This document shows, one piece after another, positions 1 to 42,093 of a stretch of 42,093 bases of DNA (position 1 is its first letter; each line of letters begins with the position of its first letter). The position numbers and the translations under genes were made by a program. Source of the DNA: Candidatus Saccharimonadota bacterium (GTDB lineage: Bacteria; Patescibacteriota; Saccharimonadia; Saccharimonadales; Saccharimonadaceae); assembly GCA_017431945.1 (NCBI GenBank), contig JAFRJZ010000025.1:1-42093 (forward strand), in the 5' to 3' direction. The notes under the pieces were generated by a model. That model was given only the letters and a program-made list of their open reading frames with translations, did not search any database and had not been told where the DNA came from.

Positions 1-238
1 TCTAGTACGAGAGGACCGAGATGGACGAACCTCTAGTGTATCGGTTGTGGCCACCTGCTGCATTGCCGAGTAGCTATGTTCGGAAGAGATAAGCGCTGAA
101 AGCATATTAAGCGCGAAGCCCACTCCAAGATAAGGATTCCCTATGAGATCCCAGAAAGATGATCTGGTTGATAGGCTTTAAGTGGAAGCGTGGTGACACG
201 TGGAGCTGAGAAGTACTAATGATCCATCGCCTTTTTAC
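1..238 (+). rRNA. rrl: 23S ribosomal RNA, 3' end (partial)
   Basis: The window opens inside the 23S rRNA gene. The sarcin-ricin loop core AGTACGAGAGGACC lies at positions 4-17, and the usual 3'-terminal helices follow, with the ACTAATGA signature near 214-221. The 3' end is estimated by comparison with the family and could be off by about 10 bases. The 5' part lies outside the window. A short hairpin (GGTGT, loop ttgat, ACACC, about 262-276) sits in the spacer before 5S and may take part in processing. Confidence 0.95.
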
Positions 239-334
239 GTCTTGTACATAGCTAGCAACCGGTGTTTGATACACCATGTCACTTAAAATCTTTGGTCACC
301 TTATGGACATCAATTGGCGAATTCAGGCGCTTAT

Positions 335-439
335 TTGGTGCCCATAGCGCTGGGGAAATACCTGTTATCATTCCGAACACAGAAGTCAAGCCCAGTAGCG
401 CCGATTATACTGCTTTGCGGGAAACTAGGAAGGTGCCAA
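335..439 (+). rRNA. rrf: 5S ribosomal RNA
   Basis: The conserved 5S core CCGAACACAGAAGTCAAGC is present at about 373-391. The terminal helix pairs TTGGTGCC at 335-342 with GGTGCCAA at 432-439 using two G-U pairs, which sets the ends. The gene follows 23S by about 100 bases, the normal bacterial 23S-5S order, and is probably cotranscribed with it. Confidence 0.93.
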
Positions 440-446
440 GTTATGG

Positions 447-475
447 AAAAACCGGTCGAAAGACCGGTTTTTTCT
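447..475. terminator. Bidirectional terminator of the rRNA operon and ahcY
   Basis: AAAACCGGTC, loop GAAA, GACCGGTTTT forms a perfect GC-rich hairpin with a T run on the plus strand and an A run on its left side. It can end the rRNA transcript on the plus strand and the ahcY transcript on the minus strand. Confidence 0.9.
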
Positions 476-479
476 TGGT

Positions 480-1730
480 TTAAAAACCATTTCTGAGATA
501 ATCTTCTTGCTCTTCTGTGAGCTTATCAATTTTGATACCTTGAACTTTCAAGGCTAATTGCGCAACCTTGTCATCAATCTCGCGTGGTACAGAATACAGA
601 CCAGACGGAGTATGATAACCGACCATGTCTCTAGTAAGCCAAGTGGCGATATCGAGGACACACATAAGCTGAATCGAAAAGCTCATATCCATAATCTCGG
701 CAGCATGTCCGTCGGCGGCCGCTAAATTAACCAAGCGACCTTCAGCGAGCAGATAAATGGTCTGTCCACTATTTAGTTCATAAGCCTCAATATTATTACG
801 AGCCATGTAATGATTTTTAGAACAGATAGCTAGTTCTTCAGCGTCAATCTCGACATTAAAATGTCCAGCATTCGCTAAAACGGCGCCATCCTTCATTACT
901 CTAAAGTGATGCCAGGTAATAACGTCTTTGCATCCAGTAGCGGTAATAAAAATGTCACCCAGCCTAGCTGCTTTGTCCATCTTCATTACGCGAAAACCAT
1001 CCATGTTAGCTCTTAACGCTTTTACTGAATCCACCTCAGTTACGATCACCTTTGCACCAAGACCCCGTAAGCGCTTAGCGATACCGCTACCACAGTCGCC
1101 ATATCCAGCGACTACGGCAGTCTTACCAGCAATGATCAAATTAGTAGTGCGAAGTATGCCATCCAAAGCTGATTGTCCAGTGCCGTAATGATTGTCAAAC
1201 ATATGCTTGCAATCAGCGTTATTCACGTTATACATCGGGAATCGCAATTTATTCTGGCTTGCTAACGCTTTTAATCTGTATACTCCGGTGGTGGTTTCTT
1301 CGCAACCACCGACCAGTCTATCGGAATACTCTAGACAAGTATTGCGTAAAAGCTCTATGAGGTCGCCGCCATCATCAATAATAATATGTGGACGATTTTT
1401 CAGAGCTTTTTTGAGAAAATTCCAATATTCCTTGTCGCTACAATTATGCTTAGCATAAACTGTGACTCGCGGAGTCTCATTTAGTGCCAAGGCGACATCG
1501 TCTTGCGTAGACAACGGGTTACATCCCGTTGCGTACACTTCAGCTCCCAGCTCAGCTAAGGCTTGCACCAAATAAGCTGTCTTTGCTTCCATGTGGACTG
1601 ACGCGACAATGACATATCCAGATAACGGTTGAGTTTCGCGATATTCATCAATAATCTTATTGATTATCTGCATGTGTTTAGATACCCAAGCGATTTTTTG
1701 CTTTCCGCTTGTGACTTGATTTTTTGGCAT
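480..1730 (-). CDS. ahcY: S-adenosylhomocysteinase
   Basis: Hydrolyses S-adenosylhomocysteine to adenosine and homocysteine, removing the product that inhibits methyltransferases; cytoplasmic and NAD-dependent. The 416-residue protein has the substrate motifs SVHMEAKT (about 44-51), DDGGDL (119-124), EETTTGV (144-150) and K175...FDN (178-180). The NAD-binding loop GYGDCGSG is at 209-216. Where the human-type enzyme has a Cys after the FDN motif, this one reads YGTGQS, and it lacks the extra segment and KYRY tail of long forms. It therefore resembles the short Thermotoga/archaeal type. A strong AAAGGAGGTGG ribosome site lies just upstream of the ATG. It is divergently transcribed from the surface-protein gene. 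An intact methyl cycle is unusual in a streamlined CPR genome. Confidence 0.95.
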   Translation of the reverse strand: MPKNQVTSGKQKIAWVSKHMQIINKIIDEYRETQPLSGYVIVASVHMEAKTAYLVQALAELGAEVYATGCNPLSTQDDVALALNETPRVTVYAKHNCSDKEYWNFLKKALKNRPHIIIDDGGDLIELLRNTCLEYSDRLVGGCEETTTGVYRLKALASQNKLRFPMYNVNNADCKHMFDNHYGTGQSALDGILRTTNLIIAGKTAVVAGYGDCGSGIAKRLRGLGAKVIVTEVDSVKALRANMDGFRVMKMDKAARLGDIFITATGCKDVITWHHFRVMKDGAVLANAGHFNVEIDAEELAICSKNHYMARNNIEAYELNSGQTIYLLAEGRLVNLAAADGHAAEIMDMSFSIQLMCVLDIATWLTRDMVGYHTPSGLYSVPREIDDKVAQLALKVQGIKIDKLTEEQEDYLRNGF

Positions 1731-1803
1731 TATACCACCTCCTTTAAATGCCTATATTTGTTTCAAACACTATCTCAAAAATGTAAAGGTGCAGAATGAG
1801 TAT

Positions 1804-1832
1804 ATTATAGCATTTTTTAGTAATTTTGTCTA
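1804..1832 (-). promoter_or_regulatory. Promoter of ahcY
   Basis: On the minus strand, TAGACA (1827-1832) and TATAAT (1804-1809) are separated by 17 bases, an ordinary vegetative-sigma arrangement. The leader is about 70 bases and ends in a strong Shine-Dalgarno site. Confidence 0.6.
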
Positions 1833-1849
1833 GAGCAAGCAGTTTTTTC

Positions 1850-1878
1850 TTGACTTTTTAAAATACTTATGCTATGAT
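1850..1878 (+). promoter_or_regulatory. Promoter of the large surface protein
   Basis: TTGACT (1850-1855) and TATGAT (1873-1878) have a 17-base spacer. The box lies about 50 bases upstream of the ATG at 1930, which is preceded by an AAAGGGA ribosome site. It is divergent from the ahcY promoter. Confidence 0.65.
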
Positions 1879-1929
1879 GCTACCAAGAGATGTGAGTTCA
1901 GGCTGTAGTTCTTATAGAAAGGGAACCAA

Positions 1930-4284
1930 ATGTCGCGTAAGCTCACTAAAACTAAACTCACTAGGCTTTTAGCCATCATCATCTTGCCGGTCATTGCTTT
2001 TGCCGGTGTTAGTATTGCCGTCAAAAACGCTCAAGCCAGCGGTATGATTTATGGCACAGGTGCCGACATCGACGCCAACACTACTAGTTTCATCATTGGC
2101 ACAGCCAGCCACGAAACTCTTACTATTGATAGTTTTGCGGTTAGCTTCGCCACCCAATATAATGGACTTTTTCAGCTAACTGGTTTGACTAGCGACATTC
2201 CCGGCATCACACCCACCGTTGATCTAGAAAACGGCTCTATCAGTTGGTCTGGCTCCGGCATTGAAATCCCAGCCGACACCCCGTTTGCTACTGCTACTTA
2301 TGAAGCTATAGGCAGCAATAACCACGATTTTTATATTTCTTATCTGTCCGGCGATGTCTCAATTAATGTCGTCGATCCCGGTTCCTCCGCCCTCGATCCC
2401 GGCTCTTACAGCACCGGATTTTTTAATCCCATCTATGACACCGATTTTAACAACTCCAAACCCGAACAACTTATCAATTTCACCGAATCGTCCGTCGCTA
2501 AAACTTGGGGCGATCAACCCTTTACCAACACCTTATTCTACACCGAAGGTACCGTCACCTACTGGTCGTCAAACCCTGATGTGGCCACTATTTCTAATGA
2601 CGGAACCATCACTATCAACGGTATCGGCACTGCCACCATTTATGCTCAAACCGCCGAAACCGACACCTATGCCACCACTACCACTTCTTTCACCCTCACC
2701 GCCAACAAGCAGCCCATTAATTTTCTCCAAGATGTTAGTGTTCCCGACAAAACTTATGACGGCACCACCGATTCTGAATACACCGTCATTCTCAGCAATG
2801 CCGGTCTAACCGAAGGCACCGATTACACCGTTACCGCCAATTTTTACAGTCCCGATGTTGGCGCCGGTAAACCCGTAACAGTAACTATTACTCTGTCACC
2901 AGAAACTTTTGAACACTACGATTTCGGTGATGATTCAATGACTTTAAGTCTCACCCGTCACGCTACTATTACACCTCGCACCATCAATAATGACAATGCC
3001 AACGCCACACTTAACCCCACCACTTTCAGTTACTCCGGCAACGCCAATCAGCCCACCCCCACCGTTACTGCCGATATCAACGGCAACGAGTTCACGCTCA
3101 CCGAGGGTCTTGATTATACCGTTATTTATCCTGAAGATACCATTAATGCTGGCTCAAAAGATGTTACCATAGAATGTCATGGTAATTTTGTCGGTGTTAT
3201 TGGCCCGCTCCACTATCAAGTTACCCCAGTCAATGCGGCCATAAATATTGACGCCCTCTCGCAACCTTATACTGGTTCGGCCATCACTCCGCATCCAGTA
3301 ATTACTGCCGAACTGCTAGGTGAGACTGTCACGCTACTAGAGGGCACTGATTATATCCTTACTTACGGCGAAAATCTCATCAATGTCGGCAATTATGCCA
3401 TCACTATCAGTCCTAAGCCCGGTGGCAATTTCCAATTTGGCACTCTTGAAGGTGATTTCATCATCACGCCTCACATCCTTACTGATAGCGATATCAATTT
3501 AGGCTACGACATCATCAAATACAACGGCGCCTCGCAAACCCCCACAGTCGCCGTCAAAATCGGTGATTTCACTGTCGACCCCGACGAATACGAGGTTGGT
3601 TTCAGCGCCGACACCATCGGTAATGACACTACCAATACCGAAGTCACCGTTACCGTCACCGCCAAGGATAATGCCAATATTTCCGGCTTGGCTCAAGCCA
3701 CCTACATCATTACTCCACTAGATGTTTTGACTATTTCTGGCGTTTCTGACCAATCTATCACTTACACCGGCTCACCAGTCGCTATCACTGGCACCCCAGT
3801 TGTCACTGGCATTAATAGCATCACCGGACTGCCTTACGACATCAACGCTAACGACCTTACATTGACTTGGCGCGACGCCGATAACAACCTACTAGACGAA
3901 GCCCCCACCGATGTCGGCTCATATACGCTCACTTATAGTTATACTAATAACGATTGCATCGGTTCGCACACCATCACTATAACCATCACGGAGGCAGGTT
4001 CCGGTACGGGTGGTGACAACAACGACCCAACTCCGGGCTCTGGTACAGGCTCCGGTACAGGTTCCGGTACAAATTCGGGCTCTAACACCGAGTCCAACTC
4101 CTCTCCTACCGAAGGTTCTTCTAACGACACTGCAGAACCCGACGAAGACATCCCTGTTCCCGATACTGGCATCTTCACTGCCGACCAAGCCGCTAGTATT
4201 ACTACTTATAGCTTTATCGGCACCGCTATTGGTCTCTTGACTTTTTTGACCATCCGTGCTACAATAAGAGTATACAGATATTGA
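1930..4284 (+). CDS. Large repeat-rich cell-surface protein with IPVPDTG C-terminal anchor
   Basis: A 784-residue secreted protein of unrecognised specific function. It has an N-terminal signal segment with a basic start and hydrophobic core (about residues 10-37). A Big-2-like immunoglobulin module follows (about 205-255; SSNPDVATISNDGTI). Then come several repeats of about 75-80 residues built on Y(S/T)G...P...V and EGTDY(T/I)(V/L)xY, similar to MBG/adhesin-type repeats. A Gly-Ser-Thr linker leads to IPVPDTGIF, a hydrophobic helix and the basic tail RATIRVYRY. The tail layout matches sortase-type or membrane anchoring. The gene is rich in ACC/GCC codons and stands alone between two promoters and a terminator. 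It is probably an adhesin or surface-layer component; this is inference. Confidence 0.85.
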   Translation: MSRKLTKTKLTRLLAIIILPVIAFAGVSIAVKNAQASGMIYGTGADIDANTTSFIIGTASHETLTIDSFAVSFATQYNGLFQLTGLTSDIPGITPTVDLENGSISWSGSGIEIPADTPFATATYEAIGSNNHDFYISYLSGDVSINVVDPGSSALDPGSYSTGFFNPIYDTDFNNSKPEQLINFTESSVAKTWGDQPFTNTLFYTEGTVTYWSSNPDVATISNDGTITINGIGTATIYAQTAETDTYATTTTSFTLTANKQPINFLQDVSVPDKTYDGTTDSEYTVILSNAGLTEGTDYTVTANFYSPDVGAGKPVTVTITLSPETFEHYDFGDDSMTLSLTRHATITPRTINNDNANATLNPTTFSYSGNANQPTPTVTADINGNEFTLTEGLDYTVIYPEDTINAGSKDVTIECHGNFVGVIGPLHYQVTPVNAAINIDALSQPYTGSAITPHPVITAELLGETVTLLEGTDYILTYGENLINVGNYAITISPKPGGNFQFGTLEGDFIITPHILTDSDINLGYDIIKYNGASQTPTVAVKIGDFTVDPDEYEVGFSADTIGNDTTNTEVTVTVTAKDNANISGLAQATYIITPLDVLTISGVSDQSITYTGSPVAITGTPVVTGINSITGLPYDINANDLTLTWRDADNNLLDEAPTDVGSYTLTYSYTNNDCIGSHTITITITEAGSGTGGDNNDPTPGSGTGSGTGSGTNSGSNTESNSSPTEGSSNDTAEPDEDIPVPDTGIFTADQAASITTYSFIGTAIGLLTFLTIRATIRVYRY
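4036..4071 (+). repeat. Three tandem 12-nt units encoding a Gly-Ser-Gly-Thr linker
   Basis: GGCTCTGGTACA, GGCTCCGGTACA and GGTTCCGGTACA are adjacent units in the linker before the wall-anchor signal. They can expand or contract without changing frame. Confidence 0.85.
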
Positions 4285-4310
4285 CCGGCCCGAAGAGGGA
4301 CGGCCTTTTT
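4285..4310 (+). terminator. Terminator after the surface-protein gene
   Basis: CCGGCCC (4285-4291), loop GAAGA, GGGACGG (4297-4303) pairs with one mismatch and is followed by TTTTT at 4306-4310. It begins immediately after the stop codon. A second small hairpin (GGGG/CCCC, 4315-4327) lies just before the nusA ribosome site. Confidence 0.6.
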
Positions 4311-4339
4311 AATAGGGGCGGCACCCCAGAAAGGAAACT

Positions 4340-5473
4340 ATGGAAGGCTTAGACCTTAAACAAATGACCCAAATGGTCAAAATTATCGCTGAAGAGAAAA
4401 ATCTTCCCGAAGAAACCGTTTTAGACATCATTCAAATGGCTATCGCCGCCGCTTGGCGTCGCGACAACGGCGAAAAAGACATGGACGTGCGCGCCGTTCT
4501 CAACATCAACAACGGCACCGCCGAAGTTTTCGTCAGCCGTGAAGTCATCGAAGATGACGTCGCTTACAACCCTGCTACTGAAATTCCGCTAAAAGAAGCC
4601 AAAAAACTCGACAAAAACACCAAACTCGGTGACAAAATTGAAGAAAAATACACCGTTGAGAGCTTTGGTCGCGTTGCTGCCCAAACTGCTAAGCAAGTAG
4701 TGATTCAACGCCTCCGCGAGTCCGAGCGCAACGTTATCCTCGCCGAGTTTGAAGATAAAATCGGCACCGTCATGACCGGTGTAATTACTCGTGTCGAGCC
4801 TCGCATTGTCCGCATCGATCTTGGCAAAGCTAGCGGTATCATGCCGCGCTCCGAGCAAATCGAAGGCGAATATTACTCCGTAGGTGAGCGTATTAAAGTT
4901 TATATTAAAGACATTGAAAGAAACGACACCAAGGCTCAGCTATTACTTTCGCGTGGCAATACCGAATTTATCGAATATTTGTTCCGTCAAGAAGTGCCCG
5001 AACTCGAAAACGGCTCCGTTGAAATCCGCAGTATCGCCCGCGAGGCTGGTCGTCGCACCAAGATTGCCGTGATGTCTACCGTTCCCGGCGTAGATCCAGT
5101 CGGTACCTTTGTTGGTGGTCGTGGTATCCGTGTTCAAGCCGTGATGAACGAAATTGGCGATCGCGAAAAAATCGACATCATCAATTGGAGCGACAACGCT
5201 TCTGAGTATATTCGCGAAGCACTCTCGCCTGCCGAAATTACTAAGGTTGAAATTGATGGCAAACATGCCAAGGTCTCGGTTACCGAAGACCAACAGTCCA
5301 TCGCTATCGGCAAGCAGGGTCAAAACGTCCGTCTTGCCTCTAAACTTACCGGCTACGAAATTGATATTGAAGTTATCAAGTCTGCGCCTAAGAAGAAAAA
5401 GCAAAACGTTGAAGACTCCTTGCTTTCGGCTATCGAAGAAGCTTCTGAAGAACCTTCTAAAGACGTCGAATAA
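4340..5473 (+). CDS. nusA: Transcription termination/antitermination protein NusA
   Basis: Binds RNA polymerase and nascent RNA to control pausing, termination and antitermination. The 377-residue protein shows the NusA N-terminal domain (about 1-125), an S1 domain (about 133-200, with GTVMTGVITRVEP) and the KH region (from about 225). The KH signatures DPVGTFVGGRGIRVQ and IAIGKQGQNVRLASKL are clear. It ends in a short acidic/lysine tail without the extra acidic repeats of proteobacterial NusA. An AGAAAGGA ribosome site precedes the ATG. The usual partners rimP and infB are not adjacent. The stop codon directly abuts the convergent ruvC stop. Confidence 0.97.
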   Translation: MEGLDLKQMTQMVKIIAEEKNLPEETVLDIIQMAIAAAWRRDNGEKDMDVRAVLNINNGTAEVFVSREVIEDDVAYNPATEIPLKEAKKLDKNTKLGDKIEEKYTVESFGRVAAQTAKQVVIQRLRESERNVILAEFEDKIGTVMTGVITRVEPRIVRIDLGKASGIMPRSEQIEGEYYSVGERIKVYIKDIERNDTKAQLLLSRGNTEFIEYLFRQEVPELENGSVEIRSIAREAGRRTKIAVMSTVPGVDPVGTFVGGRGIRVQAVMNEIGDREKIDIINWSDNASEYIREALSPAEITKVEIDGKHAKVSVTEDQQSIAIGKQGQNVRLASKLTGYEIDIEVIKSAPKKKKQNVEDSLLSAIEEASEEPSKDVE

Positions 5474-5932
5474 TCAGCGTTTCATCAGATCATGGGTGAT
5501 TGCCGCAGCCAAAGCGTCTGCGGCATCATCTGGTTTGGGGATAGTTTTTAGTTTCAAATGTAGGCGCACCATCTCTTGCATCTGAGGCTTGCCAGCATTC
5601 CCATAACCGGTCAAAGTTTTCTTGATTTCGTTTGGTGTGTATTCAAAAATTGGCAATTTATGTTGTTCGGCCACTAATAGCACTATTCCGCGCGCCTCCG
5701 CCACCGATATTCCCGTCGTGATATTTTTGCTAAAAAACAACTTTTCTACTGACACTACATCGGGCTTGGTTTCGTCAAACACTTCGCGCAGAGAATTATA
5801 CAGTTCCTCCAATCTGCCAGGCAACGGTGTATTAATTGGCGTTGTCACCACGCCACAGTCCAGCATTTTGTTACCTTCTATCAAGCCAAACCCGCAGATG
5901 CCAATTCCAGGATCAATGCCTAAAATTTTCAT
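5474..5932 (-). CDS. ruvC: Crossover junction endodeoxyribonuclease RuvC
   Basis: Resolves Holliday junctions. The 152-residue protein keeps the four catalytic acids of the RNase H-like fold: D7 (LGIDPG), E63 (VEKLFF), and D136 and D139 in PDDAADALAAAITH. Its ATG overlaps the radA stop by 4 bases (ATGA), so radA and ruvC are translationally coupled. Its partner ruvA lies about 2.6 kb away on the other strand; ruvB is not in the window. Confidence 0.97.
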   Translation of the reverse strand: MKILGIDPGIGICGFGLIEGNKMLDCGVVTTPINTPLPGRLEELYNSLREVFDETKPDVVSVEKLFFSKNITTGISVAEARGIVLLVAEQHKLPIFEYTPNEIKKTLTGYGNAGKPQMQEMVRLHLKLKTIPKPDDAADALAAAITHDLMKR

Positions 5933-7287
5933 TTCACATATTTAATTAGAGTTTCGCGCAAGTCTTTGACGGGAGTGATAAAATTATCCTTACCAGCATT
6001 AGTGCGGGGCGCAATCGCATGTTTGAAACCAAGTTTTTTCGCCTCGGCCACTCGTTGGTCGGCACGAAAGGCCGAGCGTACTTCGCCCCCTAGCCCTACC
6101 TCGCCAAACACCACATATTCCTCACTCAGTTTGCGCCCCGCCGACGCCGACGCAATCGCTAGACACACAGCGAGGTCGGCTGCCGAATCATTTAATTTTA
6201 GCCCGCCTACTACATTAATAAACACATCCTTGTCATTTAGTCTCAACTTAGTCCGTCTCTCAATCACTGCAATCAGCAAGTTCAACCGGTTTAAGTCAAA
6301 TCCGCTTGCCGTCCGTTTCGGGTAGCCAAAGTTTGACGGTGTCACCAAGGCTTGAATCTCCACCAATATCGGTCGCGCCCCTTCTAGTGTCGCCAAAATA
6401 ATTGAGCCATCGGTATTTTGTCGTTCTGCTAGTAGCGCCGCCGAAGGATTTTGAACTTCCATAAGACCCTTTTCGCCCATCTCAAAAATCGCCACCTCAT
6501 TAGTGCCGCCAAAGCGGTTTTTTACCGCTCGCACTGTCTTGAATCCACCGTATCTATCACCTTCAAAATTCAGTACTACATCTACCAAATGTTCTAGCAC
6601 TTTTGGCCCCGCCAGAGTACCTTCCTTGGTCACATGCCCTACTATCACTACCGCCGTATCAGTCGCTTTGGCGGCGCGAATTATCAAGTTGCCGCAGTTG
6701 GTCACTTGTGACACTGTCCCCGGCGCCGAGGTAATTTCGGCAAGCGACAAAGTTTGAATTGAGTCCACAATCACCAGGTCAAACTCGGCCGATTCAATGG
6801 TTTTAGCAATGTCATTGCCTGAGGTAGAACTAGCAAAACATAGATTATCTGCGTTCGCCCCCAAGCGCTTGGCACGCAATTTCACTTGCCCCGCCGACTC
6901 CTCGCCCGAGATATACAGCACCTTGCGGGTCTTAGCCACTTCTGCGCAAATCTGCATCAATATTGTTGATTTACCAATCCCCGGTTGTCCCGACAGCAGT
7001 GATACTGAGCCAAGTAGTATCCCACCCCCCAGCACCATGTTTAAATCTTTAAATTCGGTTTTTAGCCGTTCCTTCACATCACTCGGTTCAATCGCCCGAA
7101 TACTTTCATAGGCTAGTTTTTTACCACTCGCTTGCCCTTTTGCTAAGGCTGACTTTTTCTCGGCCTCGGGCATTACCGTCTGTTCTACCAGCGTATTCCA
7201 CTCGCCACAATTACTGCATTTGCCCGCCCACTTCGTGAAGCTCGCGCCACATTGCTGACACACAAACTGCGTTTTATTCTTTCCCAT
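5929..7287 (-). CDS. radA: DNA repair protein RadA
   Basis: A RecA-like ATPase that promotes branch migration during recombination. The 452-residue protein has a Cys4 zinc finger (C10, C13, C24, C27), a Walker A motif GQPGIGKST (100-108), the RadA-specific KNRFG motif (256-260), and a C-terminal Lon protease-like domain from about residue 290. The length is normal. An extended -10 box ends 6 bases before the ATG and there is no ribosome site, so a leaderless transcript is predicted. It forms an operon with ruvC. Confidence 0.97.
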   Translation of the reverse strand: MGKNKTQFVCQQCGASFTKWAGKCSNCGEWNTLVEQTVMPEAEKKSALAKGQASGKKLAYESIRAIEPSDVKERLKTEFKDLNMVLGGGILLGSVSLLSGQPGIGKSTILMQICAEVAKTRKVLYISGEESAGQVKLRAKRLGANADNLCFASSTSGNDIAKTIESAEFDLVIVDSIQTLSLAEITSAPGTVSQVTNCGNLIIRAAKATDTAVVIVGHVTKEGTLAGPKVLEHLVDVVLNFEGDRYGGFKTVRAVKNRFGGTNEVAIFEMGEKGLMEVQNPSAALLAERQNTDGSIILATLEGARPILVEIQALVTPSNFGYPKRTASGFDLNRLNLLIAVIERRTKLRLNDKDVFINVVGGLKLNDSAADLAVCLAIASASAGRKLSEEYVVFGEVGLGGEVRSAFRADQRVAEAKKLGFKHAIAPRTNAGKDNFITPVKDLRETLIKYVK

Positions 7288-7293
7288 ACCCTC

Positions 7294-7302
7294 ATTATAT
7301 CA
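7294..7302 (-). promoter_or_regulatory. Extended -10 promoter of radA (leaderless start)
   Basis: On the minus strand, TGA-TATAAT followed by GAGGGT (6 bases) and then the radA ATG. Confidence 0.75.
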
Positions 7303-7310
7303 TTTTTCTA

Positions 7311-7319
7311 TGCTATAAT
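7311..7319 (+). promoter_or_regulatory. Extended -10 promoter of the glycosidase-like gene (leaderless start)
   Basis: TGC-TATAAT, 6 bases, then ATG at 7326. It is divergent from the radA promoter, with the two -10 boxes only 14 bases apart. Confidence 0.75.
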
Positions 7320-7325
7320 GGCATT

Positions 7326-8540
7326 ATGGAGATACTTCATAGCGAAAGCGTAGGCGAAAAGATGAATAGTCAACAAAATAAAACCATAGAGTACGAGCCG
7401 TTCCAAAATCCGGAAGAAATGACTGACCCAGAAAGAATTCTTGACTACGAACTCGAAATGATTAGCGAAAATCCTGATGTTCTAGGTTATAACATTGATA
7501 GCAAACTTATCATCTGGCCAGAAAGGTGCGCGCAGACTCAGAAAGCAAAAGAGTTTTTGGACAACGGTGGAGATATCCAAGTTTTGGTTGAAGAATTCGG
7601 GCAACCAGCAGAGCGAATCCAAGAGGCAATAGAAAGAGAGCTCTCTAAAAACAAACTTTTAGACGATACTTTATCCAGGTTGCCGGATGGAGTTAAATTC
7701 AGGATTAATCCTCACGCTCCACTTTCGGCTTTTTCGACGGCCAATTCAATGCGCATAAATAAAAAAGGCGAGAAAACTATACATTTTGATGACGGTATAA
7801 TGTCGCAAATTAAAAAAATTAAAGAGAAGGCTAACGACTCGGAGCTAGTAGTTGTGATGAATCAATTACATATTGGCAAAGACGGAAAACCGACTAGCAA
7901 TATACCCGAAGATGCGACAGATTATATAAATTTATGCAAAAGTTTTGTGAAGCAGAGTGGATATATGGAACAATCCGGCAAAGGCCTAGTTCTTGAATTA
8001 GGCAACGAGTGTAATATGTGTCACAGTTTTGGAGGGATTTTTGAATCTGAGGCTTTTGCTGATCATCCCGAACCTACGAAGTACGCAGATTTTTATTATG
8101 AAACCGCCAAGGCGTTAAAGATTGATTTTCCAGAATTAAAACTTTCATTAACCGGCGTGGCATTTCATGACCCGAGTTTTATCAAACAAGTAGCGGATAG
8201 AATTCAGGCTCGCAAAGAACAAGATGAAGTAAAACAAAAATTGATTGATATTATCAGTTTTCATCCTTATAGAAAAACTGTGGATGAAGCTACATCGGTA
8301 ATCGATGGCGAAAATTTTGACAGTAATGATGGCCAATCTTTTGATAGTCAAATAGAAGAATTAAGAAAAATTGCTACTCCCCTGGGCGCAGAAGTGACAA
8401 TAGGTGAAATTAGTTTTTATAAACATGTTTTTGGTGAATCAGTAAATGAAAATGAGCAGGCTAAAAACGCTATCCATGGACGAGAAAATGGTTATTTCAG
8501 TTACATTTGGCCCGGTGAGCAAATTGTAAACATGGTATAA
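7326..8540 (+). CDS. Putative intracellular glycoside hydrolase-like (clan A TIM-barrel) protein
   Basis: A 404-residue protein, not assignable to a named family by eye. After an acidic N-terminal region (about 1-115), the rest resembles a clan-A glycosidase barrel. It has VLELGNECN (222-230), where E228 would be the acid/base and normally a Pro follows; then a PTKYADFYYETAKALK helix (250-265), SFHPY (311-315), and TIGEISF (358-364), where E361 would be the nucleophile. No signal peptide is visible, so it should act in the cytoplasm. The A-rich coding style differs from flanking ruvC/radA and ruvA, suggesting separate acquisition. The first ATG is preferred because the -10 box sits 6 bases upstream. 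Its stop codon lies inside the ruvA -10 box. Function is inferred. Confidence 0.6.
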   Translation: MEILHSESVGEKMNSQQNKTIEYEPFQNPEEMTDPERILDYELEMISENPDVLGYNIDSKLIIWPERCAQTQKAKEFLDNGGDIQVLVEEFGQPAERIQEAIERELSKNKLLDDTLSRLPDGVKFRINPHAPLSAFSTANSMRINKKGEKTIHFDDGIMSQIKKIKEKANDSELVVVMNQLHIGKDGKPTSNIPEDATDYINLCKSFVKQSGYMEQSGKGLVLELGNECNMCHSFGGIFESEAFADHPEPTKYADFYYETAKALKIDFPELKLSLTGVAFHDPSFIKQVADRIQARKEQDEVKQKLIDIISFHPYRKTVDEATSVIDGENFDSNDGQSFDSQIEELRKIATPLGAEVTIGEISFYKHVFGESVNENEQAKNAIHGRENGYFSYIWPGEQIVNMV

Positions 8541-8541
8541 T
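8533..8541 (+). promoter_or_regulatory. Extended -10 promoter of ruvA (leaderless start)
   Basis: TGG-TATAAT overlapping the stop codon of the previous gene, 6 bases before the ruvA ATG. Confidence 0.75.
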
Positions 8542-8547
8542 CAAATC

Positions 8548-9117
8548 ATGATAGCACACCTGAACGGTACAGTTGCCGAAAAATTTGCCAACTCCGTCAT
8601 CGTTGATGTCAACGGCGTTGGCTATGAAGTCACCGTTTCGGCACCAGATTTCGACCAGCTAACTCTCGGCGATAAAATCAAACTCTACACTTACCACAAC
8701 ATCCGCGAAACTGCCGAAGAACTCTATGGTTTTTCTAGCCTCGCCGCCAAAAAATTATTTGAACTTTTAATTTCTGTCCAAGGCGTTGGTCCCAAAGCCG
8801 CCATCGCCATTCTCTCCCTGTCTAGTGCCGAAACCGTTCGTAACGCCATCGCTAGCGCCGACGCTAGTTTTATCGCCAAAGCTAGCGGCGTCGGCAAAAA
8901 ATCCGCCGAGCGCGTCATTGTTGATCTCAAAGACAAAGTCGGCATCCCCACTCATTATGGCAACACCCCAGTTATCAACCCCGTTCAGCCTAACGACGAG
9001 GCGCTCGATGCTCTTATTGCTCTTGGTTTTCCGCTCAAAGAGGCCACTAGTGCGCTTGAAAAGGTCGACCCTAGTCTCCCAGTTGCCGAACGTGTGAAAT
9101 TAGCCTTGAAAAAATAA
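8548..9117 (+). CDS. ruvA: Holliday junction branch migration protein RuvA
   Basis: Binds Holliday junctions as a tetramer and loads the RuvB motor. The 189-residue protein has the N-terminal OB domain (MIAHLNGTVAEK..., with VDVNGVGYEV), tandem helix-hairpin-helix motifs (SVQGVGPKAAIAIL at about 77-90 and ASGVGKKSAERVIVDLKDK at about 112-130), and a short C-terminal RuvB-binding domain (from about 145). The length is typical. No ribosome site is visible; the promoter predicts a leaderless message. Confidence 0.96.
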   Translation: MIAHLNGTVAEKFANSVIVDVNGVGYEVTVSAPDFDQLTLGDKIKLYTYHNIRETAEELYGFSSLAAKKLFELLISVQGVGPKAAIAILSLSSAETVRNAIASADASFIAKASGVGKKSAERVIVDLKDKVGIPTHYGNTPVINPVQPNDEALDALIALGFPLKEATSALEKVDPSLPVAERVKLALKK

Positions 9118-9138
9118 GTCAACTGTGGTAAAATAACT

Positions 9139-9144
9139 TATAAT
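9139..9144 (+). promoter_or_regulatory. -10 box upstream of rplS
   Basis: TATAAT, with AAAGG at about 9153-9157 as the ribosome site before the ATG at 9165. This is a leadered start, unlike the neighbouring ruvA. Confidence 0.5.
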
Positions 9145-9164
9145 TGTAATATAAAGGTATTTTT

Positions 9165-9638
9165 ATGAGTTTTCAGATTTTAAAGCAAATCGGTGACGCC
9201 CAAAAGAAACCAGCTGTCGTGGATGTCCGCTCTGGCGACACCGTCAAAGTTACCCAAAAAATCAAAGAAGGCGACAAAGAGCGCTTTCAGGTATTTGAGG
9301 GTGTAGTGATTCGCACCGACCGCAAAGATTCGCACACCGCTCGCATCACCGTCCGCAAAATCGCTTCTGGTGTTGGCGTTGAGAAATCTTTCCTTATTCA
9401 CTCACCATTAGTTGAGAAAATTGAGATCGTCAAACGCGCCAAAGTCCGCCGTAAGAATTTGTCCTATCTCCGCGAACGCTCGGGTAAGTCCGCGCGTCTC
9501 GCCAGCAAAGATTTTGACCGCTTGGCCGTTAATGATGTGACTGTACCCGAAGAACCAAGCAAGGAAGAACCTGCTACCGAAGAACCTGCCAAAGAAGAAT
9601 CCAAAGAAACCGAAAAGCCCGCCGAAGAAACCAAATAA
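9165..9638 (+). CDS. rplS: 50S ribosomal protein L19
   Basis: A structural protein at the 30S-50S interface. Residues 1-115 match L19, with SGDTVKVTQKIKEGDKER, FEGVVIRTDRK and the C-terminal RRKNLSYLRERSGKSARL. The protein runs to 157 residues because of an extra 40-residue Glu/Pro/Lys-rich tail made of irregular EEPxKEE units. Such low-complexity tails are not needed for the L19 fold. The last base of the stop codon is the first base of the downstream ATG (TAATG), coupling it to the RNase HII gene. Confidence 0.95.
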   Translation: MSFQILKQIGDAQKKPAVVDVRSGDTVKVTQKIKEGDKERFQVFEGVVIRTDRKDSHTARITVRKIASGVGVEKSFLIHSPLVEKIEIVKRAKVRRKNLSYLRERSGKSARLASKDFDRLAVNDVTVPEEPSKEEPATEEPAKEESKETEKPAEETK

Positions 9639-10663
9639 TGATTCTCGGTATCGATGAAGTCGGACGTGGCCCTTGGGCAGGGCCACTTGTTATTGGTGCG
9701 GTAATTTTAAAAGACCCTACCGCCGACTGGTGTCAAGCACTCACCGACAGTAAGAAACTCACTAGCAAAAAGCGCCAAGATCTTAGCCAGCAAATCGTTA
9801 ACGAAGCTGCTGCCTCGGCACTCGGCTGGGTATCAAGCGGGGAACTAGACGAATACGGACTTTCGCGCGCACTCTGCCTCGCTACCCGTCGCGCCGTCAA
9901 GCAAATCCTCGCCACCAAAACACCCTTTGACGAAATAATTATCGACGGCACAATCAATTTTCTCGCCAAAACACCACTTGAAGATAAAGTTACCACTCTC
10001 AAAAAAGCCGACCTTCTCATTAAAGAAGTTTCTGCCGCCAGCATCATCGCCAAAGTTGCTCGTGATGAATATATGACTAATCTCGCCGAGCAATATCCCG
10101 AGTATGGTTTTGAGTCTCATGTCGGGTACGGCACCGCCAAGCATCGCGCCGCTCTTCAAGAGTACGGCCCCTGCCCCGAACACCGCTACTCGTTCAAACC
10201 AGTGGAAGCGTCGTTAAAATGTTATTTGAGCGGACGCTCCTCGGGCCCGTCGTCACGGGCCTCGTCGCTCATGTTGCTCCCGTCGTCGCAAAATGCCGCT
10301 CAAAAAACATTTTCAACGACCTCAACAACTTCACTAGGCGTCCGCGCAGAAGGCATCGTGGCAGAATATCTGTCAAACGAGGGTCATCGCATCTTATCTC
10401 GCAACCACAAAACCAAATTCTACGAAATCGATATTATCAGTGTTAAAGACGACAATATTTACTTTACCGAGGTCAAGTATCGCAAATCTTCTGCTCGTGG
10501 CACTCCGCTCGACCAAATCACCGCCAAAAAACAACAACAAATGCGTTTTGCCACTGAAGCCTTCCTCAAATACCAGCCCTACCTAAAATCTCTTAACCCC
10601 CACCTCGCTGTCGCCAGTGTTTCTGGCCCCGACTTCCATCTCGACGACTGGTTTACGATTTAG
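9638..10663 (+). CDS. rnhB: Ribonuclease HII fused to a YraN/UPF0102 nuclease-like domain
   Basis: The N-terminal half (about 1-190) is RNase HII, which removes ribonucleotides and RNA primers from DNA. It has DEVGRGPWAGP at the start (D6, E7), the IIIDGT acid near residue 109, and VSAASIIAKVARDEYM. The C-terminal half (about 228-341) is a YraN/UPF0102 domain of the endonuclease-like fold, with AEGIVAEYL, the acid in FYEIDII, and FTEVKYR (ExK). Elsewhere rnhB and yraN are often neighbours; here one frame runs through both. The roughly 35-residue Ser-rich linker is encoded by a GC-rich palindromic element (see the separate entry). The start overlaps the rplS stop. Confidence 0.93.
   Translation: MILGIDEVGRGPWAGPLVIGAVILKDPTADWCQALTDSKKLTSKKRQDLSQQIVNEAAASALGWVSSGELDEYGLSRALCLATRRAVKQILATKTPFDEIIIDGTINFLAKTPLEDKVTTLKKADLLIKEVSAASIIAKVARDEYMTNLAEQYPEYGFESHVGYGTAKHRAALQEYGPCPEHRYSFKPVEASLKCYLSGRSSGPSSRASSLMLLPSSQNAAQKTFSTTSTTSLGVRAEGIVAEYLSNEGHRILSRNHKTKFYEIDIISVKDDNIYFTEVKYRKSSARGTPLDQITAKKQQQMRFATEAFLKYQPYLKSLNPHLAVASVSGPDFHLDDWFTI
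10210..10320. mobile_element. In-frame palindromic element inside rnhB-yraN
   Basis: Outer arms AAAATGTTATTTGAGCGG (10216-10233) and CCGCTCAAAAAACATTTT (10296-10313) are complementary at 17 of 18 positions. They extend outward through GTCGTT (10210-10215) and AACGAC (10315-10320) with a one-base bulge. The core holds a second perfect inverted repeat, GGCCCGT (10244-10250) and ACGGGCC (10255-10261). The core is much more GC-rich than the flanks and encodes a Ser/Arg-rich linker with no homology to either domain. This looks like a small non-autonomous palindromic element that keeps the frame open. Target-site duplication was not seen. Confidence 0.6.
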
Positions 10664-10676
10664 TTTATTCTAAATG

Positions 10677-10685
10677 TGCTATAAT
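10677..10685 (+). promoter_or_regulatory. Extended -10 promoter of a small membrane peptide gene
   Basis: TGC-TATAAT, 6 bases, then ATG at 10692. It selects this ATG over an upstream in-frame one at 10674, which overlaps the box. Confidence 0.7.
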
Positions 10686-10691
10686 AAGACT

Positions 10692-10859
10692 ATGAAAATA
10701 AAGAATAAGCTTTTTCTGACTATTTTCTTAATGGTTATAGGTGTAATTATAATGATGGCAGTAATGACCATCAATAATGTATCTGGCGAAACCGAGCAAA
10801 TGCGCGGTGAGGGCTGGATGAAAAACGGCGACGCTAGCAAATACTTACAAAATAACTAG
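10692..10859 (+). CDS. Small single-span membrane protein
   Basis: A 55-residue hypothetical protein. A short basic N-terminus (MKIKNK) precedes a hydrophobic helix (about 7-27) and a polar tail ending GDASKYLQNN. It may be membrane-anchored or secreted. Support for being real comes mainly from the promoter at leaderless distance. It converges with the HD-domain gene, overlapping it by 3 to 4 bases. No family recognised. Confidence 0.55.
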   Translation: MKIKNKLFLTIFLMVIGVIIMMAVMTINNVSGETEQMRGEGWMKNGDASKYLQNN

Positions 10860-11575
10860 TATTGCTCTTTGATGAAACGCTCAAGTTGACGAAACAGGTT
10901 AGTTTGCGCTGGGTCGGATTCAATATAGAGTTCGACAATTTTTTCAAGCAAAAATTCTTCACGAATACAGCGCCTAGTATAATCAAAATAAATATCATTA
11001 AATAGCGCTAGTGCAGTCAAACTAACATCAACAGAATCCACATGGGCCTTGCGATTAAGCAATTTATGTTTGGCAATTTCGTTTAGCGCCTTGATACTAT
11101 AAGTTTCGCCATCTTGCGGCAATTTCAAATCGCCACTCACAAATTCGCGAATAATATCTAGTTTATCGGCATCACGAATTAATTTACAAAAAGTCAATTC
11201 ACGGTCATCAGTGATTTTGGCATCAATTTTGAATTTATTATGGTTATAAATCGCCTTCAAAATTAACTCATAGTCCGGATGCTCGGCCAAGATGCCATTT
11301 TCTTTGATAATCTTAACCCCCAAATCAGCATGGTCAATAGTTTTATCATCCGAATAACTTTGATATACCCGCCACTGTTCAAACCGGCCGATATCATGAA
11401 ACAACCCAATCAGCTCAGCTAATTCAGCATTATATGCGTTAAACTGCAAATCTTCCGCTAGCACCCGACAATTATCGGCCACCCTGATAGTGTGCTCGTG
11501 CTTACGCCAAATCCACGCCGACTCCGTGTCGTACCCCGCCACATAAGCATTAAAGAAATCTCGATATTTATTCAT
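10856..11575 (-). CDS. HD-domain metal-dependent phosphohydrolase
   Basis: A 239-residue protein of the HD superfamily, which hydrolyses phosphate esters of nucleotides or related compounds with a bound metal pair. Ligands visible are H28 in KHEHTIRV, the HD pair in GLFHDIGRFEQW (59-60), a later His in DHADLG (about 82) and the Asp in IRDADKLD (about 144). The substrate cannot be told from sequence. The start has an extended -10 box 6 bases upstream and no ribosome site. It converges with a small membrane protein gene. Confidence 0.85.
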   Translation of the reverse strand: MNKYRDFFNAYVAGYDTESAWIWRKHEHTIRVADNCRVLAEDLQFNAYNAELAELIGLFHDIGRFEQWRVYQSYSDDKTIDHADLGVKIIKENGILAEHPDYELILKAIYNHNKFKIDAKITDDRELTFCKLIRDADKLDIIREFVSGDLKLPQDGETYSIKALNEIAKHKLLNRKAHVDSVDVSLTALALFNDIYFDYTRRCIREEFLLEKIVELYIESDPAQTNLFRQLERFIKEQY

Positions 11576-11581
11576 AATCTA

Positions 11582-11590
11582 ATTTTAACA
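11582..11590 (-). promoter_or_regulatory. Extended -10 promoter of the HD-domain gene (leaderless start)
   Basis: On the minus strand, TGT-TAAAAT, then TAGATT (6 bases), then ATG. Confidence 0.65.
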
Positions 11591-11692
11591 CAAAAATTCA
11601 TGCTATGCTCTTTGAAAAAGACCATTTTTGTTGTCCTGAAAAGCTTTCGCAGAATATTCTGAGAGTTTTTCCATAAATAATCGCTGATAAAA

Positions 11693-12385
11693 TTATTTAC
11701 TCTTGTTTCGTTTCAAAACTTTACTTTTTATCACTATAAACACAAACAAAGCTAAGACTATTATTGTAAAAATAACTAGTACGACGCAAAGAAAAACAGA
11801 GTCAGACTCACTTTCTGCAATTGAACCACTAGCTAAATCTATTTCGAAATTAGAATAATAATATCGATTATAACCATCTGTCTCAAATAAATCTTCATCA
11901 AAACCTTCATCACTTCGGTCGATAATCTTTTCACCATTTCGATAAACTGTTACTTGAAAGTCGGTATTAACCGCCAAAGCTATTTCATTAGGACTCAAGT
12001 CGTTAATTTTTAATGTCGTTACTTTGCCGTCCTTAGACAACGAAGTTTTGTCAATTAAATCATTTGTGTGCTTTGCGGGAAAATCTTCTCCTTCTTTTGA
12101 GTATTGTCCAGCATCTTCTTCATAAGCCTCGATAATCTTATCATTTTTAAAAGTAACTTTTATTATGCGGTAATACTCATCGTTGGTAAAATTTTTGTCG
12201 TAGTTTTCTAGTTCAATCGATATCTCATCATCCAAACTAATATTTTTAAAACTTATATTAAAATTTTCATGGTTTAATTTTGCCGTTTCAGCACTAACGA
12301 AACTACAATTACACACTAATGTAAAGACAAAGGCAACTATTGCTAAAAATATGTTTCTTTTCTTGTTATTAATCTTACTACTCAT
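11693..12385 (-). CDS. Putative secreted protein with C-terminal membrane anchor
   Basis: A 230-residue protein of unknown function. A signal peptide (about 1-32, ending near VSAETA) leads to an extracellular, acidic beta-rich region (about 33-195). A C-terminal hydrophobic helix (about 199-222) and the basic stop-transfer tail KSKVLKRNKSK follow. This topology places the middle domain on the cell surface. A GGAGGT ribosome site lies about 10 bases before the ATG, so unlike its neighbours it has a leader. Very AT-rich compared with housekeeping genes. No family recognised. Confidence 0.7.
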   Translation of the reverse strand: MSSKINNKKRNIFLAIVAFVFTLVCNCSFVSAETAKLNHENFNISFKNISLDDEISIELENYDKNFTNDEYYRIIKVTFKNDKIIEAYEEDAGQYSKEGEDFPAKHTNDLIDKTSLSKDGKVTTLKINDLSPNEIALAVNTDFQVTVYRNGEKIIDRSDEGFDEDLFETDGYNRYYYSNFEIDLASGSIAESESDSVFLCVVLVIFTIIVLALFVFIVIKSKVLKRNKSK

Positions 12386-12535
12386 TTGATATTTACCTCC
12401 ATAACTTAAATTATAACACGGCTAGCTGACTATTTTGAGAACGACTTTTTTATTCTAGTCTAGAGTACTCTATCACCGTAGCGCTCACTGTGTTTTTCTA
12501 GATTCCAACTTATAAAATATTTATTAAGGTATTTT

Positions 12536-12544
12536 TGCTATAAT
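12536..12544 (+). promoter_or_regulatory. Extended -10 box upstream of a gene remnant
   Basis: TGC-TATAAT, 6 bases, then ATG at 12551; same geometry as the functional leaderless promoters in this window. Confidence 0.55.
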
Positions 12545-12550
12545 AGTTAC

Positions 12551-12619
12551 ATGCCATCATTAATTATTCATCTCGCAATTGCAAAACGCTATAATGAGCT
12601 TATAAACTTTAAAACATGA
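12551..12619 (+). pseudogene. Truncated remnant beginning MPSLIIHLAIAKRY
   Basis: A 22-residue open frame at exact leaderless distance from an extended -10 box. The start resembles the N-terminus of a family of cytosolic metal-dependent hydrolase-like proteins that begin MPSxxIHLAIAxxY (recalled, not searched). The frame stops at TGA after FKT, and that TGA lies within the next extended -10 box. Probably the 5' stub of a deleted gene; a genuine 22-residue peptide is possible. Confidence 0.4.
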
Positions 12620-12625
12620 TATAAT
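12617..12625 (+). promoter_or_regulatory. Extended -10 promoter of the 12655 gene
   Basis: TGA-TATAAT, followed by a leader of about 23 bases containing the AAGAGGA ribosome site before ATG at 12655. Confidence 0.6.
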
Positions 12626-12654
12626 AACAAATATATAGATAAGAGGATTAAGTA

Positions 12655-13101
12655 ATGATTAAAAACATAGAATTTACAAAAAATTATTTAGACAAAATTA
12701 TTGTTGCGTCCGAACAACACACCATTGACGAATGGCTAAATGCGTTCAAAAGGCTCTCAGAGACCATGAAAGAGCTCAATCTCGATATGCATAACATGGA
12801 TACAGAAAGTTTAAAAACAAATCTAGCAGAAAACGAATCTCGAATTATCTATGAAGCAAAACGTTTTGACTCTTGTGCAGAATCGATTTTCGATTCATCT
12901 ATAAAAATTATCCAAGCGTCTTCTAAGGAAGGGTTTCAATATGATGACGTTTCAGAATTGATAAGGAGTGCTTGGTGGGAGCTAATTTCGTTCTTTGATT
13001 ACTCTCCAGATTTATATTTAAATATTTATGCGCTCTGCCTGTTTAACAATTTAGCTCTAACTCTAGAAAAATCCGTAAAAATAGTTGCAGATAGATTATA
13101 G
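12655..13101 (+). CDS. Hypothetical protein, probably all-helical
   Basis: A 148-residue protein that I do not recognise. It is predicted soluble and helical, with acidic and Lys-rich amphipathic stretches and a Trp pair (SAWWELISFF, about 110-119). No signal or membrane segment. The start is set by the AAGAGGA ribosome site and a promoter upstream. The stop abuts the convergent metallophosphoesterase gene. The composition is AT-rich like the surrounding accessory stretch. Confidence 0.6.
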   Translation: MIKNIEFTKNYLDKIIVASEQHTIDEWLNAFKRLSETMKELNLDMHNMDTESLKTNLAENESRIIYEAKRFDSCAESIFDSSIKIIQASSKEGFQYDDVSELIRSAWWELISFFDYSPDLYLNIYALCLFNNLALTLEKSVKIVADRL

Positions 13102-13656
13102 TTATATTTCGATAATTCTATAGCCAAAGACGTATTCAATTTTAGTCCCATTATATTCATGGACCATAGTTTCTTCGGTTGGATAAGTATGACCATGCAA
13201 TAAAATTTTAGGATGGCATCTTTCTATATAAGTTCTTAGCCCATTAAAACCCTGATGGGCAATTTCGTCTTCATCATTTATCCCACGAGGTGGACAATGC
13301 GATATAAAAATATCAACGGGCGGAAAAGCCGCAAACATTCTATCCGCTTCTTCTTGTGTGTACATAATTGTTTGCGGATTTTCTTTATATCTTACGCAAC
13401 CTTGGAAACCGCCAAAACTATAATCTTTATATTTCCAGGTGTGCATATGTAAGTTTAACATACCTATCTCGTCCATATATTCCCCCGAATCATGATTACC
13501 ATAAACACCAATTTTTGGAATATTAGTTTTTTGCAAAGATAAAAGCATCGTGCGCTCAAAATCTCCCAAAGATATTATTAAATCTACCTTTTCATTTTCT
13601 GCTAATTGCGACAAATCGATATTTGGATTTCTGTCCGCCACGACAAGACATTTCAT
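13102..13656 (-). CDS. Calcineurin-like metallophosphoesterase
   Basis: A 184-residue protein with the dimetal phosphoesterase motifs LIISLGDFE (D32), GVYGNHD (51-57), the His in FISHCPP (about 119) and HGHTY (about 154-158). The first family motif, normally DxH, reads VADRNPN here, so D8 is present but the usual His ligand is replaced. That may alter metal binding or specificity. Size and motif order resemble small YfcE/MJ0936-like phosphodiesterases. An unusual feature is the -10 TATAAT 7 bases before the ATG with no ribosome site. Substrate unknown. Confidence 0.85.
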   Translation of the reverse strand: MKCLVVADRNPNIDLSQLAENEKVDLIISLGDFERTMLLSLQKTNIPKIGVYGNHDSGEYMDEIGMLNLHMHTWKYKDYSFGGFQGCVRYKENPQTIMYTQEEADRMFAAFPPVDIFISHCPPRGINDEDEIAHQGFNGLRTYIERCHPKILLHGHTYPTEETMVHEYNGTKIEYVFGYRIIEI

Positions 13657-13663
13657 AATACTT

Positions 13664-13669
13664 ATTATA
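13664..13669 (-). promoter_or_regulatory. -10 box of the metallophosphoesterase gene (leaderless start)
   Basis: TATAAT on the minus strand, 7 bases before the ATG. A TGG-TATATA register also overlaps it. Confidence 0.55.
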
Positions 13670-13679
13670 TACCAAAATA

Positions 13680-13688
13680 TGTTATAAT
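13680..13688 (+). promoter_or_regulatory. Extended -10 box facing a short ORF without a normal start
   Basis: TGT-TATAAT. Seven bases downstream is an in-frame ATA codon (13696), not ATG. It is divergent from the metallophosphoesterase promoter. Confidence 0.5.
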
Positions 13689-13695
13689 TATACCT

Positions 13696-13920
13696 ATAAT
13701 AACAGATACACGGGTTGATTATGAATTTAAAGATCGGAATCTTGAATTTTTAAACCAACCAATGACTCCATATATACCGTTCTCCCTTAAAGTCCGACTA
13801 CCAAAACCCGACCACGGAAAGCGTGGTTTTTCAGACGCTTATATAAATAAAGTAAGAAAAAGATTATACGGACAAAATGTAGATTTAGTATCGGGCGGAA
13901 ATATAATATCTTCTTTCTAA
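13696..13920 (+). CDS. Possible small protein with a non-standard or lost start codon
   Basis: From ATA at 13696 the frame is open for 74 residues to TAA at 13918-13920. It includes KDRNLEFLNQPMTPYIPF and a basic region SLKVRLPKPDHGKRGF. The first ATG in frame is at 13762, giving only 52 residues and no ribosome site. Because the promoter sits at the same distance from ATA as others do from ATG, the start may have mutated from ATG (making it a pseudogene) or ATA may be used. No family recognised. Confidence 0.35.
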   Translation: MITDTRVDYEFKDRNLEFLNQPMTPYIPFSLKVRLPKPDHGKRGFSDAYINKVRKRLYGQNVDLVSGGNIISSF

Positions 13921-13977
13921 ATTTAAAAATCAGTTACGAACATAGAAATTGTAAGTCAAATATAATATAATTAAATT

Positions 13978-14116
13978 GTTCTGAATTTCAAGTCTATAGC
14001 AAGTCTATCCTTGATGAGATAGGCAAAGAGTTAGACTCCGAGTGGAGCACTCGCTCCAGTCAGCCTAACCGCTTGCTGTAGAAAATGAAGTTCAGAACAC
14101 TCCATAGCGGGTGTTC
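13978..14116 (+). ncRNA. Putative structured RNA or regulatory leader
   Basis: Outer stem P1 pairs GTTCTGAATTTCA (13978-13990) with TGAAGTTCAGAAC (14086-14098): 13 pairs, one G-U. P2 pairs CTATAGCAAG (13994-14003) with CTTGCTGTAG (14072-14081): 10 pairs, one G-U. Inside are hairpins P3 (CTATC 14005-14009, GATAG 14018-14022) and P4 (GTTA/TAAC and GACT/AGTC, capped by CGAGTG-GAG-CACTCG at 14039-14053). An alternative hairpin P5, GAACAC (14095-14100) with GTGTTC (14111-14116), competes with P1. A TATAAT at 13961-13966 lies just upstream. It precedes the transglutaminase-like gene by about 60 bases, so it may be a riboswitch-like leader or an independent small RNA. I recognise no known RNA family. 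Confidence 0.55.
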
Positions 14117-14179
14117 CACTTAGTTTTAAGGGAATCACTATGTAATATTAAATAATGGCAAAGAGTGCCGGAGGTAAAA

Positions 14180-15184
14180 ATGAGTGAAACAATAGAAAAC
14201 AAAAGCGATACTCTGTCTGATGGAAGTGAAAACCCTTGGCAGAAAATGGCAGATGAAGTTTTAGCAGAAAAAAAGCAAATCGAATCGCTAGATGATACTC
14301 CGGAATCAATGGAAAAAAGTTATTTTGAAACTGAAGCAGAATTTAGTCCAGATAAAATTAAAGAATTCAGAGAAAAATTACTCAACGCTGACGAAGAACA
14401 AACTAAAGCAATTATAGAGTCAAGAATCGCATTTCTTGAAGAATCTTGCGATAGGGTAGATAGAATCTCCCCAAGTGCATTCGGACAGCACGTTCATCGT
14501 GGTTATATCGGCAGTAATACTAATGTTGAATTTCAAGGTGGAATCGTGACAATGGGCAGCCACTATAAACTAAAAGATACTGGTTATCTTTACGAAGCGG
14601 TTTCATTTTTACAAGAAAACAAAGAGTCAGTTGGCAACGGGGCACAGCTGTTTAATAGTATGGAGGGTTTTTTGAATTCTTATTTCGGTATTCCGGATGC
14701 CGCAGTCGGCGACAAAAGAATGGATATAATAGAGCAAAAAGCAGATTTATTAAATCCTGAACTTTCTGATGACGAATATTTTGACGCAATCGACAAAATC
14801 GATATTAGTATATTTAAAGGCGAGCACGCTGCGCAATGTTCCGAACGCTCAGCAATGGCACAAAATATTTTAAGTTTATTCGGTTACGAAACATATTATA
14901 TAAATGGTGCCGCCAGTATAGACGGTAGAAAAGAAGACCACGCATTTAATGCTATTGCCAATAATTTTGGACAAAAAAATATTATGGATTTCTCAATTAC
15001 GTCTACTATGGAATATAGAGGTACTAATTGGGTTGTCCCTACACCAGGAAAAATAACAGATTTTGACGATTTTCTACGAGGCGGCAAAACCAGGACTTCT
15101 ACATATGAAGGTCATATTGACGAAGACGGTAACGTAAGCAGAAAACGAGCACGCAATATCGAGTATAGCGTAATCACGAAATAA
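14180..15184 (+). CDS. Transglutaminase/papain-like fold protein, cytoplasmic
   Basis: A 334-residue protein. The last third carries a transglutaminase-like Cys-His-Asp arrangement. A Cys in AAQCSERSAMAQNILSLFGY starts the nucleophile helix. It is followed by YYINGA, the His in KEDHAFNAI, and the Asp in NIMDFS. The first 100 residues are acidic and low in complexity. No signal peptide is visible. Start chosen at ATG 14180 because GGAGGT lies 4 bases upstream; an upstream GTG at 14165 overlaps that site. Transglutaminase-like folds include proteases, amidases and cross-linking enzymes, so the reaction is unknown. The codon use is A-rich like neighbouring accessory genes. It follows a structured RNA element. 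Confidence 0.6.
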   Translation: MSETIENKSDTLSDGSENPWQKMADEVLAEKKQIESLDDTPESMEKSYFETEAEFSPDKIKEFREKLLNADEEQTKAIIESRIAFLEESCDRVDRISPSAFGQHVHRGYIGSNTNVEFQGGIVTMGSHYKLKDTGYLYEAVSFLQENKESVGNGAQLFNSMEGFLNSYFGIPDAAVGDKRMDIIEQKADLLNPELSDDEYFDAIDKIDISIFKGEHAAQCSERSAMAQNILSLFGYETYYINGAASIDGRKEDHAFNAIANNFGQKNIMDFSITSTMEYRGTNWVVPTPGKITDFDDFLRGGKTRTSTYEGHIDEDGNVSRKRARNIEYSVITK

Positions 15185-15209
15185 TCGACATCTATATAAC
15201 ACCATCTTA

Positions 15210-15218
15210 TGATATAAT
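15210..15218 (+). promoter_or_regulatory. Extended -10 promoter of the MazF/PemK-like gene (leaderless start)
   Basis: TGA-TATAAT, 7 bases, then ATG at 15226. Confidence 0.65.
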
Positions 15219-15225
15219 TACAGAT

Positions 15226-15615
15226 ATGGAAGAAAAACATTTTGAAGAATGGATTGTCTTGAAAGAGAAACTTCACTTTAATGCCAAAATCCCAAAAATC
15301 TTGGAAGGAGAAGTCTGGTGGTGTAGCTTTGGCGAGAATGTTGGAGTAGAAATTAACGGCAAAAGCACGCGCTTCACTCGTCCAGTTCTGATTATGCGAA
15401 AGTTAAGTAAATTTGGATTTATGGGGATTCCTCTAACTTCACAAGAGAAATCTGGCTCATGGTACGCAGAATTTGAATTTTTAGGCAAAAAGGAATTTGC
15501 CGCTGTGTGCCAGGCAAGAGTTATGAGTGTTTCAAGATTGCACTCCAAGCTGGGACGTGTCCCAGAATCAGATTTAGAAATAGTAAAGAAAGCATTCCAT
15601 GAACTATACAAGTAA
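15226..15615 (+). CDS. PemK/MazF-like toxin domain protein
   Basis: A 129-residue protein. Residues about 27-129 show the MazF/PemK layout: GEVWWCSFGENVGVE near the start, TRPVLIMRKLS, GIPLTS, then the late QARVMSVSRL and KLGRVPESDL. MazF-type proteins are usually sequence-specific endoribonucleases. A 25-residue N-terminal extension (FEEWIVLKEKLHF...) precedes the domain. No antitoxin ORF lies beside it: the upstream neighbour is the transglutaminase-like gene and the downstream one is ychF. The N-terminal extension could take the antitoxin role, or the gene may be an orphan or domesticated; this is inference. Confidence 0.75.
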   Translation: MEEKHFEEWIVLKEKLHFNAKIPKILEGEVWWCSFGENVGVEINGKSTRFTRPVLIMRKLSKFGFMGIPLTSQEKSGSWYAEFEFLGKKEFAAVCQARVMSVSRLHSKLGRVPESDLEIVKKAFHELYK

Positions 15616-15622
15616 AAATGTG

Positions 15623-15645
15623 CCCCCGACTTTTCAGAAGGGGGG
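15623..15645 (+). terminator. GC hairpin after the toxin gene
   Basis: CCCCC (15623-15627) pairs with GGGGG (15641-15645), with an inner CTT/AAG pairing around loop TTCAG. No T run follows, so termination is uncertain. It shares CCCCGACTTTWCAG with the hairpin at 17251-17278. Confidence 0.4.
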
Positions 15646-15732
15646 ATTGCGAGTAACCTCGAATATACTTCCATTATATCAAACATTAAGCGTTTTGTCA
15701 ATAAGGACAGGCAAAATAACAGGAAGGACGGG

Positions 15733-16854
15733 TTGGTTTTGAATTTAAAAATAGGTATCATCGGTTTACCAAACGTAGGAAAATCTACGCTTTTTAATGC
15801 GCTGACCAACGCTGGGGCGCTTGCCGCTAATTATCCTTTTGCTACCATCGAGCCAAATGTTGGCATCGTTCCAGTTCCAGATGAACGGCTAGGCGTATTG
15901 GCCAAAATGTACGAAACCGACAAAGTGGTTCCTGCGACAGTCGAATTTGTTGATATTGCCGGCCTCGTTCAAGGCGCTAGTAGGGGCGAAGGTCTTGGTA
16001 ATAAATTCCTTGCTCACATTCGCGAGTGCCAAGCCATCTGCCATGTAGTGCGCACTTTTAAAAATGACGACATCGTCCGCGCCGACAATCAAATTGAAGA
16101 CGACATCATCAGGCAAGCTAAAGATGATATCGACATTATTAATCTTGAACTCCAATTAGCCGATGAAGAAACTAAGGCGAAGGTAGACGCCAAACGCAAA
16201 AAATCTTCCGAAGACGAACACGTCCCCTACCTCACCGACAAACCAGTCATCTACATGTTCAACGTCGACGAATCCGGCCTAACTGACAGAGATTTGCAGG
16301 ATAAGTTAAAGGACCTAGTGTCGACGGGTGACGCGCATAGCAAGGTCGCGGGTGGCGCCGCTTGGGGGGCAGGTGACGCGCATAGGGGGACCCCCGCCGC
16401 GCGCAGCGCAGCGAGCACGGTGGGGGATAATGCGCGACAGGACCCGCCCAAAGCAAATGCCATATTCGTTAACGCCAAGCTTGAAGAAGAAATGTCCGGC
16501 ATGGACAGAGCCGAACGCAAAGAGTTCTTAGAAAGTTACGGCGTCGAGCACGATGCGCTCGAGGAACTTATTAAAGCTGCCTACCAAACCCTCGGCCTCC
16601 AATCCTTCCTTACTGCTGGCAAAAAAGAGGTTCGCGCCTGGACCATTCATAAAGGCGCTACCGCCCCCGAAGCTGCCGGCACCATTCATACTGATTTTGA
16701 GCGCGGTTTCATCGCCGCTGAAGTCTGTAAATATGACGACCTCAAGCGTCTCGGTTCCGAAAAAGCCGTCAAAGAAGCTGGTCTCCTTCGCACTGAAGGC
16801 AAGACTTACATCATGCAAGAAGGTGATGTCGTTGAATTTAAATTTAACGTCTAG
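15733..16854 (+). CDS. ychF: Redox/ribosome-associated GTPase/ATPase YchF (OLA1 family), altered architecture
   Basis: A P-loop NTPase that binds ribosomes and prefers ATP. Its G1 motif is GLPNVGKST (about residues 11-19), G3 is DIAGLVQGASRGEGLGN, the G4 position reads NVDE, and the C-terminal TGS domain contains ATAPEAAGTIHTDFERGF. Two departures stand out. The helical arm between INLEL and LTDKP is about 36 residues, against about 75 in E. coli YchF as I recall it. About 40 Gly/Ala/Asp-rich residues (from STGDAHS to NARQDP) are inserted after LKDLV. The start is TTG at 15733, with GGAAGG 5 bases upstream; TTG at 15739 fits homologues (MNLKIGIIG) equally well. Confidence 0.93.
   Translation: MVLNLKIGIIGLPNVGKSTLFNALTNAGALAANYPFATIEPNVGIVPVPDERLGVLAKMYETDKVVPATVEFVDIAGLVQGASRGEGLGNKFLAHIRECQAICHVVRTFKNDDIVRADNQIEDDIIRQAKDDIDIINLELQLADEETKAKVDAKRKKSSEDEHVPYLTDKPVIYMFNVDESGLTDRDLQDKLKDLVSTGDAHSKVAGGAAWGAGDAHRGTPAARSAASTVGDNARQDPPKANAIFVNAKLEEEMSGMDRAERKEFLESYGVEHDALEELIKAAYQTLGLQSFLTAGKKEVRAWTIHKGATAPEAAGTIHTDFERGFIAAEVCKYDDLKRLGSEKAVKEAGLLRTEGKTYIMQEGDVVEFKFNV
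16318..16452. mobile_element. In-frame GC-rich palindromic element inside ychF
   Basis: The segment is far more GC-rich than the rest of ychF. It holds two direct copies of GGTGACGCGCATAG (16327-16340 and 16372-16385) and an imperfect inverted copy at the right end (ATGCGCGACA near 16430). It also has an inverted repeat CCCCCGCCG (16391-16399) with CGGTGGGGG (16418-16426), one wobble. The encoded residues have no counterpart in YchF of other bacteria. It resembles the rnhB-yraN insert in being palindromic, GC-rich and open in frame, though the sequences differ. Confidence 0.55.
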
Positions 16855-16862
16855 ATAAAAGT

Positions 16863-17246
16863 ATGAACTACCGCAACGACATTCAAGAAGCTAAAAATTT
16901 TCACCGTAGCCGCCGAGCCTTCATTTTTTATAACAATCAGGTTGATTTTTTGCCACCAAAAAGCCCTCTTTCTCACTTTGAATATTGCCAATCAAAAGGC
17001 TTGACTAAAGTTTTTAATAACATCACCAGGGGCTATTATCTCAATGGTAAATTAATTTTTTACAAAGGTGATTTTATTTATGACCAAAAAGTTATTGATG
17101 AAGCCCTAAAATTCATCGATACTATCGCAAAAGAAGTAAAAGTAAATAATTTTGAAATTTATTTCGGCCAACTACCAGAACAAGATTTTGCCCTAGACCA
17201 TCACTATGGTACATATTCTAAAGGTAAAATCATCAAAGCTAACTAA
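16863..17246 (+). CDS. Conserved-looking hypothetical protein
   Basis: A 127-residue protein with no signal or membrane segment. It contains FHRSRRAFIFYNNQVDFLP, a Gly-Tyr-rich ITRGYYLNGKLIFYKGDF, and an amphipathic helix VIDEALKFIDTIAKEV. I do not recognise the family. It starts 8 bases after the ychF stop, with no good ribosome site, so it is probably cotranscribed with ychF. Function unknown. Confidence 0.7.
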   Translation: MNYRNDIQEAKNFHRSRRAFIFYNNQVDFLPPKSPLSHFEYCQSKGLTKVFNNITRGYYLNGKLIFYKGDFIYDQKVIDEALKFIDTIAKEVKVNNFEIYFGQLPEQDFALDHHYGTYSKGKIIKAN

Positions 17247-17250
17247 AATA

Positions 17251-17278
17251 TAAGCCCCGACTTTACAGCCAGGGCTTA
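17251..17278. terminator. Hairpin between two convergent genes
   Basis: TAAGCCC (17251-17257) and GGGCTTA (17272-17278) are perfectly complementary, placed just after the 16863 gene and just before the stop of the convergent AAA-CYTH gene. The loop carries CCCCGACTTTACAG, shared (13 of 14) with the hairpin at 15623. Confidence 0.5.
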
Positions 17279-17287
17279 TGAGGAGGA

Positions 17288-18421
17288 TTATCTGGGGAGG
17301 CGACCACCATTCTTAGCAATACCATAATTGCTATACAAAGGATTGCCAGTTACCTCGAACCGGACATTGAGAAAATCCGGAAAGACAATGTTAGCATCCA
17401 CGTCGGGTATTTCTATCTCAAGTATGGCAGTATCGTGGGAGCTAGGATAAATATCTACTTCCAAATACTGTCCGCTATCGCGTTGCAAGATACAAAAACG
17501 GGTCTTGCGTATTGCAGTACAATACGGTTCGGCTTGCATCAACGCTTGCAGATATTCTTTCTCGTCGATTTTACGTTCAACTTCGATCCGCTTAGCTGGA
17601 TCGGGCGTCATTTGCTTAATGGTTTTAGTAAAAGTATAATTTTCACCAATACCACGCTGGCGCACCCGTACTTCTTCGCCAGGATTAGACTTCAGATAAG
17701 TCTGCAGAATCTCTACTTCCTGACAATTCGGCATCTTCCTTAGCTGCTCGATATCGGGATAATCAATGAGAAATTTTCTTTCGATTTCGTAGGGCTTTGG
17801 TTCACCCAGAAAACTCGAAATCTCGCCCAGAAGATGCTTCATCTTATCTTCAAAAGAACCGTCATTCTTGATAATTCTCAAATGCGGATGGCCCACCCAA
17901 GCATTCTGTGTAGCTAAGTCTAGCTCGCGTGCTTGCTCGGGCGGTTCACTGCGTGCGGCATTATTACCAAGCGTATAAAACTCTTCAGCGCCATCCGCAG
18001 CGGTTACCAAATGAAATACTGCTCCGTAAAGACCATGCACACCGGCCTCTGAAAACATTAGGCTTTCTAAGACTTGCTCAAACAAGTTTTGGCCGATATA
18101 GGCTTTATTGTCGCAGGCACCACGGTCGCAAACTATCAGGACTTTATCCAGCCCGGCCGATGCTACATAGTCTTGATACCACAATAAACGATTTAAATGA
18201 CCACCGGTCACTAGTTTTTGAAAAACAATTGGATTACTACAATCATCAAGACGAAAACCACTCAAGATGACATTTGTAGCTTCTTCAGGAATAGTAATAA
18301 CTCGCCAACCTAATTTTTCAAAGTAATCAGGTATAATACTCAGAGCGGTGGTTTTACCGGCGCAAGGCCCACCAGTCAACACAATAACTTCTAATCTGGA
18401 ATCATCTCTTTTTTCAGACAT
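17288..18421 (-). CDS. AAA/kinase-like NTPase fused to a CYTH triphosphate-tunnel domain
   Basis: A 377-residue two-domain protein. Residues about 10-205 are a P-loop kinase-like domain with Walker A TGGPCAGKTTAL, a Walker B-like KVLIVCDRGA, and a fold like AAA_28 nucleoside or nucleotide kinases. Residues about 210-370 are a CYTH domain opening with the signature YEIERKFLI (ExExK) and carrying RVRQR, FTKTIK and EVERKI tunnel residues. CYTH proteins bind or hydrolyse triphosphates and polyphosphate. The order kinase-CYTH matches plant TTM1/2-type proteins. AGGAGGT lies before the ATG. Substrate unknown. Confidence 0.85.
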   Translation of the reverse strand: MSEKRDDSRLEVIVLTGGPCAGKTTALSIIPDYFEKLGWRVITIPEEATNVILSGFRLDDCSNPIVFQKLVTGGHLNRLLWYQDYVASAGLDKVLIVCDRGACDNKAYIGQNLFEQVLESLMFSEAGVHGLYGAVFHLVTAADGAEEFYTLGNNAARSEPPEQARELDLATQNAWVGHPHLRIIKNDGSFEDKMKHLLGEISSFLGEPKPYEIERKFLIDYPDIEQLRKMPNCQEVEILQTYLKSNPGEEVRVRQRGIGENYTFTKTIKQMTPDPAKRIEVERKIDEKEYLQALMQAEPYCTAIRKTRFCILQRDSGQYLEVDIYPSSHDTAILEIEIPDVDANIVFPDFLNVRFEVTGNPLYSNYGIAKNGGRLPR

Positions 18422-18489
18422 ACTAACCTCCTAAACTCATAAGGTGCATTAATTAAACCAAAAATAAAATAGATTAAATAACAAATATA

Positions 18490-18498
18490 ATTATAACA
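18490..18498 (-). promoter_or_regulatory. Extended -10 promoter of the AAA-CYTH gene
   Basis: On the minus strand, TGT-TATAAT about 68 bases upstream of the ATG, giving a leadered message with an AGGAGG ribosome site. Confidence 0.6.
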
Positions 18499-18608
18499 CA
18501 CCTCTGTAACTCAGAAAATAGCTATTGCTTTTTTGCTGGGAAATGTGATATAGACAAATGGCCTTGCTGAAGTAAGTCAAAGCTAGTACATGAAGGAGGG
18601 GGATGCTA

Positions 18609-18935
18609 ATGCAAATGAATCATCATTATTCAGACGTCCGCTTGACAGATTCAATCATCAATCTAACCGACGAACCGATTATTATGTATGAGGAGACTAG
18701 TGGCGCAATAAAATGTTTTCATCCTGTTAAGAATGGGGATGAATGTGAATTACTAAATAAAATCATTTTTACAAAAAAATGATTTCAAAATAGTCCATTA
18801 CGTCGTAAAAAATTAGATATTCAAAATTTTAAAAGCATCTGGGCGGCGACTTGATGATGTAGCAATCATTGATTATTTAGCAATAGGGCGGTATAACCCG
18901 GGGCTTTTTTGCGAATTCAGCTTAGTATGCCATCT
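18609..18935 (+). pseudogene. Probably frameshifted small protein with an INLT motif
   Basis: GGAGG at 18595-18599 and ATG at 18609 open a 57-residue frame ending at TGA 18780-18782, just after an A7 tract. It contains SIINLTDEPIIMYEETSG, resembling small proteins that begin INLTPHxIxxY (recalled, not searched). Past the A7 tract another frame holds DFKIVHYVVKN, one TAG stop, and then ASGRRLDDVAIIDYLAIG, which resembles the later part of such proteins. The simplest reading is one decayed gene with a frameshift and a stop. If the first frame alone is functional it is a 57-residue peptide. Confidence 0.4.
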
Positions 18936-18949
18936 CATTTAGCAAAATA

Positions 18950-18958
18950 TGTTATAAT
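18950..18958 (+). promoter_or_regulatory. Extended -10 promoter of the rhodanese-like gene (leaderless start)
   Basis: TGT-TATAAT, 6 bases, then ATG at 18965. Confidence 0.75.
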
Positions 18959-18964
18959 GAACTT

Positions 18965-19684
18965 ATGGTAAAAAAGTCACAAACTCATTGTAGTCAGAAT
19001 TGTAATATTACTTTTAAAATTCTCATCGGTATCGTCGTCGCATTGGTAGTCTTTGCGCTCGGGCTCGGTATTGGTCAAGCGTTTCGTCCAATCACAAACG
19101 ACACTTTACCACCCGCCGAAGCCGGCACCGGCGAACGTGGTGCCCAATTTGGTGTCGATGCCAATATTAACGAAGCTACCATCGATGATTATCTCGGTCG
19201 CAGCGATAGTGTTTATCGCGATATGCGCTTGCTTGTAGACCCCGCCGATTATTCAGCCATTGGTGGCGATTCTTACCTTAGCGGTTATGTTGATGGTTTT
19301 GAAATCGTGCCTTATCCGTATCTTGTCAATGTTACTGGCTTACCCGAGGCGGTCGGCCAAAGTTACACCGGCCCCACTCTATTCACTATAAACGAAGACG
19401 GTTCTTACACCGCGAATTACAAAGAATCTATGGCCATCCTTGAAGATCTATTTCCCAAGGACAAAAACATCTTCCTGATGTGTGGTGGCGCTGGTTATGC
19501 CGGCCAGACCAAGGATTTGCTCACCAAACTTGGCTGGGATGCTAGTAAAATTTACAACGTCGGCGGCTACTGGTTCTATGAAGGTAATCACGATATTAAA
19601 GTTAAAAATGATGACGGCACTTACGCTTTTTGGAAAGTCCCCTACCACACCATTGATTTCACAACTTTAACCCCAGCTACATAA
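18965..19684 (+). CDS. Membrane-anchored rhodanese-like protein
   Basis: A 239-residue protein with one N-terminal membrane helix (about 17-37), so the rest lies outside the membrane. Residues about 75-225 look like a rhodanese domain. DYLGRSDSVYRDMRLLVD matches the opening strand, and the catalytic loop is C173 in FLMCGGAGYAGQ, followed by the helix DLLTKLGW and YNVGGYWFYEGN. Rhodaneses transfer sulfur or handle persulfides through that Cys. It starts the cluster with a thioredoxin-like protein 0 bases downstream, suggesting an extracytoplasmic redox or sulfur role. Confidence 0.75.
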   Translation: MVKKSQTHCSQNCNITFKILIGIVVALVVFALGLGIGQAFRPITNDTLPPAEAGTGERGAQFGVDANINEATIDDYLGRSDSVYRDMRLLVDPADYSAIGGDSYLSGYVDGFEIVPYPYLVNVTGLPEAVGQSYTGPTLFTINEDGSYTANYKESMAILEDLFPKDKNIFLMCGGAGYAGQTKDLLTKLGWDASKIYNVGGYWFYEGNHDIKVKNDDGTYAFWKVPYHTIDFTTLTPAT

Positions 19685-20227
19685 ATGTCTCAGAAAAGCA
19701 AAACCATTGAACGCACAAAATCCTCCCACCCACATCTTTTTACCCGCCTAAAAACCTTTTGCTTAAATCATAAACCATTAACCATAATCATTTCGGCGCT
19801 TGTGCTTATCGTCGCTGTTTTTGCCATTTGGCAAATCGCCATTCCACACCCTGTTCGTCTCAGCGATGCTTCCTATGGCGGTAGCGAGCAGATTGACCTC
19901 ACCGCCGATACCTACAACCAACTCATAGATAATAGAGCCTCTTTTATCGTTTTCATTGATCAGCCAGGTTGTATCACCGCCGACAAACTTCGCGAGATGC
20001 TTAGTAATATTGCCAGCGAATACCAGATTCACATTTACCACCTCATGTGGTCCAATGTCAAAAATACTAATCTTCGCGACCATGTTAAATATTACCCCTC
20101 AGTTGCTATTATTAGGAATGGCCAAGTTGTCGATGCTCTTGACGCCGATTCCGACGCCCACACCGCCTACTACAACTCCGAAGCTGATTTAAAAAATTGG
20201 ATTTCTCGTTATGTTAAATTATCGTAA
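19685..20227 (+). CDS. Membrane-anchored thioredoxin-like protein with a single Cys
   Basis: A 180-residue protein: a basic N-terminus, a membrane helix (about 31-52), and an external thioredoxin-like domain (about 68-178). The active site position reads DQPGCITADKL, so only C96 remains and the second Cys of CxxC is Ala. The cis-Pro region is YYPSVAIIRNG (P138). It starts immediately after the previous stop and overlaps the next gene by 17 bases, so it is translated from an operon. A single Cys suggests thiol exchange or a structural role rather than disulfide reduction; this is inference. Confidence 0.7.
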   Translation: MSQKSKTIERTKSSHPHLFTRLKTFCLNHKPLTIIISALVLIVAVFAIWQIAIPHPVRLSDASYGGSEQIDLTADTYNQLIDNRASFIVFIDQPGCITADKLREMLSNIASEYQIHIYHLMWSNVKNTNLRDHVKYYPSVAIIRNGQVVDALDADSDAHTAYYNSEADLKNWISRYVKLS

Positions 20228-21476
20228 GATTCGCTCTCTGCTGACAATCGCCTCGACGATTATAATTCCAGTCGTGGTGATGTTAGTAGCCTTTATTATC
20301 TTTTTAATAACCACTAATGATACTCCTCCCTATTGGAACCGTCACCATCTCGTCTCTAATAACGCCGCAATTCTGATCTCTGCGGCGTATATCGGAATAC
20401 TTTTTATCTCATTCTATTTAGCAATAGCTTTTGCCTCCATAATTATTTATTACAAAATGCGAATTAATGGTGTCGAACTTTGCAAAAAAGATCGTATTGT
20501 ATTGATAGTAAATATCATTACTATTATCATTTTTGGAATAACTGGAATTATCTTTGACCCTAGCCCCGACTTAGGTTTACCAACAGAAACCATTCAAATC
20601 TTCCGACTTTTAATCATAATGATTTCTGCGCTTGGTTTTGCATTCATCATAGTTATGCGTAAAATCGAGCCAGGCGACAATCGCGTTTTTTGGCCACTTG
20701 TTTTAAACTGGTTTGCAACTCTTTGTATACTTGCAATTCTATCCATTCTCGGTTTTGGCAGTTTTGTTGCTTTATTTGCCCTTAGCCCCTATTCTTGGAT
20801 TGTCGGCTTTGGTCTCATACCCATAATGCTCGAAATCGTTGCATTATGTTCTCCATTAATTTTGTTTTATGCCGGTGTGAGTCAATTTTTCACCGCTAGA
20901 TATCGCCCTGATAAACTCTTTACTGTGACCACCCTAAATCTCATTACACTACTAACTTCAATCTACATACAACTATTTTCTTTGCATATTTTAGGCGCGT
21001 CAATTTTCTTACTAGTAATTATTGCTTCAGTAGCAATCATTTTGACAGTAGTAATAAATAAGTTTTTTGGTAATCGCCAAATACGCAACCCCAGACTTTG
21101 GCAAGTATTGTCAATATCCTTATCTATCTTATTTGCTGGTGCTTTCGGTTTTTCTTATTATGTTTTAGCTCAGCAAGCCCCTAGCATCGTCCAGCGAATT
21201 AATTTAATAAATAACAAAAACGATGTAGAAAATTACGAGACAAAAACAGAACGTAATAAAGCCGTCGATGAGGCGGATAAATTAGATGAAGATACCGACG
21301 AAGTAGACGAATCTGATACAGAAAATTTCGAGAGTCATAACGAAGATTTTGATGAATATGAAGAATATGACGAACCCGATGAATTTGAAGACGAATATGA
21401 TGACGATTTCGACGAAGGCTACGATTATAGTGAAGATGATGAATTCGACGAAGATTTTGACGACGAAGATTTCTAG
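20211..21476 (+). CDS. Polytopic membrane protein with a long acidic C-terminal tail
   Basis: A 421-residue protein with about eight to nine hydrophobic helices between residues 8 and 325, then a tail of roughly 85 residues that is almost wholly Asp/Glu with regularly spaced Tyr/Phe (for example DEYEEYDEPDEFEDEYDD). The tail could bind calcium or a basic partner, or act as a charged brush. The fold is not recognised. The start overlaps the thioredoxin-like gene by 17 bases. Confidence 0.7.
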   Translation: MLNYRKIRSLLTIASTIIIPVVVMLVAFIIFLITTNDTPPYWNRHHLVSNNAAILISAAYIGILFISFYLAIAFASIIIYYKMRINGVELCKKDRIVLIVNIITIIIFGITGIIFDPSPDLGLPTETIQIFRLLIIMISALGFAFIIVMRKIEPGDNRVFWPLVLNWFATLCILAILSILGFGSFVALFALSPYSWIVGFGLIPIMLEIVALCSPLILFYAGVSQFFTARYRPDKLFTVTTLNLITLLTSIYIQLFSLHILGASIFLLVIIASVAIILTVVINKFFGNRQIRNPRLWQVLSISLSILFAGAFGFSYYVLAQQAPSIVQRINLINNKNDVENYETKTERNKAVDEADKLDEDTDEVDESDTENFESHNEDFDEYEEYDEPDEFEDEYDDDFDEGYDYSEDDEFDEDFDDEDF

Positions 21477-21485
21477 TGCTATTAT
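21477..21485 (+). promoter_or_regulatory. Possible extended -10 promoter of the HNH nuclease gene
   Basis: TGC-TATTAT, 7 bases, then ATG at 21493, just downstream of the previous stop. Confidence 0.5.
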
Positions 21486-21492
21486 AAAATCA

Positions 21493-22263
21493 ATGGAAGG
21501 GAATCAAACTTTTGAAAAAGCGCCAAAGCGTCGGCGCCCTCGTTTTCGCTGGCGTCGTATCATTGCGCTCTTGATTCTGCTCGGCGGCATTACTTTTTGG
21601 CTAATTGTTAACCCCGCCAGCTATGAGTCCGAAATAATTTATCAAGCGCCTAGCGCCGACGCCACCGACACTAATGCTCCGCTCGCCACCGCCGTCCTCG
21701 CTCAGCTTGAAGTCAAAGGTCGTGCACCCAAGACTGGTTACGAGCGCACTCAGTTTTATGACGGCTGGCCTAATATGGAGGATGGCTGCAACCTTCGCCA
21801 AAAAATCCTCCGTCGCGACCTCGGCGATAGCGCCAAACTAGACGGTTGTAATGTCGTTAGTGGTGAATATACTGAGCCCTACACTGGCGAACATTTAATT
21901 TTTACTGCTCGCGAGCAGATTAGTAAAGGCCTCCAAATTGACCATATCGTAGCCCTGAGTGACGCTTGGCAAAAGGGCGCGCAAAATCTGGAGCAGGCCG
22001 TTCGCTATCAGCTCGCCACCGACCCACTCAATCTCGTAGCCGCCGACAGCTCCGCCAACCAAAAGAAATCCGACGGTGACGCCGCCACCTGGCTTCCTAG
22101 CAACAAAGCTTTTCGTTGCGAATATGTCGCTCGCCAAGTTTCAGTCAAATACAAATATCATCTCTGGGTCACCGAAGCTGAGCGTGACGCCATCAATAAT
22201 GTCTTGCAAAATTGCCCCAACCAACTTGCGGTCGGGGTCACTTTACCCTCTGGACAAAATTAG
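21493..22263 (+). CDS. Membrane-anchored HNH nuclease (DUF1524/GmrSD C-terminal-like)
   Basis: A 256-residue protein: a very basic N-terminus (PKRRRPRFRWRR), one membrane helix (about 23-39), then an external nuclease domain. The domain matches the secreted DUF1524-type HNH family: GYERTQFYDGW, DGCNLRQKILRRDL, the HNH core QIDHIVALSDAW (D150, H151), DPLNL (N180), ANQKKSDGD, and a final Cys-rich SNKAFRCEY. Such proteins cut DNA. In a host-dependent CPR cell it might release nucleotides for uptake, which is inference. The start at 21493 is chosen because the promoter is at leaderless distance and the longer frame runs through the previous gene. Confidence 0.85.
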   Translation: MEGNQTFEKAPKRRRPRFRWRRIIALLILLGGITFWLIVNPASYESEIIYQAPSADATDTNAPLATAVLAQLEVKGRAPKTGYERTQFYDGWPNMEDGCNLRQKILRRDLGDSAKLDGCNVVSGEYTEPYTGEHLIFTAREQISKGLQIDHIVALSDAWQKGAQNLEQAVRYQLATDPLNLVAADSSANQKKSDGDAATWLPSNKAFRCEYVARQVSVKYKYHLWVTEAERDAINNVLQNCPNQLAVGVTLPSGQN

Positions 22264-22270
22264 CAAAATG

Positions 22271-22279
22271 TGATATAAT
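22271..22279 (+). promoter_or_regulatory. Extended -10 promoter of uvrC (leaderless start)
   Basis: TGA-TATAAT, 6 bases, then ATG at 22286. Confidence 0.75.
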
Positions 22280-22285
22280 AGATAT

Positions 22286-23581
22286 ATGAGCCCCCTAGAT
22301 AACAAAAATTTAGCCGAAAAACTCAAAACTCTCCCCGCCTCCCCCGGGGTTTATTTTCATAAAAACGCTCAAGGCGAGATTATTTATGTCGGTAAAGCCG
22401 CCGTTCTCAAAAACCGCGTTCGTCAGTATTTTCACCGCACCAAAAAAGATCCCAAGACTACTGCTCTCGTCGCCGAAATCGCCGACACCGACTGGATTGT
22501 GGTTGATACCGAGATGGACGCCCTTTTTCTTGAGTCCGAGATGATTAAACGCTACAAGCCTAAATGGAACATTTTACTTCGCGATGACAAAGCCGTAAGC
22601 TATGTACGCATTGACCTTAAATCTCAAGTCCCTTATGTTTCTATTACACGCATTCCTCAGGATGACAAGGCGCGCTACATCGGTCCTTTTTATGGTAAGA
22701 CTGCCATCCAGAAATCCCTCCGTATTTTAAGGCACATTTTCCCATATTATGACAAACCCTACACTGGCAAAAAGACCCTCAATACCGATCTCGGTCTTAC
22801 TCCAGGTATTGAAGTTGCTACTAATAAAGAACAAGCCATCAAGGAATATAAACAAAACCTCCGCAAGCTTATCCTCTACCTCGAAGGCGGCCGCCAAAAG
22901 CTCTTAAAACAAACCGAAAAAGAAATGTATGAAGCCTCCAAAGCACAAAATTATGAGCTCGCCACTAAGCTCCGTAATCAACTCCAATCTCTTCAAGCAT
23001 TACGCAAAAAAATCGTTTTCAGCGATAAAGAATTCTTAAATATTTCCTCCGATCAAGCCTTAAAGCAGCTTCAGATGTTGTTAAAATCACAACACCCAGC
23101 GCTCATCAAACCCCCAGTACGCATTGAAGGCTATGATGTCTCGCATCAGTCCGGCACCAACGCTGTCGCTAGCATGGTGGTATTTACCAACGGCACTGCT
23201 GATCGCGCCGAATATCGCAAGTTCAAAATCCGCCAGAAGAACTCTCAAGATGATCTCGCTAGTCTCACCGAAACTATCACTCGCCGTCTCAAGCATCCCG
23301 AATGGCCCTACCCCGACCTCATCATCCTTGATGGCGGTATTACTCAAATCAACGCTGTCAAAGACCAGCTCACCGAGCATCACATCGCCGTTATTGGTCG
23401 CGACAAGTCCGGTGATCACAGCCACTCTGCTCCCGTCAATATCGTCCTCGCTGATGGCACATACCACCCACTCCCTACTAGTTCACATATTGCTCGTCTA
23501 ATCGCTCGCATCGACGAAGAAGCTCATCGCTTTGCTATCACTTACCACACCTTGTTAAAACGTAAAAATATGCTAAAATAA
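22286..23581 (+). CDS. uvrC: Excinuclease ABC subunit C, short form
   Basis: Makes the dual incisions in nucleotide excision repair. The 431-residue protein has the GIY-YIG nuclease domain (GVYFHK...IIYVGKA, about 21-38), a UVR motif (about 205-240, EMYEASKAQNYELATKLRNQ) and the RNase H-like nuclease (GYDVSHQSGTNAVASMVVF, ILDGG). It ends at RFAITYHTLLKRK, where typical UvrC continues for about 100 or more residues with a tandem helix-hairpin-helix domain; that part is missing. The usual four-Cys cluster between the first domains is also absent. The usual length is about 600 residues. uvrA and uvrB are not in the window. Confidence 0.95.
   Translation: MSPLDNKNLAEKLKTLPASPGVYFHKNAQGEIIYVGKAAVLKNRVRQYFHRTKKDPKTTALVAEIADTDWIVVDTEMDALFLESEMIKRYKPKWNILLRDDKAVSYVRIDLKSQVPYVSITRIPQDDKARYIGPFYGKTAIQKSLRILRHIFPYYDKPYTGKKTLNTDLGLTPGIEVATNKEQAIKEYKQNLRKLILYLEGGRQKLLKQTEKEMYEASKAQNYELATKLRNQLQSLQALRKKIVFSDKEFLNISSDQALKQLQMLLKSQHPALIKPPVRIEGYDVSHQSGTNAVASMVVFTNGTADRAEYRKFKIRQKNSQDDLASLTETITRRLKHPEWPYPDLIILDGGITQINAVKDQLTEHHIAVIGRDKSGDHSHSAPVNIVLADGTYHPLPTSSHIARLIARIDEEAHRFAITYHTLLKRKNMLK
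23571..23579 (+). promoter_or_regulatory. Extended -10 promoter of the holin-like gene (leaderless start)
   Basis: TGC-TAAAAT overlapping the end of uvrC, 6 bases before ATG at 23586. Confidence 0.6.
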
Positions 23582-23585
23582 GCCT

Positions 23586-23954
23586 ATGGTAAAAAACCAA
23601 ATCCTAATTTTTCTATTGCGTTGGGCATTTTCTAGCGCTGGCATGTGGCTTTGTATTACTCTGTTTGGTCACCTTAGTAGTGAGCCAACTTTTTGGCTTT
23701 TTGTAGTCGCCGGCCTTGTTTTTTCGCTGGTTAATTCTATCGTCAAGCCTCTTGCCACCCTCATTTCTCTTCCGCTCATCATTCTCACCATGGGTATCTT
23801 TGTCGTCATTATCAACACCGCGATGGTCGGACTTACTATTTGGATTATGCCGGGCGTCGAAATTGGTTTTGGTGGCGCCGTTCTCTCGGCTCTCACCATG
23901 AGTATGATAAACTATCTTGTCAATTTGCTCGTTCCAGAGTATAATAGGAGTTAG
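23586..23954 (+). CDS. Phage-holin-4 / YvlD-like membrane protein
   Basis: A 122-residue protein with four hydrophobic helices. The pattern FxLVNSIVKPLATLISLPLIILTMGIF is typical of the YvlD/phage_holin_4_2 family. The role in the envelope is unknown in most bacteria. It begins 4 bases after the uvrC stop and is followed one base later by secG, so the genes are probably cotranscribed. Confidence 0.8.
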   Translation: MVKNQILIFLLRWAFSSAGMWLCITLFGHLSSEPTFWLFVVAGLVFSLVNSIVKPLATLISLPLIILTMGIFVVIINTAMVGLTIWIMPGVEIGFGGAVLSALTMSMINYLVNLLVPEYNRS

Positions 23955-23955
23955 T

Positions 23956-24183
23956 ATGAATATTGGAGCTATTTTACAAACAATTATTTTAATCTCGGCC
24001 ATTTTGATTGTCGTTTTAATCCTCTTGCAGCAACGCGGAGCCTCGCTTGGTGCTGGCTTCGGCGGTAGCGGGGAATTATATACCACTCGTCGCGGGCTTG
24101 ATAAATCACTTTTTGTCACCACTATTGTTTTCTCGGTCATCTTTGTCTCTGCCATTATCGCGCTATTATTAATCCCATCATAA
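23956..24183 (+). CDS. secG: Protein translocase subunit SecG
   Basis: The small accessory subunit of the SecYEG translocon. The 75-residue protein has two membrane helices separated by the signature LQQRGASLGAGFGGSGELYTTRRG. ATG 23956 is chosen because AGGAG lies 5 bases upstream and the protein length is typical; a longer frame overlaps the previous gene. It is consistent with the many exported proteins in this window. Confidence 0.92.
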   Translation: MNIGAILQTIILISAILIVVLILLQQRGASLGAGFGGSGELYTTRRGLDKSLFVTTIVFSVIFVSAIIALLLIPS

Positions 24184-24187
24184 TTAT

Positions 24188-25930
24188 ATGGCAAAGAAGT
24201 TAAGTAGGCGTGGGCAAAAGTTATCGCAAAAAATCAGTCGTTTTTCACGCGTCGCTAGCGAGGCCAGCCAAGAGCATATCAAGGAGAATCTCGTTGAAAA
24301 ACTCCCTCACGCGCGCAATGTTCGCTTACTAATCCTTGAATGGAGTCTGTTGATGTCGGTATTAATTTTGCTCGCCATCACCCAGGCGTTTTGGTATTCT
24401 GATTCCAATGCCACTAATTCCTTTACTCGTGGCGGCACCTACACCGAGGCCACTATCGGCGAGATTAATTCTTTTAACCCTCTCTCAGCCACTACAAATT
24501 CCGAAAAAGTCCTTAGTCGCCTGATGTTTGCCACTCTCACTGCCAACGATTACTCTGGTCATGTGGGTATCGGGCTGGCCGATTCTGTCAAAGTCAACGA
24601 CCTTGGTGATGTCTGGACTCTGCATCTGCGCGACAATCTCAAATGGTCGGACGGCGAGCCAATTACTAATCAAGATGTTATTTTTACCGTCAAATTAATC
24701 CAAGACGCCAATACCAGCACTGCTTACAGTTCTAATCTTGCCAAGGTTGAACTCACCGAAGACGAATCTCATAATCTTGTCTTCAAATTATCTAAGCCCT
24801 ATATTAATTTTGATTCCGCCCTTGAAATCCCGATTTTGCCCGAACATATTCTAAAAGACACTGACCCCGCTAAGATTTCCGAGCATAATTTCAGTACTCT
24901 CAGTCCCGTCACATCAGGCGCCTTTACCTATAACGCTTCGCAAATCATTGATGTTGATACTGGCGAGCAAATCGTCTATCTCAAGTCTAATCCTTACTAC
25001 TATAACGACGAGCCTCTAATTAACACTTTTGCCATTCACGCCTTTAATGATGCCGAGGCGGTCGTTAAGGCGCTCAATAGCGGCCTCGTCACCGCTACCG
25101 CCGAACTTGGCTCTACTGATCGTTCACAAATTACCTCGGGCAATATCTACGAACGCGAAACTGCCATCAACAACGGCGTCTATGCCTTTATCAACACCTC
25201 ATCACGCGTTCTAAACAATCGTAATCTCCGCCAAGCCCTTCGCCAGGGCATCAATATGGACGAAATTCGTGCCCCTCTTGGCGACGAGCTTCCACTTGAC
25301 TATCCAATTTTAGCCTCCCAAAACGCTGTCTCGCAGTATCCTGAGATTCCTAAGTACAACCTCACCGAAGCCAAGGAAGCTATCGCCGGTACCGAGTTTG
25401 ACCGCGAAACCCCGATTAGCATCGTTACAGTATCAAATGGCTACCTGCCCGCTCTCGCCGAAAATTTCAAGACCGCCATTGAAAACTTAGGCCTCAAAGC
25501 CGAAACTATGGTTTATGATGCCAACCAAGATTTTCTCGCTCAAATCGTCCGCCCCCGCAATTACGATATTTTGATTTACGAAGTTGAGCTCGGCGTCGAT
25601 ACCGATTTGTTTGCTTATTATCATTCCTCGCAGGCTTCACAAAACGGTCTTAATCTCTCTAATTATCGTAACACTCTGGTAGACAACATCATCCTCTCTG
25701 CTCGTAGTACCATGGACAGTGAACTTCGCACCAACAAATACGAAACTTTCCTCAATTATTGGGTCAATGATGTCCCCGCTATCGGTATTTATCAGCCCAA
25801 TATGGCCTATTATTTCAATAAAAACACCCGCAATTTCTCCGAAGATAACCACCTTGTCACCACCTTGGACCGTTTTGAAGATGTCAACTATTGGGGCGCC
25901 GTTCCCACCAAACTCAACCGCACCCCATAA
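24188..25930 (+). CDS. ABC transporter substrate-binding protein, family 5 (oligopeptide type)
   Basis: A 580-residue protein. A basic cytoplasmic segment of about 53 residues and one membrane helix (about 54-72) precede an external SBP_bac_5 domain. Domain motifs are INSFNPLSATTN, WTLHLRDNLKWSDGEPITNQDV, VFKLSKPY, and NNRNLRQALRQGIN. Family members bind peptides or nickel for uptake. It is anchored by a helix rather than by a lipobox Cys, and no permease or ATPase gene is nearby. It begins 4 bases after secG. Confidence 0.88.
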   Translation: MAKKLSRRGQKLSQKISRFSRVASEASQEHIKENLVEKLPHARNVRLLILEWSLLMSVLILLAITQAFWYSDSNATNSFTRGGTYTEATIGEINSFNPLSATTNSEKVLSRLMFATLTANDYSGHVGIGLADSVKVNDLGDVWTLHLRDNLKWSDGEPITNQDVIFTVKLIQDANTSTAYSSNLAKVELTEDESHNLVFKLSKPYINFDSALEIPILPEHILKDTDPAKISEHNFSTLSPVTSGAFTYNASQIIDVDTGEQIVYLKSNPYYYNDEPLINTFAIHAFNDAEAVVKALNSGLVTATAELGSTDRSQITSGNIYERETAINNGVYAFINTSSRVLNNRNLRQALRQGINMDEIRAPLGDELPLDYPILASQNAVSQYPEIPKYNLTEAKEAIAGTEFDRETPISIVTVSNGYLPALAENFKTAIENLGLKAETMVYDANQDFLAQIVRPRNYDILIYEVELGVDTDLFAYYHSSQASQNGLNLSNYRNTLVDNIILSARSTMDSELRTNKYETFLNYWVNDVPAIGIYQPNMAYYFNKNTRNFSEDNHLVTTLDRFEDVNYWGAVPTKLNRTP

Positions 25931-25954
25931 TTTTACCCGCAAAATCATAAATTA

Positions 25955-25963
25955 TGGTATAAT
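25955..25963 (+). promoter_or_regulatory. Extended -10 promoter of tRNA-Leu
   Basis: TGG-TATAAT ending 8 bases before the mature tRNA 5' end, so transcription should begin at or within 1 to 2 bases of it. Confidence 0.7.
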
Positions 25964-25971
25964 ATACCTAT

Positions 25972-26059
25972 GCACCTGTGGTGGAATTGGTAGACACGCT
26001 ACCTTGAGGTGGTAGTGGCCGCTAAGGCTGTGCTAGTTCGAGTCTAGTCAGGTGCACCA
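25972..26059 (+). tRNA. tRNA-Leu (anticodon GAG)
   Basis: An 88-base class II tRNA. The acceptor GCACCTG pairs with CAGGTGC and CCA is encoded. The anticodon stem CTACC/GGTAG encloses TTGAGGT, giving anticodon GAG (codon CTC). A long variable arm and the GTTCGAGTC T-arm are present. Confidence 0.95.
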
Positions 26060-26060
26060 A

Positions 26061-26083
26061 AAAGTCCCTTCGGGACATTTTTG
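26061..26083 (+). terminator. Terminator after tRNA-Leu
   Basis: AAAGTCCC, loop TTC, GGGACATTTTT: a 5-bp stem followed by a T run directly after the tRNA. Confidence 0.75.
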
Positions 26084-26127
26084 TTATACCTGGGGCGTCT
26101 CAAGGGGCAAATAGGTACACCAAAACT

Positions 26128-26727
26128 TTAATACCCTAAATCTTCAATCAACTGTTTTGCGATACTTTCATCCGACCCCATAGTGATCGTCCGAATTAGT
26201 ATAGGGCCATCAACTACATTCAGATAATACGACGAACGCTCATTTTTGGTTCCTTCAAAAACCACATTTCTCCATCCATATTTTGCAAAATTATTGCGTC
26301 TTTCTAGGACATCGTATTTTATATTTGGATCGTTCAAATCATCAATCCCCGCCCCCTCTAAGCCTAAAACATCTTGGTCATATTCAAGGTATTTAAGTTG
26401 GACAAATGTTTCACCATCTGTAGCGCTACCTTTTTCACATTCATCGTGTTTTTTGAGATGCTCGGCTGCGGGCATGGTTGTATTGCCTTCTATTTTTACG
26501 CATGATAGTCCTGAAGCAGAGGCTTTTCGCAAAAACTGCACTTCTGGAACAGCCTCTTCGGTATCAGAATTGGCAACGGATGTCTCTCCCAACCCGCTAT
26601 TCAATCCGTCACTATTTTTATTACCATCTTGCGCTGAATTAATCATCATCAACACAGCAAATATTCCACCAACGATTATTAAACCGCCTAGAACTAATGT
26701 AAGTACTAACATTTTATGCGATTTCAT
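26128..26727 (-). CDS. Membrane-anchored hypothetical protein
   Basis: A 199-residue protein: an N-terminal membrane helix (about 7-30), an acidic Ser/Asn linker (about 31-60), and an external domain with two Cys (LSCVKIEG and HDECEKG) that could pair in a disulfide. The C-terminal part (DGPILIRTITMGSDESIAKQLIEDLGY) is strand- and helix-like. No family recognised. The start is supported by a leaderless-type promoter. Confidence 0.65.
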   Translation of the reverse strand: MKSHKMLVLTLVLGGLIIVGGIFAVLMMINSAQDGNKNSDGLNSGLGETSVANSDTEEAVPEVQFLRKASASGLSCVKIEGNTTMPAAEHLKKHDECEKGSATDGETFVQLKYLEYDQDVLGLEGAGIDDLNDPNIKYDVLERRNNFAKYGWRNVVFEGTKNERSSYYLNVVDGPILIRTITMGSDESIAKQLIEDLGY

Positions 26728-26733
26728 ATTATT

Positions 26734-26742
26734 ATTTTAGCA
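26734..26742 (-). promoter_or_regulatory. Extended -10 promoter of the 26128-26727 gene (leaderless start)
   Basis: On the minus strand, TGC-TAAAAT, AATAAT (6 bases), ATG. Confidence 0.65.
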
Positions 26743-26743
26743 T

Positions 26744-26775
26744 AAAAAAGTAGCGAATGCTTATTCGCTACTTTT
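26744..26775 (-). terminator. Terminator of the 26783-27052 gene
   Basis: AAAAGTAGCGAAT (26746-26758) and ATTCGCTACTTTT (26763-26775) are perfectly complementary around a 4-base loop. On the minus strand it is followed by a T run and sits just 3' of the gene. Confidence 0.85.
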
Positions 26776-26782
26776 ATTCCTC

Positions 26783-27052
26783 TTATTTACTGGCTTTACC
26801 GGGCTTGTTAGTTTCTTTTCTACTAATCAAACCTTCAATAAAGAGTTTAATCAGCGACCAGGCGACGATATTTGCGATACCCGTCACCATAGCAATCAGT
26901 GGTACTATGAGGATGCTGATACCTAGTGACTGGTCAAACAAAGCGATAGTACCAGCGACCACAAACGAGATAACGGCCAAAGCAAAGTAAGTAATCTCAA
27001 CCAAGGTCAACTCACGACGCTCCTTGTACAGCCTAATCAAATCTTTATTCAT
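26783..27052 (-). CDS. Small two-helix membrane protein
   Basis: An 89-residue protein with two hydrophobic helices (about 16-38 and 46-70) and basic termini (IRLYKERRE and RKETNKPGKASK). No family recognised. The second ATG is chosen because GGAG lies 6 to 7 bases before it; the first in-frame ATG overlaps that site. Confidence 0.6.
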   Translation of the reverse strand: MNKDLIRLYKERRELTLVEITYFALAVISFVVAGTIALFDQSLGISILIVPLIAMVTGIANIVAWSLIKLFIEGLISRKETNKPGKASK

Positions 27053-27174
27053 TTTTAACTCCATTATTATTAACTCTAAAAGTGTATTATATCAATTATA
27101 ACACACTTTACATATAAAGTCAACAGCTATACCATACTTGTTTCAATATTTTACAATTTTTGGGTGTAAAACCA

Positions 27175-27203
27175 TTGTGTTTAAATAAAAACTGTGCTAA
27201 TAT
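27175..27203 (+). promoter_or_regulatory. Promoter of the surface-protein gene pair
   Basis: TTGTGT (27175-27180), a 17-base spacer ending TGC, then TAATAT (27198-27203). The leader of about 35 bases ends in an AGGAGGT ribosome site. Confidence 0.6.
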
Positions 27204-27246
27204 ATATAATATATTGTAGAAAAATAGAGTGTAACAGGAGGTATTA

Positions 27247-28233
27247 ATGCTAAAAAAACTTATCAAAACTATCCCGGCTGTCGCCATTTTGCTCGGCGGG
27301 ACTTTTTGTTTCGCTACACCAGCCATCGCCGAAGGTGAAGAGAACGGTGACACCCCCACGCCCGATGTCTGGCTCCAAATCTCGCCAGTCAGTAAGCGCA
27401 CCAAGATTGCCCCAAATGAAGTTCAGGATGGCGATTTTGTCGTTGAAAACATCGGCGCCAAAGATTTCGACTACAAAGTTTATGCTACCCCATACTATTC
27501 TACTGGTGGTGAGAGTTACGACTGGAACTTTACTATTGAAAACACTTACACCCAAATCGCCCGTTGGATTACTTTTGAAGACAAAGACGGCAATTATGTC
27601 AAAGAAGCTACATTTCATCTAAAAAAGGGTGAGAAGCAAACCATCAAATACCGCATCACCACCCCAGCCGATGTACCCGCTGGCGGTCAATACGCTGCAC
27701 TCTTTGCTCAATCTTTAGAGGAAGATTCTAATAATCAAGACGCCACCGCTGGTATTAAGACCATTTCACGCGTTGGCATGGTGCTCTATGCTAAGGCCGA
27801 TGGCGATACTCGCGATGTTGCCGAGATTTCCAATTATAGTTTTGATAAGTTCAAGTTTAGCGGCAATCTTCAAGCTACCGCTACCATTAAGAACGAAGGC
27901 AACACCGATTTCGCCGCTAATATTGACTACACCGTCAAGACTCTATTCGGCAAGGAACTATATACTCTTCCCGAGGGTCAAAAAGCCTACATCCTTCTTC
28001 CAGAGACCGAACGCACCGTCAATATTGAGTGGGCAGATACCCCATTTATGGGCATTTTCCAGGTAAATTACAAGGTATCTGCGCTCAATCAGGTCAAAGA
28101 TCAAAGCAGTATTGTCCTAGTTTTACCGATTTTTATTGGTATTATTGCGCTTTTGCTATTGACAGTTGTTGTCATATGGGTTATAATCCTTATCAGGAAA
28201 CGTAATGAACGTAAGTCTAGGCTATTAGTCTAA
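27247..28233 (+). CDS. DUF916-like surface protein with C-terminal membrane anchor
   Basis: A 328-residue protein: a signal peptide (about 1-28, ATPAIAEG), two immunoglobulin-like beta domains (about 35-160 and 165-280), a membrane helix (about 285-314) and the basic tail RKRNERKSRLLV. The first domain has LQISPVSKRTKIAPNEVQDGDFVVENIG and KKGEKQTIKYRITTPADVPAGGQYAALFA, the pattern of DUF916-type proteins that accompany surface protein complexes in Gram-positive bacteria. It is followed 68 bases later by a VPNTG protein, so the two may act together on the surface. Confidence 0.7.
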   Translation: MLKKLIKTIPAVAILLGGTFCFATPAIAEGEENGDTPTPDVWLQISPVSKRTKIAPNEVQDGDFVVENIGAKDFDYKVYATPYYSTGGESYDWNFTIENTYTQIARWITFEDKDGNYVKEATFHLKKGEKQTIKYRITTPADVPAGGQYAALFAQSLEEDSNNQDATAGIKTISRVGMVLYAKADGDTRDVAEISNYSFDKFKFSGNLQATATIKNEGNTDFAANIDYTVKTLFGKELYTLPEGQKAYILLPETERTVNIEWADTPFMGIFQVNYKVSALNQVKDQSSIVLVLPIFIGIIALLLLTVVVIWVIILIRKRNERKSRLLV

Positions 28234-28301
28234 ACACTGCGAGGCGTTCATCAACATCCAAACAAACAATATCAACATAAAAATAAAAGAGAGTGTAGAG
28301 T

Positions 28302-28955
28302 ATGAAAAGACTTACAAAACATATTTTAGGCTTTTTGGGCCTAATCCTTGTGGGCACACTAACTGTTGTCGCCTACAATTTACCCGAGCCGGTTTCGGCT
28401 ACGGATGGCAATCAAGTAACTGATACTGTGGTGGTTACAGTATTGGAACACGGTTCGTCCAATATAGAATCTCCCAAGGATGGATCGGAGGTAAATAGCA
28501 ACATTATACATGTAGTTACCGATTATACCGACACGAACGAGTTGGAATACTACTTGTCTTACTATGATGAATCCACTGGTCAATGGACTGAACCAGTTCT
28601 AGTGCATAATTTTTGCCCCACTATGCCAGGCGGAGTTTGCCCACCCACCAATGATGACGAGGCTAGTGGCAGACACGAGTTTGATCTTAATTTACCAAAC
28701 GGTTACGGCAAATATGCTTTGACTGTCAAGCTGAAAAACGGTAATCATGTAGTAGTGAATGAACGAACTGTTACTATTACCTATGTTGGTAGCAGAAACA
28801 TTCCAGTACCAAATACCGGTGTATTTGGCGCAGGTATCTTATCTGATCTTAACATCGGTCGTATCGACTTCTTGCTTACCGGACTAATCGTATTCTTCTG
28901 TGTTGCTGGTTTCTCAGCTTATCTAATTGTGAGGCGTCGCAAGAACACCAAATAG
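28302..28955 (+). CDS. Surface protein with IPVPNTG C-terminal anchor
   Basis: A 217-residue protein: a signal segment (about 1-31), a compact external beta domain (about 35-160) with two Cys (HNFCPTMPGGVCPP) likely in a disulfide, then IPVPNTGVF (about 167-175), a membrane helix (about 187-211) and the basic end RRRKNTK. The anchor is nearly the same as that of the 1930 protein. No good ribosome site is visible, so it is probably translated from the transcript of the DUF916-like gene. Confidence 0.7.
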   Translation: MKRLTKHILGFLGLILVGTLTVVAYNLPEPVSATDGNQVTDTVVVTVLEHGSSNIESPKDGSEVNSNIIHVVTDYTDTNELEYYLSYYDESTGQWTEPVLVHNFCPTMPGGVCPPTNDDEASGRHEFDLNLPNGYGKYALTVKLKNGNHVVVNERTVTITYVGSRNIPVPNTGVFGAGILSDLNIGRIDFLLTGLIVFFCVAGFSAYLIVRRRKNTK

Positions 28956-28998
28956 GTAATTTAGACTACACTCTGATATTGTAAAAACTCCGCTCGCG

Positions 28999-29007
28999 TG
29001 GTATAAT
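28999..29007 (+). promoter_or_regulatory. Extended -10 promoter of tRNA-Val
   Basis: TGG-TATAAT 10 bases before the tRNA 5' end. Confidence 0.7.
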
Positions 29008-29017
29008 TATTCCACGC

Positions 29018-29094
29018 GGGCGGTTAGCTCAGTTGGCTAGAGCGCGTCTTTGACGTAGACGAGGTCACAGGTTCGAATCCTGTATCGCCCACCA
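29018..29094 (+). tRNA. tRNA-Val (anticodon GAC)
   Basis: A 77-base tRNA. The acceptor GGGCGGT pairs with ATCGCCC with one G-U pair, and CCA is encoded. The anticodon stem CGTCT/AGACG encloses TTGACGT, giving GAC (codon GTC). The T-arm has GTTCGAATC. Confidence 0.95.
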
Positions 29095-29097
29095 CCG

Positions 29098-29121
29098 AAA
29101 CCCCTCAAGGGTTTATTTTTT
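29098..29121. terminator. Terminator after tRNA-Val
   Basis: AAACCC, loop CTCAA, GGGTTT, then ATTTTTT. It lies between tRNA-Val and the convergent histidine kinase gene. Confidence 0.75.
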
Positions 29122-29123
29122 GT

Positions 29124-30074
29124 TCATTCAGGCAAAACAACCGTAAATGTCGTAGTGCGCTTATTACTTTCACAGCGGATACTCCAGCCATTTTGCTCGC
29201 AAATCGCCTTCGCAATCGCCAAGCCTAGGCCAGAACCGCTCACCGTTTTATCGGTTTGATAAAAACGATCAAAAACTTTCTCTAAATCATCTCGGGGAAT
29301 CACGGCGCCGTCATTCACGATCGCAACACTGTCTTTATTTAAATTGATAGAAACTTTCTTATCGCCATATTTAGTAGCGTTATCCAGCAAAATATCCAAT
29401 ACTTGGAGGATGTCTTGTTTTGGCAACATTTTTGTCGCCGGCCCCTTGGCAACCTTAAAACTAATCTCACCAGCAAACTTCGGCTTAAATATCTCCATAC
29501 GTTTTTTGATTTCCGTATTTAAATTAACTTTTTCCGGTACGCTCTTACTAATGCTACCAGCATCCATTTTGGCAAGTTGTAGCAGATTTAAGACCAAATT
29601 ATTAGCGTGAGTTATCTCGTCCTCAATATTATCTTTCCACTTTTCGTTTTCCTTATCTACCTCGATCGCCTCCATATTTGCCTGTATGATCGCCAGCGGA
29701 GTTTTGAGCTCGTGCGAAGCATTAGCGATAAAAAGTTTTTGTTTTTCGTAAGCGTCTTTTACTGGCTCAACGATTTTTTGCGAAGCAAAATAAGTAATCA
29801 AAAATACTGCCACCTCAATTATCGCCCCCACATAAAATAGCGTCACCAGCAGGCGCGTATTGCCTTCCTCGCGGTCTGATCTAATATAATCTCTTAATTC
29901 TTGCTCGCCATAATAAGCCGGATTTGATGTATTGTAATCTAATTCAATTTGTAATTTTGGCTCTGGACGCATAGCAGACGAAAACAGCATTACAAACATC
30001 CCAGCCAACACCAAAACCGCGGTGGTAATGACCATTGTGATGACGATAATTCTATTTTTGAGTTTCTCAAACAT
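29124..30074 (-). CDS. Sensor histidine kinase
   Basis: A 316-residue two-component sensor. Two membrane helices (about 9-32 and 76-97) flank a short external sensor loop of about 43 residues. The phosphorylation helix is FIANASHELKTPLAII (H121). The ATP domain has DNATKYG (N232) and the glycine box GSGLGLAIAK (280-289). No HAMP domain is obvious. It begins one base after the stop of the response-regulator gene, so the two form an operon. The signal is unknown. Confidence 0.93.
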   Translation of the reverse strand: MFEKLKNRIIVITMVITTAVLVLAGMFVMLFSSAMRPEPKLQIELDYNTSNPAYYGEQELRDYIRSDREEGNTRLLVTLFYVGAIIEVAVFLITYFASQKIVEPVKDAYEKQKLFIANASHELKTPLAIIQANMEAIEVDKENEKWKDNIEDEITHANNLVLNLLQLAKMDAGSISKSVPEKVNLNTEIKKRMEIFKPKFAGEISFKVAKGPATKMLPKQDILQVLDILLDNATKYGDKKVSINLNKDSVAIVNDGAVIPRDDLEKVFDRFYQTDKTVSGSGLGLAIAKAICEQNGWSIRCESNKRTTTFTVVLPE

Positions 30075-30075
30075 G

Positions 30076-30735
30076 CTACTTGTCCGTTAATTTATATCCT
30101 AGCCCGCGCACAGTCACTATTTTAGTTTTGCTATGGACCCTCTTTAATATTTTGCGAATTCTTGAAATATACGATTCTACATAATTATCTTCACCCAAGC
30201 CATCCTCGCCCCAAACTTTGGCCAGCAAATGTTCCTTATTTATCAAAGTTTCTGGAGATTTCATCAGCTCGGCGACTATCTCAATTTCTTTGGCGGTCAA
30301 TTGCTCACCGTTCAGGGTTGCATCGGCTCTACTCAGCACTAAATCACTATAAGTGATGTTAGAAATATCTATATTCTTGGGTCGGCGAAGCAAGGCTTTA
30401 ATTCTTGCTACCAACTCGGCAGTCTTAAATGGCTTGGCGAGATAATCATCGGCACCATAGTCCAAATGATCAATTTTGGTTTCAACCTCCGAGAGTGCCG
30501 ATAGCATAATTACTGGAGTCTGGACCTTTTTCTCGCGCATTCGCCTCAAAATATCCGTACCCGACAGCTTTGGTAGCATAATATCTAGCACCACGCAATC
30601 ATAAATATTATCAAGCGCTTTTTCTAGGCCATCTTCGCCGTCGCTAGACAAATCTACTGTTATACCTTGTTTTTCTAGGTTGTGTTTGACGGCCTCGGCC
30701 AGGAAGGTTGTGTCTTCAATATAAAGTATTCGCAT
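30076..30735 (-). CDS. Response regulator, OmpR family
   Basis: A 219-residue protein. The receiver domain (1-115) has acidic residues E7-D8, the phosphoacceptor D51 in VVLDIMLP and K101 in LAKPF. The C-terminal winged-helix DNA-binding domain (about 125-218) carries the typical LTAKEIEIVAELMKSP and YISRIRKIL. AAGGAG lies before the ATG, with a TATAAT on the minus strand further up. It is the first gene of the operon with the sensor kinase. Confidence 0.94.
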   Translation of the reverse strand: MRILYIEDTTFLAEAVKHNLEKQGITVDLSSDGEDGLEKALDNIYDCVVLDIMLPKLSGTDILRRMREKKVQTPVIMLSALSEVETKIDHLDYGADDYLAKPFKTAELVARIKALLRRPKNIDISNITYSDLVLSRADATLNGEQLTAKEIEIVAELMKSPETLINKEHLLAKVWGEDGLGEDNYVESYISRIRKILKRVHSKTKIVTVRGLGYKLTDK

Positions 30736-30823
30736 ATTTCTCCTTATTTAATTATAATACAATTTTGCGCCCCGAAGCTAAAATGAAACTGAAAACTTTT
30801 TGCACCCTTTTTTCAGATTTATC

Positions 30824-32317
30824 TTATAACAACGGCGATACCAACCTGAGGATTGATTGCCACACCCCCTTCCAAAATCCCGCAGCACTCTCTTCGGGTG
30901 TAACCTCCCGGCTTTTACTTAGTGTATTTACTACATCCTTCTTCACCGCCTTTACTACCGGCGCATCTTCCATATAACAACCGCATTCAAAATGCAGATA
31001 CAAGCTACGATAATCTAGATTAATCGTCCCTACCGTCGCGATATGGTCATCTGCTACGAATACCTTTGCGTGTATGAACCCTGGTTTGTATTTATAAACT
31101 TTTACTCCGCTTGAAGCTAACGGCTCTATATACGATTCGCTTAGAGTATAAACGATTTTCTTATCCGGTATACCCGGAATGATGATTTTTACATCTACCC
31201 CCCGCTTCGCCGCTCGGCTTAACGCACTAATCATTTCAGTATCAATAATTAGATATGGCGTCATAATATATATATAATCTTGCGCTTGGTTGATGATATT
31301 TAGATAGACATCTTCGCCGGTGATTTCTTCATCTAGCGGGGAATCAGCATAAGGCGCCACATAGCCTTTATCGGCCTTGCGGTTTTTGAACTCATATTTA
31401 AATTTGCTATAATCTTCGTCTTCGTGGCACACCGAATTCCACATTGTTAGAAACATCACTGTGTAACTCCATACCGCGTCTCCCGAGATTTTAATCGCGT
31501 TGTCTTTCCAATGGCCGTATTTACTGCCGATATTAATATATTCATCTGCCAAGTTAATCCCACCAGTAAACGCCACTCTGCCGTCTATCACTAAGATTTT
31601 GCGGTGATCGCGGTTATTCATGATAATTCCCACAAAAGCGTTCAAGCGATTAAACTGGATACATTTGATGCCTTTTTCTTCCAATTTTTTCGGGTAATTT
31701 TTATCAAGCAGAGCCACGCAACCAAAATCATCATACATCATTCGCACTTCTACGCCCTCTTTGGCTTTTTGTTCTAAAATCTTCAACATTGAATTCCACA
31801 TTTTACCGTGATTGACGATGAAATATTCTAGGAAAATAAATTTCTTGGCTTTTTTCAATTCTTCTAGTATCGCCGGAAACGCCTCATCGCCTAGCGGATA
31901 ATAACTAACATCGTTGTTACAAGTCACCGGGTAGCCCGAGAACTCACTGATATATTTTAGCCGGCCATTGTTACTTAGCTTGACTGATTTATCTTGTTCC
32001 AAATACCGGCTACTGATTTTTTCCTGCGCGGTGACATTTCTCAGGGTCTTGCTGTGTTTTTTGTTTTGCCCCAGTACAATATACAGGAGTGCCCCTACTA
32101 GGGGGAATATCAAGAGTAGAATTATCCAAGGCATAGTGTAGGAGTAATTTTTGCTCTTGCGTATCAAATAGAGTGCCAGTAGTAGCCCACCGATTGTATA
32201 AATTAAATCAATCAAGACTATATGTTCGGCAAAAAAGAGATTAATTATCACAAATACTACGATTTGCAATAACAAACCGATTACTGCGGCGGCAATTCTC
32301 CCAACGGCCATTCTCAT
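30824..32317 (-). CDS. cls: Cardiolipin synthase
   Basis: Joins phosphatidylglycerol molecules into cardiolipin at the membrane. The 497-residue protein has N-terminal membrane helices (about 7-28, 35-53 and 62-83), then two phospholipase-D domains with HKD motifs: HRKILVIDGRVAFTGG (H238) and HAKVFVADDHIATVGT (H416). The length is typical of bacterial Cls. The start, MRM, is preferred because an extended -10 box ends 6 bases before it. Confidence 0.94.
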   Translation of the reverse strand: MRMAVGRIAAAVIGLLLQIVVFVIINLFFAEHIVLIDLIYTIGGLLLALYLIRKSKNYSYTMPWIILLLIFPLVGALLYIVLGQNKKHSKTLRNVTAQEKISSRYLEQDKSVKLSNNGRLKYISEFSGYPVTCNNDVSYYPLGDEAFPAILEELKKAKKFIFLEYFIVNHGKMWNSMLKILEQKAKEGVEVRMMYDDFGCVALLDKNYPKKLEEKGIKCIQFNRLNAFVGIIMNNRDHRKILVIDGRVAFTGGINLADEYINIGSKYGHWKDNAIKISGDAVWSYTVMFLTMWNSVCHEDEDYSKFKYEFKNRKADKGYVAPYADSPLDEEITGEDVYLNIINQAQDYIYIMTPYLIIDTEMISALSRAAKRGVDVKIIIPGIPDKKIVYTLSESYIEPLASSGVKVYKYKPGFIHAKVFVADDHIATVGTINLDYRSLYLHFECGCYMEDAPVVKAVKKDVVNTLSKSREVTPEESAAGFWKGVWQSILRLVSPLL

Positions 32318-32323
32318 AGTATT

Positions 32324-32332
32324 ATTTTATCA
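32324..32332 (-). promoter_or_regulatory. Extended -10 promoter of cls (leaderless start)
   Basis: On the minus strand, TGA-TAAAAT, AATACT (6 bases), ATG. Confidence 0.65.
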
Positions 32333-32338
32333 CAAAAA

Positions 32339-33322
32339 CTATTTCTGTGCTTCGGCTTCAGCATGAAGCTTCTTGAATTTTTTGGATTTTTCATCCAACT
32401 TAGCAAATTCTTCTTCTGAGAATTGTTCGTTTTTGCCAGATTCAATGTAATTGCGTAGTACTCCGACTAGGATAAATGGTCGCACAAATGTTGAGTGTAA
32501 GATGCCCCACATAATCAAGCCAGCAATCGCAGAAGCTAGCACCATCAAGCCTTGCGCGGTAGTAAAGAATTCAGGAATGCTCGATTCTTCACTATCTGCA
32601 GATAATTCGCTGACTTCTGCTGCCAAGGCGTCAAATGCATCAGGAAATGCTGTGGTAATCAAATAGGAAACACCAAAGAACACCCCACCAATTACCACTA
32701 GCGAGGCTGCGCCGATACCAAACACACGCCCCAAGTTCTTAGCCAAAGTTTTGCCGTGTTTGAAGAATAGCACACCACCTTCGAGTGTCGCCTTGGTGGC
32801 ACTTTCGTCTTTGCGATAAAATACCCAACCCAGACAGCAGTCGCAAAGGTAGTTTACGATAGTTTGCATAATGCCACCGATGGTGCCACCGACTGCGCCA
32901 CCACCATCGCCACCAATCGCTTGTCCGACCGCGGTAATCGCACGACTTAGTTCGTTGAAGATGCCTTTGATGACATTAGTCACCGCATAATAAGCTGCCA
33001 CGGTCAGGAAGCGTTCCTTGACCATTTTCTTACCTTCGCCCCAGACATCTTCAGGTAATTTACCATCAGCGATAGCCCTAGTCATCATGGCGATTTGCCC
33101 CGCCTTGAAGACGTAAGAAATGAAGTGTGAAATAATCGCGATTACGATAATCCCGATTACGATACCGACGACCAAGCCTATGAGTCCGGCGTCCATTAAT
33201 TTATCGGCCAAGAGGAACCCGCATGCCGACACCACAATAATGATGGCAAACGCCGCGATATCCCACAGCAGCCTCCTTATCGAAAACGTCAATGTTTTCT
33301 TGTAAATTTCTTTATTGTCCAT
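32339..33322 (-). CDS. Polytopic membrane protein of unknown function
   Basis: A 327-residue protein with about six hydrophobic segments and a Gly-rich stretch (AIGGDGGGAVGGTIGG, about 138-153) followed by a Cys cluster (YLCDCCLGW). The C-terminus is a charged helix (EEEFAKLDEKSKKFKKLHAE). It loosely resembles glycerophosphoryl-diester-type or DUF-type membrane proteins, but I do not assign a family. The start at 33322 is chosen because AAAAGGAG lies about 10 bases upstream; the longer frame overlaps the promoter of the divergent gene. Confidence 0.65.
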   Translation of the reverse strand: MDNKEIYKKTLTFSIRRLLWDIAAFAIIIVVSACGFLLADKLMDAGLIGLVVGIVIGIIVIAIISHFISYVFKAGQIAMMTRAIADGKLPEDVWGEGKKMVKERFLTVAAYYAVTNVIKGIFNELSRAITAVGQAIGGDGGGAVGGTIGGIMQTIVNYLCDCCLGWVFYRKDESATKATLEGGVLFFKHGKTLAKNLGRVFGIGAASLVVIGGVFFGVSYLITTAFPDAFDALAAEVSELSADSEESSIPEFFTTAQGLMVLASAIAGLIMWGILHSTFVRPFILVGVLRNYIESGKNEQFSEEEFAKLDEKSKKFKKLHAEAEAQK

Positions 33323-33379
33323 TTCTGGCAAACTCCTTTTGTTAATTACTTTAATTATACCACACGCTCTTAGTAAAAA

Positions 33380-33388
33380 TGATATAAT
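33380..33388 (+). promoter_or_regulatory. Extended -10 promoter of the DUF362 gene
   Basis: TGA-TATAAT with a short leader that contains AAGGAG (about 33401-33406) before ATG at 33411. Confidence 0.65.
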
Positions 33389-33410
33389 AAAGCTATAAAA
33401 AAGGAGCAAA

Positions 33411-34307
33411 ATGGCAAAAGTATTTTTCACTAGATCAGTCACGCCTGAGGGTTTACAAAAAGTTTACGAAGCGCTAGGCGTTAAACTAAATGGCAAAGTG
33501 GGTGTCAAAGTTTCTACCGGCGAGCAGGGTGCCAAAGGTTATCTCAAAGCTGATTTGATTGGTCCTTTTGTTAAGTCTTTAAATGGCACAATTCTCGAAT
33601 GTAATACCGCCTATCCAGGCGCTAGGACTAGTACCAAGAAGCATCTCAAGGTCGCCGGGGAGCATGGCTTTACTAGTTTTGCGGATGTTGATATTATGGA
33701 TGCCAAAGGCGAGATCAAAATCCCAGTCCATAAAGGTAAGCACTTAGAATATGATTTGATTGGCCAAAATTTTGATAATTACGATTCGTATGTTAATCTC
33801 GCGCACGCCAAGGGGCATATGATGGGCGGCTTCGGCGCCAACCTCAAAAACCAAAGTATCGGTATCGCGTCGCGCCACGGTAAAGCCTACATCCATTCGG
33901 CCGGTAAATCTCGCAGTCCTCTGACGGTCTGGCATAATCTCCCTAAGCAAATTGATTTTATCGAGAGCATGGCCGAAGCCGCCCTCGCAGTCTCCGACCA
34001 CATCAAAGCCCAGGGCAAGCAAATCATTTATATTTCAGTCATGAATGCGATTTCTACTTCCTGCGATTGCGACAAAAATCAAGACGACCCCGTCATGCCA
34101 GATCTTGGTATTATCGCTTCGCTCGACCCAGTAGCCAACGACCAAGCCTTCATAGATATGGTCTGGCAATTTGCCGCCGACCATCCCGAGCACGAAGGCG
34201 TCAAAGCTTTACAAAAACGCATCGACGACCAACTCGGCCGCGAAATCCTCCCCTACGCCGAAGCGATCGGGGTAGGGAAGCGGAAATATGAGTTAGTAGA
34301 AATTTAA
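33411..34307 (+). CDS. DUF362 domain protein
   Basis: A 298-residue cytoplasmic protein of the DUF362 family. Typical features are KVGVKVSTGE near the start, ILECNTAYPGAR, YVNLAHAKGHMMGGFGANLKNQSIG in the middle, and a Cys pair in STSCDCDKNQDDP, followed by DLGIIASLDPVANDQAFIDMV. Some relatives carry ferredoxin-type FeS domains; none is present here. The biochemical role is not established. AAGGAG precedes the ATG. Confidence 0.85.
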   Translation: MAKVFFTRSVTPEGLQKVYEALGVKLNGKVGVKVSTGEQGAKGYLKADLIGPFVKSLNGTILECNTAYPGARTSTKKHLKVAGEHGFTSFADVDIMDAKGEIKIPVHKGKHLEYDLIGQNFDNYDSYVNLAHAKGHMMGGFGANLKNQSIGIASRHGKAYIHSAGKSRSPLTVWHNLPKQIDFIESMAEAALAVSDHIKAQGKQIIYISVMNAISTSCDCDKNQDDPVMPDLGIIASLDPVANDQAFIDMVWQFAADHPEHEGVKALQKRIDDQLGREILPYAEAIGVGKRKYELVEI

Positions 34308-34444
34308 GATAATTAAAAATACTAGCTACTACGCCTAAACATAATTATTATAAAATAACATAAGCATTATAGTCAAATTATCGATAACTGGTAAGAGCAG
34401 TATGCAATAATGCCACAACAGAGAAACAAAAAACTTAAAAACTA
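34308..34444. other. AT-rich non-coding stretch
   Basis: Together with the structured element that follows it forms a gap of 343 bases between genes. I see no ORF with a start signal and no repeat here. Confidence 0.6.
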
Positions 34445-34473
34445 TTGACATCTTTATATGTATATGCTATTTT
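34445..34473 (+). promoter_or_regulatory. Promoter of the structured RNA and Cys-rich peptide unit
   Basis: TTGACA (34445-34450), a 17-base spacer ending TGC, then TATTTT (34468-34473). This is the best -35 box in the window. Confidence 0.65.
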
Positions 34474-34479
34474 AAGCAC

Positions 34480-34594
34480 AGAGATAAGTGGAGGTAGCCC
34501 GCGCACCCTTATCTCGGCGGGAAAATGAGAAAACGCCACTGGCTAGTCGACCAATAGCGTCACTCGAACATTATTACTCAATATTTTCTCATTA
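34480..34594 (+). ncRNA. Putative structured RNA or leader
   Basis: The transcript should begin near 34480. Hairpin A pairs GAGATAAG (34481-34488) with CTTATCTC (34508-34515) around a 19-base GC-rich loop that contains GGAGGT. Hairpin B pairs AATGAGAAAA (34524-34533) with TTTTCTCATT (34584-34593), 10 perfect pairs. Inside B are ACGC/GCGT and TGG/CCA pairings (34533-34560). The element lies about 55 bases before a Cys-rich peptide gene. It may be a regulatory leader or a separate small RNA. It does not match SRP RNA, RNase P RNA or tmRNA signatures I know. Confidence 0.5.
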
Positions 34595-34650
34595 TATGTA
34601 AAAATAAATAATACGTCAAGCGAGGATAATCGTATTTTGAAATAACAATT

Positions 34651-34875
34651 ATGTTTCAATATATAATGAATCGTAATTTTCAGCAGAACGGAGATTTAGA
34701 AATACATTGTTTAGGCAACCATTGCCCAAAACTCCCCGCTTCTAGCAATATGATACCACTAGGTTATTTTGAAAATTGTCATGAAGCAATTTCTGCTGCG
34801 AAAATACGATGGCCTCAATATGAAGCTAATATTGACGGATGCTATCATTGTTGCAGGCCCTGCCATACCCATTAA
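34651..34875 (+). CDS. Small Cys/His-rich protein
   Basis: A 74-residue protein. Ordered Cys and His residues (IHCLGNHCPKLP, FENCHEAI, and the end GCYHCCRPCHTH) suggest metal binding. The middle has ISAAKIRWPQYEANIDG. I recall similar small proteins with an LGxFxxCxxA...GCxxCC..CH pattern but cannot name a family. No clear ribosome site; ATG 34666 is an alternative start. It lies between a promoter with a structured leader and a strong terminator, so it forms its own transcription unit. Confidence 0.6.
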   Translation: MFQYIMNRNFQQNGDLEIHCLGNHCPKLPASSNMIPLGYFENCHEAISAAKIRWPQYEANIDGCYHCCRPCHTH

Positions 34876-34909
34876 AGAGAAAACGGCCAAGAGCCGTTTT
34901 CTCTTTTTG
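34874..34909 (+). terminator. Strong terminator after the Cys-rich peptide gene
   Basis: AAAGAGAAAACGGC (34874-34887) and GCCGTTTTCTCTTT (34893-34906) are perfectly complementary, 14 bp with a 5-base loop, followed by TT. Confidence 0.9.
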
Positions 34910-34918
34910 TGTTATAAT
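34910..34918 (+). promoter_or_regulatory. Extended -10 promoter of the restriction-modification gene
   Basis: TGT-TATAAT just past the terminator; a leader of about 32 bases ends in CGGAGGT before ATG at 34957. Confidence 0.65.
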
Positions 34919-34956
34919 TGAACAAAGATATCTATAAATTAATCACGGAGGTAATC

Positions 34957-37746
34957 ATGCCATCAACTATCCGAAAACTTACCGACAAAGAACAGCGTCA
35001 AGCAGCGAAAGAATTTGCGGAACGATGGAAAGATCGTGGGAAAGAAAAACAAGACGATCAATCATTTTGGAATGATTTACTTCATGATGTACTAGGGGTC
35101 GAGCGCCCATCTGACTTTATAGATTATCAAAAACGAGTACATTTTGAGGATGGCGTAAAATTTGCCGACGGATACATCAAAAGCACCAGAATATTAATTG
35201 AGCAAAAAAGCAATAACTTTGACTTATCAAAAGGGGAGAGGCAATCTGGCGATATACTTTTACGCCCTGATCAACAAGCAAGGCGCTATGCAAACAATAT
35301 GCCGGTAGACGAAAGGCCAAAATACATTATCGCTTCCAACTTCAAGGAAATTTGGATTTACGACGAAAATCGCCCGCACTCAGACCCAGAAAAAATCCTC
35401 ATAAAAGATTTACCAAAAGAATATTATCGCCTACAATTCATAGTTGATACGGTAAATGTTCATATCAAGAAAGAAATGGAACTCTCCATCAAGGCCGGTG
35501 AAATTATAGGTGATATTTATAACGCAATTCGTAAGCAATATGACAATCCAAATGATGATGACGCTATGAAGGGCTTAAATAAGCTATGCGTGCGACTAGT
35601 GTTTTGTTTCTATGCAGAGGACGCAGGATTATTTGGCAAGAAAAGCGCATTTCATGACTATTTAAAACATTATGATGCGAATGATCTGCGTGGAGCTTTG
35701 AAAGATTTGTTCGCGGTGCTAAATCAAGAACCAAGCGCTCGTGATAAATATTTGAAACCAGAGCTCGCGAGTTTTCCATATGTAAATGGTGGGCTGTTTG
35801 ATGATGAAGAAATTGAAATCCCGCAGTTTACGGACGAGATTCGAGATTTGATTTTAGAGAAGGCGTCAAATGATTTTGATTGGAGTGAGATTAGCCCAAC
35901 AATTTTCGGCGCAGTGTTTGAATCTACTTTGAATCCAGAAACTCGGCGCAAGGGCGGAATGCATTACACAAGTATTGAAAATATTCACAAGGTGATAGAC
36001 CCACTGTTCTATGATGATTTATGTAAGGAATTTGAAAGAATTAAAAATATAAAAGTTAAGAAAACGCGAGACAAAGAGCTAGATGCTTTTCGTGATAAAA
36101 TGGCAGGATTGAAGTTTTTGGATCCGGCTTGCGGATCCGGGAATTTCTTGACGGAAACTTATTTGTCGTTGCGCCGGCTGGAAAATGAAGCAATTCAGTT
36201 AATGCAGGGCGGTAAGACTTCGTTTGGATTTTTAAACCCGATAAAAGTGCATATTAGCCAGTTTTATGGAATTGAGATAAATGATTTTGCGGTGACGGTG
36301 GCGAAGACAGCACTGTGGATTGCGGAGTCGCAAATGATGCAAGAAACCGAGAGGATAATGCAACAGGATTTGGATTTCTTGCCACTCAAGACTTATTCAA
36401 ATATTGTGGAGGGGAATGCACTTAGGGTTGATTGGAATACTGTAGTTCCGGCGGATGGATTAAATTATATTATGGGGAATCCGCCGTTTGTGGGCTATAA
36501 GTTACAGGATAAAAATCAAAAGGAAGATTTAAGACCTTTGTTTGGAAACGTTAAAAACATAGATTACGTATCTGGTTGGTATAGAAAAGCATGTGAAATG
36601 ATGGCTGATAATAACAATATTAATGCTGCTTTCGTATCGACTAATTCAATAACACAAGGTGAGCAGGTTCCAAGTGTTTGGGGGACACTAAAAGAAAAAT
36701 ATAATGTAAAAATAGTTTTTGCGCATAGAACTTTTAGATGGGACAGTGAAGCATCAATAATGGCTCATGTTCATTGTGTGATAATAGGCTTCATCGTTGG
36801 TGAATATAAAAATAAAAAGAGGTTATACAATGAGAATGGAAGGATGAGAAAGGTAGGAAATATAAATTATTATTTAGTGGATGGTCCTGATGTGATTATT
36901 GAGCGTGAAGCAAAACCTTTATGTGATGTGCAGGAAATGAAATATGGAAGCGAGCCGCGAGAGGGTGGATTTTTAATCTTTAGTTCAGAGGAGCGCAAAG
37001 AATTGTTGAACGAATCGGCTAATTTATCGTCTATTATTAAACGATTTGTTAGTGCTGATGATTACATAAATGATAAGATAAGGTATTGTTTGTGGGTAAA
37101 GCAAGAAGACTTAAAGAATATTAGGAAATCTAAGATAATAATGAAGCGTTTGAATGCGTGTCGAGATTTTAGAGAGAAAAGTAAACAGGCTTCTGCACAT
37201 GCTATGGCGCAGTATCCATATTACTTTACGACGCGGCAACAACCGGATTCTGATTATTTGTTGATTCCGATTGTATCGTCGGAACGGCGTAAATATGTAC
37301 CAATTGGTTATTTGCCAAAGGAAATTATTGCAAGTAACGCTTGTTTTGTGATTCCGGATGCTACATTATATACTTTCGGGATAGTGAGTTCAAATGTTCA
37401 TATGGCATGGATGAGAACTGTTTGCGGCAGATTAGAAAGTCGATATAGATATTCAAATTCGATAGTATATAATACTTTTCCGTGGCCGAAGCCTACCGCG
37501 AAGCAAAAGGAGAAGATTGAAAAAACTGCGCAAGGAATTTTGGATGCGCGGGCGAAATATCCGAATTCGTCTTTGGCGGATTTGTATGACGAAACTACGA
37601 TGCCACCAGAACTTCGCAAAGCTCATCAAGCAAATGACCATGCAGTGATGGAAGCGTACGGATTCTGGGGTAAACTCAATTCTGAATCCGACTGCGTCGC
37701 CGAGTTAATGAAAATGTACCAGAAATTAATAAATAAAAACAATTAA
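34957..37746 (+). CDS. MmeI-like single-chain restriction-modification enzyme (type IIL/IIG)
   Basis: A 929-residue protein combining cleavage, methylation and target recognition. The N-terminal nuclease domain has a D-X10-ExK pattern (D71, E82, K84 in IEQKS). A helical linker leads to the SAM-dependent adenine methyltransferase, with LDPACGSGNFLTETY (388-402) and the catalytic NPPF (508-511). The C-terminal region (about 600-880) should contain the target recognition domain. Such enzymes cut a fixed distance from their site and protect it by methylating one strand. ATG 34957 is chosen because GGAGGT lies 4 to 5 bases upstream. No separate specificity gene is needed. It is next to an Abi-like gene, which suggests a small defence island. 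Confidence 0.9.
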   Translation: MPSTIRKLTDKEQRQAAKEFAERWKDRGKEKQDDQSFWNDLLHDVLGVERPSDFIDYQKRVHFEDGVKFADGYIKSTRILIEQKSNNFDLSKGERQSGDILLRPDQQARRYANNMPVDERPKYIIASNFKEIWIYDENRPHSDPEKILIKDLPKEYYRLQFIVDTVNVHIKKEMELSIKAGEIIGDIYNAIRKQYDNPNDDDAMKGLNKLCVRLVFCFYAEDAGLFGKKSAFHDYLKHYDANDLRGALKDLFAVLNQEPSARDKYLKPELASFPYVNGGLFDDEEIEIPQFTDEIRDLILEKASNDFDWSEISPTIFGAVFESTLNPETRRKGGMHYTSIENIHKVIDPLFYDDLCKEFERIKNIKVKKTRDKELDAFRDKMAGLKFLDPACGSGNFLTETYLSLRRLENEAIQLMQGGKTSFGFLNPIKVHISQFYGIEINDFAVTVAKTALWIAESQMMQETERIMQQDLDFLPLKTYSNIVEGNALRVDWNTVVPADGLNYIMGNPPFVGYKLQDKNQKEDLRPLFGNVKNIDYVSGWYRKACEMMADNNNINAAFVSTNSITQGEQVPSVWGTLKEKYNVKIVFAHRTFRWDSEASIMAHVHCVIIGFIVGEYKNKKRLYNENGRMRKVGNINYYLVDGPDVIIEREAKPLCDVQEMKYGSEPREGGFLIFSSEERKELLNESANLSSIIKRFVSADDYINDKIRYCLWVKQEDLKNIRKSKIIMKRLNACRDFREKSKQASAHAMAQYPYYFTTRQQPDSDYLLIPIVSSERRKYVPIGYLPKEIIASNACFVIPDATLYTFGIVSSNVHMAWMRTVCGRLESRYRYSNSIVYNTFPWPKPTAKQKEKIEKTAQGILDARAKYPNSSLADLYDETTMPPELRKAHQANDHAVMEAYGFWGKLNSESDCVAELMKMYQKLINKNN

Positions 37747-37769
37747 TCATAAAATACAATACTTTTTTG

Positions 37770-37799
37770 TTGACACTTAGATCGATAGAAAATTATTAT
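37770..37799 (+). promoter_or_regulatory. Promoter of the Abi_C gene
   Basis: TTGACA (37770-37775) and TATTAT (37794-37799) with an 18-base spacer; the leader of about 65 bases ends in AAAGGAG. Confidence 0.5.
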
Positions 37800-37868
37800 T
37801 TAATTAGGCAAATATTTTTCTGCCACCAATAATAAAACCCAAAATACCACTTAATAGAAAGGAGATAT

Positions 37869-38390
37869 ATGGGAATAACAAACAAGCAGGAAATAATCTT
37901 AGAAGATTTTTATAAAACCCATTGCAAAAAAGAACACTATGGCATAAATAATTTTTTAAATAATAAATGCATAGAAAAAGAATACAAACCCAGTAACATC
38001 ATTTTTGAGCTATACAACAACTATCCAAATAAATATAAAATAATTTTTGCTACGGCCCACGATAAACTCAATAATTTACTAGATTTTATGAATTTTAAAA
38101 AAAGATCTAATGGGCATTATAATGCCAATGAAAGCAGAGAATTACTGCATCTCATTTTGGATATTTTTGAATTACAGGACGGATTATCAAGGGCTGGCGT
38201 CCTATTGTTAATAGATAAAAAATATGAAATTAAAATGAAAGAATGTATGTTATTTTTGACAGAAAGTTACGGTTGCGAAATACCAGAAAAAACCGGTTAT
38301 TTCAATATCACAAAATATGATCCAATATTCAGAATTAAAAATTTTTCAGAAAAAAATAGATTAAAAAAAAGCAAAAGTAAAGTTCAATAG
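37869..38390 (+). CDS. N-terminal part of a frameshifted abortive-infection-type protein
   Basis: A 173-residue frame with a strong AAAGGAG ribosome site. It is very AT-rich and Lys/Asn-rich; the region is mostly helical, with no motif I recognise. It ends at TAG 38388-38390, about 20 bases past an A8 tract (38363-38370). Right after it, a frame shifted by one base is open and continues as an Abi_C/HEPN domain. The two are best read as halves of one gene (37869-38799) that would encode about 310 residues. In known Abi_C proteins a variable N-terminal domain precedes the Abi_C domain, which fits. Confidence 0.6.
   Translation: MGITNKQEIILEDFYKTHCKKEHYGINNFLNNKCIEKEYKPSNIIFELYNNYPNKYKIIFATAHDKLNNLLDFMNFKKRSNGHYNANESRELLHLILDIFELQDGLSRAGVLLLIDKKYEIKMKECMLFLTESYGCEIPEKTGYFNITKYDPIFRIKNFSEKNRLKKSKSKVQ
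38363..38370 (+). repeat. A8 homopolymer at the frameshift point
   Basis: The downstream frame has a TAA at 38362-38364, so the shift between frames must occur between this tract and the TAG at 38388. A one-base change in the tract would restore one ORF. Confidence 0.8.
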
Positions 38391-38799
38391 TGCGTATCAG
38401 ACAAAGCAGTCAGAGGAAATTTTAGACTTGGTCGAAATCGATTCTGTACGCGCAATAGGAGCAGCCAAAGAATATATAGAAGCTTGTTTGCAAACAATCC
38501 TAAGCGAAAAAATAAAGGACGTCGACAAGATGAGTATCGCTAGTTTAATGACAGAAGCTAGGAAATTATTCAAATTAAACGATTCATCCATAAAAGAAGC
38601 CGGAATAATTGTGAAAGGTTTATCTCAAGTTACAAATGGAATATGCGAGTTGCGGAATCACAAGGGCAGTGGCCATTCCCACAATAAATACTCTCCACCG
38701 AGCAAACGAGAAGCGCAATTGGCAGTAGACGCTGCAATCACAATAGTAAATTTTTATTGGAGCTTATATGAAGAGAAGATATTAAATTTTGAAAAATAG
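38371..38799 (+). CDS. Abi_C / HEPN-type C-terminal domain (second half of the frameshifted gene)
   Basis: The frame open from 38365 to TAG 38797-38799 matches the C-terminal domain of abortive infection proteins. It has SEEILDLVEIDSVRAIGAAK, then IEACLQTIL, and ends in CELRNHKGSGHSHNKYSPP with helix AQLAVDAAITIVNFYW. The R-X6-H in RNHKGSGH fits the HEPN ribonuclease signature. Homology begins before any plausible start codon (first TTG at 38428), so this half probably depends on frameshifting or a sequence change in the A8 tract. It lies next to a restriction-modification gene. Confidence 0.65.
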   Translation, partial: AKVKFNSAYQTKQSEEILDLVEIDSVRAIGAAKEYIEACLQTILSEKIKDVDKMSIASLMTEARKLFKLNDSSIKEAGIIVKGLSQVTNGICELRNHKGSGHSHNKYSPPSKREAQLAVDAAITIVNFYWSLYEEKILNFEK

Positions 38800-38875
38800 A
38801 TAAAAATCGAAAGTTTTAATTCAGAATATAAAAAACTAAAAAAATTATTAAAGTTCAAGGACTGCTTATATTAAA

Positions 38876-38884
38876 TGGTATAAT
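38876..38884 (+). promoter_or_regulatory. Extended -10 promoter of the zinc-ribbon gene
   Basis: TGG-TATAAT with a leader of about 20 bases containing GAGGAAG before ATG at 38911. Confidence 0.65.
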
Positions 38885-38910
38885 TATAGCAATTAATCGA
38901 GGAAGAACCT

Positions 38911-39168
38911 ATGGAAGAACCCAAAATCTGTCAAAGCTGTGGCATGCCACTCACGTCAGACGACATGCTCAGCACTGAAAAAGACGGCACCACTAATGCC
39001 GACTACTGCAAGTGGTGTTATAAAGACGGCGAATTTGTCGACGACGTCTCGATGGGGGAGTACATCGAAAAATGTTCGCAATTTGGCGAGCAGGCCGGCA
39101 TGACCAACGAACAAATGAAAGAATATTGCACCAAACTTTTTCCCACGCTCAAGAGGTGGAAAAAATAG
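38911..39168 (+). CDS. Small zinc-ribbon protein
   Basis: An 85-residue protein. Residues 1-40 form a zinc ribbon with CQSCGMPL and DYCKWCYKDGEF (Cys at about 7, 10, 33 and 36). The C-terminal helix-rich part (SMGEYIEKCSQFGEQAGM) is typical of the small zf-ribbon proteins widely found in bacteria and sometimes linked to regulation. The role is unknown. Confidence 0.8.
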   Translation: MEEPKICQSCGMPLTSDDMLSTEKDGTTNADYCKWCYKDGEFVDDVSMGEYIEKCSQFGEQAGMTNEQMKEYCTKLFPTLKRWKK

Positions 39169-39276
39169 CAATCACCGAGCCTTATATTTTGTATATTTTT
39201 TAGACAAAAAGTCTTGAAAACCAGTTTTTTGTATGATAAGATTATAGTAGTTAATACAAAAAAGGAGGTTCGAGGC

Positions 39277-40374
39277 ATGGCAGAAAAGAAAAACCCAAAG
39301 GATAAAACAGTTATCGTTTTTGGCGAAATGAATATTCGCCGAGAATGGGATGATGAGAACGAAAAATGGTGGTTTTCGGTGGTGGATGTCATCAAAGTAC
39401 TGACGGATAGCGCGAAACCAAGAGATTACTGGTATAGATTAAAGGTTAGGGTCGAAGAAGAGAGCGGCTTTCAACTGTCGACAATTTGTCGACAGTTGAA
39501 ATTACTATCTCCAAATGGTAAAAAATACGAAGCGGATGTATCCGATCAGGAGGGGATATTACGCATCATCCAATCCATCCCCTCCAAAAAAGCAGAACCC
39601 TTCAAGAGATGGCTAGCCCAAGTAGGCTCAGAAAGACTCGACCAAATAGCAGACCCAGAAAAATCGATTCAGCAAGCTTTAGCAGATTATCGCAGACTTG
39701 GCTACTCAGAAGATTGGATTAATCAGAGACTAAAGAGCATCGAGATTCGAAAGGATTTGACGGACGCTTGGGGTAAGCATGGTGTTTCTGGCCAGCAATA
39801 TGCTTCGCTTACCGATATTATTTATAAAACTTGGGCGGGCAAAACCGCAAAAGAATACAAAGCTCACAAAGGGCTCAAAAAAGAAAATTTGCGTGATAAT
39901 ATGACCAACGGCGAACTTCTGATGAATATGCTAGCCGAATATTCGACCACTAGTATTACAAATTCCAAAAACCCTCAGACCTACCAAGAAAATAAGAATT
40001 GTGCGGTCGAAGGTGGTAATGTAGCCAAGACCGCAAGGGAACAACTCGAAGCAAAAACCGGAGAAAAAATTGTCTCAGAACTCAACGCTAGTGAAATTCG
40101 TAGACAGAAAATCCCAGAAGGAAAAATCGATGACAAACCTAATTACAAAAATAACATTGCTATGTTGCGACGGATGCGTGGATTTTCGCAAGTTTATATG
40201 GCAGAAAAATTAGGCGTGGCTCGGCAGACATATATTAATATAGAAAAAGGTCTCAAAGAATTGACGCTTTCACAAGTCGAGATATTAAAAGAAGTCCTCG
40301 GAGTGTCGTTTGATGATTTATTGGCGACGACCTCAGATAGCAAAGAATTCAATTATAAAAAATTTTTAGAATAA
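39277..40374 (+). CDS. BRO-N / DinD-like regulator with C-terminal XRE helix-turn-helix
   Basis: A 365-residue protein. The N-terminal BRO-type domain (about 5-125) has FGEMNIRREWDDENEKWWFSVVDVI, STICRQLKL and QSIPSKKAEPFKRWLAQVG. A DinD-like middle (about 126-225) contains AWGKHGVSGQQYASLTD. The C-terminal XRE domain (about 288-345; LRRMRGFSQVYMAEKLGVARQTYINIEKG) binds DNA. BRO and DinD proteins occur in phages and in DNA-damage-inducible or antirepressor roles. AAAGGAGG lies before ATG 39277. A 33-base perfect palindrome sits inside the gene. The fusion to XRE suggests a self-contained regulator, perhaps of mobile origin. Confidence 0.85.
   Translation: MAEKKNPKDKTVIVFGEMNIRREWDDENEKWWFSVVDVIKVLTDSAKPRDYWYRLKVRVEEESGFQLSTICRQLKLLSPNGKKYEADVSDQEGILRIIQSIPSKKAEPFKRWLAQVGSERLDQIADPEKSIQQALADYRRLGYSEDWINQRLKSIEIRKDLTDAWGKHGVSGQQYASLTDIIYKTWAGKTAKEYKAHKGLKKENLRDNMTNGELLMNMLAEYSTTSITNSKNPQTYQENKNCAVEGGNVAKTAREQLEAKTGEKIVSELNASEIRRQKIPEGKIDDKPNYKNNIAMLRRMRGFSQVYMAEKLGVARQTYINIEKGLKELTLSQVEILKEVLGVSFDDLLATTSDSKEFNYKKFLE
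39469..39501. repeat. 33-base perfect palindrome inside the BRO-XRE gene
   Basis: Arms TTTCAACTGTCGACAA (39469-39484) and TTGTCGACAGTTGAAA (39486-39501) are exact complements around a single T. It encodes the conserved STICRQL region, so it is coding as well as structured. Confidence 0.95.
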
Positions 40375-40379
40375 AAATT

Positions 40380-41066
40380 ATGATGTATTCTGATTTTCGC
40401 ACCAAACTTATTGCGGCCGCTGACGAAAAGTATCGCGAGTTTTCTCAAAAAGGTATTCCTTGCGAGCGGCCATTCGTCGGCGTTCGCATCCCCAAAATTC
40501 GCGCGTTAGTCAAAGAGATTCCGCCTGAGCATTTTGCTGAATTTCTCGACGCCGAGCCGATTGCTATTGAGGAGGTGATTGCTCGCGGATTTCTCATCGC
40601 TAGATTATCTTATGATGAGATGCTTGAAGTTTTTGATTCTCAAATCAAGCTTCTTGATAACTGGTGTACAGTTGATACTTTTTGTGCTGCGCTGCGTAAG
40701 ACTATTAAGGGTCACGAAGCCGATTTTCTCGATCGCAAAGTCGAACTACTTTTAAGATCCAAAGGTGAATTTGCCACTCGCACTGGTCTAGTCTGTCTGC
40801 TAGATTTTTACGTCAAACCAGACTATTTAAATTTAATCTTTGATCGCGTTGAAGCCCTTAAAGATCGTCAAGACTACTATGTTAAAATGGCGCTCGCCTG
40901 GCTCCTCGCCGAATGTTTTATTAAATTTCCCACCGCTACCTTTGCTTATTTACAGATTTCTCATCTCGAAAAATGGACTTTTAATAAGACTATCTCTAAA
41001 ATCTGTGACTCCTATCGTGTCGATGCCGACACCAAAGAAATCATCAAAAAACTCCGCCGCGCGTGA
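40380..41066 (+). CDS. AlkD-like DNA alkylation repair protein
   Basis: A 228-residue HEAT-like repeat protein of the AlkD family, which excises alkylated bases. Signatures include FVGVRIPKIRALVKEI, EEVIARGFLIARL, DNWCTVDTFCAAL, YYVKMALAWLLAECF and the C-terminal FNKTISKICDSYRV. The length matches the family. Two adjacent ATGs (40380 and 40383) are possible; no ribosome site is visible. The GC-richer codon style returns to that of the core genes. Its stop TGA lies within the next gene's extended -10 box. Confidence 0.85.
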   Translation: MMYSDFRTKLIAAADEKYREFSQKGIPCERPFVGVRIPKIRALVKEIPPEHFAEFLDAEPIAIEEVIARGFLIARLSYDEMLEVFDSQIKLLDNWCTVDTFCAALRKTIKGHEADFLDRKVELLLRSKGEFATRTGLVCLLDFYVKPDYLNLIFDRVEALKDRQDYYVKMALAWLLAECFIKFPTATFAYLQISHLEKWTFNKTISKICDSYRVDADTKEIIKKLRRA

Positions 41067-41072
41067 TATAAT
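41064..41072 (+). promoter_or_regulatory. Extended -10 promoter of the metallo-hydrolase gene
   Basis: TGA-TATAAT overlapping the previous stop; the leader contains GGAGGA before ATG at 41096. Confidence 0.65.
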
Positions 41073-41095
41073 TAAGCCATAACCACGGAGGAAAT

Positions 41096-41710
41096 ATGGA
41101 CAAACTCACCTATCTCGGTCACGCCAGTCTATGTATTGAAACTAGCGAAGGCAAAATAATTTACATTGACCCCTACGCCGGTGACGATGCGGATTACGAG
41201 AGGCCAGCCGATTTAATTCTCGTCACGCACGACCATTACGATCACAACGAAATTTCTAAAGTCAAAAATCGCGCTACCGATGTCAAAATTATCACTGAAA
41301 GGGAAGCGTTAAAAGACGGTGCACATCAATCATTTCACCTTGGTTTTGCCGATATTGAAGCCGTCGAGGCCGGCTATAATAAATTTCATGACGAAACCAA
41401 ATGTGTTGGCTATATCATCACCCTGACTAGCGGCGTCAAACTTTACGTTGCCGGTGATACCACTCTGACTCCGCAAATGAATACTTTCGCCGACCGTAAT
41501 ATCGACTACGCATTTTTCCCGATGGAAGGCATCTACACCATGACGCCCGAAGTAGCGACTACCGCCGCCCAAAAAGTTCAAGCCAAACACAACATTCCTT
41601 ACCATACCGATGCTGAGTCCAACGAAATCAATCATGCCACCGTCGACAAATTTACCGCAGACAACAAATTAATCATCGAAAAAGGCGAGACTATCGACCT
41701 AAAGAAGTAA
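41096..41710 (+). CDS. UlaG-like metallo-beta-lactamase fold hydrolase
   Basis: A 204-residue protein with the MBL-fold metal sites: LGHASLCIE at the start, THDHYDH (about 44-50), a His/Asp region, LYVAGDTT (about 119-126) and PYHTD near the C-terminus. It resembles the small UlaG/UPF0173-type hydrolases; the substrate cannot be told from sequence. GGAGGA lies before the ATG. Confidence 0.88.
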   Translation: MDKLTYLGHASLCIETSEGKIIYIDPYAGDDADYERPADLILVTHDHYDHNEISKVKNRATDVKIITEREALKDGAHQSFHLGFADIEAVEAGYNKFHDETKCVGYIITLTSGVKLYVAGDTTLTPQMNTFADRNIDYAFFPMEGIYTMTPEVATTAAQKVQAKHNIPYHTDAESNEINHATVDKFTADNKLIIEKGETIDLKK

Positions 41711-41749
41711 ACAAACAAAAAACATAGAGTGAGCTTATCGCCCAAAAAC

Positions 41750-41780
41750 TAAAACGACCCCTGTAAATTGGGGACGTTTT
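41750..41780. terminator. Terminator between the metallo-hydrolase gene and tRNA-Lys
   Basis: AAAACGACCCC (41751-41761), loop TGTAAATT, GGGGACGTTTT (41770-41780), one mismatch, with A and T runs on the two sides, so it may work in both directions. Confidence 0.7.
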
Positions 41781-41815
41781 GATTACGAAATGACCCTCAA
41801 GGTCTATCGTATCTA

Positions 41816-41892
41816 TGGTGAGTCGGGTGGGGCTCGAACCCACGACACCGGGCTTAAAAGGCCCGTGCTCTAACCAGCTGAGCTACCGACCC
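41816..41892 (-). tRNA. tRNA-Lys (anticodon TTT)
   Basis: On the minus strand, the acceptor GGGTCGG pairs with CCGACTC (one G-U) and CCA is encoded. The anticodon stem CGGGC/GCCCG encloses CTTTTAA, giving TTT (codons AAA/AAG). The T-arm has GTTCGAGCC. Confidence 0.95.
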
Positions 41893-41908
41893 TAGCTAGA
41901 ACTTCCTA

Positions 41909-41917
41909 ATTATATCA
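41909..41917 (-). promoter_or_regulatory. Extended -10 promoter of tRNA-Lys
   Basis: On the minus strand, TGA-TATAAT 16 bases before the tRNA 5' end. Confidence 0.65.
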
Positions 41918-41956
41918 CAAAATACTAAAAATTTAAAGACTAAAGAAATTAACGGT

Positions 41957-42093
41957 TTAATTAAAGAATTCGGAACAAGCCGTTTTTAAGTAGTTATCTT
42001 CATTATAAAATAATTCTGGATTATTGTGTCGATTTTCCCATTCTCTAAGTATTAATTCTAGATCTTTTAAGTTAAATGTTAAATCTCTGTAAA
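41957..42093 (-). CDS. C-terminal end of a truncated ORF at the window edge
   Basis: On the minus strand a frame is open from the window edge to TAA at 41957-41959, giving 44 residues that begin YRDLTFNLKDLELILREW and end KTACSEFFN. The protein starts outside the window, so no family or length can be given. A chance open frame is possible. Confidence 0.45.
   Translation of the reverse strand, partial: YRDLTFNLKDLELILREWENRHNNPELFYNEDNYLKTACSEFFN

Follow-up and report, generated by a model that had tools for sequence, protein, structure and literature searches.

A candidate conformational switch in Saccharibacteria: an apparently undescribed, class-wide family of 5′-leader RNAs

Architecture of the element in the ychF insertion

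The DNA analysed here, referred to as the window, is a stretch of 42,093 nucleotides from a Candidatus Saccharimonadota bacterium. At the 5′ end of ychF the window carries a 2018-bp insertion, which contains a structured RNA element, a gene for a 334-aa protein and a PemK-like toxin gene. The element and the start of the gene behind it comprise the following features.

13966–13971, + strand: −10 box TATAAT, with the predicted +1 at 13978, the first base of P1
13978–13990 with 14086–14098, + strand: outer stem P1, 13 bp; double changes in 12 of 12 modelled pairs and ~98% of cells paired in the diverse set
13993–14003 with 14072–14082, + strand: stem P2, 11 pairs including one G-U; double changes in 11 of 11 pairs
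14005–14009 with 14018–14022, + strand: hairpin P3; double changes in 5 of 5 pairs
14030–14037 with 14062–14069, + strand: stem P4, whose loop bears a pseudoknot strand and P5; double changes in 8 of 8 pairs
14043–14048 with 14053–14058, + strand: local hairpin P5, TGGAGC-ACTC-GCTCCA, invariant in 11 copies from the genus
14042–14055, + strand: 5′ strand of the pseudoknot, GTGGAGCACTCGCT, in the P4 loop; found in 30 distant members and 39 more, covariation with 0 of 2000 permutations
14106–14119, + strand: 3′ strand of the pseudoknot, AGCGGGTGTTCCAC, common to P6; covariation, 0 of 2000 permutations
14095–14102 with 14109–14116, + strand: competing hairpin P6, GAACACTC/GGGTGTTC; double changes in 4 of 8 pairs, 0 of 2000 permutations
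14170–14174, + strand: Shine-Dalgarno sequence GGAGG of the downstream gene, read directly
14180–15184, + strand: downstream gene, 334 aa, with a transglutaminase-like Cys/His/Asp pattern

The stretch 13978–14116 folds to −57.1 kcal/mol, compared with a mean of −32.5 (sd 3.6) for 200 dinucleotide-preserving shuffles, none of which was as good (z −6.83). A sequence-only reading of the region had judged its pairing to be far beyond chance, and this judgement holds; a z of −6.8 together with massive covariation rules out chance folding. The 13-bp outer stem of that reading is also present as described, and its second stem exists with 11 pairs, one of them a G-U, rather than 10.

The same reading placed two hairpins within a three-way junction. 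Both hairpins are there, and the junction is not the whole structure, as it leaves out a pseudoknot that went unnoticed. It joins the P4 loop to the strand 3′ of P1 and spans 14–21 bp in the family; in the window it has 14 bp, or up to 18 bp with extensions. The U-rich sequence TTAGTTTTA lies directly 3′ of AGCGGGTGTTCCAC, and part of it is able to lengthen the helix. With the 3′ strand at 14106–14119, the element ends at about 14125. P5 is specific to the genus and incompatible with the pseudoknot. Divergent members lose P5 and keep the pseudoknot through compensatory changes, so a three-way junction with P5 is incomplete as the final fold. P3 varies: some members have a shortened form or none, and 91% of its cells are paired in the genus and 75% in the diverse set.

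The −10 box lies about 6 nt upstream of P1, from which it follows that the outer stem begins at the predicted first nucleotide of the transcript. Members from the same genus have TATAAT, usually as the extended −10 box TGnTATAAT, 6 nt before the GTTC or GTCT that opens P1. Similar spacing occurs in other genera and families, and a few members are without a clear box. This promoter position is a computational result.

Conservation and distribution of the family

By DNA search, a second copy came to light in the window's own genome, and a few relatives turned out to have one to three. A covariance model built on 11 copies (R1) had 51 matches, spread over 37 of the 174 genomes searched in the genus. 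For one built on 49 copies (R2), matches at the family level lay in 62 of 394 genomes, from 17 of 61 genera. A third model, built on 46 diverse copies (R3), was run on the class (Saccharibacteria): 83 of 250 sampled genomes had the RNA, these came from 42 of 111 genera, and a single genome held as many as 7 copies. E-values of these searches are rough, and matches were validated by the pseudoknot, which is absent from R2 and R3. Essentially every match examined has it, as a helix of 8–21 bp, although it lay outside these two models. A weak match in one genome (G792), without a convincing pseudoknot, was set aside, and an exact pattern match in Acidimicrobiia comprises only 19 matching bases and was attributed to chance. 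In named records the hosts are Candidatus Saccharibacteria, and the window's genus comes mostly from ruminant gut.

The check named with the sequence-only reading, for homologues with compensatory changes, was clearly passed. Across 49 genus-level rows, 95.7% of cells in P1–P4 and the pseudoknot are paired and double changes occur in 45 of 50 pairs (0 of 500 shuffles). For P1–P4 in 46 diverse rows, all 36 pairs show them (0 of 500 shuffles). Paired positions on the + strand contain 169 G-T and 53 A-C combinations, i.e., G-U is favoured about 3:1, which points to selection on an RNA of this strand.

The pseudoknot is the most conserved long-range helix of the family. In distant members it pairs an A-rich stretch followed by GGGCACCG with CGGTGTCC followed by a U-rich stretch, and its outer end reaches into the latter (2 of 5000 shuffles). 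Compensated variants among these members are GGGCAGCCAC with GTGGCTGTCC, GGGCAACC with GGTTGTCC, and CGGCACCGCA with TGCGGTGTCG. The stretch 13978–14125 is one copy of a large, class-wide RNA family, shown computationally together with its helices. No known Rfam RNA corresponds to the window copy, as no Rfam 15 covariance model matched 13650–14200 in a default search or in a permissive one (E up to 5). At the gathering threshold, the elements of seven distant loci likewise had no match.

Downstream genes and genomic setting

Among 98 members with enough sequence, 81 precede a Shine-Dalgarno-led ORF of at least 60 aa on the same strand within 130 nt, and only 9 of 101 have such an ORF divergently upstream. 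The distance from RNA to gene is nearly constant (median 35 nt), and the orientation of the upstream gene is random (40 same, 37 opposite). The position before genes is thereby shown computationally. The genes themselves are unrelated. They encode a P-type ATPase, NAD epimerase, PNPOx, YbjQ and DUF4352 proteins, EcoRI-type and other DNA methyltransferases with restriction genes, HsdR_N proteins and a serine recombinase, and many have no Pfam match. This rules out a tie to one gene family within the genus and is unusual for a metabolite riboswitch. Outside the genus, a 75-aa membrane-like protein (MKDRKTYKILT...) follows about a dozen members and is not universal. N-terminal hydrophobic segments occur in 29 of 75 downstream proteins compared with 69 of 442 encoded by nearby genes of 100 aa or more (Fisher p 2e-5); the downstream genes are enriched in membrane-anchored proteins.

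The gene behind the window copy had been called transglutaminase-like. The Cys/His/Asp residues are invariant in four homologues and the best PDB match of the protein model is the transglutaminase-like TglA (E 7e-3), which speaks for the label; it is a weak one, as the model has low confidence (pLDDT 60) and a Pfam search with the protein gave no match. The link between this gene and the RNA is incidental, since the genes behind other copies are unrelated to it and the RNA is missing before two of its closer homologues. These homologues, in G166 and G183, show that gene and RNA are separable. Both (loci L208 and L209) sit immediately downstream of rRNA-operon sequence, namely 16S rRNA sequence and a tRNA gene. 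The sites are apparent rRNA-operon spacers, which suggests a second hot-spot for accessory genes.

The ychF insert is bracketed by imperfect direct repeats (84%) of the ychF promoter and first codons, at 13710–13741 and 15728–15759. In relatives, more repeats stand at irregular intervals upstream of ychF, and the region looks like a hot-spot for insertion of gene cassettes. For the toxin gene of the insert (15226–15615; PemK/MazF-like, Pfam E 4e-8), no separate antitoxin gene is obvious. The idea that every copy has direct repeats for cassette ends was rejected, since they turned up at the ychF site, once each at G116 and G164, and nowhere else.

Two pairs of genomes bear on the movement of the RNA. 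G008 and G081 share the RNA, the upstream DNA and the following gene, and one of them has an extra gene directly after the RNA. G087 and G106 have in common a promoter-plus-RNA unit of about 200 bp (a 46-nt promoter stretch and the RNA) between unrelated flanks. From these patterns, accessory genes either carry the RNA along or reuse it. At another copy (L102, G116:C12), a 52-nt promoter-containing stretch at about −58 to −7 relative to the RNA is repeated (81%) after the downstream gene, at about +981 to +1030, as if the RNA-gene unit had been inserted at a promoter. A phage or plasmid origin of the RNA was rejected, as no match was found in IMG/VR patterns, phages or plasmids.

Competing pairings and the proposed switch

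The sequence-only reading had noted that the 3′ strand of the outer stem could instead form a hairpin with downstream bases. This hairpin is P6 (14095–14102 with 14109–14116), which is incompatible with the pseudoknot and with the first three to four pairs of P1, four of them in the window copy. Members with a P1 ending in GTTC/GAAC have a short P6. An alignment-free test compared the fit of own and swapped partners in 102 non-redundant members with 2000 permutations, none of which reached the values for own partners: 34.4 versus 17.6 for the pseudoknot, 17.5 versus 13.2 for P6 and 28.1 versus 12.4 for P1. These values are to be read with caution, as the pseudoknot and P6 partners are alike, both complementing one strand, and related sequences among the 102 members are not independent events. 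Examples of covarying partners are GACACC/GGTGTC, GACAACC/GGTTGTC and GACAGCC/GGCTGTC. The competing pairings are thus found computationally, and conservation of two mutually exclusive partners is as predicted for a switch.

P6 and the U-rich tract behind it resemble an intrinsic terminator, more clearly outside the genus than in the window copy. The ten positions after the 3′ strand contain on average 7.1 T outside the genus and 5.8 inside, and 24 of 28 members outside the genus have a hairpin followed by at least 6 T in 10. A terminator scan picks up P6, with one terminator-like site against 0.5 expected by chance. In the window's genus AG or GG breaks up the U tract (UUAGUUUU), in part because these bases lengthen the pseudoknot, and the tract of the window copy is weaker. 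As the pseudoknot ends at the U tract, it could itself be the terminating structure. By rough estimates the two states are close in energy in the window's genus, differing by about 4 kcal/mol at most in the window copy, and the pseudoknot is favoured outside the genus; with the pseudoknot penalty a textbook constant fixed at 9.6 kcal/mol, this energy balance is unreliable.

The element is best read as an attenuator or riboswitch-like leader acting in cis, in which the pseudoknot would compete with a terminator hairpin, and the RNA probably switches downstream genes on or off. On balance we lean towards a cis-acting conformational switch as the nature of this apparently undescribed, class-wide family. 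Transcription would start at the predicted first base of P1, and P1–P4 would be the first to fold. Two partners would then be open to the emerging 3′ strand (14106–14119): the P4 loop, which gives the pseudoknot, or the linker plus the 3′ side of P1, which gives P6. Transcription attenuation seems most likely, with the pseudoknot as antiterminator permitting read-through and P6 as terminator ending transcription. We infer transcription itself, the terminator and antiterminator assignment, and its polarity. In the window's genus the interrupted U tract implies that control may be partly translational. The earlier suggestion that mutually exclusive stems mark a riboswitch or attenuator is well supported as regards a regulatory leader, since both pairings of the 3′ strand covary; its ligand part stays putative. 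Features expected of riboswitches that were found are a conserved structured 5′-leader domain and conserved, mutually exclusive platform pairings.

The start of P1 at the predicted +1 would also suit a constitutive stabiliser or insulator, a stable pseudoknotted 5′ end that blocks 5′-end-dependent nucleases and standardises expression of acquired genes, with P6 as a by-product or decay signal. The unrelated genes downstream, some of them mobile or defence genes (DNA methyltransferases, restriction genes, a serine recombinase), would likewise fit such a general module better than a pathway sensor. Covariation of the 3′ strand with two different partners is needless for a plain stabiliser, however, and we think this explanation rather unlikely. 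A purely translational switch, in which hairpins just after the U tract govern access to the ribosome-binding site instead of transcription, is suggested by the many members whose start site lies in a hairpin with its 5′ arm directly after the U tract (for example GGCACTC with GGAGTGCC). Such hairpins are not universal, though, and the Shine-Dalgarno sequence of the window copy is free in the predicted fold, which leaves this version unlikely.

Dispersed and patchy copies, the promoter-plus-RNA unit between unrelated flanks, the presence or absence of a whole gene after the RNA elsewhere, and the location of the window copy within the ychF insertion could all point to a mobile or recombinogenic DNA element (an integron attC-like or MITE-like hairpin) that carries a promoter by chance. 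Yet the G-U/A-C asymmetry, the pseudoknot, the fixed promoter position and the same-strand gene indicate an RNA. Only the window copy and that of G144 lie at the ychF repeats, no long flanking repeats were found at most other copies, and phage, plasmid and viral collections gave no match. The integron attC boxes RYYYAAC and GTTRRRY were not found, as the arms open with GTTCTGA, GTTCGAA or GTCTAGA, not GTTRRRY. We therefore regard a mobile DNA element as very improbable. The same grade applies to a separate trans-acting small RNA that merely has its promoter in common with the gene: a terminator-like end would free a discrete RNA of about 150 nt, but a trans-acting RNA would have no need of the nearly constant, short distance to a Shine-Dalgarno-led gene.

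The cis-acting switch has parallels among known leaders. Processive antitermination leaders, such as put of phage HK022 and EAR of eps operons, are structured RNAs near the transcript 5′ end. The present RNA is like them in being structured, near the predicted 5′ end and placed before unrelated genes; it has no Rfam match. In the fluoride (crcB) riboswitch a pseudoknotted 5′-leader domain opposes a terminator hairpin, with strand exchange before the gene (PMC11077080), and in the ZTP (pfl) riboswitch pseudoknot and terminator compete by strand displacement (PMC10085676). Our RNA shares with both a pseudoknotted leader competing with a terminator-like hairpin and is a member of neither family. 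It differs in sequence and architecture, in its length of about 150 nt, in having no Rfam match and in the unrelated genes downstream, and here one strand makes both the long pseudoknot and the terminator-like hairpin. Comparative-genomics studies describe candidate structured RNAs that, like this one, were found by covariation and lie in 5′ leaders, with their function open (PMC8040213, PMC2864571). Neither Saccharibacteria nor TM7 is mentioned in the main text of PMC8040213, and overlap with a motif listed in its supplement is possible. A literature search that took in large motif surveys by their main text found no description of a Saccharibacteria leader RNA, and an anonymous earlier listing is possible. 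The RNA family is apparently undescribed so far.

Little is known of gene control in Saccharibacteria, ultrasmall epibionts that are abundant in the microbiomes of humans and animals. If the proposed switch is real, a leader present in about a third of the sampled genomes, in up to seven copies, would be a main regulatory device of the class. Tentatively, it may be a class-wide sensory RNA (a new riboswitch, or an attenuator that senses a protein or the ribosome), a general means of controlling genes for membrane-anchored proteins and genes acquired horizontally, and possibly a replacement for protein regulators in these reduced genomes. The family offers direct targets for RNA-seq, probing and reporters. 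Inducible expression tools are wanted for Patescibacteria and riboswitches have been suggested (PMC11665869); the RNA, if it acts as proposed, would be a native regulatory part for such tools.

Two further observations concern sequences behind individual copies. Several of the proteins encoded there (the window at 14180–14260; L098, L102, L112, L120, L137 and L140) have in common a short N-terminal motif, either ENPWQKMAEE-like or a related form that contains W, and differ in the rest of their sequence; the motif could be a targeting or export signal. Behind a distant copy (L205, G633:C9), a LOOT RNA (RF03000) and a group I intron are located near a recombinase gene.
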